The notes under the pieces are model-generated. The model was given only the letters and a program-made list of their open reading frames with translations. It had not been told where the DNA came from and ran no database searches. From Asterias amurensis (taxonomy: Eukaryota > Echinodermata > Asteroidea > Forcipulatida > Asteriidae), in assembly GCF_032118995.1 (NCBI RefSeq), contig NC_092669.1:11580335-11644334 (forward strand): DNA of 64,000 nt, read 5' to 3'. Of the stretch, positions 1-64,000 are shown piece by piece (positions within the stretch are counted from its first letter, which is position 1; each line of letters opens with the position of its first letter). A program made the translations under genes and the position numbers.

Positions 1-2207
1 TGGCGCCATACGGAAACTTTTCCGTTTTTTGTTAGGTAGCCAACCGGGCTAATGAACTCTTGGTTTAACTTGCCCCCAGGAAGTTCAAATAGCCCTGAAT
101 TTTAACATGTTTTGGCAATGAATGTATCTATCTGGTACATCAACAATTTATTATTCACATCTGAATGGAAGAAATATGAGCATTTTAAACAAATAGTTTG
201 CACAGGGCAAGTTGAGAGGTGGTGTTTACTAGCACGTAACAGTTTTTACTAGATATTGTACGCATTTCGATTTTTTATGAATCTCTGTATTTTAAACTCA
301 ATTCAGCTTGTAGCTGCAATGTTTGAATGTGTTTTAATAAACCAATAATAAAAGCCCTGCACCATGACTTGCTTACACAATGGAAACTCGGTACCTTGGG
401 TAATGCTAACAGATAAGGGTCAAGTCGAGAAACTATGACCCTTCTAGTTTGAGATGAGGCTAGGAATTTATGCCACCGTGACTTGCTTGGTCAAGCAAGA
501 TCCAGGAGTATTAATTTTGGTTTTGACCTTGCACTGATGTATGTAGACTGTATAATGATCAGTACTTTCCTGAGTTCTGTGAACAAAATCACAGCCATAT
601 TACTCGGGTGGGATTTGAACCCGTGCAATTCTAGAGCAGTGTCTTGCCTGCTCGGTAGCTGCCGTCGATTTCACAAAACTCTTCGCAACTTAAGACTAAT
701 CTAAGGACTTGGGACGAGTCCAATCCCTGCACTGTAGCATGCTAACCCTAAGATTCAAGTTAGGACGAGTAACTCGAGATAAGACCAGTCCTAACTCTTT
801 GTGAAAACGACCCTAGGAGGCAGTTCGGCTCTTTCGCTTTACAATTTTTTTTTACACTGATGTGTGTAAGCACTGTATACTCAGTACTTTCCCGGGTTCT
901 GTGCATTCCACAGGCATAATACTCGGGTTGGATTCAAACCCACTACCTTTGCAATTCTAAAGCAGTGTCTTACCAACTACATAAAGACAACCTAGACTGC
1001 CCAGTAGCTAGAGGCAGTGTGTATCCTATATTAAATAGATGTTAAATTTGCCAAATGCTAATTTTGGTTTTACCCTCACACCGGGCGATCTTATCAGTCT
1101 TATTTGTTGTTAATGAATTTAAACTGAACGGAGTAAGTTGGATTTTGTTTATATTTTTTCGGGCAAGTGTTAATAAGTATTTGTTAAAATGTTTATGATT
1201 GGATGTTGCTATTGGGTGTCTGATTAGAATTGGTGTTAAAGTTATGGCTATGTCTGAAATGGCCGATGGCTGTGGCTGTGTTAAGGATGTTGCTAAGGGT
1301 TGTGATAAGCCGTACCCGGAGCTGCTAATTGGATGTAGCCTTAATATATTTTTATACAGTTTTCGATCTTCATATGAAATTTAAATTTGTCTATATTTTT
1401 GTAATCTTTCTGAAAGTGGGCTGAGTCTTTTGAAATAAATATAACTGTTATCCCTTAAATTATATTCATTGTACTTGTGTTTATTTTTTGATATTGTTCA
1501 TTCCTTGTGCTTTTCTTCTGTTTGATTGGTCAATACTGAAAATACCACTCATATGAATCCACTGGTTATATACTTTGGAAGTTGAACGTGCCTTACATTT
1601 TCACTTAAAGGCACAGGGATGGGCACTATTGGTAATTACTCAAAACTTACTTGCGTGACGAGCAATTGAGAGCTGTTGATGGTATACATTGTGAGAAACG
1701 GCTCCCTCTGAAGTAACTAGTTTTGTTTGAGAAATTAATGAGGTCACTTTCTCCTCATTCAAATACTAAAAGACTTCAGCTCAACAATTTTGTTTACAGT
1801 GGGATTATATGTTAGCTGTCACGCTTTGATAAAACTTTTGTGTCAATATATCTGAAATTTTTCTCAACACAAAGAGACCTGACTGTAGCAGTGGATTTCA
1901 GAACAGAGCTTTCGATTATTGTGGACCTCTTCCCTTCTTGAAGTATACAGGAATAACATTAAGTCGAATTACAGTTGTGTAAAGTTTCAGGCAATACTTT
2001 TAAAGTTCTTGCAGAAAAAAAGGTGAGGGGCTATGGGGTTAATTTGCCAAATTTTCAACAGATAAAATTAAGAAAGTACATTATCATCTAATTTGGGATG
2101 GCAATTGCCCCCCCCCCACCTCGCCCGATCGCCCCGCCCCCAACAAGAGCCGCCGCTATTTTTGACAGCGCCCTCTGTTGACTGGTTTCTTAATTAATTG
2201 AAACAAA
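1..2207. other. Intergenic sequence with SINE and MITE fragments
   Basis: No supportable gene. The first 25 bases are the right end of the GGCGCCATACGGAAA palindromic element also seen at 2589, 58195 and 59167. Two reverse-oriented tRNA-like SINE copies lie at about 530-665 and 845-1020. A TAGGACGAGTAACTCGAG repeat lies at about 660-815, and a MITE fragment at 1605-1760 begins TTAAAGGCA and includes GGCACTATTGGTAATTAC. Bases 1020-1600 are plain AT-rich sequence. Just upstream of the TXNDC9 start are a C-run (2108-2117) and the motif CAGCGCCCTCTGTTG. Confidence 0.6.
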
Positions 2208-5200
2208 ATGGCGTACGTAGAAACGTCTTCAACGCAACAAGCGGCGGAGATTTTGGAAGATGAAACGTTAGCAGAAGAGGTAAGTGTGTCTACACGCCGA
2301 ATCAGGGAGAGAAGAGATGTGATTGATGTTAAAGGAGTTAAAGGTTGACCTTAAAACGGCCTTATTTACTGAGCAGAATGATGGTAATATTCGGCATGTT
2401 TAGAATTAATGTTGGGCGCAAACTTCAAGTTTAATCAATCCTCGCGCAAACTTCAAACTCTGCTGAGCGCGTAAACTCGATGAACCGGTTTAAGTTTAAG
2501 CCTGCGCACTGATTATTCAACTCAACTTCCAATCTTTGCGCAAATTTGTTGATGTCAAAAAGGTTTTTTTTCCTTCCGACTTTTGCAGGGAAAAGTTTCC
2601 GTATGGCTGGCGCCACCACTTTTTCATTCGATATGAAATAATATACCATCTAATTTACCTCAATGACAATGAGATATCCCTTTTTGTTTGTAAAAAAAGG
2701 TGAAAAAGTGGTGGCGCCATACGGAAAGTTATCCATCGTTTCCACACAAAAAATGGAGACCGCTATCAATCATATCCACGAATGTGGAGCTGAAAGCAGG
2801 ACGAACCTCGTAGTTCTAGAAGTTGGGTTTAATCTAGACCCAGTAACTGGGGCGCTGTACTCCTTTTCAACAATTTTTGACTTTATCTGTCGTACTAGCG
2901 CCCCAGGGAATGGCACAGAATTTTAACGAATACCCAGTTTTTCGCGACACCCAGCCACAAAAAATGCCTCAAAATGACAAAAAGACCAAACAAACTAGCT
3001 CAAAAATCGCCTACTCTATTCTCGATACGTCTAGGATGTAACATCAGGCATTTAATTGTACTCACGATCATTTTTTAAACTCCAAATCGATGATTTTTAA
3101 CTCCGCATCGTGGAGCGATTGACAAGTCTGCGATTTTCGGATGTGTATGGTAACGAAACATGGCGTCGCGTTGTGGGTGGATGTCCATCAACGGCTGTTT
3201 AATGCTACACTTGTTACAGGCGTTGCAGCGAATGCTATACATTGTACACGGGGATGGGTACAGGCGCTGCAGCTAGCGAGTGCCCACGTGCGTTCAATCA
3301 TGGTCAACGTAACTTACACGGTGCCGGGTTGTTGGAAAATTATCAGAAAGGGGGTGAAAGTTTCTCAGAAAGGGAATATTGTCTGAAAGAGGGGATTTTT
3401 CTAGTCATCGCCCCCCCCCCCCCAAAAAAAAAAAAAAAGGGGGAAAATATGATAAATAAATAAAAACCGCTGAACTTCATCTAGGCCTACGATTTTTGTG
3501 CATGGTTAAATTGCTTCTTATAATGTTAAGTGCTGCCAGTGTCACTGTAGAATTTTTTTTTATTTATTTATCATCTTTTTTCCCCTTTTTTTCGTTTTTT
3601 TCCTTTTTTTTTTGGGGGGGGGGGCGATGACCAGAAAAATCCAGACCAGCAGACTTCATCCAGAACCATCCAGCTTCATCCAGCAGACTTCAGACCAGAA
3701 AAATCCCCTCTTTCAGACAATATTCCCTTTCTGAGAACCTTTCACCCCCTTTCTGATAATTTTCCAACAACCCGGCACCGTGTAAGTTACGTTGACCATG
3801 ATTGAACGCACGTGGGCACTCGCTAGCTGCAGCGCCTGTACCCATCCCCGTGTACAATGTATAGCATTCGCTGCAACGCCTGTAACAAGTGTAGCATTAA
3901 ACAGCCGTTGATGGACATCCACCCACAACGCGACGCCATGTTTCGTTACCATACACATCCGAAAATCGCAGACTTGTCAATCGCTCCACGATGCGGAGTT
4001 AAAAATCATCGATTTGGAGTTTAAAAAATGATCGTGAGTACAATTAAATGCCTGATGTTACATCCTAGACGTATCGAGAATAGAGTAGGCGATTTTTGAG
4101 CTAGTTTGTTTGGTCTTTTTGTCATTTTGAGGCATTTTTTGTGGCTGGGTGTCGCGAAAAACTGGGTATTCGTTAAAATTCTGTGCCATTCCCTGGGGCG
4201 CTAGTACGACAGATAAAGTCAAAAATTGTTGAAAAGGAGTACAGCGCCCCAGTTACTGGGTCTAGGTTTAATCCTGAATTTGTCCTTTTTGTTTAACCCG
4301 CGCGCCTGAATAAACCGCGCGCGCCACATTTGTTTGATAAATTTTTTGTAGTAAAACGAGAAAAACAAATTTGACAATTCGTTTGAAATACAAAATCCAT
4401 CCCCATTCCCATGTTTGTTTCTAGTCTAGTGGTGAAAATTTACCGTACCAACAATGTTATTGTTAGTAACTCAAACTGTATTTGGTGTCAAATTCATTAA
4501 ACGACCCCAGTACACCCTGTTCGTGAAGAGAAGGGGTTCTGCCGTTGTGTGTGGCAGTCCAACCATCTTCAATCATGAAGGCTGCATTAGAAAGGAAGAC
4601 AAAGAGAGAGTAAAACTAAACATTCCTTATAGTAATACAGCATTTTTGTTTTTGCCATCAGGAACTATTGGACGAGCTTGAGAATGAAGAAATCCCCGCC
4701 CACATCAGAGAGGCGAGGATGGGTGAGCTGAAAAGCGAACTTCAACGGATGAACGAACATCAGCGTAAAGGATACGGTACTTACAGGTACACATTTTCAA
4801 CACTATGTGTCTCCACCAACTTTGTTGGGCTGAGGAGAGTACTTTTTGAGAAAGGAGTAAAACAATGTCACAAAAAAAAAAAAATTTTCAGGGGAAGAAA
4901 TTATTTTAGCATGAACGTATTTACGCGACTCTCCTGAAAACATTGCTGTGTGATTTTCACTTAATTATCAAACATTTTCAACTATTGAAGCTGAAACTTC
5001 TATAGGTAAACTATATTACATACATCTTCATTCACAGTGAGTATGGATTCATGTCATGGCCAAGAACTTGATGTACAAAAGGTATCAAAACCCTTTCAAC
5101 ATATCTATATTTATTTTACTATCTTTTTTTTCACAGTGAACTGAAAAAAGAGAAGGAGCTACTAGATTTGACGACACAAGAGAACAAAGTCATCATTCAC

Positions 5201-7326
5201 TTCTTCCATTCGGATTTCAAACTTTGTGCGGTCATTGATAAACATCTAAAGGTGAGATTCCAACTAAGTTTAGAAATAACTTTCTTTTCATTTACAATGC
5301 TTCGTAGCCTTGGTGCCATGGCCAAGGGAAGCGGTTAAGAGCATCAAGATCAAGTTCTGGTAGTTAAGTCATCCGAGTGTGGGTTCAAATCCCGGTCGTG
5401 ACACATGTGTCCTTGAGCAAGATGCTTTACTATAATTGCTTTACTATAAATACTGCGAGGGTAGAGGTTGATATTGTGAATGGAAAAGCCTTTGGAGCGC
5501 CACGGCAGCTCGTGTTGTGTACTTCCCAGTGAGCTGAGAAAGATTAAAGGAATGTTATTAGCCCAATGACCAGGGCACTAGTAAAGCACATTTTGATGGT
5601 TATTGTGAAATGCTCTATATAAGAACTAACTATTATTATTAATTATGAAATATTAATTCATTGTCTGTTTTCTTGTTATTTCCGTGTCAGGTTTTAGCCG
5701 AGAAACATTTTGGAACTAAATTTGCCCGTATCAGTGTCACAGTTGCTCAGTTCTGTGTCCAGAAGTTGCACATCAAAGTTCTACCTGCTGTTTTAATCTT
5801 CATAGACGCAAAGGAGAAAGACAGGTACGGCCATTTTGTTTCTTATTCTTTCTAAGGGCCAGAGGGGGCACCCATAGCATACAGTACAAAATGCTTAATA
5901 TTAAAAAATACACGAAAAATACTAAGAAGTCTTACAGCTTTTTACAGTAAAGGGAAATTATTCATGGACTAAAATCTAATGCTGATGTCTCGAAACCAAA
6001 TTCAAATATTTTACTGAGAAATTACTCCTTTCTCAAAAACTACGTTAATTCAGAGGGAGCCGCTTTTCACAATATTTTATACTATCAACCTCTCCCCATT
6101 ACCAAGTAAGGTTTTGTGCTTTAATTATTTTGAGTAATTACCAATAGTGTCCACTGCCTTTAACGAATGATGATTGTTTTTTATCCCTTCAGGATTGTTG
6201 GCTTTGAGGACTTGGGAAATCAAAACGACTTCAGGACAGAAGTGCTTGAGAATAGACTAGCCAAGAGTGGTAAGTAATTTATTTAAATTCCATTTTTTAA
6301 TATTCCCAGCGAGAAATGCATTCACCCTTTCGAAACCATGGCTTTGGCTCCAGATTTGGCTCAGGCTAGATTGGCCCATCTATTGCTTTGACAATTGCGC
6401 GTGCTTTGTGTATGTGCTCAGGGCTTCAGACGACGGAGCGGAGCCCGAAGCCGAATCCAAATGGATTTTAAAAGGGCCATAGTGCAAGTCTCACATGTCT
6501 TTTGTTGAACTTGTTCATTCCCACAACTCCAATACTGCTGATGCATACAGGCAACGACTCCGCTCATCAGCTGATCAGACCCGGCTTTCCATTCCTAGAA
6601 CTAGACAGAAAGCTGGGGATAGTTCAATCTCCATAGCTGCCCCTCGCCTATGGAATGAGCTCCTCGCAGGTCTGAGAGAGGCGATCTCGTTGCCTGTATT
6701 CAAAAGCCGCCTCAAGACATTTCTGTTTCCCAACCCATCCTAGTCTGTTTGTTTTTTCTTTTGTCCTAGTCTCATGTAAAACGCTCTGTTCTCCGTAGAG
6801 CGCTATATAAATGCTTCATATTATTATTCGTGTCTTAGTTAATTTTTAAGACCACTTTCAGGGATGTGATAGACTTTTGTACAAAAACCTGAACTAAAAA
6901 ACCTGTATAAGCGCAAAGCGTGAAAGCTTGTGAGCGCAAAGCGAGGCAGCTTGCGAGTTTGAAGCTTGCTTACATACAATTATCTTTGGTTTTGAAAGCC
7001 CTACTCTTTTTTTTTTAAATTTACATATTTTGTTTTGGGTATTGGCCAGGTGTTAAAAACATGGTAGTTGTCACATTAAATTGTCATTGTCACTTGAAAT
7101 TGTCATTGTCACATGAAATTGTCATTGTCACATGAAATTGTCATTGCCACTTGACAATGTCACTGTCATTTATCTCCAATACAGTTTTGAAATTATTGTC
7201 ATTTTGTCTGCTTGTACAGGTGTTATACAACTTTTCAATGCACCAATTGAGCCATTTGAGAAGAAGACATTGCTAGGCTACGAGAGACGGAAGCCGGACG
7301 AGGAAAGCGATGACGATGATTACTAA
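2208..7326 (+). CDS. TXNDC9: Thioredoxin domain-containing protein 9-like (phosducin-like 3 family)
   Basis: Six exons: 2208-2279, 4662-4786, 5137-5251, 5691-5824, 6193-6269 and 7220-7326. All junctions are GT-AG and keep phase, giving 209 residues; the human protein is slightly longer. Residues 25-70 are a charged helical region, followed by a thioredoxin fold (about 80-175) with the family strings KLHIKVLP and VGFEDLGN. The C-terminus is acidic (EESDDDDY), as in the human protein. The fold has a single cysteine (KLCAVID) in place of a CXXC redox pair, which is normal for this family. Family members modulate folding of actin and tubulin by the TRiC/CCT chaperonin in the cytosol; that role is from family knowledge. 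The start ATG has A at -3 and G at +4. Introns 1, 4 and 5 host mobile elements. A second TXNDC9 paralogue elsewhere in the genome cannot be excluded. Confidence 0.9.
2589..2735. mobile_element. Short palindromic MITE, GGCGCCACCAC family
   Basis: Terminal inverted repeats read about TTTCCGTATGGCGCCACCAC on one side and GTGGTGGCGCCATACGGAAA on the other, around an AT-rich core. Lies in TXNDC9 intron 1. The left end carries a small insertion (TGGCTGGCGCC). Other copies: 58195-58327, 59167-59333 and a cut-off end at 1-25. Confidence 0.8.
2834..4265. mobile_element. Foldback element with >600 bp inverted arms
   Basis: The left arm (2834 to about 3469) and right arm (about 3559-4265) are near-identical reverse complements around a spacer of about 90 bp. 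The element starts CTAGACCCAG and ends CTGGGTCTAG. GTTTAAT flanks it on both sides (2827-2833 and 4266-4272), a 7 bp target-site duplication. Each arm carries a C-run/A-run near the centre and an 81-codon open frame, present once per arm; the two copies differ by one residue. The right arm has an extra block of about 60 bp of CAGACTTCATCCAG-type repeats near 3630-3695. No transposase is visible, so it is presumably non-autonomous. Arm identity and the intact flanks suggest a young insertion. Confidence 0.88.
5308..5643 (+). mobile_element. tRNA-derived SINE
   Basis: Near-full copy in TXNDC9 intron 3. The tRNA-like head includes AGCGGTTAAGAGCATCAAG and the B-box-like GGTTCAAATCCCG, followed by a body (CTTGAGCAAGATGCTTTACT, GTAGAGGTTGATATT) and a tail CTCTATATAAGAAC...TATTATTATT. 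The tail resembles the 3' end of the LINE fragment at 6484-6835. Confidence 0.75.
6010..6163 (-). mobile_element. MITE fragment, GGCAGTGGACACTATTGG family
   Basis: The right terminal repeat (CCAATAGTGTCCACTGCCTTTAA) and about 150 bp of adjoining interior are present; the other end is lost. Lies in TXNDC9 intron 4. Matches the complete copies at 20033, 20589 and 39166. Confidence 0.75.
6325..6480. mobile_element. Palindromic MITE, CGAAACCACGGCTTCGGC family
   Basis: Inverted ends resemble CCCTTTCGAAACCATGGCTT and its complement (AAGCCGAATCC...AAAGGGCC), with an inner TTGCGCGTGCTTTGTGTATG. A related copy is at 9745-9923 and a one-ended copy starts at 52627. Confidence 0.6.
6484..6835 (+). mobile_element. 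5'-truncated LINE, C-terminal end of reverse transcriptase ORF
   Basis: Bases 6495-6743 encode an 82-residue tail whose second half (APRLWNELLAGLRE...FKSRLKTFLF) is the typical C-terminus of non-LTR retrotransposon ORF2 proteins of the L2/CR1-like group. After the stop come about 90 bp of 3' UTR with GAGCGCTATATAAATGC and a short ATTATTATT tail, typical of those clades. Only the 3' end is present, in intron 5 of TXNDC9; no apurinic endonuclease or RT core is visible. Confidence 0.75.
7072..7170 (+). repeat. 19 bp tandem repeat
   Basis: About five copies of a 19 bp unit resembling TTGTCATTGTCACATGAAA sit just upstream of the TXNDC9 exon 6 acceptor. The repeat is imperfect at both ends. Confidence 0.85.
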
Positions 7327-7383
7327 AGACATAAAGGCATAGCAGCCGATTTTATGAAATGCTAGGATTAATCCTATCTCGAG

Positions 7384-7553
7384 TTAAGGCCAGGTCATAC
7401 AGTCCCTGATAAAGTGAACGAAAATACACGCCCTCGATTGGTTAAAATGATCCACACAGAATATGCCCACGCTCATTCAACCAATCGAGGGCGTGCATTT
7501 TTAATGCTCTCGTTTTTGCTCTCATTATCGGCGCCTGTGTGACCGGGCCTTAA
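7384..7553. mobile_element. Foldback MITE, AAGGCCxGGTC family
   Basis: A nearly complete palindrome: TTAAGGCCAGGTCATACAG at the left pairs with GTGTGACCGGGCCTTAA at the right, and the inner arms share CGCCCTCGATTGGTT / AACCAATCGAGGGCG. A second copy is at 57151-57310 in WDR45 intron 1, and half a copy is at about 43780-43858. Confidence 0.8.
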
Positions 7554-8918
7554 GGACGAGTAACCTGTCCTAACCTAGGATGGGTTCAATGCCTCCTAAC
7601 GTCTATGGTAAGCAGCTAAACTTGTCCTTAGTCCTAAGATTAATACTAAGTTAGGAAGAGTTTGGTGAAATCAACGACTGGGCACCTTTGGTAATTGTCA
7701 GTTGGTGTATCCCAACCATAAAAAAACAAATCTTTGACTCAATTGGTCATCAAAGTTGCAAGAAAACAATGGAAGAAAAAACACCCTTGTTGCACAAATC
7801 TGTATTCTATCAGATGCCCAATAGAAGCTTTCAGGCCTGAAGTCTTTTATTTTTTGAGTGAGTAATAACCCCTTTTAATTCTGTAATCAAAAGTAACTCG
7901 CAAGGCAGCCATAGAAGAAAAACAAACTAAGGACACAGAAAACAATGTGTACGCTTTTTTGACAATTATCAGCCAATGGCAGGCTAGGCTTTTTTTGACC
8001 CCAGTGTGAGGTCATTTGTGGGGTCACATGCAAGGGGTCATTTTGTTTACCTTTGGTTAGGCAAAAATATATACATGTACCTGCAGAGTTAGACAAGATG
8101 GCAAGTAAATGTTAATGTAAAATTTAAAGTTCTAAACAATTTTACTGTAAAACTAAGCCCTTGCACTGAAAGATAAATTTGTGTATACTCCTTTTGTTTT
8201 TTTCGTTGTTTAAATTGGTTTGTATATATATTTAAGTTAAATATTGCAGTGACTTTTCCTCTCTTTTTTATTATTAATTATCATTAAGAAGACCAAAACT
8301 TTCTTGAGTAACAATTTTACTGATATACTTATGTCGGTTTACAACAATAATTGTATACAACCTTTACATGAAAGTTAAACGCACTGGACATCTTTTGTTA
8401 TTGTCAAAGACCAGTATTCTCACTTGGTGTATCACAACTAAAAAATCTGTGAACATTCGGGTTCACATGATCATCAAAGTTGCGAGAGAATAATGAAAGA
8501 AAAAACACCTTTGCTTTCTGAGTGATACATTCCAAACGGGAATTAGTTTTATTTATTTCTCATCAATGTGACATTTCATACAGAAATATTTCAATAGATA
8601 TTGTAACTTTTATGTAAATTTGTGATCTTAGAAAATGAAATTTTACAAATTCTTGTATGTACACAGAAACAATTCAACAGGCCTGGAATTACACGCTGGC
8701 CACAAAGGCCATAACCCCTGGTATTGGCCTTGGTGCCCATTCAAAAGTTTCCCATTGACTTTTCCCTAAGTTTTCCAATGAATTGGAAGTGCCCTTTGCA
8801 AAATAAAAATGGCCTTGCCCTTCCTTTCAAAGATGAAACTCCATGTCTGATCCAAAGTGGAGGTTATCAATGAGTCAACAGTTTCGCTCACTAAGATTAT
8901 ATTATTTTTTGTACAAGG
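7554..8918. other. Non-coding stretch after TXNDC9
   Basis: Presumably TXNDC9 3' UTR and intergenic DNA. It contains a TAAGGACGAGTAACCTGTCCTAA repeat (7550-7670), two diverged copies of a MITE interior (7680-7900 and 8390-8560; key string ACAGTTGGTGTATCxCAACxA), and a copy of the GGCCTGGAATTACA repeat at 8680-8850. That family also occurs near 29220, 40445, 44150, 45280, 49215, 59985 and 60650. No gene seen. Confidence 0.5.
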
Positions 8919-9402
8919 TGAATCAAAAAGAAGTTGACCGATATTTAATATTTAAAAACAAAACAATTGACACTCAAAACCCCAGTGAGTCAAAAAGAAG
9001 TTGACTGAGATTTATGATTTAAAAACAAACAACTGACACTAAAACCCCCATTCGTGCATATATTAAACAAGCATGTTGTCCTGCTTATCTGGAAAAAAAG
9101 GGGGAAAATTGATAATTTCTAAGAGAACTTGTGCATGCTGATTCATTGAAAGCCTTCATGTTGCTTGACTGAATTCAATCAATCAGGGTAGCAACAAATT
9201 CATTCATTTGTTTTGTCAAGTATTCCGTGGACAGCTTGCAAAAACGAGTAGCTTAATTAAAATATACTTAATTGCTCTTAAGATTGATAAATTTCTTTCA
9301 TTTGTTTTCTTCTCATAAGCAGGAGAGGATGCTTGCATGTGAATTTTTTGAGAAAAAGATAACCAATCCCGATCAACTTCTTTTTCACTCGCCCTGTTGT
9401 AT
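8919..9402. mobile_element. Mariner-like MITE
   Basis: Imperfect inverted ends of about 30 bp flanked by TA: CAAGGTGAATCAAAAAGAAG at the left and the complement of CAACAGGGCGAGTGAAAAAG at the right. An internal direct repeat of GTGAxTCAAAAAGAAGTTGAC (8930 and about 8993) duplicates the left end. No transposase ORF. The assignment to mariner rests only on end length, A-rich ends and TA flanks. Confidence 0.5.
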
Positions 9403-9744
9403 GAATTTTCTTTAATAAATTTTATATTCAAGTTGATTATAACTTGTTTTTTTAGAATTACAAATTTCTGTTGACATTAACTACTTTTGCATAATAAAAG
9501 AAGAAAGGATTCATGAATGAAGAATACAAAAGGAATTATGTTATTTAAATAAACTACTCCATTCTGGATCTTTAAAAACTTGTAGCAATTTGATTGTTTT
9601 TATTGCAGTTTGGTTGACAATATCGGCTCAAAAATTAAACAATAGTCAAACAAAATGTTGGACTTAAGTTTTGGCCTATTTTTAAAAATACCAATATTTC
9701 CCTATAGCTTATTAATTGGGTTAAGTTATTAAAAGGGCATCAGG

Positions 9745-9923
9745 AAGGCCCTTTTCCAAACCACGGCTTGGGCTTTGTGTTTGGCTAAAAGGCTTCGTTC
9801 TCTCGTTTGAAGCCCTGAGCGTGTACACGCAAAACACGTGCGCAATAATTGTCAAATCAACCGGCGGGGCCAAGCTAGCCGGACCCGAATCCAAAGCCGA
9901 AGCCGTCGTTTCGAAAAGAGCCT
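9745..9923. mobile_element. Palindromic MITE, CGAAACCACGGCTTCGGC family
   Basis: Ends AAGGCCCTTTTCCAAACCAC and GTCGTTTCGAAAAGAGCCT are mutually inverted; the core carries AACACGTGCGCAATAATTGTC, shared with the copy at 6325-6480. Bases 9403-9744 and 9924-10780 hold no gene; two C-runs of 15 or more occur near 10530 and 10738. Confidence 0.6.
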
Positions 9924-10779
9924 ATGATAACATGTAGATAGCGCCCTCATTTGAGAAGTTACATAATAATAGTATGGTCCCTAAGCTATTTTTAATACGT
10001 AGATATTTGTATGAAGAAACACGCACGAAATAGCAAACGAATAGGAACTAGACTGCTGGTTGGGAAATTTGACTTCTGCAACAAAAAATGCGTTTGTTGT
10101 GATTTACTGATTGGAAAGATTTTTTAGATCAATATTCTGTCAGCTGTCAGTCTTCTGCGAATGCAATTGTCACCATCGGAATTAACATCAAATCACAGTG
10201 AACAGCCAGCCGGAGTATGATTGCCAATTTCAGGCGGACCACCCGGCATTTTGAGTAAGTTTTGTATGATTGAATGAACCGCCAAAAGGCGCAAAACAGC
10301 CCTGTATGTTTACATACTGTGTGTGAGAGAGTGTCACTCATGTCAGTCTGTCTTTCGATTGCATAATTGAAATGATTGAACATGAATGATTGATTTTGAT
10401 GTTCTTTCTCTAAGTTATTGTGCTTAAATTTCCGCATACATATCATGCTAATGTAACACAGAGTCATGAATGTCGATTGTTGCCACTGTCACTGCAGGAC
10501 TAACGAGTGACGGCACCCAGAAGATTGTGCCCCCCCCCCCCCCCCAAATAAAACACACACGCAGCGAAATAAGTGAAAATTTCGCCTGCCTATCAGTTTG
10601 CTTTAAATATTTTAAATATTTTTGTTGTTGTTGGTATACCGTACCCTGGATACAATGAAATTTCCTCTTTATTTGAATTTCCTTCTCAATAACTTTTTGA
10701 AATGTGAATGTTTTTACCATTTGTGATTTGTATGTAGCCCCCCCCCCCCCCCCTCTTGCAATTCTAGTTTTTGGTCAAG

Positions 10780-13700
10780 CCATTTTTGCATTTTTTTAAT
10801 GAATACCAATTATTTGTCTCCTTCCTATCCCTTGCTTAATGTTAAGAACAACCTTTTTGTATAACAATAACCTTTTTCTTCCCTTACTTCTTGCTTATCT
10901 TTTAATTAAATTGTTTTTCTTCCAAATTATTTCATTTTGTGAATATTTTTGTTGTATAATAATAACCAGTTTTCTTCTCTTATTTCTTGATTATGAAATC
11001 GTGTGTTTTAAATAACTTGATTTTGTGAATATTTTTCTTGTATAATAATAACTTTGATTCTTCCCATAATTTCTTGCTAACTTTTAGAAATGCTTGGGGA
11101 ACCATCGTGGTTCGAGGACATCACTTGACTTTTAAAGCAAGTAAGTAAGCATTTCTTGTTTATACAATCACGTACTTGTTAAATAATTTTATTTGTAAAG
11201 ATTTTTCTTGTATAATAATAACTTTCTTCTTCTAATAATTTCTTGCTAATCTTGTGATTTTGAATAATTTCACTGTGTGAATTTTTTTCTTGTATAATAA
11301 TAACAACCGTTTTCTTCTCTTATTTCTTGCATGTATTTTAAATAATTTGATTTTGTGATTATTTTTTCATGTATAAATAATTATAACTTTCTTCTTCCCA
11401 TAATTTCTTGCTTATCTTTGTATTTTTGAACAATTTCACTGTGTGAATATTTTTCTTGTATAATAATTACCGTTTTCTGTTCTTATTTCTTGCTTATATC
11501 ATCTTGCATTTTTAAATAATTTGATTTTGTGAATATTTTTGTTGTATAATAACAACTGTTTTCTTCCCTTATTTATTGCTCAAAAAATCATGCATTTTTA
11601 AATAATTTGATTTTGTGAATATTTTTTTGTATATAATAACTTGTCTTATTTCCTCATTCATGCTTAATTTTGTGTTTTTGAATAATTTCACTGTGTGAAT
11701 ATTTTTGTTGTATAATAATAATAACTGCTTTCTTCCCTTATTTCTTGTTTCAATATTGTTCTGTGGACCCCTAAGCATGGGAGGAGGAAACATGGTAGAC
11801 TGGCAATAACTTACACTGACATTCTCAAAATAGACACAGGACTTGAATCAGCAGATTTCAAGTCAGCAATGGGGGACAGGAAGGCTTGGGGAACCATCGT
11901 GATTCGAGGACATTACTCAACTTAAGCAAGTAAGTAAGCATTTCTTGTTTATACAATCACGTATTTGTTAAATAATTTTATTTTGTAAAGATTGTTCTCG
12001 ATAATAATAAGTTTCTTCTTCCCATAATTTCTTGCTAATATTGTGATTTTGAATAATTTCACTGTGTGAATATTTTTCTTGGTTAATAATAACAACCGTT
12101 TTCTTCTCTTATTTCTTGCATGTATTTTAAATAATTTGATTTTGTGATTATTTTTTCATGTATAAATAATTATAACTTTCTACTTCCCATATTTCTTGCT
12201 AATCTTTGTATTTTTGAATAATTTCACTGTGTGAATGTTTTTCTTGTATAATAATAACCGTTTTTCTTTTCTTATTTCTTGCTTAAATATAATCTTGCAT
12301 TTTTGAATAATTTCACTGTGTGAATATTTTTGTTGTATAATAACAACTGTTTTCTTCCCTTATTTACTGCTTATAGTATAATCATGCATTTTTAAATAAT
12401 TTGATTTTGTGAATATTTTTTTGGTATAAAATAACTTGTCTTCTTCCCTCATTCATGCTTGATCTTGTGTTTTTGAATAATTTCACTGTGTGAATATTTT
12501 TGTTGTATATTAATAATAGCTTTTCTTCCATTATTTTTTGTTTCAATATTGTTCTGTGGACCCCTAAGCATGGGAGGAGGAAACCTGGTAGACCGGCACT
12601 AACTTACACTGACATTCTCAAAATGGACACAGGACTTGAATCAGCAGATTTCAAGTCAGCAATGGGGGACAGAAAGGCTTGGGGAACCATCGTGATTTGA
12701 GGACATTACTCAACTTAAGCAAGTTAGTAAGCATTTCTTGTTTATACAATCATGTATTTTGTTAAATAATTTGATTTTGTGAATATTTGTTATGTATAAT
12801 AATAACTTTCTTCTTCGCATAATTTATTGCTAATCTTGTATTTTTTGAACAATTTCACTGTGTGAATATTTTTGTTGTATAATAATAACAACCGTTTTCT
12901 TCTCTTATTTCTTGCATGTGTTTTAAATAATTTGATTTTGTGATTATTTTTTCATGTATAAATAATTATAACTTTCTTCTTCCCATATTTCTTGATAATC
13001 TTTGTATTATTTTGAACAATTTCACTGTGTGAATATTTTTCTTATATAATAATAACCGTTTTTCTTTTCTTATTTCTTGCTTATATCATCTTGCATTTTT
13101 AAATAATTTGATTTTGTGAATATTTTTTTGTATAATATACAATCTCGGTTTTTGAATAATTTCAACTGTGTGAATATTTTTGTTGTATAATAACAACTGT
13201 TTTCTTCCCTTATTTATTGCTCATAAAATCATGCATTTTTAAATAATTTGATTTTGTGAATATTTTTTTGTATATAATAACTTGTCTTATTTCCTCATTC
13301 ATGCTTAATCTTGTGTTTTTGAATAATTTCACTGTGTGACTATTTTTGTTGTATAATAATAATAACTGTTTTTCTTCCCTTATTTCTTGTTTCAATATTG
13401 TTCTGTGGATCCCTAAGCATGGGAAGAGGAAACATGGTAGACTGGCACTAACTTACACTGACATTCTCAAAATAGACAGGACTTGAATCAACAGATTTCA
13501 AGTCGGCAATGGGGGACAGAAAGGCTTGGGGAACCATCGTGATTCGAGGACATCACTCGACTTAAAGCAAGTAAGTAAGCATTTCTTGTTTATACAATCA
13601 TGTACTTGTTAAATAATTTTATTTTGTAAAGATTTTTCTTGTATAATATTAACTTTTTTCTTCCCATGATTTCTTGCTAATCTTGTTTTTTTGAATAATT

Positions 13701-14140
13701 TCACTGTATAACTATTTTTTCTTGTGTAAAAATAACAACCGTTTTTCTTCTCTTATTTCTTGCTTATAAAAGCATGTATATTTAAATACCTTTTTATTTT
13801 GTGAATATTTTTCTTGCATATAATAATAACTTGTCTTCTTCCCTTATTTCTTGCTTAACTTGTATTTTTAAATACTATCATTTATTTTGTGACAATTTTT
13901 GTTGTATAATAACAACTGTTTTCCCCCTTATTTCTTGCTTTTAAAATCATGTATTTTCAAATAATTTGATTTTGTGAATATTTTTCTTGTATAATAATAA
14001 CTTGTCTTCCCTTATTTCTTGCTTATCTTGTATTTTTAAATAATTATTTTCACTGTGTGAATATTTTAATTTGAGGTGAACCCAAATAAATTGTATATCT
14101 TTTAATTTACAAATCCTTCCTATTATCTTTTTATTCATTT
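10780..14140 (+). repeat. AT-rich higher-order tandem repeat carrying LINE tails
   Basis: The array is built from subunits of roughly 70-100 bp with the recurring strings TTTGATTTTGTGAATATTTT, TTGTATAATAATAAC and TTTCACTGTGTGAATATTTT. Superimposed are three longer units that each start GTTCTGTGGAxCCCTAAGCATGG at 11758, 12551 and 13399, giving periods of about 793 and 848 bp. A fourth, partial one is near 11090. The approximately 165 bp insert encodes KHGRRKPGRPALTYTDIL...MGDRKAWGTIV, a typical C-terminal tail of non-LTR retrotransposon reverse transcriptases. A retrotransposon 3' end was therefore caught up in satellite-like amplification. Open frames in the array are by-products. Confidence 0.8.
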
Positions 14141-14481
14141 GTCAAATATTATTATTAATATTGCCAAATGAAAAACCTTTATTTTGCGACAGATGTTCGA
14201 AGCAAAAACAGTCAAGATCATTGAGATGGCCGTTTTAATGAAGCAAGCAATCTTCCTTCGATGTGGAGCAGAACATCACCAGACTCCAGGTAGGAATGAA
14301 ACTCTACACGTTTTATACTCAAACAAATTTTTGTTTGGTAGTATTTTTTGTGTTGAATAATATCAACTGAAAAACTTGCATACATTCGGTAAAAAAAACA
14401 GTAACTTTAAAAACTGAAATCACAGTTTTGCTAACCGCAAGATTCCACACAAAAAATCAAAGCCTTTAGCGAAGGCCTACA

Positions 14482-14731
14482 GGGCCCAATTTCATGTCTC
14501 TGCTTACCGCCGAATTCTGCGCTTACGAACACGATTCCCCGCTTACGTGCAAGCGCCGAATTTTTGCGCTAGCCTTGTAAGCGTAGAATGCCTAGTAACG
14601 TGGAGTACGCACGCGCAGAAGCCAAAATTCGCCGCTAACCCGTGAAATAGGCTTGCCGTAAGCACAGAATTCCCTGCTTTTGTAAGCGCCGATTCTGTGC
14701 TTACGGTAAGCAGAGCCATGAAATTGGGTCC
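14482..14731. mobile_element. Palindromic MITE, GGGCCCAATTTCATG family
   Basis: Inverted ends: GGGCCCAATTTCATGTCTCTGC at the left, GCAGAGCCATGAAATTGGGTCC at the right; the interior is rich in GCTTACG/CGTAAGC. Related copies lie at 44956-45141 and 55786-56009. Bases 14732-15200 and 15330-15890 hold no gene; 15360-15400 is a GATAAAAAA repeat. Confidence 0.7.
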
Positions 14732-15204
14732 AGGTGATCTCACACAAACACTACAGAATGTTACACAATTTGTCCACATGTACAATGCTTACTATCAATC
14801 AGTCTCAGCATTAATTGATTTGGCTGTACTCCATGTGCTCTCATGCGTTATGCAAGAGGTGGCACGCTCGCCCCCACGATATTTAGTCCACATTCAAGAG
14901 TGTGATCATCAGGTACCACTGGGAACAAGGTAGTCAACCTCATTTGCATTATGAATGCTTACTGGCAGCCTAACTAGAATGAAATGGGCGGGATTTAAAA
15001 ATTAATTATGCACACTTATATACAAGTCTGTCATGTGCAGTAGACACTTCAAAACTGTGTTACAAGTAATAGGCTCAGATTTTTACCCCACCATAGGTAC
15101 AATGTATACAGTCAAAGCTTGGGTATACGTAATTGCCATTGTAGCTGACGTCCTAAGCAACTTATACATCTTACTCTGCGAGATGTTTAAAATTGATGAC
15201 TTTG

Positions 15205-15330
15205 AAAAATAATCTTGGTATTATTGGAAAGGTCGAGGGTTAGAATCCTGCCTGAATCTTTGTTTCCTAGAAGTTGGGAAAGTACACAGTATATTGTGCA
15301 TGTGGGTATGTGTACAGTGCATGTGGGTAA
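15205..15330 (+). mobile_element. tRNA-like SINE copy, diverged
   Basis: Includes a B-box-like GTTAGAATCCTGCC followed by GGGAAAGTACACAGTATATTG, the body of the SINE whose best copy is at 55470-55675. The head is degraded. Confidence 0.45.
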
Positions 15331-15889
15331 AACACCCAAATTAAATCATTGAATAACACAGATAAAAAAGATAAAAAAGATAAAAAAGATGCACAAGCTA
15401 ACTACCATTTACTAACCAAACCGAGCCGCCAATTACCGGAAAGGATGATACACAATTAGAAATATTCACAAGCTTATATAATATTATGTATATGTACACA
15501 GTTAACAATAAACATAGAACCATCTTTGGAAAGAAAATGAAAGCAAACATTAAAAATTAATAAAATAACAATTTGGGAAAGAAAGAAATCAGCATGAACG
15601 ACTGTAAAATATTTTGTTAAAGCATATACCTACAATAAATTATAAAATAAAATAAACAATAAAAAACAAAGAAAATAAACTTAAAATCGAATAAAAAATG
15701 TTAGTCTTGTATACCAAGGAAAAAAGTAACAAAGGAAACAATTAACCAAAAAATGATTAACAATAAAAAAAAAAGTTTGATGTTGTAAAAAAAACATTTT
15801 TTTTTAAAGCAACAAAGCTTACAAGGGAAATAATACCTTTAAAAACATTACAAAGACACATAAGTAGTGGTACATAAAACCTTACCTGA

Positions 15890-17760
15890 GGGAAGAGGGA
15901 AGGGGGGGGGGTGGTGGAAAACGTCTGACCCCTAAACAAAAATTGTTAAAATGAAAAAAAAGGCTGCCCTCATACAAATTCCCCCAAAAATATATATAAC
16001 CTGCCCCCCCCCCAAAAAAAACCCCGGCCCCCCCCCAAAAAAAAACAAGCCCAACCCCCCCACCCCCAAAAAGTAGAGCTAAAAACTCACATTCGCCCCC
16101 CCCCCCCCCCAAAAAAAAAAAAAAAAAAAAAGAAAAATTAAAAAAAATATAACAATAAGAATAATAATTCTTGGTTATGGGTCTGAGAAGGTCCGGGTAA
16201 TGAAAAGGTCCACCCCCAAAATAAAAAAAAATTAAAAAAAAATATAACAATAAGAAGAATAATTCTTGGTTACGGGTCTGAGAAGGTCGGGGTAACGAAA
16301 AGGTCCACCCCCAAAATAAAAAAAATAAAAATAAAGTAAAAATTCCCCCAACCCCTCCTCAAAAAAAAACCCCCAAAACTTCCTTTTTTTTTACTGAAAA
16401 AAAAAAAGGCTCCCCCACACAAAAAAAACACAGAAAATTTTAAATAACAATTTGCTCCTCAAAAACAAATAAATAAAAAATAAATAATAATTCCTAGTTA
16501 CAGGCAAGTGTAGGTTGGGTAAATGAAAAAGTCTGCCCTAAAGAACAAAAAAACAAAAAAAATATCCACTCCCCCCCTAAAAATGAAGTCCCCGAAACTG
16601 CATGATTGTTTTTTTCTCAAACAAAACCCACAAAAAATTAACAAATACAATCTGCCCCCCCCCCCCAAAAAAAACACCCCCAGCCCCCCCCCCCCCAAAA
16701 AAAAAAAATAACAGTAAATATATTAATAATGATAATAAGGGCCTGGTTAAGGGCCTGGGTCGGTCGGGTTTACGAAAAAGTCCACCCCAAAATAGAAATA
16801 ACAAAAAAAACATAAAAAGAACCAAATTCTGCCCCCCCCCCCCTCAAAGAAAAAGTCCCCCTTTTTTTATTTCTTAATGAAAAAAAAGGTTGCCCCCTCC
16901 CCTCACACAAAACCCACAGAAAATGTAAACAAATCCACATTCGCCCCCCCCCCACCCCCCAAAAAAAATTACAAAAATTATATATATATTTTCCTGGTTA
17001 CAGGCCAGTGTAGGTCGGGTAAACAAACAAATCTGCCCTATAAAACACAAATACAACAAAAAAACGTAACAAAACCCCCAAATTTAATATCCGCTCCCCC
17101 CCCCCCAATAAAAAAAAAGCCACCAAAAGTTGCCAATTGTTTTTTTTAAGAAGGCCCCCTCAAACAAAACCCTCCAGAAAATGAACAAATACAATCTGCC
17201 CCCTTCCAAAATAAATCCCAAAAACAAACACCCCCCCCCAAAAAAAAATCCACTTCCCCCCACCCAATAAAAAAAAAAGAATTCCTGGTAAACTGGGTAG
17301 GTCTGGTACACCTACCCAGTCCGCACCCAAAATAATAATTAAAATAAAAAAAGCATTAACAAAACAAAAACAAATCTGCACCCCCCCCCCTCCCTCAAAG
17401 AAAAAGTCCCCGAAAAACCACCACAACCGTCCAATTTCTTTTCCCGCAAAAATGTTTACAAAAATAATCTGCCCCCCCCCAAAAAGGCCCCCGCCCAAAA
17501 AGAAATGCCCACCCCCAAACAAATTCACTATGCCCCCCCCCCATCCGCTCCCCCCTCAAGAAAAAGTCCCCCAAAAACGACACCTTTTTTTTTGCAAAAA
17601 AAGGCTGCCACCTTCAAACAAAACCCACCACAAATTTCAAAAACAGTATGCCCCCCTAAAAAAACCTTTTTAAAAAACGCCCCCCTCCCCCTTAAAATAA
17701 AATGCCCCCCCCCCCCCACAATCTTTTTTCAAAATTCCCCCCCCCCCCCCTTGTCGGGTT
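15890..17760 (+). repeat. C/A-rich tandem array, about 250 bp unit
   Basis: Long C-runs followed by A-runs recur with a conserved island (TGGTTACAGGCCxGTGTAGGTCGGGTAAACxAAxAxxTCTGCCC) near 16170, 16264, 16495, 16742, 16993 and 17286. Spacing is about 95 bp for the first pair and then 230-290 bp. A second shared island is AAAGAAAAAGTCCCCGAAAAxC. Purines and pyrimidines are strongly strand-biased (C and A on +, G and T on -). All the proline/lysine- or glycine/phenylalanine-rich frames here are low-complexity artefacts. Confidence 0.8.
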
Positions 17761-18369
17761 AACCAAACAGAACATTTGTTTCATTTTTCCTTAGTGTAAT
17801 TATAGAAAATGTGGCTACCTCTTTGTTTGGCCCAACAGTCAAAATCCAGCTACCTACCTAATTTTGGGTGTTTCTGGAAACATGAATTTATCTTATTATT
17901 TGGCAAAACTTTAAGAAAAAAGAAGAAAATATGTTTTTTATCGTAATGGGAAACGTAACTTCATTTTTGTTTGCCCAATTATTAAAACAAATCCGTTTTT
18001 CAACTTAAACAATTCTGAATGGCCCCATAGTTGCTTTTCCCCCTTCAAGTTCACGTCAGAAAGATTATATTGTAAATTTAACTGAACATTATTAATACCA
18101 AAGTTTGTATCTTGCCATTTCAGGGTTTACTGCTGGACAGAGAAATTCTCCATTAGGAAAGTTCTGCCAAGTAATCTGTGACACAGGAACCTCTGTTTTG
18201 GCCCGGCCAACAGCCGGCGTGGTATAGATTCTAACCTTGATCGGAGCTGCACCTCCTGTCAATCTTGTCAAAGTAAAGGTAAGTTCAATGGAAGTATTAA
18301 GCATCCTGCAAAATTGTTCAAAGTCAATAAATGTATGTCGTAAAGATTGAAACTCAAAAACATTAAAGC

Positions 18370-18725
18370 AACTTTGTCTGGAATATGGATCTTTTTTTTA
18401 GAGGGGTGCATGTTTTTTTTTGTTTTTTTTTATTTTTAATTTTTTTTAGGGGGGCAGATTGTAGTTTATAATTGTTCTGTGGGTTTTGTTGGGAGGGGCA
18501 GACTTTTTTTCATTATAAAAAACAAAAAACAATTGGACGGTTTCAGGGTTTTGGGGGCACTTTTTCTTTAAAGGGTGGGCGGATGTTTTTTAAATTTATT
18601 TTTTTATGTTTGGGGCAGACTTTCTTTTTCCTTTTTTGGGGAGTTATTATTTTTTTTTATTAGGGGCGGACTTTTTCCCCCTTTTTTTCTTAAGGGGGTG
18701 GGGGCAGACCACCCCCCCTGGTTTG
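18370..18725 (-). repeat. Inverted partner of the C/A-rich array
   Basis: The + strand reads GGGGCAGACTTTTTTTC, GGACGGTTTCAGGGTTTTGGGGGCAC and TTTTCTTTAAAGGG. Reverse-complemented, these match the unit of 15890-17760 (for example CCGTCCAATTGTTTTTT and AAAGAAAAAGTxCCC). About one and a half units are present, oriented opposite to the main array, with cathepsin-relic exon 18124-18278 between the two. Confidence 0.65.
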
Positions 18726-19011
18726 AGCACCCCTAGTTGCTCTAAGAAGAGCTGTTTAATACTTTTTGGGTCAACTTCTGGAGTGTAAATGATCTTCTCC
18801 TCATCTTGCATTTTAGGAAGCGAGAGGGGAGACAGACACTTTGCGTGAGTGGATTCATCAGAATGGACTTCCATAAACCCACTAACCCCTGGGAGCTCTT
18901 TGGATCCTCGGTGACATCTTCATTGCTAAATGCTACTCCAAGTTTGATTGAGTGGACAACGATCAAGGCATCGCTGATGCTGTCAATGGTGTGGAAATCA
19001 AGGCTGAGTAA

Positions 19012-20032
19012 GAAACCTACTTTATAAAATTGTAAGGCATATTAGTTTGGGTGTCAGGAAAACTGTATAGATGGGCCAAACAAAAATATTATCATGATTC
19101 CTACTACACCGAATAAGGGTATTAGGTTTGTGGCACTGCAGCCTGCAGGCTTAAACCATTCAAACAGTGCTGGTGGCAAATTAAAATAATTGTGCAAAAC
19201 ATAAATACAATCAGATTGACCATCAGTCAAACTTGACATATTTTGTGAACAAAATTATGGCAAATAGAAATAGAAATTTGCTCGTCTATCCATCTTGATT
19301 TTTTTCAGTAATAGGCGACGATTCAAATTGATGTACTTACCTTATTTTCACGACACAGTCTTTTTGTTTGGCAAAATTGTTAACATAAAAAAAAGATGTT
19401 GCCGAACTGTTTTCATTGTAATGCGAAATAGGGTCTATGTTTTTATTTTGGTTTGGCCCCTATTGGCCCCACCACCTACCCATTATGCCCAAACTTTAAA
19501 ACAATTTTTTAATGAGTACTAAAACATGTCATGCATGTTGCCCACCTAAAATCTTAACAATTTTTTGATATTTCCCCCCCCCCAAAAAAAAAAAAAAAAA
19601 ATAACAACAAAAAAGATGTTGCCCACATGTTAACTTAACCTATATTCTGTTGCCCACCTATTACCTAAAGTCAGTGTAAAAGGAAACATTATTATATTTT
19701 TGTTTGGCCCAACTGTGAACACACTGCTATGTTTATGTGTAATAGTCCAACATATAGCCATTGTTTACTTCTTTGTTTTTTGGGGGCACTGTAAAAAAAT
19801 AAAAAATAAAAAACCCAACACCTTTCCCATCTTTCAAGTCATTTTTGTTACAGTTTAAAGGGAAACATGACTTTTTTTCACTTTTTACAGTGTAAAGGGA
19901 AACCTGACCTTTTTTTCACTCAACTCTAAACTAGTAAAACAGTTTGCCTACCCATTTATTTTCATGTACAAGAACAGGAAACATGACTATCATTTTGTTT
20001 GGCCTAGTGTAACCATTGAAATTTCCGTTTTG
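19012..20032. other. Non-coding, diffuse GTTTGGCCC repeats
   Basis: Scattered diverged repeats with TTTTGTTTGGCCCAA and GGGAAACATGAC recur through 19300-20020; similar ones occur at 17760-18010. A C-run joined to an A-run lies at 19577-19600. No gene. Confidence 0.5.
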
Positions 20033-20419
20033 TTAAAGGCAGTGGACACTATTGGTAATTACTCAAAATAATTGTTAGCATCAAAACTTACTTGGAACAA
20101 GCAATGGAGAGCTGTTGATAGTATTAAACATTGTGAGAAACGGCTCCCTCTGAAGTAACATAGTTTTCAAGAAAGAAGTAAATTTCCACTGAAATATTAT
20201 TTGATTTTGATTTAAAGACCTCAGAATTAGATTTTGAGGTACCCAAAATCAAGGATCTGAAAGCACACAACTTTTTTCTTCCATTATTATCTCGCAACTT
20301 CGACAACCAATTGAGTTCAAACTTCCACAGGTTTGTTATTGTATGCATATGTTGAGATACACCAAATGAGAGACTAGACTAGTCTATTGATAATTACCAA
20401 TAGTGTCCAGTGCCTTTAA
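20033..20419 (+). mobile_element. MITE, GGCAGTGGACACTATTGG family, complete
   Basis: Starts TTAAAGGCAGTGGACACTAT and ends with the complement (ATAGTGTCCAGTGCCTTTAA). The interior has GAGAAACGGCTCCCTCTGAAG and ATTATCTCGCAACTTCGAC. About 385 bp, no ORF. The most abundant element in the window: also 20589-20966, 39166-39547 and 50263-50530, with fragments at 1605-1760 and 6010-6163. Confidence 0.88.
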
Positions 20420-20588
20420 AGGCTTTATTGATCTTTCAATAAACTGAAAGTCAAAGGTGTTATACAGGATTGGGCATGATAAATTTAGTTTGAAAGCGTA
20501 GGCCTACTTATTTTGATAAAAGTTATCCATAGAGAAGTCTGCATCTAGCTAATTTCGGTTGTTACAACTAACATTAAGGATTTCATAT

Positions 20589-20966
20589 TTAAAGGCAGTG
20601 GACACTATTGGTATTACTCAAAATTATTATAAGCATAAAACCTTACTTGGTAATGAGTAATGGGGAGAGGTTGGTAGTCTAAAACATTGTGAGAAACGGC
20701 TCCCTCTGAAGTGGAGTACTTTTCGAGTAATTTTCCATGAATTTGATTTAAAGACCTCAGATTTAGAACTTGAGGTCTCGAAATCAAGCATCTGAAAGCA
20801 CACAACTTCGTGTGACAAGGGTGTTTTTTCTTTCATTATTATCTCGCAACTTCGATGACCGATTGAGCTCAAATTTTTACAGTTTTATTACTTTATGCAT
20901 ATGTTGAAATACAGCAAGTGACAAGACCGGTCTTTGACAATTACCAATAGTTTCCACTGTCTTTAA
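20589..20966 (+). mobile_element. MITE, GGCAGTGGACACTATTGG family, complete
   Basis: Second complete copy, 170 bp downstream of the first and in the same orientation. The right end is slightly diverged (AATAGTTTCCACTGTCTTTAA). Confidence 0.88.
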
Positions 20967-21046
20967 ATTATGCTTGTCTTAGAAACTACCTTTTTTTCCT
21001 GACTTGCACAGCATATTTAACCAAAATTGTCTACTGATCCTGTATT

Positions 21047-21760
21047 ATAATAGAGAGGTTTTGCAAGCGTGGGGATACAGATACAAATACAAGTTTGAAT
21101 ATGAGAAGAGTTACTGGCAGTAACGTTTCTCAAATTGTGTAGTCTATTTGGGGATAATAGAGGAGTTTTGCAAGCGTGGGGATACAGACACAAATACAAG
21201 TTTGAATCTGAGAAGAGTTACTGACAGTAACGTTTCTCAAATTGTGTAGTCTATTTGGGGATAATAGAGGGGTTTTGCATGCGTGGGGATACAGACACAA
21301 ATACAAGTTTGAATCTGAGAAGAGTTACTGACAGTAACGTTTCTCAAATTGTGTAGTCTATTTGGGGATAATAGAGGGGTTTTGCATGCGTGGGGATACA
21401 GACACAAATACAAGTTTAAATCTGAGAAGAGTTACTGACAGTAACGTTTCTCAAATTGTGTAGTCTATTTGGGGATAATAGAGGGGTTTTGCAAGCGTGG
21501 GGATACAGATACAAATACAAGTTTGAATATGAGAAGAGTTACTGGCAGTAACGTTTCTCAAATTGTGTATTCCATTTGCAAATTATTCTTCCTGCGTGGA
21601 CAAAACCGCTCAGGATATTCGGCATAAATAGAGGGGTTTCGCAAGCGTGTGGACACAGATACAAATACAAGTTTTAATCTGAGAAGAGTTACTGGCAGTA
21701 ACTTTTCTCAAATTGTGTATTCCATTTGCAAATTATTCTTCCTGCATGGACATAACCGCT
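21047..21760 (+). repeat. 107 bp tandem repeat, six copies
   Basis: Units start AATAGAGxGGTTTTGCAAGCGTGGGGATACAGA at about 21047, 21158, 21262, 21369, 21475 and 21627. Each contains the near-palindrome GTTACTGxCAGTAAC. The last unit is longer and diverged. A related inverted end lies at about 22030-22090. The overlapping open frames are not conserved coding sequence. Confidence 0.85.
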
Positions 21761-22089
21761 CCGATACAGATACAGATATTGATAATTTATATGATTACCA
21801 TATCTGCTCACGTCAGCCGCGTGTTGGATTTTGTTTTGCAAATTATACGTATGTGACACTTGAGGGCACTCTCATTCATCAAGAGTGTTTTTCCGACAAG
21901 CATGATCGATAGAGACCCTGTGTTTTATACACTGCATTTTCTCATCGTTTTGCTTGCAACTGACTAACAATTTTCTATCTATATCAAGCACAATACCAGT
22001 GAAAGCAATTCTGTGGGAAAAATTTGACAGTCACGGATATGTGTCAACGTTTCGGTATCTGTATGTGTATCTGCAGACTTGCGAAATCT

Positions 22090-22775
22090 CTCTTCTACCT
22101 TAAATACAGCAAATAAGTTCTTGTAATTCGAAGGCATGACACTCTACCGAGAGGAAAGGATATAAATAATCTTAACTCAATTTAAAAGTTAAAAAAATAA
22201 AAGAATTTGCGGTCTTTTATTTCTTTTCCTTATATTGTGAGCTAACTGTACTTCTTTATTTGTGAGTTTTATCTCTTAATTAATTTGTGTTAAAATTGTT
22301 GTCGCATATTTTGACCAATAACTTAGATTAGAATTTGCCTATTATTATAAAAAGTGATATAATGATTTATGTTCCAATAAAAATGTGAGAAAACAAATAA
22401 ATTGTGTCATGTGTCATTGTCTTTGTTTTAAAATTTTAAAATGGTCCGTTAAAATATTTGGGCTTAATTATAGGGGGTATAAAGGGGGTACACTTTATGA
22501 TGCAAAATCGAACTCCTCAAATAACTTACAAACACTTTTTTTATCTCATTAAAAAACAAGTTGTTTTATTACACATTTTTTATCTCTTCAAAACGACAAA
22601 CATAATTTTATAATGGCCAACTGGACTTTGTTGACCAACAGAGGGGGCTATTTAATAAATTATTTATTTTTGACCAACAGAGGGGGCTATTTAATTATTT
22701 ATTCCCGTAAATATATAGCGCAATGCTATACGTACGTGGTTGTGTAATATTCATCACTCCAAAAAATGTATGATC
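22090..22775. other. AT-rich non-coding stretch
   Basis: No gene. Contains a short direct duplication of GACCAACAGAGGGGGCTATTTAAT at 22635 and about 22674, separated by an AT-rich linker. Confidence 0.5.
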
Positions 22776-23090
22776 TGTACAGTCATCGTTGTGGCCTAGT
22801 GGTTAAGGTTACAGCTTCGCGAGGACAAGATGAGAGGTTCGAGCCCCGGCACGGACCATGAGGTAAGCGATATAAAGAAATAACCCACGTTTCTTCCACA
22901 GGAACATGATAGGTACCCGACGCCCGGACAGGAGACGCAGCAGCAGGAGGCAACACGGAGGCGGCACCACGAGGAGGGGACCACACCGGGACCAGAGAGA
23001 GAGGGGGAGGCGGCACCGGGGAGAGAGGGGGAGTGGGAGGCAAGATTTTTTCAATAAAATTTCATTTTTGGGAAAAAAAAAAAAAAAAAA
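22776..23090 (+). mobile_element. tRNA-derived SINE with GA-rich body and poly(A)
   Basis: A tRNA-like head of about 72 bp carries an A box (TGGCCTAGTGG) and a B box (GGTTCGAGCCC). It is followed by a unique linker, a G/A-rich body of about 130 bp (GAGAGAGGGGGAGGCGGCACC), an AATAAA and an A-run ending near 23090. The layout is that of a Pol III-transcribed retroelement. Only one copy of this subtype is seen in the window, so family membership is inferred from structure. Confidence 0.55.
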
Positions 23091-23300
23091 TCACCGTTAA
23101 TTTTTTTTTTAACGGTGAATTGAAATTTTAAAATCGCCTGAAACGCACGCTCGTTAATTTTGGTGAAAAAAGTTGTTAGAAAATATTTTTTTACCAAAAA
23201 CTTACATTTTTTACGCATTTTTGGTAAATCATTTTCTTAAAATCGCTTGAAACGTACGCTCGTTAATTTTGGTGAAAATCGGTGAAAAAAAAAAAAATTC
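23091..23300 (+). repeat. About 118 bp direct repeat
   Basis: AAAATCGCxTGAAACGxACGCTCGTTAATTTTGGTGAAAA occurs at about 23132 and 23239, flanked by T- and A-runs. Bases 23300-23800 are otherwise featureless AT-rich sequence. Confidence 0.7.
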
Positions 23301-23827
23301 TAAGTGCAAAAGTCGTGAAACTCTTAATTTTTGTACGATTTACCTCACTAAAACGTCCCCAAAATACTTCTAAACACCGTCACACTGCTTACACCGTTGT
23401 ATTACATCAATCAAAACATTTCCTCTTAAAAATTCATCCAAAATATACAACTTAACTCAAAAAAGGCCTTTAAATGCAACTTAATTGGGTTTAACAATGT
23501 GTATTTAAAGGCATACGGTTCAACTTACAATAACAATACATACTACACGTAACGCATTTTCGTACATCAGTTTCAATTCTTGTACCTTTTTTACCAATTC
23601 TAACACAATTAAATCAGTTTACATACATTGCGATTCAAAAACAACTCATTTTCAACGAAAAAAACTCTGAAAACGAACACTTATTCACGTACATTTTCCC
23701 AGTAAATATTAAAGGAAAAAATAGTCAGACACCCATCACTACCTGTATTACCACTTCTTAGAGACTGGGAACTAGACATAGACGGTTGCCATATGTAAAC
23801 AACATGTCCTGAGCATTTGAGTACAAA

Positions 23828-24210
23828 GTACACGATCTTTGAGCATCTAAAACTCTACCAAAGGATCTCTAACTGTGAGTAATTTACAAGATTCATAACA
23901 ATATTGAGTAGCCAAGTTGTTTACAACGTTTGTGGAGTAACCAGAGATTGGGGAGGGAGGGGGAAGGGGTGGCAAGTGGGGGCAAGTACATCATTTCACA
24001 GTTACACCATCTTGGGGCAAAGACATCATTTTACACGATCTTTGAGCATCTAAAACTCTACCAAAGGACTTCTATCTGTGAGTAATTTACAAGATTCATA
24101 ACACTTTTAAGTAGCCAAGTTGTTTACAACGTTTCTGGTGTAACCAGGGATTGGGGAGGGAGGGGGGAGGAGTGGCAAAATGGGGGCAAAGACATCATTT
24201 CGGAGAATAT
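23828..24210 (+). repeat. 202 bp tandem duplication
   Basis: CACGATCTTTGAGCATCTAAAACTC begins at 23833 and again at 24035, followed in both by GTAGCCAAGTTGTTTACAACG and GGGATTGGGGAGGGAGGGGG-type sequence. Bases 24230-24390 hold a further repeat (TTTTAACGACTTGTCC) shared with about 55090-55160. Confidence 0.85.
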
Positions 24211-24585
24211 TTCATTTTAACTTGTCATTAAAAAAGCAGTAGTGATGAGAGCAGAAGTCTCTCGCAAAGCACATTGCAAGATGGTTATGCGAGAGCTGTT
24301 TCACTATTACCGCAACCGACATTTTAACGACTTGTCCCTAAGTTTGTCTCATGTTGGGGGAAGTTAGGGGGCCCCCTCTGGTTACGCCACTAATTTTTAG
24401 CTACGAGAAAATAATTGCAACTTTTCATCTACATGTAGGCAAACACACACAAATAAAAGGGCACTCTAAGTTTTTTGTATGGTAATAATTAAAAATAGTA
24501 GTGGCTACTTATAAAGCCCTCATATCCATCAACTCAGTGCCCCTCAAGGCGCGTCAACGTTCAGTATTTTCCTGTTATCTATTTG

Positions 24586-24970
24586 GCTACGTATCAATAA
24601 TGGTTTTGTGTCTTGCTTTAAGACACAAGTGTCTTGACCGGGACTTGAACCCACACTCTGCTGAATAGAAACAGCGACAGAGCTTGAGTCTGGTGTTCTT
24701 ATCCATTTGGCTACGTATCAATGACGGTTAAGTGTCTTGCTTTAGGACACAAGTGTCTTGATTGGGACTCGAACCCACACTCTGCTGAATAGAAACAGCG
24801 ACAGAGTTTAAGTCCGGTGTTCTTATCCATTCAACTACGTATCAATAATGGTTAAGTGTCTTGCTTTTAGGACACAAGTGTCTTGACCGGGACTCGAACC
24901 CACACTCTGCTGAATAGAAACAGCGACAGAGCTTGAGTCCGGTGTTCTTATCCACTCGGCTATGACCAAC
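24586..24970 (-). repeat. Three tandem copies of a tRNA-like SINE head
   Basis: On the - strand each unit of about 121 bp carries CGxxTGGATAAGAACACCGG (A-box side) and GTGGGTTCGAGTCCCGGTCA (B box), ending in AGACACTTGTGTCCTxAAGCAAGACAC. The heads match the SINE at 33636 but lack its body. The units repeat at about 24626, 24746 and 24867. Confidence 0.75.
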
Positions 24971-26400
24971 ATCAACAACAAAAACTGATGCGATTAATTC
25001 TAAAAGTTCACAGAGTATTGTTTCAGATAGTAATTTTTTTCCCAGAAAATTTGTTGCTTGTGTGTTGATTGTCGCAATCAATATAATCCTGATATGAGAG
25101 TGTTTTTAGGCAGTCAAATTCATCCACCTTATATATTTTGACATCATTCTTGTTGTTTGGTGTGTTTACCGAAACAGGAGGATGTAAATGAATTCACTGA
25201 TTTTACAAAACAATGAAGTTGTTATCGTCAAGAGTAAAACTCTGATCAAAAACTAGTTTGGTCTAAAAAGAACCATTGTTGTCACAAACTTGACATTGTG
25301 ATCAACCACTTAAAGTTTTATGCAATTACTAAATAATACATTCGCAATCTCTGCTTATAAAATGTTACAGGATAGGCAATGTAATTTTGTTGACATTTTA
25401 ACGGTTGAGCGGGTTGGTGTGTAAATCTATACTAGACAAACTTGATGTGATCTTTGACAAAGCTATGTCACACACCCATACCTGTGAGCCACTTAAGCAT
25501 CACATAAATTCATGAATAAACATGTATACTATACTAACTAATTGTCTTTCCATTATTTTATAGATGTGTGCTGGCAGAAGGAATTCAGGAGAAGTACTAC
25601 CGACAGAAACTCCTCGGCAATTCACTTTAATTGGCACCGCTATGAAAAAGCTGAGCTGGAGAATTTGATAAATTATTTATTGGTCAAATTTGTAGGAAAG
25701 TTCATTCTCCAAGAGAATGAATTAAGACACATGAACCCTGAGTTAGAGTAATTTCAGCAACGCATGTTTATATTCCAGCTTAGCATTAGTATAAGAAATG
25801 TGGACATTGCCAATTATTAAGAGCTTTCTGATGATGAGTTGATTTGTTATACTAAAGAAAGTGGCAAATAACTTTAAATATTCCTCTGCCAGCACCAATA
25901 TGTACCTTACATCAACAGTCACAATAAATGGACTGATTATTAATAAAGGTCTGTTTACAAAATGTAAGACTTCATCAAATGTACCTCATCGCTTTTTTAT
26001 CCCCAATTTTGTTGGACTGTGCGAAAATAGTGTGTCCTGGGTAAAAGTCAAAGCCATGCCCCACTGCTGCCTCACGGGGCAGGGGGACTTGTTTTTTAAA
26101 AACTTTTTTACATCCCTGGCTTTCCCCGGGGCCTGGACTACAATAAGTGCAAAAGGTCCATGTCCCAGGAGGCATTTTATAGCCAACCACTTTCAGGCAA
26201 TACCCAAGAAGAAAACAACATTGCCATCTGAGTATTTTTATATTAGGGGTTTAGTGAGACCATGTTTGAAAAATTACTTTGATGTCAAAGTGTTTTGTTT
26301 GTGTGTACTGCAGCAATTGACTCAAAGTTGCAGACGAATTGACTGGTGTGACAAAGCTCTAAACATCATGATGATGAAGTCAAAGTGTTTGTAAACAGGC
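24971..26400. other. No confident gene; one unassigned open frame
   Basis: Bases 25564-25751 (+) follow a TTTATAG that could be a splice acceptor and read open for about 62 codons (start DVCWQKEFRR, end MNPELE, stop). I do not recognise it, and no partner exon is visible. The long open frame 25861-26394 has no recognisable domain and unremarkable composition and is treated as chance. The rest is plain AT-rich sequence. Confidence 0.3.
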
Positions 26401-26793
26401 CTTTTTACAATTCATTTATAAACAAAAGAACAAACCTACCTTAATATCCTAGTATTGAATAATTTACTGAGTTGAGGTACGAGAAGCTTGTAGTAGGGAG
26501 ATGATGACGTATTTGAAGTCGTGATGAAGCTGCAATCTACACGGCCCTTGTGCATCTCTTGTGAGGAAACTGCTGCTCCTCATCTTAATGAACCTGTACA
26601 CATGAATAAAATAATAAAGAATTGTATGAATTATAAGAGCCAATGATCAAATTTGACAGTCTGTATCTAAATTTAACCTTGTTCCAAACAAACAGTGTAC
26701 TGGCTTATTTATTAAACTATTTTTTAATCTATTAAACAATATCATAGACAATTTCATATCCCATCAATAGTGATGAACAGCTATTACAAATTA

Positions 26794-26920
26794 AACCAAT
26801 ATGCCCTAGTCTCTGAAGTAGAATTGTTTAAAAGTTTTATCAATGTTTATTTAATTACTTCAATAAACATTGATTCAACTTTTAAACAATTCTAATTCTG
26901 AGACTAGGGCCTATTGGTTT
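26794..26920. repeat. 126 bp hairpin
   Basis: AAACCAATATGCCCTAGTCTC at the left pairs with GAGACTAGGGCCTATTGGTTT at the right, and GAATTGTTTAAAAGTTT pairs with ACTTTTAAACAATTC; the loop is AT-rich. Probably a tiny foldback element. No flanking duplication was identified. Confidence 0.8.
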
Positions 26921-27109
26921 AAAAGCTGCCCACAAATGAGACAGGAAGTTGTCTATTATAAAGTTTGTTTTAAAGAAGTATATTTGCTCTTGTGATGTGA
27001 CAGTTTTTGTGACAGCACTTTTGATTATTGAAGTAACAAATAAAACTAAATGGAACTGAGCGGAAAACCTATGAGTTGTTCATTTTGTTTCATAACATTA
27101 TTTAATAAG

Positions 27110-28915
27110 TTATACAAGAGTGTAGGCTGGTTATAGATGGGGGTACATCTTGGGGGCGGTTCAAGATTGACAGAAAGGGGAGGTTGGGATGGATTGCACA
27201 AGGCTAAGGCCAAATTAAAAAAAAAACATGTTGAGCATCCCACTTCCTTTTTTTAGAGGCTTCCTTTTTTGTTGTTATTTTTAAACACAAAAAAGAATAT
27301 ATATTTTAACAATCTCTGATAAACCCATGAAAAACTTAACGTTTTGAGAAAATAGCTTGGTTGTCTTTAAAAATGTGTCGGGCGGCCACTTTCAAAAGAA
27401 GAAAAAAAAGGCCCTCCCTTTTTTCAATTAGACAGGATGCAAAACATGTATTTGTTTTAATATGCCTAGTAGTAGAGGGGGTATATCTTGGGGCGGTTCA
27501 AGATGGAAAGAAAAGGGGGAGGTTGGGATGGTACAAGGCCACTTAGTAGAAGGGGTATATTTTGAGGGCAGTTCAAGATGGACAGAAACGGGGGAGGTTT
27601 GGATGGATTGCACCAAGCTAGTAATAGAAGGGGTATATCTTGGGGGCGGTTCAAGATGGAAAGAAAAGTGGGAGGTTGGGATGGAAGTACAAGGCAGTAT
27701 TAACAGGAGGGGTATATATCTTGGGGGCGGTTCAAGATGGAAAGGGGGGAGGTTGGAATGGAAAGTACAAGGCTAATAAAAGAAGGGGTATATCTTGGGG
27801 GCGGTTCAAGATGGAAAGAAATATGGGAGGGTAGGCTGGAAGTAAAAGGCTGTAAGTAGAAGGGGGCGGTTCAAGATGGAATGAAAAGTAGGAGGTCCGG
27901 ATGGAAGTACAGGGCTAGAAGGGGTATTTCTTGGGGGCGGTTCAAGATGGAAAGAAAAGTGAGAGGTTGGGATGAAAGTAAAAGGCTGTAAGTAGAAGGG
28001 GTACATGTTGGGGGCGGTTCAAGATGGAAAGAAAAGGGGGATGTTGGGATGAAAGAACGGCTAGAAGGGGTATTTCTTGGGGGCGGTTCAAGAATGACAG
28101 AAAAGGGGGAGGTTGCGAACGAAGTACAGGGCTAATAATAGAAGGGCTATCTTGGGGGCGGTTCAAGATGGCAGAAAAGTGGTAGGTTGCGATGGAAGTA
28201 CAAGGCTATTAGTAGGGTATATCTTGAGGGCGGATCAAGATGGTAAAAAAAGGGGGAGGTTGGAATTGAAGTATACAATGCTAACATTAAAAAGGGGTAC
28301 ATCTTGTGGGCGGGTTCAAGAATGACAGAAAAGGGGAGGTTGGGATGAAGAAGGGGAATATCTTGGGGCGGTTCAAGACGGAAAGAAAAGGGGAGGTTGG
28401 GATGGATTGTACTAGGCTTATAGTAAAAGCCTAAAAGGGGTATATTTTGGGGTTGGCTCGAGGTGGAAAGAAAAGGGAGAGGTCAGGATTGAAGTAAAAG
28501 GCTGTAAGTGTTAGGGTACAACTTGGGGGCTGTTCAAGATGGAAAGAAAATTGGGAGGTTGGGTTGGAAGTACAAGGCTTATAGCAAAAGGGGTATATCT
28601 TGGGGGCGGTTCAAGATGGACAGAAAAGGGGAGGGTTGGGATTGAAGTACAAGGCTAAGTAGAAGAGGGTATATCTTTGGGGCGGGTTAAAGAGTAACAG
28701 AAAAGGGGGAGGTTGGGATGGACTGTACAAGGCTCACAGTAAAAGGGGTGTATCTTGGGGGCGGTTCAAGATGGAATGAAAAGGGGGGTTGAAATGGATT
28801 GCACACGGCTAGAGTAGAAGGAGTTCATCTTGGGGCGGTTCAAGATGGAAAGAAAAGGGGGGATTGATTGTACTATAGAAGGGGTTCATCTTTGGGGGTG
28901 GTTCGATGGGTAACT
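27110..28915 (+). repeat. G-rich minisatellite, about 78 bp unit, about 20 copies
   Basis: The core reads GGGGTATATCTTGGGGGCGG, TTCAAGATGGAAAGAAAAGG and GGGAGGTTGGGATGGAAGTACAAGGCT. Unit starts (CTTGGGG) fall near 27487, 27563, 27637, 27719, 27796, then about every 65-85 bp to about 28888, with an outlying unit near 27150. Units vary by small insertions. Frames on both strands stay open over several units but change frame with unit length, so they are not treated as genes. Confidence 0.9.
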
Positions 28916-29103
28916 ATACTATATGTATCAATAAAATTTATAACAAGTCCTAACTCACCAGTATTTGCAGTAACTTCAAGAGGTGGAGTGTACAGTCAAA
29001 ACTGTTGCAAGGACTACTTGTGATGTGCTGATGGTTTGGTGATGATTAAAACCGTGTCTGTTGAAATGATGTACGATACACAGCGAGGTTTCTTCAAGGA
29101 TTC

Positions 29104-30702
29104 CTACAGAGGGGAAAACATACAACAACAATGGGAGTGAAAAAGAGGTTCGGGATTTTCCATTTTATTATTTTTTATTGATTTCAATTTCAACTGGGTG
29201 GCCCATTCAGTGATAACCACTGGTCTCAAAGGCATTAAAGTTTGCTCTGAAAGAGGGCGCAACCATTTTGCCTCTACAAAGGGTCACTTCTTACTAGGAG
29301 TAAATGTAAATTCATTTTGAAACTTTGCAAATTGCAAAGTATTGCATGACAGCACAGGGCACCACCGCAAGTGAGTTAAATTCAAGGCCTGAAGTTTAAA
29401 TGTTTAAATAAGCACCTTCAATTTTGAAATAATTAGAAAGGACATAATCATAAAAAATGCTCTAAAGTGAAAATATTTAAAAAAATTCTTTAAATCTTAT
29501 CTTACATTGAGCATTTAAAAAAAATAGACTTGACTTCTACAACTTTTCCGCCCTTCATGATTGAACTTAGGTTGACAGTTAGTCGAAGGAACATGTAGGG
29601 CCGGGGGCTGCTAAAGTATATTGCCAATAATTTTCACTTTTTAATATATACTGTATTCAGATTCAAGTATACTCTGTTAATTTTTTGATTGTTAGTTTGA
29701 TTAAAGGGGCCTCCCATCAAAATCCCACAGAATTTAGAATTATAACTTGCGCAAATCAAGAAGTTGTGATTCAGTAACTAGACGACAAATTTTAAACTCT
29801 GGTCCTTTGCAATTGAGTTTGGTAGGTAGGATTCAAACCCACAACATTGTGATTGCAAGTCATGCAGCCTTACCACTGACTGACATCCGGGTGTTGTACG
29901 GCAAAGGGGTCGTACACATAGGAAAGTGTGATGAGAGTCAACAAATGCTACCACTCAGTCAACGGCAACAATATTATTATCAAAAATTGCCATCATCGTT
30001 TTTTTAACAGAAAATCAGCTACGAGCTTCATCAAGAATTCACGCTAAGAAGTTTGTTTGTTTGTTTGTTTGTTTGAATGATCTTCCCATCAAGGGAACTC
30101 GGCTAACTCCCACAAGGGATATAAACACCAAGCTGGCAACAGCCAATCTCTCTCACAAACATATTGGTTTAATGTCTATGATTATGAATTACACAAATCA
30201 AGAAACTGTGATTCATTAACTTGTTCTAGTCATTGTGAAATCAGCGGTTAGCTGGGGATTCGAACCCACAACCTTGAAGTTGTGAATGCAAATGCAAGTC
30301 CTGCAGTCTACTCTAACCACTTGACCACTGTCACGGTGAAGTTGCTGTGACTGGTGAGTGAGTGTGATCTCATCTCATTCAATCATGGTTCCTATCTAGC
30401 TAGGTAGGGGTTAAACTGAGTAAGTACCAATGACTTTACTACACAATTATTGTGACTACCCTGTCAATCATATCCCCGGAGTAACTTAACTAACTCAAGT
30501 GAGTACACCAATCCAATGTACACAAAAACCAATGCGAACCAACAGCACCAACAACGTCCAAAACTGATTCAACAAAACAAGTTTTATTAGTTTAATCCCA
30601 CTAAAACAGGGTGCCCCACGGCATCTAAGATACACAACAAGAATCTACCATCTATTTTCAGACGAACCAATCAATACACTATACAACAAAATCGTTACTT
30701 AC
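29104..30702. other. Stretch with SINE-like fragments
   Basis: Would be intron 1 of the candidate minus-strand transcript. It holds a GGCCTGGAATT-family fragment (29220-29390), reverse tRNA-like heads at about 29815-29900 (GGATTCAAACCCACAAC) and 30240-30330 (GGGATTCGAACCCACAACC), and a GTTT microsatellite at 30052-30077. No gene. Confidence 0.45.
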
Positions 30703-30784
30703 CCATGTTTTGTGATGAAAACATTTTAAACTTTAAAACCACAGGGAGCAGACGACATGTTTATGAAGATTACGCGATGCACAT

Positions 30785-31130
30785 GCGCGGTTTCCGGGAA
30801 CACAGCGCCCTCTCTCAGTTGAATAAAAATAAATACATGAAAATTAAGACAGCGCCCTCAGGGTCGGAAAATTATTGAACAAAATTGAAGACAGCGCCCC
30901 CAGCGGTGGACAAATATTGACCATAAATTGAGGACAGCGCCCTCAGCGTTGGAAAATTATTGACCAAAATTGAAGACAGCGCCCCCAGCGGTGGAAAAAT
31001 ATTGACCATAAATTGAGGACAGCGCCCTCAGCGTTGGACAAATATTGACATAAATTGAAGACAGCGCCCCCAGCGGTGGAAAAATGTTGACCATAAATTG
31101 AACAAAGCGCCCTCTGCGTTGAACAAATAT
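30785..31130 (+). repeat. 42 bp array of GCGCCC motifs
   Basis: AGCGCCCxCAGCGxTGGAxAAATATTGACCATAAATTGAxGAC recurs at about 30852, 30895, 30936, 30979, 31020, 31063 and 31106, after an isolated AGCGCCCTCTCTCAGTTG near 30805. The cores resemble half of a vertebrate CTCF site. The minus-strand open frame across the array is a repeat by-product. Confidence 0.85.
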
Positions 31131-32270
31131 TTGAGGTTTGGGATGGGGGAGATAATTAAAAAATAAGTGGTACGCCCACAAGTCGTGAACTTTTAAGATT
31201 ATTTTCATGACTCAAATTTTGTTTAGTAACAACTAAATATATTGCAAAGGCTTATGTGTCAAATTTTGTATAACTTTAGATGAATTTTGACCATCCCCTC
31301 CCCCCAAAATAGGGTTTACCCAAATTCCGTTTTAATTATTTAAAAGATGGGGGGGGGGGGGGGGGGGTAGGGCCTAATGGTTTAGAAGGGGAGAGGTTAT
31401 CTTTCACGACCCTGACCGGCAAACCTTGAACATTGTAGGTCCTTTCTGGCAGGCAAGACACTGCACTGGTCAGATGGGATACGTTAGGCAACATTTTCAC
31501 ACTTCAAGAGTTTTATATTAAAATTACAGCTGGATTAAACTTTTAAGACTATTCATCATTATTTTAAAACAACTAATATAAATTGCAGTGCCCGTTGCAT
31601 TTTTCTTCACATACAAACTTTAAATGATAAATGAAAATAGTTGCAGATAGACCACTAATGGGGCATCATACAAACTGAATACAAAAACCACACCAAATAA
31701 TATTAATAAACACTAAAATTTGATGTATTTTGAGGCAGATTTTATTAATATTTAAAAATAAACTAACCTCCATTGGAATTGCTAACAATACCTTTGTGTT
31801 TTTAGTCTCTTGCTGTTACAAACCCGATTCTAAATCCACAATACCAATACAAATAGGAAAAATAATTCACTATTATAAACAAATGTTAATAATAAAACTA
31901 TAGCTTGAGGGTATGTCATCAGATTGAAAAAATACATCCTTAACAAATATATTTCACAATCATTATTTTATCAATGAAAACTCCCAATAAAAGTGAACGA
32001 AATAAAATACATTTTATTTATATTGTGGATATTTTTCCTCTTGTACCGTCGTAGAACTTATATTACTCAGATTTCTAATTCCAACAATACAGAAGTTTGT
32101 AGAGCTAACAAAAAGAGTAAAACTTTTGGAAATTTGTACAAGAGCAACCTGACAACATAATCTATTACACTTCCCATGTTTAAACTAAATATTTAGAAAC
32201 AACAATGTGATCCAATTATACACATAGAAACCATATTTTCAAACCATATTTTAGTATAATCCATAAAAAC
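31131..32270. other. AT-rich non-coding stretch
   Basis: No gene. One G-run of 18 or more lies at 31350-31370; the rest is A/T-rich without clear repeats. Confidence 0.5.
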
Positions 32271-32277
32271 TGCACCT

Positions 32278-33300
32278 CCAGTACTATATGGGTGCAGCAC
32301 TTGAACGTGACCAAGGTTCACAACTAACTGGGAGGACTACATCTCAACTTTGGTTAGGGACAATAAATAAATAGTTCACAACCAACTCCTTTGTACAGTT
32401 CAAAACCAACTTGCAGCAAGCTTAAAGATTCCAGCACTATCAGTTAGATGCTAAGTATTAGAACCTTCAGTTTTCACTGGTGACATTTTTGTTTAGAGTT
32501 GAGGAACAGTAAATGTCTAAAGTTCACAACCAACTTGCAGCAAGCAGAAAGACTCTAATCTTATGGGTGGGACACTCGACAATACAAAATGATATCTGTC
32601 ACAGGGTTCACAACCCATTTTCAGGGGGTACATTTTTGAGTGGTGAGTTGGTGAGTGGTGAGTTTTTTTGTGGTGAGTTGAAGAGCAGAAGATGTCTCTT
32701 GTATACTTCACAACCAACTTGAAGCGAGCACAAATACTCTAATCTTATGGGTGGGACACTTGAACATAAAAACTGATATCTGTCACAGGGTTCACAACCC
32801 ATTTTCAGGGGGTACATTTTTGAGTGGTGAGTTGGTGAGTGGTGAGTTTTTTTGTGGTGAGTTGAAGAGCAGAAGATGTCTCTTGTATACTTCACAACCA
32901 ACTTGAAGCGAGCACAAAGACTCTAATCTTATGGGTGGGACACTTTAACATAAAAACTGATATCTGTGAACAGGGGTCAGATCCAGCTTGCAGAAGATAC
33001 ATCTCAACTTTGGTTCAGGGACAAGAGATTTCTTGTGTTTAGTTCACAACCAACTTGCAGCAAGCACAAATACTCTTATCTTATGGTGGGACACTCGAAC
33101 ATACAAACTGATATCCGTGTACAGGGTTCACATCCAGCTTGGACAATAATCTTGTGTGTAGTTCACAATAAACTTGCAGCGAGTACAAAGACTCCAGTCT
33201 TATGGGTGGGCGTGGGATACTTGAACCCCAAAACTGATACATGTGGAAGGTTCACATCCTGTTTTCAGTGGGTTTGTAGTTAGGCGATATCTCTCTTTAG
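32278..33300 (+). repeat. 184 bp tandem array in the 3' flank of the JmjC gene
   Basis: Two near-identical 184 bp units (ACTTGxAGCxAGCACAAAxACTCTAATCTT at 32533, 32717 and 32901), preceded and followed by shorter, diverged units to 33300. Units contain GTGAGTTGGTGAGTGGTGAG and a GGTTCACATCCAGCTTG-like string. That last string also occurs in the JmjC last exon at 33331-33350. On the - strand the array lies directly downstream of the stop codon, so it probably forms the 3' UTR. Confidence 0.85.
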
Positions 33301-33307
33301 TAGTTCA

Positions 33308-36300
33308 TCATAAGAGATGTCTATAGAGTGGGTTCACATCCAGCTTGCAGTGGGCGCATGGAAATTCCTTAGTCAAAAAGGGCTCATACCTAAAAGAACA
33401 ACAGTAATTTTGATTATTTGAATTAGTTGAAATCAAGTAAAGGTCAAAGCATTCTCCCAGTGGTCTGCAGGCCAAATGCCAGTTAAAATGCCTGGGCTAA
33501 ATTTCAAAAAGCCTGTACGCATAAAAAGAATTGCTAGTCCTATCTGACTAGCCACCCGAACCAATTTTCATAAAGCCTGTAAGCACAAAAAACATGCTAA
33601 GCAAGAACCATCTCTGCCCTTACAGGTACCCTGTAGAGTGTCATGGCCGAGTGGTTAACAGCATCAAATTCAAGTTCTGGTGCTAAGTCACCGAGTGTGG
33701 GTTCAAATCCCGGTCATGACACTTGTGTCCTGAAGCAAGATACTTTACTATAATTGCTTCTCTTCACCTGTGAGGGTAGAGGTTGATATTAAGAATGAAA
33801 AAGCCTTTGGAGCGATACAAACTGTTGCCCAAGTTGTATACTCCCAAGGGCGCTGAGAAACACTAAAAGGGATGTTATTGGCCCTGACCAGGGCACTAAT
33901 GTAAAACGCGTTGATGAGAATTGGTTAAAATTACATTATTTACCCATTTACCCCTGGGTGGAGAGAAGCACTTAGAGTGAAGCATCTCATTGCTCAAGGG
34001 CTCAAGTGTCAAGACCGGAATTCGAACCCACACTCTGATGACTTAACCACCAGAACGTGAGTTTGATGCTCTAGCCCACACTGCCATTAGACCCTATTAT
34101 GACAAGGCTATCAAGCTGCAGCTGAAGCTGCTTCACAAGAAGAGAGCTCTTAGGGTTTTTTATTTTAAAATTCTTACCAGAAATTGACGGCCAGATTTCG
34201 TCTTTCAGTCACGTTGGGATAAGACTGCACTTCGTGCCACCAGAAAGCCGGCATGAACAAAACGTCTCCTTCATTGATAGTACAGTTTAGAGGATGTGTC
34301 TTTGCAAATGCAGGAAATCTCTTCACGAAGAAAGGAACACAAAACAAGAGATGATTATCAATTTCACACATGTATGTCTTTTGTTATAGGTCTGAATTCA
34401 GCAATGATTGTTTGACCAGATTTCCATAGGGAACATGGACAATAAAAACAATGTTTTCCGTTTACGTGTGATGCCTTTTGTAAACTAGTTCAACCACTGC
34501 TAAATTTTAGCAAAGGTCCCTTGCTAAATTGCTGTTGTGTGAAAAGGGCTTAAATTTAACAAAGCATGTGATTTGACATTTTTTTTTTATTGACTTCAGG
34601 ATTTTGTCACTGATCTCCTTGCACCTTCAGATTTTTTAACAGAAAAAAAAAAGGGATCACAAATTTGGCCCTTGTTAAGATAAAACCTTCAAATATCTAC
34701 TTAAAATTACGTGAAAAGTCTGTAAACAATTCCAAAATACATCCAGGGAGCTTCATTTATGCACCAAAAGGGTTGAGGATTTGTTATTCTTGACTATCTC
34801 ACCCCTGACTTTTACCCCAATAGAAATAATCCCAGATTGGGACACTGTTCACCTCAAAAACCATTTACCTCAAAATCTGGGTTCAGGATGTCAGCAGGGG
34901 CCATGACCATTGCTGTACTCTCCAAGAGTTTCTTGCGTCGGAATTTACCACTATGTCGGTCGTATCCTAACATTGCTTCGGGGATGTGGCCCTCGTACAT
35001 CTTGGTGTTGTCATGTGGCTCAAAGAGAATCAGCTGTTTTCTTCCACGGATCTGAAGAAAAGTAAACAAGTAAACGATTTCAGGTTGAACAAAGAACAAT
35101 TGACTCAGGCCAGACTTGAACCTGCGACCAACTGAGGCCTTTTTCAATCAATCATACCTGACACAGAAAATTATCAAACGGGTCAAAGTGTAGCTTTCCT
35201 AAAGTGTTGCCGTCACTCAGCCAAATGTTAAGATGTCTCCGCTTCAACAGACCCTGGACAAAAGGAAACTCTTCCACGTCTTGCTCAAGCTCCGGAAGAT
35301 AATTTGGGATCGAGGAATACTCCAGATAGGCAGATGCTCTATTTAAAAAATAAGATAAAACAGAAGAAAACACATTTTGTTTTAAATAGATATATTGAAT
35401 AACTAGCATTACTTAACGAATTTGCTGCATTTAGAGCCAAGTTGACCAACTTTCAACACACCAGGAAAAGATAAGACTAGCTTGTAATGAGAATTAAGTA
35501 AAGTTTGCAGCAACACTGTGTGCAAGAAAAATAATCTCTCTGTGATTTGCAGTTCTGCAACTGGGCCTTCGTTTCTCGGCCGGGAAAAAGTTTTGGTCTC
35601 AGAAGACTTTGTTCTAGAAAGTCATCTGCAAGTAACGTCTTGGATGTCAAGATTTTTCTTTTACTTGCTCTTTTTACCACAACACTCAGAAAATGTTGGC
35701 AAAATTAATCATTGTTTGGAAGTTGTTCCATAGAGCAAGGACCTGGGCCCAATTTCATAGAGCTGCTAAGCACCAAAATTTGCTTAGCATGAAATGTCTG
35801 CCTCGATAAAAACAGGATTACCAACCAAATTTCCACATGATTTTCAGGATGAGCAAACATCAGCTGAATACCAGTAACACGTAAAATGCAACAAAAGGAA
35901 ATTTTGTTGGTAATCATGTTTTTATCAAGGAAGAAATTTCATGCTAAGCAAATTTTTGTGCTTATTAGCGGCTCTATGAAATTGGGCTCAGCTCTATGGT
36001 TATACTACTTACTAGTCTGTGAACTATAGGAAGTGTCACTCACAGGGTTTCCTCACATGGTTAAAAATATACTTTGTCAGAATTCCAAAAATTCTCAAAT
36101 TTATGTCTCTCGTTCAAGAAGTTGTGCAGTATTTTTTATACCTTGGTTTGTGCTTCTCTGAGGTAGAAGTGTTGCTATGGTTTCCAATCATGTCCAGGAA
36201 TTCAGAAAACTTCACGTTTATCGACGCTGGTCTCACAACGACGAGGTCAGGAAACGGTAATTTCTCAAAAATGTTCTTCGGAATCTCAAAAGTTCCATGT

Positions 36301-37451
36301 TCTTCCCAGTGAGTGACATCATCAACCCCTTCGAAGAGTCCATCTGGGGCTAGCTTGATGTGAACCTCATTATTGCCGTAACGCTCCCGAAGGAAATCCA
36401 TCGTCCATTTGTGAAGCGCATCCCAGTGGGCTGTAGCGCCCTCTATGATAAAAGGTTTGGAGGCTTTCAGGAATTTGTTAAAGAACTCACCTTTGGTGGG
36501 AATAGTAGTGAGTCTTTCACATTGTGGGATCTTCTTTTCATCAATATAAAACTGATGAGTGTCCTGTTTATTATTGTACACGGATTCTGTGCAACAAGTG
36601 TCGTCTTTTACATCACAAGATTTCACACTCACAGTTTTGTCGTTAACAAAAAGATCGGCATTTGGACGATCACTCTGCCCAATGTCACAATAACATCCCT
36701 CCATACTTTGATGGCATTGACCACTAAATATTATGGACTCACACTTGGGTCGTCTACAAAAGTTTTCTCCAGTATTCTTGGAGATATTTTCAAGGCGTGG
36801 AGATGACACAAGATTCCGTCGGTGGCGATCAAAATGCAACATGGTGAAATTTGAAATCTTGGACACATGGAAAAGATTCTGTTGAATGGATTCTCTATGC
36901 AAACCTCCATACGTCAGTCCTCCATTCAGGCTTATGAATGTATTGCATTTATCGTTCACCCACTCTAAAACTGTTTTTATGTTGAGAAAGCCCGTGAACA
37001 ACACTGCTTTGGGGTTTTCACTCATCGACGCCACACTCAGGCAAGTTCTGTCTTTTTTATACTTTGGAAATAGAGTCAAAACTCCATTTTTATCAGTGGA
37101 TGCAAAGGACATTCTTGACTCTTTATCAACCCAATGTACTGACTGACCATTCGGCCAAATTAAATCGTCAACATCACCATAAACAATGCCTGCCTTCACT
37201 TCTTTCTCATGATTTCCTTTTTGAAAAATGTCATGCAGGTCTGAAATTATTTCGGAGTTCTTATCAGATGAATTTTGAGAGAAAAATACTACCAGACATG
37301 TTTTCTGTACTTGCGTGAGCATCTTTGATGGATTTAACTCGTATGGCTGACAGCAGCTTCCATAAAACGTGAGAATATAGGTTGTAATCAAGACAAATTC
37401 TGCAATCTTTAGCAGACAGCTTTTTTTTTCCCTCACCCTGGAGGCCGCCAT
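33308..37451 (-). CDS. Signal-anchored thioredoxin-like / JmjC dioxygenase
   Basis: Exons 37451-36142, 35338-35158, 35051-34869, 34320-34178 and 33389-33308, all GT-AG and in phase, give 632 residues. The start ATG lies in AAAATGG. A hydrophobic stretch at about 12-32 reads as a signal peptide or anchor. Residues about 45-180 resemble an ER thioredoxin-like domain (CLVVFF, TVLEWVNDKC) without CXXC. A cysteine-rich linker (CRRPKC...GCYCD) follows. The JmjC/cupin-8 domain starts near 330 (KPFIIEGATAHW). The iron triad is visible as H487xD489 (LHFDPFDNF) and H587 (WWHEV), and K502 is a plausible 2-oxoglutarate contact. The C-terminus is WYEPFLTKEFPC, CKLDVNPLYRHLL. Several N-glycosylation sequons (NSS, NFT, NTS) fit a lumenal or secreted protein. 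No KDEL. Catalysis is presumably protein hydroxylation; the substrate is unknown. Intron 1 holds a MITE and intron 4 two opposed SINEs. Confidence 0.85.
33636..33925 (+). mobile_element. tRNA-derived SINE
   Basis: Good head: ATGGCCGAGTGGTTAACAGC (A box) and GTGGGTTCAAATCCCGGTCA (B box), then body GTAGAGGTTGATATTAAGAATG and GACCAGGGCACTAATGTAAA. Lies in intron 4 of the JmjC gene, antisense to it. Same family as 5308-5643 and 53241-53455. Confidence 0.8.
33943..34086 (-). mobile_element. tRNA-derived SINE, truncated, opposite orientation
   Basis: Complement of the same head (CGGAATTCGAACCCACACTCTG) and first body segment, 18 bp from the preceding SINE and inverted relative to it. The head is complete; the distal body is missing. 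Confidence 0.7.
35746..35988. mobile_element. Foldback MITE, CCCAATTTCATAGAGC family
   Basis: Near-full palindrome in JmjC intron 1: GGGCCCAATTTCATAGAGCTGC pairs with GCGGCTCTATGAAATTGGGC; inner arms share AAAAACAGGATTACCAACCAAA. Second copy at 53457-53697. Confidence 0.85.
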
Positions 37452-39165
37452 TTTTGAAAAACGCGCCCTCTGTTGTCGAAATTTCTAAGTGATTACGTGT
37501 ACTTTAACAGTATGCATAAAATTATTTTTATAATGAAAATAAATAGATTAATTTAAGGACTTGTATTCAACTGAAATCCTGTCCAAATGATATAAAGTGC
37601 TTCCAATGCTACACCTCTTCAAACTGAATTTCTGTTTAAGCCCAAAGAAAATTGAAATGCATATTAAAAGTCAATTATTTGAGGCATGATTTGAAGGAAA
37701 TAAATCTTTCTTAATGTTGGTTATTCCCCCAGTTTTGTCCTATGATATACACTTCAATATCCAAGGAGCCAGCGATTAAATATTGTTGTTTGATCCCCAA
37801 AATCATCACCTGCAAAATATGTCACACAAGTATCACCATAAATAAGTTATTTAAACATCACAATAAACGAAACTGGGAAACCACACAATAATAATATCAA
37901 CTTTAATTATGATAATTTATTCAAATTATGTTTGTTTTACATGAAACCAAATTGGTTGCCTAACCATTATGAAGCCATCAAATGATATGCAGGTATTTCA
38001 CACATAAAGATGCATTTAATTTAAATATCTTCAAAAAGTCCATGGATCAATTTGGGTGACAAAAGTGTCCTTTGAAAAAAAAAAAAAAGGATAACGAAGG
38101 AACTAACTGTAACCTGAAATTCCTCACAATTGACCCTTTTTTATTTTATGTAGGGACATTTGTAGTCTCCCTTATGCAAGTTGTCAGATCCATTCCTTCT
38201 CCGAATAAATTAATGCAACTTAAAGGTATTTATACAGGTTTTGTCAAGGACACAATTTGAGTTAAATTAAATGTCAATCTGCAATGTTTTTAATTAGGGG
38301 AGTGGCTCAACTATTCCACCTTGTTTATTACCAATTTGCCTCCTATTTAATTTCAATTTTTAAACTGATGTAAAATCGTTGTTATTCAGCCTTTGTGCTG
38401 CGAGGACAGTTTTTTAATAAACCATTTCATCTTTATATCTATCATAAAAACCACAATTGTTTCTGAAAAATTATTCTGAAGGCTGTATATTGATTATAAT
38501 CAATGAAGTTTATTCGATTTCCCCTTAATGAAGCCATAATTAAAAAACTAGTCTGAAAAACTAAAACAAAATGCTTGACAGATGAGTCAGTTGCTGCCAA
38601 CAAAAATAAGGAACAATGTTGTTAAATACAAGCTGTAAATTGTTTTCCACTAATTTCTCCTAATTGTAGCCCAAATTTGCACAAGTTTGTAAAAATTTCA
38701 TGTATGGTCCGGTTGATCAAATAAACATGAACACTGCCTGCTAACTATTTTGTCAGCTCTACAAATCCTGTTTAGTTAAAAACCTTCAAAAGATAAGTCA
38801 AAATAAAATAAATTAAACCATCTCAGGCAACTGGTCGTTTATCTTGCTAAAATCTACTGGTTATATAATATAGCATATGAACAATTCCACTGTTTTACAT
38901 CCCTCCTTCTTTATGTATAATATACAAATAAAATCCTCACCCAAAGTTCTTGAATTATAAGTATGTTTTCTTTTCTTCATCAAGAAAGTGAAATATACAA
39001 AGATTGATTCTTTAAAAGTTTTGAGAAACAACAAATTATAGAGATTTGTGTTCTACTCGTTTTGGGGATAAAACCACTAGACCATTGGATTTTGAACCTC
39101 AGCACTTCCATTGGAAAAACAATAATTTTCAAAACAGAAAACTTCCCCTTATTTTGCTGTTTTTC
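37452..39165. other. AT-rich intergenic stretch
   Basis: Upstream of the JmjC start. CGCGCCCTCTGTTGTCG lies at about 37463, a motif also found just upstream of TXNDC9. The remainder holds no recognisable gene or repeat. Confidence 0.5.
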
Positions 39166-39547
39166 TTAAAGGCAGTGGACACTATTGGTAATTACTCAAA
39201 ATAATTACTAATTTCATAAAACCTTCCTTGATTACGAGTAATGGGGAGAGGTTGATAGTATAAAACATTGTGAGAAACAGCTCCCTCTAAAGTGAAGTAG
39301 TTTTCGAGAAAGAAGTAATTTTCCACGAATTTGATTTCGAGACCTCAGACTTAGAACTTGAGGTCTCGTAATCAAGCATCTGAAAGCACACAACTTCGTG
39401 CGACAAGGGTGTTTTCTTCTTTCAATTATATCTCGCCACTTCGACGACCGATTGAGCTCAAATTTTCACAGGTTTGTTATTTTATGCATATGTTGAGATA
39501 CACCAACTGTGAAGACTAGTCTTTGGCAATTACCAATAGTGTCCAGT
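39166..39547 (+). mobile_element. MITE, GGCAGTGGACACTATTGG family, complete
   Basis: Starts TTAAAGGCAGTGGACACTAT and ends CAATTACCAATAGTGTCCAG; interior as in the copies at 20033 and 20589. The last few bases of the right end are altered. Confidence 0.88.
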
Positions 39548-41189
39548 CACCACTGTTCTCTACCAATTTCTGAAAAAATTAATCACTCCAAAATAATTAC
39601 CAGCCAAATTTTACTTCTGTCCCTAGACCATTATCAACAAGTGTTAGAATCTTCTTAAATAATAATTTACAATAAAATATTTAGCCATTATTTATTACTA
39701 TTTCTAAAAGACGAACAAGCACTTTGATATAAAAATCACATGCCCAAATTTAGTGTATTTCAAGATTACATATTGTGTTATTTCAAAAGTATAATAAATA
39801 ATTCACATGAAATTAATTTTCAAGGCAACTCAAGTCCTGCATTCGTTAATTGAGTTTACAGACAAAAACAATTATTACCAAGTCCCCAAGTTGCTAACTA
39901 GAATCGAACAACAAAATTGGCAGAATTCTATCTTCACAAAGACAGTGAGGTAAAAAAGTAACACACAATCAACTCCGCTTTTGGCAAAAGGAAAACAAAA
40001 TTCTTACAATTTTTATTTTTTACAAACTTTTGCTTCGGCTTCAGTGACTGACATAACAAGCCTTTGACTTTGTTCTTAAAGTGAGAAGAATTGTTTCATG
40101 GAGAAAATTCTTTGAAGAACTGCAGGAAAATCTTCATTTACATTTTATGTATACAGTATGGGGGAGGGTACCTGTTGTGTTTATGAAAACTGTAATAGCC
40201 CCCTCAGGGGGGACACACGCAGTTAGCGTACGTGAGAAGCAGAGCGAAGATGTCATGCTCAATTTGTGAACTTGTCCCAACTATAGTACGCTGAAGTTAG
40301 GCCTGCCAAAACACAATTTGTTATTGTTCCAATTAAAGTTGGGGTTACTGTCACACTTGGGCATCGCAAGATCAAAGTCGTTAGCATGGTCAAATTCTCC
40401 TAAGTTTAGATCATAGAAAAGTCTCTACTAAGAGAAGCAGGCCTAAAAACTTCTTGGAGGCAACAAAAGCAATTGCCTCCATGCCCCCTGCCCCCGCCTT
40501 TGTTCCCTTGAAATGCCGACAGTAGAAATTTACAATTTAATAATAGGATGCCTTTACTCAAGGAGAACATGCCTTGGTGCCCTTGCCCTTTCGAAAACGA
40601 AGCACACAGGCCTGGAGAAGTGATTCAAACTTGTCCAGAAAAGATCAGCAGCTAGCAGCTGCAGGGAGTTTGGAATTATATTCCTACACAATTCGGAATA
40701 CTCAACTGATGTCTTCAACATTGTGTTTGATTGTAAATAAGTTCCGCTGTAATTTAAATAGATTACAGCAATAGATATCCCTTAAAAATAAATTTTAAAA
40801 TACAAGTTTACATACAGGTCTAAAAATAGTAAAGATTCCTACAGAATTTTTGTTGAGAGGGAAAAGAGATATTTCCTAGTGAAAGATTCCTTGTTCAGTT
40901 TCAGACATTCTCTAAAAGTGGTGGAAAGAATTTCTGAAAGCTATTGATTCCCTTACTTGAGTTAAGATTGTAACAAACAACAAAATAATGAAAATCTACA
41001 TTTGGACTTGCATTTTTCTGGGGCAGGTCTAATTATCTCATAACTTAATTTTTCACACATAATCTGGGACATGATTACGTTTGGAGAAGACTTGCCGATT
41101 TGTTTGTATTTTGAGAATTTTAATTAGCTTCAAATGATAAATTCTATACATGCAAATTTAATACAAAAAACCACTACATGGTTTTCGTT
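39548..41189. other. Non-coding stretch between elements
   Basis: A GGCCTGGAATT-family fragment with GGTGCCCTTGCCCTTTCGAAAA lies at about 40445-40610. Otherwise AT-rich with no gene. Confidence 0.5.
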
Positions 41190-41543
41190 TTAAAGGAACA
41201 CGTTGCCTTGGATCGGACGAGTTGGTCTATGAAAAGCGTTTGTTATGAAATGCATATGGTTAGAAAGATGTTTTAAAAGTAGAATATAATGATCCACACA
41301 AGTATTACTCAAAATTGTACGATTTTCATTGTACGTCGCGAACTAACACGGTCAGCGTCAAAATGGCCGGCCGTGTTTGTCGACGAGGTAAAACGAAAAC
41401 CACGCAATTTCGAGACATATTTGTGTAGATCATTGTATTCTACTTTTACAACATCTTTCTAACCATATCGATTTTATAACAAACGGTTACAAAACGCTTT
41501 TCAAAGACCAACTCGACCAATCCAAGGCAACGTGTTCCTTTAA
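41190..41543. mobile_element. Foldback MITE, GGAACACGTTGCCTTGGATC family
   Basis: TTAAAGGAACACGTTGCCTTGG pairs with CCAAGGCAACGTGTTCCTTTAA; the arms stay complementary almost to the centre (TAACACGGTC...GGCCGTGTT). About 354 bp, no ORF. Second copy at 50875-51242. Downstream of ILRUN. Confidence 0.9.
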
Positions 41544-42071
41544 AGAGCACTTTCAAAAAGGGCTCTGTAAATAATGGGCGTGTTTGAGTAGCTTCATTGC
41601 GATAGTTTCTTATTCTAATATTAAAAGACTTCAGCTGAAGCCGTTTATTATGCATCTGAAAGCACACAAAGTTGTGCAACAGGGGTGGTTTTTTTTATCT
41701 TTTATTATTCTCTTGCAACTTTGATGGCTTTAAAAGCCAATTTGTTGCTTAAGCAGCTCTATGAAATTGGCCCCTGGTCTTTGACAGTTACCAAAGGTGT
41801 CAAGTGCCTTTAAGTTTGTCACAATATCATGGGAGTTTCGAGAGTTTTTTGGCTTATTTTGACACATTATGACTTGACTTGACTTGAGCAAATATGACTT
41901 GCGAGTTGACTTTAAAAATTGATTGCCTTTGCCTTTGCCTCAGTTCCTCAAAGAATTACACAGTTGACAGTTTGTTAAAAATGGGCCAGGGGATCAGCTA
42001 ACGAAACTATTCAAACACACCCTCCCATAAAATTACAACTGTCTAAAATTAAACTCTGTCTTAACATAATG

Positions 42072-45000
42072 CTATAATAAACCTGGCCGACCCAGCCCAT
42101 TGGGTTGTTGCTGCTGTTGAGAACTCTCTTCTGATTGGCTATTTGTTGAGTGGTTACTAAGGGACATTTCCTGGTAGGCGGAGCTTAGTGGTAGCTGTTG
42201 TATATATTGCTGAGAGGGGTGTGGCTGGTGCGGTGATGTGGTGAATATTGCTTGAGGCTCTTGTGTGTTCACCTGAAAACAGTCAACCATAAAATTTTGT
42301 TTTTAGGAAATAAATCCTAGAGAGAAAAATATTCGGTCTCCTGACGACGACTCGAGCAAGCTAGTCAAAACGTTAAGACCAATTTAAGAACTGACTCCGC
42401 GGTAGTACAGTTAATCACGATCCTATAAGCTAAAGTAGTAGTCCCCGTTTATTTTCTATACCATCCACCCGGGTAATAGTTTAAAAAAGCAGGACAGTTC
42501 TTTTCAGAACTGAGAAGTCTCCCAAACCCCGAACATCTACTTCGCGGTAGTAGAATAAATCAAGAAAGTTCTCTAGTAGATACACACATGGTGTTACCGC
42601 AAACTAAATATATATTGGGTGAGTTCGTTTAGCTTCCCTGGGTCGACCCCGGTCTGCCCCCGTACGTTCGAATAGCTTTGATGGGGCTCACCCGGGTCAG
42701 CCCCCAGTGCCCTGCTTGTGGAGTGGGTCACGTGGGGGTGACCTGAGGTGCATGCCGTCACAACGAGAGGGCGAGTGTGATCGTTCGAGCTCTTGTCAGG
42801 GGCTCACCCAAGTGAGCACCGCGGGGTCGACCCAGGGAAGCTTATCGAACGCACCCAGTGGTACCTCACCATGCAATGCCTCAAATCCTATATAGAGAAA
42901 AATAATATTGTTATATAACACATATTTCTGGTAGTGAAACCAAGAATGCCTCATAAGTGAATTTTGGGACTGTAGCTCGAAAGCCTGAGGATATCTGCAG
43001 GCATTAAACTTTGCTCTTGAAGGGGCGTGGCAATTGCCGTCTGGTAAGGGGCACCTCCCTGAGGAAAATTACAATTTGTATTAGAACTTTGCAAAGGGCA
43101 CCAATGCAAAAGCGAGTCCCAACCCTGCACTGTAGCATGCATACCTTCAGATTGATCCTAAGTTAGGACGAGTTACTCGTCATAACTCGAGATAGGATTA
43201 ATCCCAGTGTTTTGTGAAATCGGCTGCAGGAACACTAGGGTTAAAGGGTCTATGTACTTTTTGTAGGACAAAAAACACAATGTCCATAGATTTACATCAA
43301 ACTTACACAGGTTGAAGATAACAATAGTAGAAAGCTTCCCTAAAAATATTACTTGCTGAGGTGCTGTTATGGGGGAAAGAATACTCACCTGAAAAAGAGG
43401 AGGTCGGATGGGCAGGGCGGCATTTATTTCCTGATCATGTGGCCTGCCTGGTGACCCAGGATGCCCCCCGAAAGGCAGAGGTGTGGAGTTGATGGGAGTT
43501 GCTATTTGAGCTAAAAACAAAAAACAATTAGAACTTCAATAGCGGTTAAGAGCACCGGATTCAAGCTCTGGTGTTTGATTAGCAGAGTGTGGGTTTGAAT
43601 CCCGGTTGTGACACTTGCTACTAAAACTTGGTAGGTAGTGCTTTTTGCTCTACCGGTCAGGCTTCAGATTGATAATACCCAAGCCTACATTGTACATCCG
43701 TATGGACTGTAAAAGGGTTAACCCTGTTTCAGCCCTAGGAGTAGGTGGCAGTGGCCTCTGGAAAACGACAACGATCATGACGCACACAGAATGCATTCTA
43801 TTGAATGAATTGCTCCACTCGTTTTCAATCTCATTATCAAGGCCTGTGTGACCGTATGAGTTGACTGACTTACCAGTTGCTAGTGAAGACATCTGTTGAG
43901 TGAGACCCAGCATTCCATCTGCTCTTACGTCTAGAATCACCCATATTGTGTCTGTAAGGTCAAAGGTCAAAAACTTTGCTTTTACTGCAGTCTCCTAGTG
44001 ACACCTCATAGAACTTAACCCGGACAGATATTGAAAAATCAATCCACTCCTAGGAATGGGATGTTTACTAATAAACAGTTTTTAAAACCGTTAACGAATG
44101 AACTCGAAATCCTGGGTGGAAAAAATCCATAGACACCAAAATATTCTAGTGATCACCATGGGCCAGTGGTTATTTCAACTTTGAGATTATTTTGCAAAGG
44201 GCACTTCTATTGGAAAATCTTACAGTCAATGGGAAGTTTTTGAAGGGGCACAAAGGCCAAGACCAGGGGCACTGAAGGCCTGCGTGTCATTCCAAGCCTG
44301 GATCAATTTCACTCACCCCCAAAGTATGTGGGACTATGTTTGAATTATGAGGTGACTCCTTTTATAGCACAATGTAATGGTTTACGAGGTGCTGTAGCGC
44401 GACATGCTGCCAATCCAATCAGGAACATCAGGGCAAACCCCTTCTCAGTGCACTGGGTTCTTTTACTTGCGTTACACAACACATGGGACCAACGGCTTTA
44501 GGTCCCAACCGAAGGACGAAGCTTCATGGTTTATAGTGTCTTACGACTGACAATCGAACCCACACTCTGCCAGAAACATCAGAGTTTGAATGCTCTTTAC
44601 CGGTAGGATAAGACAGTCCATAAACTTGATCAGTTTCACCTACCCCCAAAGAAGAACCCAGTTGTTGTACACATCCTCCATTGTCCCTGGTAGAGACCAC
44701 AGGTTGATGGGCTCTGCATCCTAATGCTGATGTCTAATGTCTGTTGAGGTTCGACACTTTCTAGAAAGATACGGTCTAGGGGGCCAAGTTGATGGCCGCT
44801 GGTGAAACGTAAACAAATACCTGGCGGCCAGGGTTCATCACCTGCATAAAAGAAAGTTACATTTTACAGAAATAAGAAACTTGTTATGGCAATTTTAGGG
44901 GAAAATATATTTATCTGCTTTCTGCAAAATGGCAAAGCCACCACATCAACGAACAGGGCTCAATTTCATGCACTGCGGAAGCAGGGAATTCTAGGCTTCA

Positions 45001-47479
45001 TCAAGCAGATTTTACAGGTTAGAGGGGCTAGTTGTGTTCTGGTTCTGGTTCCCAGAACCAGAACCAGAACACAACTAGCGCAGAAATTTGGCGCTTGATC
45101 GTCAGCGCAGAGTGGTAAGCAGAGCCATGAAATTGGGACCTGCTTTATCACTATATAGTCAGTATTTAAAATAAAATAGGGATGTTTTCCCAAGGCTGAA
45201 CCAGCCAGCAAGATCGCTTGAATTTTGACTGGTCCTTGCAACTTTAAATTGGCATTTGGCCAGCAGACTACTGGTTAGAGAGAATGCTGCAAGGAGTTAA
45301 AATTTACTCTTGAACGGACACAGCAATTTTGCTCTGATAAGGGGCAATTCTATGAGGAAACTGTAAACTTGTTTCAGAACTTTGTAAAGGGTACCACAGC
45401 CAAAGCACATGGCACCACAACAATTGCTATGTGTGACGTGGGTTTTTTCAAGTTTGGCCCTGTATTGTAACTAGACCAATTTTAGTGGTTGGCTCTAAAT
45501 CCAATTTAGTCCACCAAGTACGAGCAGTTCAACAAAATGATTCAGTTTTAGATAAGAGGCCATAGTTGTTGAAGTGCAACCTGGGGAAAATCTGTGCTGG
45601 GATGGGTAGCAAAGTGTACTTTGAGAGTGCTGGGCGCAATTCTGGACAGTTATCTCTGGGCAGGCCCCCCTCCCCCAGCATCGCCCACTGTGGCTACAAC
45701 ACTGCTGATGACATACCGTTGTTTTTGACACGCCATGTTTTGATAAACTCCGTGTTTGGTGGGATGGATTCTCCTTCGCCGATGGTGACATCATTAATCA
45801 ACATCATCCTTGGAAGCTTTGTTTGAGGAGCTGAGTTTTCAATGTCATAGTAAGATCCGATTGCTGCCTGTAAATTCCTGCAGTCATAAAAAAACACAGA
45901 GGTGAATAATTAACTTTATGCAAGAAATTTGGTGTTAAATCCAGACTTTCTATAACAGAATCTTAGTGAACAATTGTAAAGTTTGCGAGTCTGTAGTTTT
46001 TTAAATTAAACAACAAAAGTGAATGAGCCAAACTACATTATTGCTGGATTTGTAGAACTTAATCTAAAAAATATTAGTATCTTAAATCAGTCATTGAAAG
46101 AAATGATTGTTGCCAGGATGACACAAAAATAAATGAAAATTGTAGTCTTTCTCGCGAAAAAAAAGAAAGAAACTAAATAAAAAGATGACGCTTCAAAAAA
46201 GATGCGGATACAGACAATCCTTTTTTTATTTTTTTATGTGGGCTAGTCTTTCTTGTACTGTCTGACCATTCAATTTGATACACTGTGATTTTGAATTATG
46301 CTCTACATCAACAGCCTGCAATGGCCACAATACAAAACCATACACAGCTGAATGGTTTCTTGGTCATCTACTCACTGGAAAAAAGCTACCAAGAGTTGAA
46401 ACTTAAATTTAAAAGGGTTAATAATTTTAACTTTTTGAAATAGTTTCTGGTTCAAGTTCAAAGGTATCACAATCCATACTTGTCCCATTTTAAGAATAAA
46501 CATTTAGTGGTGCACGCCACGCCCACTCTATCAGGAAATTCTAAAACTTTTATTTAGAACTCAGTCAGTCAGTTTTAAAGTCTAGGGATGAAGAACTTAG
46601 AAAAACATTTTCATCACAGGTAAAAAAGTGTCCTGATTGAAGGGAAAATGTGTTGCTTTCATGAAAAATGCATCAATTGAAAGGAAAGAAGGATGCGAGT
46701 GGACAATTTGTTTCAACAACAAAACAAATTTTGACAGTTGTTAATGTGTACAAAAATTAGGTCCACCACACAAGAATGTTATCAAACAAAACTCAAACTA
46801 AATTGACACTCATGACTGAATGAAACTAGTCCATCTTAAAGTTTGAAATGAAGACAGTTTCGATCTTTAGTGTTACTGTTTAGCAAGAAAGATTTTACAT
46901 TTATTTATGGAGATGAGTTGAAATCTATTTTGATTTGAGAAAGAAACAAGAATGTATTTTTAAGAACCACAAATTGATTGTTATTTCAATATTATTTTTT
47001 AGTATTGAACCCTTTATTGTATTAAATTAACTCAATTCATGAGATGGAATTTAACAGTTTTGGTTAATGAATGAATGAAACCTTTGGAATTAAATAATAA
47101 ACACTAACCCAACACTCTTTTTTAGTTTTTGAAACGAACACAAACATTGATTAAGTTGGAACAATTTCAATTTTAACAACACTGTCTACGACCTATAGTA
47201 CAAATACGACGACTTACAAACACATTATATAACTGGGGTTTATGTGTGTTGCTGTTAATTAACCATAATAACGAAAAACATACACAAGAAGTAAATAAGT
47301 AAACAAACAAACAAAACAACAAACCAATTGTTCATGTCCAAGAAGAAAGCGCAGGCGGTCGGGTTCAAATTGTTACCGGCCAGTTTCTGAAATTCACCGA
47401 CCAAAACATCCCGGTCCGTCGTTCCTAAACTGCTGAATTTCGTCATAAATTCAGAGTCCAAATCCATATCCACGTCCAT
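42072..47479 (-). CDS. ILRUN: ILRUN (C6orf106) homologue, UBA-like and NBR1-like domains
   Basis: Exons 47479-47325, 45877-45717, 44841-44644, 43951-43874, 43510-43389 and 42272-42072, all in phase, give 304 residues (human 298). An upstream GTG at 47506 is in frame, but AAGATGG at 47479 is the better start and matches the human N-terminus (MDVD). Residues about 1-60 form the UBA-like part (SSLGTTDRDVL, NPTACAFFLDMNNW, LQAAIGSYYD). Residues about 75-195 form the NBR1-like immunoglobulin-type FW domain (FIKTWRVKNNG, PWPPGICL, LYQGQWRMCTTTG, DTIWVILDV). The tail is proline-, serine- and glutamine-rich and looks disordered. In vertebrates ILRUN restrains IRF3-dependent antiviral and inflammatory transcription and affects lipoprotein levels; that is family knowledge. 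It is divergently arranged with RTN4IP1, 453 bp away. Confidence 0.95.
42330..42858. mobile_element. Two repeats in ILRUN intron 5, including a palindromic MITE
   Basis: Bases 42615-42858 form a palindrome: TGGGTGAGTTCGTTTAGCTTCCCTGGGTCGAC at the left pairs with GTCGACCCAGGGAAGCTTATCGAACGCACCCA at the right; internal GGGGCTCACCCxGGTxAG recurs. The second copy is in WDR45 intron 8 (52231-52446). Bases 42330-42600 resemble a separate repeat (GACGACGACTCGAGCAAGCTAGTC; CGCGGTAGTA twice), assigned on appearance only. Confidence 0.7.
43541..43625 (+). mobile_element. tRNA-derived SINE head
   Basis: AGCGGTTAAGAGCACCGGATTC and GTGGGTTTGAATCCCGGTTG match the SINE heads at 5308 and 33636. Body missing. 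Lies in ILRUN intron 4. Confidence 0.6.
44340..44620. repeat. Repeat with GGGACCAACGGCTTTAGGTCCC
   Basis: Contains GGTTCTTTTACTTGCGTTACACAACAC and a near-palindromic GGGACCAACGGCTTTAGGTCCC, followed by a reverse tRNA-like segment (CAATCGAACCCACACTCTGCC). It looks like an old composite retroposon. Only one copy occurs in the window, so this is a weak call. Confidence 0.35.
44956..45141. mobile_element. Palindromic MITE with perfect inner hairpin
   Basis: Ends GGGCTCAATTTCATGCACTGC and GCAGAGCCATGAAATTGGGACC are inverted. At its centre a perfect 23 bp stem (45028-45050 with 45056-45078; CTAGTTGTGTTCTGGTTCTGG and complement) encloses five bases. Lies in ILRUN intron 2. Confidence 0.8.
45878..47324. 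other. ILRUN intron 1
   Basis: AT-rich intron of 1,447 bp. No repeat family of the window and no exon-like segment stands out. Confidence 0.6.
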
Positions 47480-47932
47480 CTTAATGTCCTTCAATTTTCT
47501 ATTCACATTTAAGAAGACTTATAGCGACATTGTTAATGGAAAGTCTCTGTTTATTTTCGATGTAAATAGACACATTTACGGAAAATTAACATTGCAATGA
47601 AATGTAACTGCTACGCTGTTTGTGTGTACTGTGTGCATACGATCGATAATGTGTGTGTTGCGTGTATATATCGTTGGTACCCGATCACAAGACGTGTTAT
47701 TTATGTACGACGTGTACGGTAACCAATGTAAAAAAACACTTGACCCTGACGTCATTTTTAAAGGTAGCGATATTTAAATAAGGGTCAAACCAAGTTACAT
47801 GTGCTGGGAAGTGCAGAATAACATGCTCAAAATAGCTCCTCACCAAAATAGCAAAAAAGTCTGATTTAAAACTGCGAAGCTATCAGTGTTAACTATTCTA
47901 ATGATTGTTGGTATTCTTAGCACAGCATCACT
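47480..47932. promoter_or_regulatory. Shared promoter region of ILRUN and RTN4IP1
   Basis: 453 bp between two divergent starts. It contains a perfect CRE/ATF octamer TGACGTCA at 47747-47754 and a CCAAT box at 47723-47727, closer to the RTN4IP1 side. No TATA box is convincing. Unlike most spacers here, it carries no MITE. Confidence 0.55.
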
Positions 47933-49222
47933 ATGCAGAAAACTGCTTGTAGCATAAGAGTTTTGTGGAAAAGCCCCGTAATCCCAGCCATGTTGACTTT
48001 GTGCAGCAGAGCAACTAACTCACTGTCTAGAACTGCTTTTAGATTTAACAATCTAAGACGACAAGCCTTTACAAACAATGCCTTACGATCCATGTCAAGT
48101 TTGACAAACTCTGCGACTACAATGTTAGCATGGCAGATTGAAAGCTACGGTGGGAACGACAAGTTAAAACTCGTTGAAAAACCAATTCCGTCGATCACCA
48201 AGCCTGACCAAGTCCTGATAAAAGTCTATGCAAGTAGCGTTAACCCGCTAGATATAAAGCTGAGGGGCGGCTACGGAGCAAGGCTTCTAAACAAGGCAAG
48301 GACAGTCAGTCCAGGGGGAGAGTTTCCCCTGACCCTCGGACGCGACTGCTCGGGGGTCATCGTCGACATGGGAAAGGACGTCAAGAAATTTGAGATTGGC
48401 GACGAAGTCTGGGCAACTATCAATCAGGTCAACCAGGGAGCGCATGCTGAGTACGTTGTCACAACAACAGGCGAGATGAGCCACAAACCCAAGATCTTGT
48501 CCCACATTGAGGCTGCGTCGATCCCCTATGTCGCGATCACGTCGTGGAGCGCGACGTACGCCATCTCGAGGTTTCGCCCGGAGAATGCTGTCGGGAAGAT
48601 GGTTTTGGTGCACGGTGGTTCCGGAGGCGTAGGATCCTTTGCTGTACAGCTCCTGGCAGCATGGGGTGCACGTGTCATCAGCACCTGCTCTACTGATTCC
48701 GTTGACTTTGTCTACAGTCTTGGTGCCCACCACGTCGTCGACTACAAAACCACCGACCCCGAAAAAGAACTCCGAAAACTTGGCCAGTTTGACCTGATAG
48801 TGGACACAGTTGGGGGTAGCGTGGAAGAATACTCGTTGAGACTCCTAAATGGAGCCAAAGGGGCTAACTATGTCACCTTGGTGACACCCTTCCTGGATAT
48901 GATCGAGGAGAAGGGCCCTGTCATAGGAAGCCTTGCCGCTAGCTTCTCGCTGATCAAGAAGGCTCTGTCGACGATCAAGACCGGGAGCAAGTACCGCTGG
49001 GCTTTTGCGACACCTAACACTAAGGCACTGGAAGATGTTGCAGCGTTGGTTCAGGACCGGAAGATTCGACCTGTTGTGAATCAGGTGTTTCCGTTCAACG
49101 AGGTTCCTGACGCTTATCAGAAAGTTGAGAAGGGTCCCGCAAGAGGGAAAGTTGTCATCGCTGTTGTGAACGAGGAAAAAACTGTGTCCCCAAAACGTGT
49201 GAACATCTTTGAAAATGCTTAA
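47933..49222 (+). CDS. RTN4IP1: RTN4IP1-like mitochondrial NADPH oxidoreductase, intronless
   Basis: One uninterrupted 429-codon frame. The first ~60 residues are rich in R, S, T, A and N with no acidic residues, as in a mitochondrial targeting peptide. The body is a medium-chain, zinc-free, quinone-reductase-type fold: SSVNPLDIKLRGGYG (101-115), FPLTLGRDCSGV (131-142), the NADPH-binding GGSGGVG (228-234), DTVGG and the C-terminal GPARGKVVI. Vertebrate RTN4IP1/OPA10 has NADPH oxidoreductase activity, supports coenzyme Q synthesis and binds reticulon-4; that is family knowledge. The start ATG has A at -3; other in-frame ATGs at codons 20, 54 and 64 could also serve. Every other intact gene here has five to nine exons, and this one is visibly more GC-rich, which fits a retrocopy that has kept its frame. 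A 5' UTR intron cannot be excluded. Confidence 0.93.
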   Translation: MQKTACSIRVLWKSPVIPAMLTLCSRATNSLSRTAFRFNNLRRQAFTNNALRSMSSLTNSATTMLAWQIESYGGNDKLKLVEKPIPSITKPDQVLIKVYASSVNPLDIKLRGGYGARLLNKARTVSPGGEFPLTLGRDCSGVIVDMGKDVKKFEIGDEVWATINQVNQGAHAEYVVTTTGEMSHKPKILSHIEAASIPYVAITSWSATYAISRFRPENAVGKMVLVHGGSGGVGSFAVQLLAAWGARVISTCSTDSVDFVYSLGAHHVVDYKTTDPEKELRKLGQFDLIVDTVGGSVEEYSLRLLNGAKGANYVTLVTPFLDMIEEKGPVIGSLAASFSLIKKALSTIKTGSKYRWAFATPNTKALEDVAALVQDRKIRPVVNQVFPFNEVPDAYQKVEKGPARGKVVIAVVNEEKTVSPKRVNIFENA

Positions 49223-49385
49223 AACAGACCTGGAATTACATGTAGGCCTTAGTTTCCGTTGCCCCTGGTCTTGGCCTTTGTGCCCCTTCAAAAGTTTCCC
49301 ATTGACTTTGAGATTTTCCAATGGAAGTACCCTTTTCAAAATGAAAATGGCCTTGCCCTTTCAAAGATGAAATTCCAGGCCTGGC
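49215..49385 (+). repeat. GGCCTGGAATTACA-family repeat
   Basis: Overlaps the RTN4IP1 stop and 3' flank: CCTGGAATTACATGTAGGCC, CTTGGCCTTTGTGCCCCTTC and TTGCCCTTTCAAAGATGAAATTCC. About 170 bp. Ten or so copies lie through the window; complete ones are at 8680-8850 and 59985-60140. Confidence 0.65.
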
Positions 49386-49472
49386 ATAAGCCATTGAAAC
49401 TTAGTTATGTTTCTCATAAACAAAGTGAAGGTCTTATTCTTAGCTTTCTTTTCGTTAATAAGCCTTCTAACC

Positions 49473-49934
49473 TTAGAGGGGCTGTGTCATTTTGATCAAA
49501 ATAGGCCTGTGGCTGGCTGTACATGGAATTATACACTCTTACCCAGCCAGTTTACAGCTTTAAAAAGCTTTAACACCTGTGCAAATACCCAATGCCCAAG
49601 TTAACCGTTGAGTGAGGTGCATGCTGGTCTAGCTAGCGATCAAACTTCAACTTGGTCGCTAGCTAGACCAGCATGCACCTCATTCCACCCCAAACTCGGA
49701 GTGCGACCCCAACCAAGCCCAACCGAGTCAACAAGTCGGTTCCATTTGGTCTGAACGGGCTTGTCACGGGGGTTTAACCGAACACTCGAAAATGCTCAAC
49801 CGATGACCAAAGCTCAATCATGTTTCACACACTCTGGCGCATACCGGGTATTTGCAATAAGGTCTATGGTGAGAATTCATCATTCTTTGTACAGAGGACT
49901 ACCGTCCTTGATCATGACAACACAGCCCCTTTAA
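49473..49934. mobile_element. MITE with long internal hairpin
   Basis: Inverted ends TTAGAGGGGCTGTGTCATTTTGATCAA and TTGATCATGACAACACAGCCCCTTTAA. Inside, a perfect 27 bp stem (49613-49639 with 49656-49682; GGTGCATGCTGGTCTAGCTA) encloses 16 bases. A second inner pair is CAAATACCCAATGCCC / CCGGGTATTTGC. 49935-50262 is plain AT-rich sequence. Confidence 0.8.
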
Positions 49935-50262
49935 ACCCTTTTGGCCATGAAATACAAGTGTATGTTTCTTGGGGATAATGTAAACAAAAGTGAAGAGGAT
50001 CGAAAAGGTCACAATTAATCAAACTTTTGGGGAAATTCAAAATCCATTTGGAATTACCAATTATTGATTTTTCAAAAGAAATAATTATTGTTAGACTTTT
50101 AACTAAGTTGATCAAATTTTTTTATTACTCCTTGCAGATTTGCAGATCTTGGTTATCAAACTCACTTTGTTATAATATCAATTTAACTTTTTATTAGTTA
50201 ATAAATTATAATTTTGTACAAATATATTTACATATTGTGCAAATTAATGCAGTGCTACTTTA

Positions 50263-50530
50263 GCTCCCTCTGAAGTAACATAGTTTTCAAAAAAGAAAAA
50301 GTTATTTTCCCATGAATTTGATTTCCAGACCTCAGAATTAGATTTTGAGGTCTCGAAATCAAAGCAAAATCAAAGCATCATGGGTGTTTTTTCTTTCGTT
50401 ATTATCTTGCATTTTTGACGACCAATTGAGCTAAAACTTTCACAGGTTTATTATTTTATGCATATTGTTGAGAAACACGAAGTGAGAAGACTGGTCTTTG
50501 AATTTGTTGTATAGTGTCCAGTGTCTTTAA
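50263..50530 (+). mobile_element. MITE, GGCAGTGGACACTATTGG family, 5' truncated
   Basis: Interior from GCTCCCTCTGAAGTAACATAG to the right end (ATAGTGTCCAGTGTCTTTAA). Left terminal repeat absent. Confidence 0.75.
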
Positions 50531-50874
50531 GCCATTGAAAGTTACATACTGTAGATTTGAACTTTGTGTCTGGTAGTGGTACAGGCATGATCTTTTTGCT
50601 AAGCAATAAATGCAAGGGATACCAGTCATTGCAATTGTACACCATGGTACTTTTAGTTTGCAATACATTTCTGCTAAGCAAGTTTTTTCTATGCTAAGCA
50701 AGGTTTTCCTATGCTGTTTTGTGCTTACAGGCTTTACGAAATTGGGCATGCACTGTTATGTAGTTTGATAATAAAAGAACAATTTTGAAATAGCCTTAAG
50801 TCAATTTTAGTGAAGTGGGTTGCTGTTAAACATGTTAAATATTTTGTAGAAATATACAATCAAATCAATTATCA

Positions 50875-51242
50875 TTAAAGGAACACGTTGCCTTGGATCG
50901 GTCGAGTTGGGCTTTGAAAAGCGTTTGTAACCGTTTTTTATAAAATGCATATGGCTAGAAAGATGTTGTAAAAGTAGAATACAATGATCCACACAAACAT
51001 GCCTCAAAATTGTACGGTTTTCCTTTTACCTCGTCGACTAACACGGTCGGCCATTTATGGGAGTCCGTGTTAGTCGACGAGTAAAAGGAAAACCACGCGA
51101 TTTCGAGGCAAACTTGTACTTACAAACAATGTATTCTACTTTTAAAACATCTTTCCAACCATATATGCATTTTATTAGAAAAAGGTTACAAACGCTTTTT
51201 ATAGACCAACTTGTCCGATCCAAGGCAACGTGTTCCTTTAAT
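50875..51242. mobile_element. Foldback MITE, GGAACACGTTGCCTTGGATC family
   Basis: Second copy of the element at 41190. Arms pair from TTAAAGGAACACGTTGCC / GGCAACGTGTTCCTTTAA to the centre, where CGTCGACTAACACGG faces CCGTGTTAGTCGACG. 51243-51908 holds no gene and would include the WDR45 3' UTR. Confidence 0.9.
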
Positions 51243-51908
51243 TAAAGGGAAGGTATATTATGTACATTTGGTATCACTCTTAAAGGTAATGGCAATAAAA
51301 ACCTTTGGTTAGATAGTAATTAAAGCATTTTGAGACATTTATTTTGATGGTTATAATGATAAAATTTTACAGTTTTTATGCCCCAAAGTATTTCTGAGAT
51401 TGTGTATTTCCATGGAAATTCTTCCTGCGTGGACCTTGGCTCCGGGTTTTAAAAAACGGGACCACCTTTTGAAATTAAATTTTAAATCTGATCATGGAGT
51501 CCACATGACTTGCAGAAGTCCTTTCAGAATATCTCCAATCTCAAGACAAAAATACGACGGGAAAATAAAAACACTGACTGTCTATTTCAGAATTAAGGCC
51601 AGGTCCAAAGCTGGGACTTTGTCTATAGCTAAATCAGTGCATCTGCCAGTAAGAAGAAACTATGAATAAATAGTAAACTTGCGGGTACAACCATGTGTAA
51701 TTCTCTTTTGAGTGAGTGAAGCCAACATTGGCTCTGCAAAGAGCCAGTTTGGTCTCGACGCTTCGATTAGTATACTCTGCTGGTCTTCAGGAGAATCTGT
51801 CAGTGTAGAAGCAAAGGCAGATGAGTCGAAAAGTCACAGTTTTGGACACGGCCTCAGTCACGTTTTCATTTCATTGGGCAAGCGTTTGTTAGACTTGAAG
51901 AGGTCCTT

Positions 51909-54900
51909 TCAAAATTCATCATCATCTCCAATTTCAAGGTACTCGTCGTACGACTCGCGATTGCAGTTCCCTTCCGGCGAGAAGACATATTTGTGGAAAG
52001 TTCCGTCTACGCAGACGGCAATAACTGACGTCTGTGGTCCAAAGGCGCATGCACAAGCACACTCGGCTGGAACAGTGAAATTAGCTAAACCCCACTGGGA
52101 TTCAACATACTGGCCCAGAAATCCCATCTTGGAGAACCTTTAAAGAAAAGAAAGAGTAATAACTAGAAATGTGTGTGTTTGGAAATTTTTTTGTATCCTT
52201 ACCAAATCCTGTAAAATTCCTTTAAATATAGGGTGCGTTCGATGTCTGAATAGCTTTGACATCATTCCAGGGGCTCACCCCCGGGTCAGCCCCATGTGCC
52301 CTGCTTGTGGAACAGGTCCATTGGGGCTGGCCCAATGTGCATGACGTGACCACGAGAGGGCAAGTGATCGTTCGATTAGCTCTTGTCAGGGGCTCACCCG
52401 AATAAGCATTGCCGGTCGACACATGAAAGCAAATCAAATGCACCCAATGATTCTAGAAAGGAATAGAAGGATACTTACGTTGATCGTCGGTTTAATGAAG
52501 TTTCTTTCAAGGCAAATATGTGGACTGTTCCTTTGTCGCTCGAGGCACACAGGTACGCGGAGTCATTACTGAAGTTAATACTGTAGGAGCAGAAATAAAA
52601 TAACCACAATTAAGTCTGAATGAAGACCAGGGCCTTTTTTAAACCTCAGCTTGGGGTTCGGCTTGGCTTGGGCTCTGCACATTGCGTATGCAATAGAAAC
52701 ACAGTGTGTATGAACCAGCCTTCGCGGCTACACATTTTTGGGGCAGAGTGTATTTTGCACACAGTGGTTCAAACATCAGCAGATGGAGCCTGGAGTCGGA
52801 GATGAAGCCCAAACTGGTTTTGTCTGCGCAAGGTCAACCTGAGGCCGGCTTTAGGCTTTGAGGTTGCTGTGCGTTTGGGAAAACAGTAGACTGCAATTGT
52901 TGGGCTTTGAGGTTGTTGTGCATTTTGGAAAAGCAATAGACTGCGGGACTTGTTAGGGTTTGAGGTTCTCTGGCCCCTTGCTACAATTACTGGACTCTGT
53001 GTTCCAGTGGTCCAGTGAAATAATTATCTTACCAGTACAATGTTGCCGGATCGGCACCTCTCCTGAGCTCGATTAGCAACTTCCGACTGAGAGTGTCAAA
53101 CACACGAATCAGAGTTCCCTAGGAAAATACAGAGGTTCATTGGTGAGATTTATTACTATAAAAAGGTCTAAAATCATGATTGAATTTTAGGAGTATGTCA
53201 AAACATAGTTGCAATGAAGCATTCCCGCCCTTTGTAGATTTCAAGGCTGAGCTTGGGGTGTGAGTTTGAATCCTGGTCATGACATTTCTGTCCTTGAGCA
53301 AGCCGGTTCACTATACCAGTATTTGCTTCTCTTCACCCAGGGGTATAAACTTGTACCTGCGAGAGTAGAGGTTGATAATGGTTTGAAAAAGCCTTTGGAG
53401 TGCACGGCAGTCCAGGGCTATGTACTCCCTAGGGAGCTGAGAACGATTTAATACAGGGCCCAATTTCATAGAGCTGCTAAGCACAACAATTTGCTAAGCA
53501 TGAAATTTCTTCCTTGATGAAAACAGGATTACCAACCAAATTTCCATTTGTTGCATATTGCTTGTTGTTGATATTCAGCTGTTGTTCGCTCATCCTGAAA
53601 ATCATGTGGAAATTTGGTTGGTAATCCTGTTTTTATCGAGGCAGAAATTTCATGCTAAGCAAATTTTTGTGCTAAGCAGCTCTATGAAATTGGACCCTGT
53701 ATTAAATCGTATACTATGAGAAGCGGGAGGCAAGGGGTCACCTTTGTGGAAGGAACTACCCAGTCAGTTTTCCTTGTGGGATGTTATCTGGTTTTGAGAA
53801 AGAGGTAATTTCTCACCAAAATAATAAAATACTTCAGTCCTGAAGCTTTTATTATGCATCTGAAAGCACATAAATTTGTGCAACAAGGGTGTTTTTTTCT
53901 TTATCTATATTCTCTTGCAACTTTGATGACCAATTGAGTCAAAGATGTTCACAGATATGTTATGCATAGGATGAGAATGTGAGAATACTGGTCTTTGACA
54001 ATAGACCCTTCCCATGAAATATGCAAATTGCACATTGCGCGTGCGCACTAACATTTTGGTTGGCAAAATGAGGGAACATCGCGCTGTTTTGTACACGGCT
54101 AATGGGTGCGTGACGCAAACGCGATTGCGCGTCTGCTTAGTGCACAACTCAATGGCGTTTGCCAACTAACAGGGTCTGTATGCATGCATGAATATGATTA
54201 GCATATTTCATGGGAAAGGTCTATTACTAAAGGTGTCTGGTGACTTTATAATTACCTTGATCGAGGCTGTAGCAACCAGTGTTCCTTCCTGGTTGACTGC
54301 AAGGCAAGCAATGTCTGTCTGATGTGCGTTGATGGTTACCGGTGAGCTGGAAGTGGCTGGTTCCGTATTGGTTAGATCGGCGAGCTGTATGCTGCCTTGT
54401 TTGTGACCGGGAAAGATCAGGAGTTGATTGTCGTTGCCTGGGCTTACCTCACAGAGGCCTGGAAGGGGATTTTTTTTTAATTTTTTAAAATCAAACAATC
54501 TTATTCAATATATATCATGCCGAAACAAGGCACTAGTCAAACTCACTATTTGTTTATTTGCTCATCAAAAAGATAATGAACATTTGTAAAGTTCTATATC
54601 TGTCAGAAAGACACTCCTGGCACATAGTAAAAGAACACTACTAATGATGGTACTAACAGCCAAGACCGAACAAGTGTGTTTTCAAGTTAGTTTTGATGAG
54701 ATAAAATATTAAATTTTCACAAGCAGATGACAACCAAATTGTTGGTGGATGCTGCAACTAATTGCTCCGACAGATTGAAGAGAACATTATATTTTGAATG
54801 AAGCAATTCCGGCATATCGCACAATTTTACAAACATTAGCAAACATCCGTGGAACTAGAACGCAGCCCAGGACTGCTTCCTCCAAACTTGCGAACAAGTC

Positions 54901-57619
54901 GTTAATGGTTTGTTGCGGTGAGATAGTCCAGTCGTGGTGGTGGCGTAATTGAATTGAAATGAATGGTTTATTCGTCAAGTATACATGCACTGTTCTTACA
55001 AGATCACTGCTCTTGCGCGAAGCTGCTGATTGCCGACTACTACTCCCCCACAGACTGCACAGCGCAAGAGCAGTAGTCTCGCAGGGGCCAGCAGTCTGGC
55101 AAGAATATCACCATTGTCGCAGAAACTTTAACGACTTGTCCACAAGTCTAAGGGATGAGCTTTCGGAAGAGTTGGGTGCTTGGTGTCTCATGAGATTTTA
55201 TAGGAATTAGAAATAATTGAAACTTACATCTTAGATTCGGTCTGGTGTCAAACGTTAACAGCTTTTGAGGGTTCTGTGGGAAGCTATAGACAAATATTCT
55301 GGTTCTGAGGACAACGATAATTCTGCAAAAAACAAAATTAGAAACTCTAATACAAATATTCTAAAATAACGTTTTCAAGCATTATAACAACACTGAAAAC
55401 AGAAACCATATTATAGTTATTGTGTACACTTTAAATCATTGGTTTAACCCCAACACCAACGTGTGTAAGCACTGCCAAAACATAGGATTCGAACTGCCTC
55501 TAGCCACCGGGCAACCCGGTAGTCTAGTTGGTAAGACACTGCTCTAGAATTGCAAGGGTCGTGGGTTCGAATCCCACCCGAGTAACATGCCTGTGATATT
55601 TTTTCACAGGACTCGGGAAAGTACTGAGTATACAGTGCTAACACACATCAGTGTATGGGTAAAAAAAAAAAAAAATTAATATTCTTTAACCCCGATGCAA
55701 ATTTAACATCTCTTACTGTATACTCTGTTCACTGTTCGTAAAATTGTTCCCATGTGGGATTCAAACCCAGGACCATTGCCATCTAAATCTTACCGCCGAG
55801 TTCAGCACATACGATCACCATTCTGCAAGCACCAAATGTTTGCCTTAGCTGTGTAAGCGAAGAATGCCTAATTAGAAAGAGTTTGCAAACGTACAAGCCA
55901 TACTTCTCTGCTAAATGTGAAACACGCTTGGCATAAGCACAGAATTCCCTGCTTCCGCGAGCGCCGATTCTTTGCTTATGGTAAGCAGAGTCATGAAACT
56001 GGGCCCTGATGTCTTACCAACTAGACCAACGAGACTGCCTGGTAGCTAGAGGCAGTTTCGAATTGAAACACTTACTTGTCCCTTCGTAGTCTGACTGCCA
56101 GTATGACCGACGGAAACGTTAACTCCAGAACAAATTTCTTCTTAGCATCGTCCCAAATAAGGACAGTGTTTTCGGCAAACTTTGGCATACTACCGCCACC
56201 TTCAAAGAAAATAATTAAATACAATATGAAATTGAGAAATAAAATGACTCGTATTTCTGAGCTAAAAATTTAAGAATTAAAGAAGCAAGGAATGAACAAT
56301 GGAAAAGGAGACGAAGGGGAGGGGGTAGAGTGAAGGGGGATGGTTTACCCACAAGAGGTTGGAAACACAAAAGACAAAAGCAAAGGTGGGAGGGCTAGAA
56401 AAGGTTTTTAGTGAATGAGAGAGGCTTAAGTGGGGGACATAGAAGAATTAGAGGAATTGTTTTTACCTACGATGGCGATGAGATTTGTTCTGTAGAGCAT
56501 CTCTACCTGAGACACGCTTCCAATTTCATCTTTATCTGAAAAAAATAAATAAAATGATTTAGGTGAACGAAGACAATAGGAGACTTTCTGTGACGATAGG
56601 TGGCAGCATTGTTCTCAGAATTATGCGCAGGCTCAGAACTACGTAAACAATGGAAATTTACCCGTTAAGTCTGCTGCCACCTAGCGTTGGAAAGTCTCCC
56701 ATTTAACAGAAGTGGGATTTGAACCAGCAACCTCTGCATAAATATGCCTGTGGTCTACCAACAGAGTTATCTAGCCATATAGCGGTGGGTTCTATGTTTT
56801 GGTTAAAAGTCCATGAACAGGGAATCAAACTTTTCACTGGACCCCCAGTTAAAATAGCACCGGGCCTGTAAACTCTTGATTAGGCAACTCTGGCTGTCTT
56901 GGGTTTGTTCAAGCTGACTTTCAGTCTGATAAGTCTCTCGTAGTTTGTTAAGTGTCGATACTTACCTAATCTGAATTTCTCAGCTAGAGGTTCGGTGTTA
57001 TAAATCCGTAGTCCTCCTTCCATTCCACATGAAAAACAACCTATGAAAAACAAGAAGTTTTAAAAAGAAGTTGACCAGGATTGGCGATAGTTTTCAAAAC
57101 AAACAAATGACACAAATGTCAGAAAGAAGGGCATTGTTGAATTTCCAGTATTAAGGCCCGGTCCCATTGCAGCGATAACGACGAAAAGAGAATGCATTCC
57201 ATTGGTTGAATGAGCGTGTGCGTATTCTGCGTGGAGCAAGTGCACCAATGGAATGCGTTCTCTTGCGTTGTTATCGTTCTCGTTATCGCTGCAGTGGGAC
57301 CAGGCCTTTAACCAGTCCCTCCTGATCCATTTGATTGAAGTCAAACTGAATGTCCATTCAGGAGTGATCTGTACGACACCCTGGCTTAATATCACAACCG
57401 GTGACTTTAGAGTTCATCTCTGAGGAGATGAGAAAATGTCTAACTAGACTGCTTCACAGAATCAGGCTGCCTCCAAGTGTAACTAGCAGTAGTAGGATTC
57501 TGAATACTCCAAGGGTCAGTAAGATCATGCTCGCCTTAAAAAAAAAAGACTGAGAACTCTTTTCCTAGCTTACCATGATCTTGGTTGAAGTGAAGGCTCA
57601 GGATTCTATGAGTTGCCAT
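51909..57619 (-). CDS. WDR45: WDR45 / WIPI4 autophagy beta-propeller
   Basis: Nine exons: 57619-57574, 57040-56966, 56535-56467, 56199-56076, 55322-55228, 54458-54256, 53118-53033, 52580-52479 and 52137-51909. All are GT-AG and in phase, giving 342 residues (human WIPI4 360). This PROPPIN propeller shows [21 protein letters not shown], LVxFPGHKxGSxQLxDL, [10 protein letters not shown] and [14 protein letters not shown]. The phosphoinositide motif LRRG is at 222-225. The C-terminus ([17 protein letters not shown] and an acidic DDDEF) matches WIPI4 rather than WIPI3. WIPI4 binds PI3P and ATG2 at the growing autophagosome; that is family knowledge. At the exon 5/6 junction the reconstruction gives Cys where human has Gly (NLRCLCEV versus NPKGLC); another splice choice is possible. 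Nearly every intron carries a mobile element. Confidence 0.95.
52231..52446. mobile_element. Palindromic MITE in WDR45 intron 8
   Basis: GGGTGCGTTCGATGTCTGAATAGC at the left and GCAAATCAAATGCACCC at the right; inner GGGGCTCACCC recurs. Same family as 42615-42858, more diverged. Confidence 0.6.
53241..53455 (+). mobile_element. tRNA-derived SINE, 5' truncated
   Basis: Begins near the B box (GAGTTTGAATCCTGGTCATG) and continues through CTTGAGCAAGCCGGTTCACT, GTAGAGGTTGATAATGG and GGAGCTGAGAACGATTTAA. In WDR45 intron 6. Confidence 0.7.
53457..53697. mobile_element. Foldback MITE, CCCAATTTCATAGAGC family
   Basis: GGGCCCAATTTCATAGAGCTGC pairs with GCAGCTCTATGAAATTGGACCC; inner arms share GGATTACCAACCAAATTTCC. 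Directly abuts the SINE at 53241-53455. Second copy at 35746-35988. Confidence 0.85.
53999..54225. mobile_element. MITE, ATAGACCxTTCCCATGAAATATG
   Basis: Left end AATAGACCCTTCCCATGAAATATGC pairs with GCATATTTCATGGGAAAGGTCTATT at the right. The interior carries GCGCGTGCGCACTAAC and CGTTTGCCAACTAAC. About 227 bp in WDR45 intron 6, ending 31 bp before exon 6. Confidence 0.85.
55470..55675 (+). mobile_element. tRNA-derived SINE with A-tail (second family)
   Basis: A box (TAGTCTAGTTGG) and perfect B box (GGTTCGAATCC), then GGACTCGGGAAAGTACTGAGTATACAGTGC, ACACACATCAGTGTATGG and an A-run of 13 or more at 55662-55674. Truncated or diverged copies: 530-665 (-), 845-1020 (-), 15205-15330 (+) and 63855-63995 (-). 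Not a functional tRNA: no intact acceptor stem was found. Confidence 0.8.
55786..56009. mobile_element. MITE, GGGCCCAATTTCATG family, left end missing
   Basis: Right end GGTAAGCAGAGTCATGAAACTGGGCCC and interior GTAAGCGAAGAATGCCTA match the copy at 14482-14731. The left terminal repeat is lost against a tRNA-like fragment. Confidence 0.6.
56576..56703. mobile_element. Foldback MITE with AGGTGGCAGCA arms
   Basis: AATAGGAGACTTTCTGTGACGATAGGTGGCAGCA pairs with TGCTGCCACCTAGCGTTGGAAAGTCTCCCATT. 128 bp in WDR45 intron 2. The arms contain AGGTGGCAG, which equals part of the vertebrate CTCF consensus. Confidence 0.8.
57151..57310. mobile_element. Foldback MITE, AAGGCCxGGTC family
   Basis: TTAAGGCCCGGTCCCATTGCAGCGATAACGA pairs with TCGTTATCGCTGCAGTGGGACCAGGCCTTTAA. 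Inner arms share GAGAATGCATTCCATTGGTT. In WDR45 intron 1; other copy at 7384-7553. Confidence 0.88.
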
Positions 57620-57771
57620 TTTATGCTGACTGATATGACCATTGGGAGGTTACATTAGGACGAAACAAAAGTGATGATCGGACAAATTTTCCTGAAGATA
57701 GAAAACATATGAACTATTAATTTTATTAACATCAAATTCTGATAGATAAAGATAGCCACACATCAATACTC

Positions 57772-57979
57772 ACAATAGACCGATCCAGTAGGCTCCGCCC
57801 ACGACGCACGTGTGAGCAAGAACATGTGGCAGTGTTGGGGCTCTCCAATGCCTTTCTGCACAACTCTGCCGCGCGCGCCAAGATACGCGCGCGCATGTCT
57901 GACCTTATTTGTCGGACCTTCGTCGCGTTGTGATTGGTCAATACGCAACGGGGCGGAGCTTAGTGGATCGGTCTATTGT
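57772..57979. mobile_element. MITE, ACAATAGACCGATCCA family
   Basis: Ends ACAATAGACCGATCCAGTAGGCTCCGCCC and GGGGCGGAGCTTAGTGGATCGGTCTATTGT are inverted. GC-rich interior with CGCGCGCGCCAAGATACGCGCGCG. Lies 153 bp upstream of the WDR45 start, so it may sit in its promoter. Confidence 0.85.
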
Positions 57980-58194
57980 CAGGCATTGAAGTTACATCTT
58001 GAAGGAATGAAGGGGCACTTCTATGAGGAAAATGTGTTTTTGAATTTAACATTTGCAAAGGGCACCACAGCAATAGTTCCAGGCATGTCCAGGAGTCCCC
58101 GGCCGGAACCCCACCCCAAAGTTCATTTTCTCTCGACGACACAAAAAGTGGATCCCAAAAAGTGAAAACACAAAATTATTGAACCATTGGCATT

Positions 58195-58327
58195 GTTTCC
58201 GTATAGCGCCACCAGTCACCACTTTTTCATTCGATATGAAATGATTTAGTATCTAATTTACCTCAATGAGATATCCTTTTTTGTAAAAATGAGTGAACAA
58301 GTGGTGGCGCCATACGGAAAGTTATCC
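58195..58327. mobile_element. Short palindromic MITE, GGCGCCACCAC family
   Basis: TTTCCGTATAGCGCCACCAG...CACCACTTTTTCATTCGATATGAAA at the left; GTGGTGGCGCCATACGGAAAG at the right. 58328-59166 has no gene. Confidence 0.75.
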
Positions 58328-59166
58328 TAAGTTAAGTTTTCAAATTGTAATCATAAACAATAATTAATTTAAACATTAGTATTTTTAACAATGTTTTAAA
58401 ATCCCAAACCCAACTCCAAAATAACATGCCAATTCTTGTCCCCCAAAACACAAGTTTCAAGAAGACATTCATCCTCACTGACTGAACAGCTATCTAGATA
58501 ATTATCTGTAAGAAATTTACTTATTTTACCTTCAAACAACTTGCATACTTGATGTTTTTGTCAGCAGAAATAGCGCAGTTGAAAAGTGTCAATAAATAAA
58601 TACATCGTGTGAGGTCAAAGGTTGCCTGTACTTTTTATTGTTTTGACGGGTCGTATCTGGGATCTTCGACTTTTTCCAAGAGGGGTTTCTTAATTTTAGT
58701 TAAACTTTACCAGTCCTCTGTGGTAAATTTTATACGAGATATTGTATACTAATCAAAGCGCGCGTGTGTCTTTATGAAGAAAGACTTAGTTAAGTTTACT
58801 TTTGAGCTGCACACGCGGGAACTGTAGGGCGCCCCCATGTCACATTTTGTGCAGCAGAAATTTTGAGACTGACCGCTTATTTTGATGAAGAACATCTTAC
58901 AATCTATAGATTTTAAGAAGCAAATTCTCAGACGAACAGTGGGTAGGTAAGTATGTTCATTTGCTGTCCTCCCAATTTGCAGCAACTTATTCGTTGTCTC
59001 TGTTGCGGGTATACTAAGTAGGCATGGCTAAATAAATTGCTTGCCGAAAATTTGAATTGAGGTTGTTTCTCATCATCATGATCATGGGGATGGAGGCAAA
59101 ATTAGACCCGCCCCCCCAAAAAAAATGTCATAATATTATGAACATCTTCATTCTTTATTTAATAAA

Positions 59167-59333
59167 GGATAACTTTCCGTATGGCGCCACCACTTCTTCA
59201 CGCATCTTTACAAAAAGGGATAGGGCCTATCTCATTGAGGTAAATTCGATACTATTTCTACAGTAGGCCCCCTACTATATTAATATATTTCATATCGAAT
59301 GAAAAAGTGGTGGCGCCATACGGAAACTTGTCC
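59167..59333. mobile_element. Short palindromic MITE, GGCGCCACCAC family
   Basis: GGATAACTTTCCGTATGGCGCCACCAC pairs with GTGGTGGCGCCATACGGAAACTTGTCC. 59334-59782 is the PTDSS2 upstream region with no recognisable motif. Confidence 0.85.
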
Positions 59334-59782
59334 TGATAAATAATAGTATAATATATTGTACGATATTAATTAATGTTACAAATACAATGTTGTTACTTCT
59401 GAATCTGAACATTCATCGTCCACTCACAAAAACGCAAATCAAACTTCAAGGTCAAGAAAGACGCAAGATTTCCTTTGATTTTGAATTCGATTTAACAGGA
59501 CCAACAAGAACGGTGACTGATACTAGAATCTAGATAGATAATTTCGGTAAATGTTAAAACCTTTTGGTGTGCGGCCAAAATATCATTCAGAAACTAGTGT
59601 GATCATTCTTATTTCAAGAACACAAAAACGCAAATAGAAACTTTTCTTCACACACAGTTATTGTAATTTCAGCTCTTTACTTTACAAACCTTTGACGAAA
59701 AAAGCATTTCCATGGTAACAAGTTTGCATGACAACCAAGAACTGACTGAAGTTGTACACTGGTCTCATTTGTGGCGAACAAG

Positions 59783-62700
59783 ATGACGACTAGGACTTCC
59801 AGGAGCCAGAGTACCAGTGAAAGGAACCAACCATTACAGACAGGGTTTTCATCTTTCCTGACGAATGTGGAAGATGACGGGACAGTAACGTATTTCTGGT
59901 GAGATCATCAAAATAGACTTTTATCCTGTCCGCTATTTTTTGAGTCAGATTTTTATTTTACTCCCAAAATGGTAGAAATGCAGGCGTGGAACTGCAAGTA
60001 AGCCATGGCCTTCGGTGCCCCCGGTCTTGGCCTTGGTGCCCTTCATAGTTTCCCATAGACTACGATTTTCCAATGATGCCTTTCAGTGCAAAATTTCCTT
60101 GCCCTTTCAAAATGTTCAAAGATGAAATTTCTGGCCAGACGCACCCCTAGGATGTGTGTTCGCACTGTGCAAAGGGTCAAATCTATTTTCTATGAACGAG
60201 ATTTTATCAAGGATGGGGATCTAGCCAGCCTGGGATTGATTTCAAAAAGATAGTCTTAATTTAGGACTAGTCCTAGGACTTTAGGAGTTAAGGCTAGTCC
60301 TAAGTTAGGACGAGTAACTTGTACTATCTCCAGATAAAACTAGTCTTTATAACTTTTTGTGAAATCCACCTCTGAGCTGAGTGGAGGGAGCTGGACCTAA
60401 TTTCATAAAGCTTTTAAGTAGAAAAAACTGCTTAGCAATTTTTTTTGCTTAGCCAAATTTTTACACCTGTTATTTTTTGTTTCCGATTGAAGGCGTGCCC
60501 ACTCCATCACAGCTCTAATCTGCCTCATTGCATCCCTCCTGTATGTTTCCATTGTTGAAGATCAAACAAAGGATGTGGAATGGAATGTTAAAAGGTAAGA
60601 ATTATACTTGCAACTCTTCCAGCAAGGCTTACTACAAAGAACCTTTAGGCCTGCATACTTCACAGAGGCAACAAGGCGATTGCCTCCGTGCCCCTGGTTA
60701 TTGCCTTGGTGCCCATGAAAAGCTCCAGTAGAAATTTACACTTTCCAATGGGGTGCCCTTTACCAACTTGGAGAAATGCCCTTGCCCTTTTAAAAAAACC
60801 AAAACAGGCCTGTGTGTTTATATAGTCATACCATAGATCAGGCGACCTCAATCTTATATTTAGACTTCACCCAGTCCTTCCTAAACCTTACTTCAAAGTC
60901 ACCAATGGATGATCCTATATTCCAAGTGAGATTAAGTTAAACATTTTTGGACTGTACCACTTCTTGATTACAGGGGTATTGTTGCGTGCATCTTGGTATT
61001 CTGTGTCTTTGGTATGACCCAGGTACGAGATGGCCCCTTCCGGCGCCCTCATCCAGCTCTCTGGAGACTTGTCGTTTGTATGAGTGTTGTCTACGAACTG
61101 TGTCTGGTCTTTTTGCTCTTTCAGGTACGGTTGTAGTCAGTTTTTAGCCACTATGGACAGTGCTGAGCAAAATACATTGTGCCGCCCAGCACAGATTAAA
61201 ACAAAAATATTGCCCAATGTGTATTGATCGGAGACACAGCTAATGATAAGAAGTCACAGAGAAAGAACACAGTCAAATGGCCATTCAACTTATTGCATGG
61301 CCCTATACACAAACAGTCTAGAAACCTGGGGTGGATTTCACAAAGAGTTAGGACTAGTCTTATCTCGAGTTAGGACCAGTTACTCGTCCTAACTTAGGAC
61401 TATCCATGCAATTTGTATATCTCCTAGGACTAGTCCTAAGTTAGGACTAGTCCTAACTCTTTGTGAAATCGACCCCTGGGCCCTTTCAGAAATAATGGCA
61501 TCATAGTCATAGGTTAATTCAATGCCTCATTACCTATTGTAATCGTTTTAAAATTACATTGCGTGAGCCGTGAGGGCGCTCTCACTCTTCCGGGGGTATA
61601 TTCATTCGTACCCATAACAGATATGAAAGACTGGAACACATTAACAAAACAGACATCTAATCCGTCAGGGACAACAAGACATTTACAGGAGCCGATACAA
61701 CCCACCTCTAAAGCAACTTAAAACTACGGTGCAACAAATGTGACAGAACGCCTATTGAATCTGTGCACGACAAATTGCATATACCCCCGGCAGTGATAAA
61801 AATATATTTAAGGGCGCCCTCATGCGACCAAAAATAAGGCGCATTGCTTAACTTTTGTTTTTATTCTCCTCCCCCCCCCCACCACCTTGCCTTTAGACGG
61901 CTGATGATGCTCGTAAACTCATTGGTTACCTGGACCCTGCATTGGGGAAACCCCTACCTGAGCAGTCCTACGCTGAGAACTGTAAGATTTATGATCCAGA
62001 GGGCCACCCAGATAACCCATGGGCTAACTTATGGGTAAGTTACCCACCTTTTTCATGTTATGATAATAATACCTACCAAGCACCTTTTTTCTATACATAC
62101 TTCCACCATGCAAAGTTTCAAATCCTACGAATAACGATGACATACTTTCTGATATCATTTTGTTACAGGACAAAATTGATGTCTTTGTCATCGGGCACCT
62201 TCTGGGATGGTACTTCAAGGTAAGTCTCGTCATCTAACCATTTTTGTTCCAAGGTTGAGTATTTGTTCCTTGCTCTATAGTCTGCAATGAAGGTGTGCTT
62301 TTACTCTGGCTCCGCCTACTGAGTTTATGAATATTTTTTGATTACTTTGAGTTTATGAATATTCACAATTACTTTGAGTTTATGAATATTTATGATACCT
62401 TTGAGTTTATCATGATTATTCATCAGATGCTAATGATAAGAGATTACTGGGTGTGCTGGGTCATCAGTATTATGTTTGAGGTGCTGGAATACTCGTTGGA
62501 GCATCAACTGCCGAACTTTGCTGAATGCTGGTGGGATCATGTGAGTAAGAATTGAAAGTTTACCTTGCCTGATAACTATCCTCTTATTTCCACCTGGCAC
62601 AAGCCTCCACGCTCTTTTTCCATTTCCCTAATAACCCAGTTACACACAGACGCCACTACTATACAATGGAAAAGTGGCCGAAAGCGTGGCCAATCCAATC

Positions 62701-63526
62701 GTTGTGGGCCAAACATGGGAGGATCTCCATGAGCGTGGTTTGGTCGGGAGGTGATCTCCTAGGTCGGGAAGCTGCTTTCTCTCCCCTGGCTTGTTATGAA
62801 CGTGCTCAAAATAAGTGTGGTAGGGCCGTGGCCAAAACTATGTGGGTTGAGATTTCCGTGGTCGTAAAAAAAAGCGCAGCACTGTCGCTTACTATTTTGA
62901 AGTAGAAACAACTGCTATATATAGGATTAAAACATGTTTCCAAAAACCAAAGGTATTGCCTTTATAACCCCTCTGTTTTTACCTTCACAGTGGGTCTTGG
63001 ATGTCATTATCTGCAATGGTGCCGGTATATGGCTAGGAATGAAAACTCTCAATTACCTAAATATGAAGAAGTACCAATGGAGTGGTCTGTGGAAAATACC
63101 CTCTTATTCGTAAGTAGTTGTCGCCATCTTGGTCTAGTACCCTGTCTACACAAAAAGTAATGAAACCTAATTCTCATTACACCCAAAAGGAGACCTGACT
63201 TCTTTTTGTGTAGACAAGACCAACTAGACTAACCAGAAACCATAGAGCACAAGGAGATTGACTATATGAACCATGCACTGGAGCATGGTCGACTATGGCC
63301 AATTCGACAGTTTCTGGTCACGTGGCTCACCCAAACTTGCTCATAGTTATTAGCTATACGTTGATCAATAATATTAATAATAACGACAATAATTTTCTTG
63401 ATTTTTCCCAGGGGAAAGTTAAAGAGAATTGTTCTTCAGTTTACTCCATATAGTTGGACCCGATTTGACTGGCAACCCACGGCTAATATAACGCGTTGGC
63501 TGGCTGTTCTTGGAATTATATCTATG
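59783..63526 (+). CDS. PTDSS2: Phosphatidylserine synthase 2 (partial, 3' end outside window)
   Basis: Eight exons: 59783-59898, 60493-60594, 60974-61124, 61897-62034, 62169-62219, 62427-62540, 62991-63109 and 63412-63526. All are in phase, giving 302 residues; the last donor (ATG|GTAAG) shows that more exons follow to the right. Strong family strings: [97 protein letters not shown] and [24 protein letters not shown] and GLWxIPSYxGKxKRI fit PTDSS2 rather than PTDSS1. Membrane segments fall near 45-60, 74-90, 106-126 and 200-215. The enzyme exchanges serine for the ethanolamine head group of phosphatidylethanolamine at ER/mitochondria-associated membranes (family knowledge). Introns 1 and 2 each hold a GGCCTGGAATT-family repeat. 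Confidence 0.95.
60245..60375. repeat. TAGGACTAGTCCTA palindromic repeat
   Basis: Contains TTAGGACTAGTCCTAGGACT and TTAGGACGAGTAAC, bordered by TTTGTGAAATCCACC. Related copies: 660-815, 7550-7670, 43110-43225 and 61325-61480 (PTDSS2 intron 3). These are probably one small foldback family. Confidence 0.6.
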
Positions 63527-64000
63527 GTAAGGGAAACTCTTTAGAGACCATTATGCAAGTTTTTGAACGCCGTAACCAGAAAGCTCCATTAAAGGATTTG
63601 GTACCATGGTGGTTGGAGCGCTTGGCACCATTCCGAAAGCACTTGGGAAACATGACGAAAAAGAGACAAACGTGAGGATCCTGAGAAAAACCCTTGAGAT
63701 CTAAGGCTTAGGAGACGTTGCCTGTCTCGAAAAGTTACCTGCTCAAAGGAAAATGATATATTTCTTTTGCTTACTGTGATTAGATGAAATAGTATTCTGA
63801 TTTAATAGATGGAAATTTGCATCAGTATAAAGATAAGATCATATTTATTTCGCGTTTACCCATGTACACCGATGTGTGTAGCACCAGTACTTTTCCTGAG
63901 CTTTATGAAAGAAATCACTGCATGCTACTCGGCTGGGATTCAAACCCACGACCTCTGGATTTCATGAGCAGTGTCTTACCAAATAGACCACTGTTCTGAG
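63527..64000. other. PTDSS2 intron 8 (incomplete)
   Basis: Ends with a reverse tRNA-like SINE (63855-63995: GATGTGTGTAGCACCAGTACTTTTCC, GGGATTCAAACCCACGACC). No further exon is visible before the edge. Confidence 0.6.

Follow-up and report, generated by a model that had tools for sequence, protein, structure and literature searches.

A long, nearly perfect palindrome lies in an intron near the start of a 64,000-nucleotide stretch of Asterias amurensis DNA (contig 22, 11580335-11644334; this whole stretch is called the window here). What kind of sequence is it, and how have its two arms come to be so alike? An inverted-repeat scan and the comparison of copies identified the long inverted repeat at 2835-4264 as a real palindromic mobile element of 1430 bp. 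Its termini, set by comparing copies, are TAGACCCAG...CTGGGTCTA. The locus is organized as follows.

2208-2279, plus strand: exon 1 of the host gene, with an ATG and 24 codons, then GTAAGT (read by eye)
2826-2834, no strand: left target-site duplication GGTTTAATC, 9 bp, same as 4265-4273
2835-3406, plus strand: left arm, 572 bp, 99% complementary to 3693-4264
2835-2863, plus strand: 29-bp end TAGACCCAGTAACTGGGGCGCTGTACTCC, common to the short palindromic forms
3141-3386, plus strand: left-arm ATG frame of 81 codons, probably due to chance (from the frame list; no Pfam match)
3393-3466, plus strand: weaker inner left arm with C and A runs, 79-86% complementary to 3557-3642
3467-3556, plus strand: loop between the inner arms, 90 bp
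3557-3642, minus strand: weaker inner right arm (inverted-repeat scan)
3643-3692, plus strand: extra segment on the right side only, with the CATCCAGCAGAC motif; served to orient copies; absent in copy L068
3693-4264, minus strand: right arm, 572 bp (inverted-repeat scan)
3713-3958, minus strand: mirror 81-codon frame with one residue changed (stop-to-stop frame 3713-3976)
4265-4273, no strand: right target-site duplication GGTTTAATC, 9 bp, same as 2826-2834
4662-4786, plus strand: exon 2 of the host gene, in frame, phosducin-like (read by eye; part of the peptide matched)
Family ends: terminal sequence TAGACCCAGTAACTGGGG

The scan-extended arms (2825-3406 and 3693-4274) are 582 nt long, 99% identical and 286 nt apart, and comprise the 572-bp arm and 10 flanking bases. 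Further inward, 3393-3459 pairs more weakly with 3576-3642 (67 nt at 79%), and ~50 additional bases are found on the right arm (3643-3692). Long inverted arms (572 bp, 99%) around a short non-coding middle are characteristic of the foldback group. A preliminary description of the window had given the arms as almost identical over more than 600 bp; near-identity holds for 572 bp at 99%, and 600 bp is exceeded only when the weaker inner part is counted. The spacer of about 90 bp that it reported is the innermost loop. Its boundaries needed correction. Copy comparison places the end at TAGACCCAG instead of CTAGACCCAG, and the span is 2835-4264 instead of 2834-4265, with C2834 falling in the target-site duplication, outside the element proper. 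The duplication is not the 7-bp GTTTAAT but the 9-bp GGTTTAATC that contains it. The palindrome had also been called far larger than the others nearby, and it is the longest inverted repeat among those listed for window 1-12000, the part scanned. The window has one copy of these ends (2 end matches versus 0.00 expected). Another short palindromic repeat, GGAAAAGTTTCCGTATGG(C)GCCACCAC...GGTGGCGCCATACGGAAAGTTATCC, occurs in the window at 2589-2736, 58217-58327 and 59158-59334. It is common in the loci fetched from the genome, where three foldback copies (L038, L070 and L089) and this repeat are nested together. At 11336-14044, the window has degenerate tandem arrays whose periods range over ~80-177 bp.

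The genome (491.5 Mb, 23 contigs) contains many related sequences. A 35-base end pattern with up to 3 mismatches had 315 forward and 317 reverse matches, 632 in total, against 0 for the reversed pattern, and an inner-arm pattern had 125 (64 and 61), again with a control of 0. With two ends each, these matches would correspond to roughly 300 elements, ~60 of them long. Among the best 40 of 581 candidate places, the left arm and its inner edge are 97-100% identical, and most right arms are 98-100% identical, with two at 90% and 93%. We extracted 69 elements of 86-2465 bp from fetched loci; these loci are no random draw and were taken from the matches listed, namely 100 of the 632 end matches, 100 of the 125 inner-arm matches and 100 of 136 matches from another pattern search. 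Elements with identical 20+20 flanking bases were counted once. The 9-bp duplication is exact in 59 of the 69 elements, has one mismatch in 3 and four or more in 7. Among these 7, the duplication of L037 is exact at 10 bp, and L038 was matched with an inner end and has one mismatch when its outer end is used. Dispersed copies with target-site duplications are a further character of the foldback group. The preliminary description had proposed a young foldback transposon in intron 1, with the presence of other copies genome-wide as a test; near-identical copies with target duplications bear this out.

Foldback artefacts occur in long reads, according to the available part of one report (PMC12870357), and the palindrome could in principle be a foldback read or a duplicated contig end joined during assembly. 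Against this stand the hundreds of end matches and the exact 9-bp duplications. The arms also differ by their own private variants and, because each carries them, both were assembled separately. We see practically no chance of an artefact.

The insertion sites have a mild preference. The target starts with G and finishes with C in 61% of cases, and G never occurs at -2 (47 elements, both strands). We joined the flanks of 62 elements and compared them with the fetched loci; in 4 cases, a relative ran across the junction. The relative of L009 is 87% identical over 240 bp, but the nine duplicated bases differ in it; that of L055 is 81% identical over 180 bp or, with gaps allowed, 72% over 285 bp. 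These two look like clean empty sites, judging from the alignments. The other two elements, L070 and L089, sit within copies of another short repeat.

The family is not limited to long copies. Short forms of 86-175 bp with the same ends account for 30 of the 69 elements (29 leaving aside the mis-paired L038). Six have arms without a mismatch (L015, L019, L021, L031, L065 and L066), and in six others the only differences are in the few bases next to the centre (L013, L020, L026, L032 at 1501, L057 and L092). The remaining ones, mostly of a decayed T type, have more arm differences. The centres of the young short forms differ by small, mostly symmetric losses, which would fit loss of the palindrome centre through opening of a hairpin followed by rejoining. 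By eye, the base that follows TTTT (C, A or T) separates the subfamilies, as do additional changes present in both arms. Other loci are less regular. Of the single-ended copies, L054 and L058 resemble, by eye, short forms that have decayed, L056 is a long copy without its far arm, and L071/L025 has 61 bp of the end and then other repeats. Two further long copies are broken (L072 and L073), and L074 is a complete one. L082 (C3:9969326-9971326) has the same end, and 128 bp of its arm match the long arm at 71% before other sequence takes over; we read it as an old relative that might preserve part of a larger ancestor. One of its frames resembles, by eye, what we take to be a piece of a retroelement integrase. 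Two short forms lie 559 bp apart with the same flanks in L084 (C5:9271420-9273420; 100-221 and 659-780), as if the site had been duplicated in tandem with its element, and the second is uncounted owing to the flank rule. At C18:3581210-3581234, the 21-bp palindrome TAGACCCAGTAACTGGGTCTA looks like two element ends joined with nothing between them.

Do the arms resemble each other just because the copies are recent? In 29 long copies, the arms are 97.5-100% identical, corresponding to 0-14 differences within the part of the 572 bp that aligned. Private single-arm change amounts to only 0.15% per site, which makes the burst recent. The comparison of arm identity within and between copies, suggested in the preliminary description, gave nearly equal means of 3.5 and 4.0 differences over 565 bp (27 copies, leaving out L016 and L052 with their short arm alignment). 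Both figures agree with recency as the sole cause, with no equalising process needed. The distribution of variants points elsewhere. We divided the arm into an outer part (positions 1-469) and an inner part (470-565). Of 37 private variants in the outer part, 36 are confined to one arm and 1 occupies both; the older shared variants (146, 232 and 383) occupy both arms in 9 of 10 copy-cells. The contrast has a Fisher probability of 7e-8 on cells, to be read in view of the shared signal coming from only three outer sites and of the non-independence of cells within one site; by site, the both-arm counts are 3/3 for shared and 1/37 for private variants. Repeats with 29, 27 and 26 copies (the last also omitting L063, with its 14 arm differences) gave both:one counts of 9:1, 7:1 and 7:1 for shared variants and 1:36, 1:33 and 1:19 for private ones, and leaving out two or three copies gave Fisher values of 2e-6 and 5e-5. 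An earlier test on a gapped alignment of 27 copies had found 1 private variant in both arms and 35 in one.

The inner arm behaves otherwise. Its shared variants occupy both arms in 10 cells and one arm in 51, which goes against a general equalisation and favours recency. Oriented haplotypes of the long copies form several lineages. GTGA at 470/483/489/506 marks one arm of ten copies (9 full-length copies and L024) and both arms of L068. In L068, the outer arms are identical at 604/604 positions, so that a single haplotype is present twice, and the right-side extra segment is missing. This copy, like the two-armed shared variants of the outer arm and the both-arm changes of the short-form subfamilies, is not what recency by itself predicts, although L068 could instead descend from a symmetric ancestor. 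We regard recency as the sole cause as unlikely. Since shared outer variants are two-armed and private ones are one-armed, the outer arms were probably equalised in the source lineages and not in the resident copies. More speculatively, the element may pass through a hairpin state in which one arm templates the other, so that a successful transposition can re-make the palindrome. Such a state would explain the two-armed lineage-defining outer mutations, the double haplotype of L068 and the old short forms that are still palindromic with shortened centres, but we hold it only as a tentative idea with the odds against it.

The element does not appear to encode its own transposase. It has no coding capacity beyond the 81-codon frame, which the preliminary description had reported twice with one residue different, and which is indeed present as an ATG frame in both arms; longer stop-to-stop frames exist. 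Chance or a conserved arm function had been offered as explanations. An equally long ATG frame occurs in 261 of 2000 dinucleotide shuffles of the arm, and the frame has no Pfam match at E up to 1, so we rejected it as a gene; chance is probably sufficient. Of 62 arms, 59 have the frame open for at least 81 codons, which young copies would be expected to show.

What enzyme moves the element? An 8-10 bp, usually 9-bp, duplication is typical of Mutator/MULE elements, and 9 bp is the length found here. Because of the 9-bp stagger and the foldback form, a Mutator/MULE-type enzyme is the likeliest. Tm1 and Tetris, which are built alike and have 8-10 bp duplications, have a demonstrated and a provisional MULE link, respectively (PMC3169594, PMC4079207). 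Genome profile searches gave 12 places for the MULE domain (PF10551) and 5 for the ZSWIM1-3 RNaseH-like domain (PF21056), and no transposase with the ends of the foldback element was found among them. The 12 MULE-domain places have no foldback ends within 1.5 kb, and some of their own ends may lie beyond the loci; none of the 5 ZSWIM-type places is near foldback ends among the matches listed. Patterns for ends that continue differently matched 8 and 65 places (reversed controls 0 and 5), and the mirrored end was absent within ~0.5 kb in the 4 of these 73 places that were read. The MULE places comprise six similar ones (L039-L043 and L048), the pairs L044/L045 and L047/L049, and L046 and L050. 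The edges of L039/L048 and L044/L045 read TGTCGG(A/T)CACTTCGTACC, and L047/L049 have the common edge ACCTGTTAATC (by eye, one side). These edges differ from the foldback ends, and the three resident families (the L039 group, L044/L045 and L047/L049) were rejected as same-end partners.

The resident MULE elements have features of their own. L044 (C9:13391887) and L045 (C11:21658898) contain a MULE transposase frame of ~650 codons, in which PHD and FLYWCH match at scores that do not reach the Pfam cut-offs, and their common edge contains tandem GTCACTTCGTACCCA units. L047 (C15:2378003) and L049 (C3:21149967) are 99.6% identical copies of a MULE element with an open frame of 1045 aa; towards the end of the part examined, there is a weak match to Ulp1 protease.

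A transposase of another class could also move the foldback element. Foldback forms arise in unrelated superfamilies, and the superfamily is not fixed by the form alone because Galileo of Drosophila is P-type in the available part of its description; the MULE-domain places without foldback ends would also agree with another class. The duplications of Galileo are 7 bp, however, versus 9 bp in 59 of our 69 elements, and we consider a non-MULE enzyme improbable.

Taken together, we are fairly confident that the palindrome is a non-autonomous foldback DNA transposon, a long copy from a recent burst in an older family whose members include short palindromic (MITE-like) forms, moved in trans, most likely by a MULE-type enzyme, with outer arms equalised in the source lineages. 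A transposase made elsewhere would recognise the common ~29-bp end, excise the element and insert it at a 9-bp staggered cut. The outer arms could have been equalised in the source lineages in two ways: gene conversion between them, or a hairpin or cruciform stage that underwent copying or mismatch repair. Once inserted, the two arms would gather mutations independently.

By eye, the intron (2280-4661, GT-AG) is 2382 bp long, and the element with one duplication copy makes up 1439 bp of it. Joining later exons gave a peptide that matches the Pfam family Phosducin with 23.4 bits (cut-off 23.0). It also has five PDB matches; two are designed proteins, and phosducin-like proteins 2 and 3 are among the others. 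TXNDC9 is a phosducin-like kind of protein. Of the original assignment to intron 1 of TXNDC9, the exon reading supports intron 1 and the Pfam and PDB matches support a phosducin-like gene. In a computed fold, a stem runs along nearly the whole element (-1223.7 kcal/mol, a value without shuffle comparison), so the element, if transcribed, would form the long double-stranded RNA proposed in the preliminary description. This stem and the position in intron 1 of a predicted transcribed unit are what a hairpin regulating the host gene, as a conserved structured RNA or a source of double-stranded RNA, would lead one to expect. The element nevertheless resembles its dispersed fellow copies, and 2500-4600 has no match in Rfam, which makes a regulatory hairpin very improbable.

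Although long, near-perfect palindromes are generally considered unstable, this foldback family keeps making them. Its recent copies with arm lineage markers provide a natural record of when inverted arms equalise, apparently in the source lineages or during movement and not in resident copies. Intronic foldback copies can also supply long double-stranded RNA.

How does the family compare with known systems? A literature search turned up nothing that we recognised as this foldback family, and we make no wider claim. Arms of internal tandem repeats are common in FB, Tetris and Tm1. Among echinoderms, the sea urchin TU long-inverted-repeat element of 1983 is reportedly of foldback type; it resembles ours in kind. 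Galileo of Drosophila has foldback-like long arms, many arms-only copies, 7-bp duplications and a P-type transposase, in the available part of the report (PMC3573991); it resembles our family in the long arms and the many arms-only copies and differs in the duplication. Tm1 of root-knot nematodes (PMC3169594) follows the same plan as our family: its arms are foldback-like, it has MITE-like forms, and its duplications are mostly 9 bp long, with 45 of 53 in the range of 8-10 bp. One Tm1 form contains a Phantom/MULE transposase, whereas none was found here in the MULE and ZSWIM searches. The Tm1 arms consist of 13-15 bp tandem repeats with a mean identity of 93.15%, compared with 97.5-100% in our 29 long copies, and the mild target preference is present here only, none having been found for Tm1 in that text. 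The closest system is Tetris with DAIBAM in the Drosophila virilis group, likened by description: a non-autonomous foldback element and a short element with a common arm end, with 8-10 bp duplications (PMC4079207). In the available part of that report, an autonomous Tetris copy was not found and the element was provisionally placed in Mutator. Its arms contain ~220-bp tandem repeats, of which none were noted in our arms, and few copies are complete, versus ~60 recent long copies here. The foldback transposon itself is thus of an ordinary known kind, and the record of arm equalisation is its sole unusual part.
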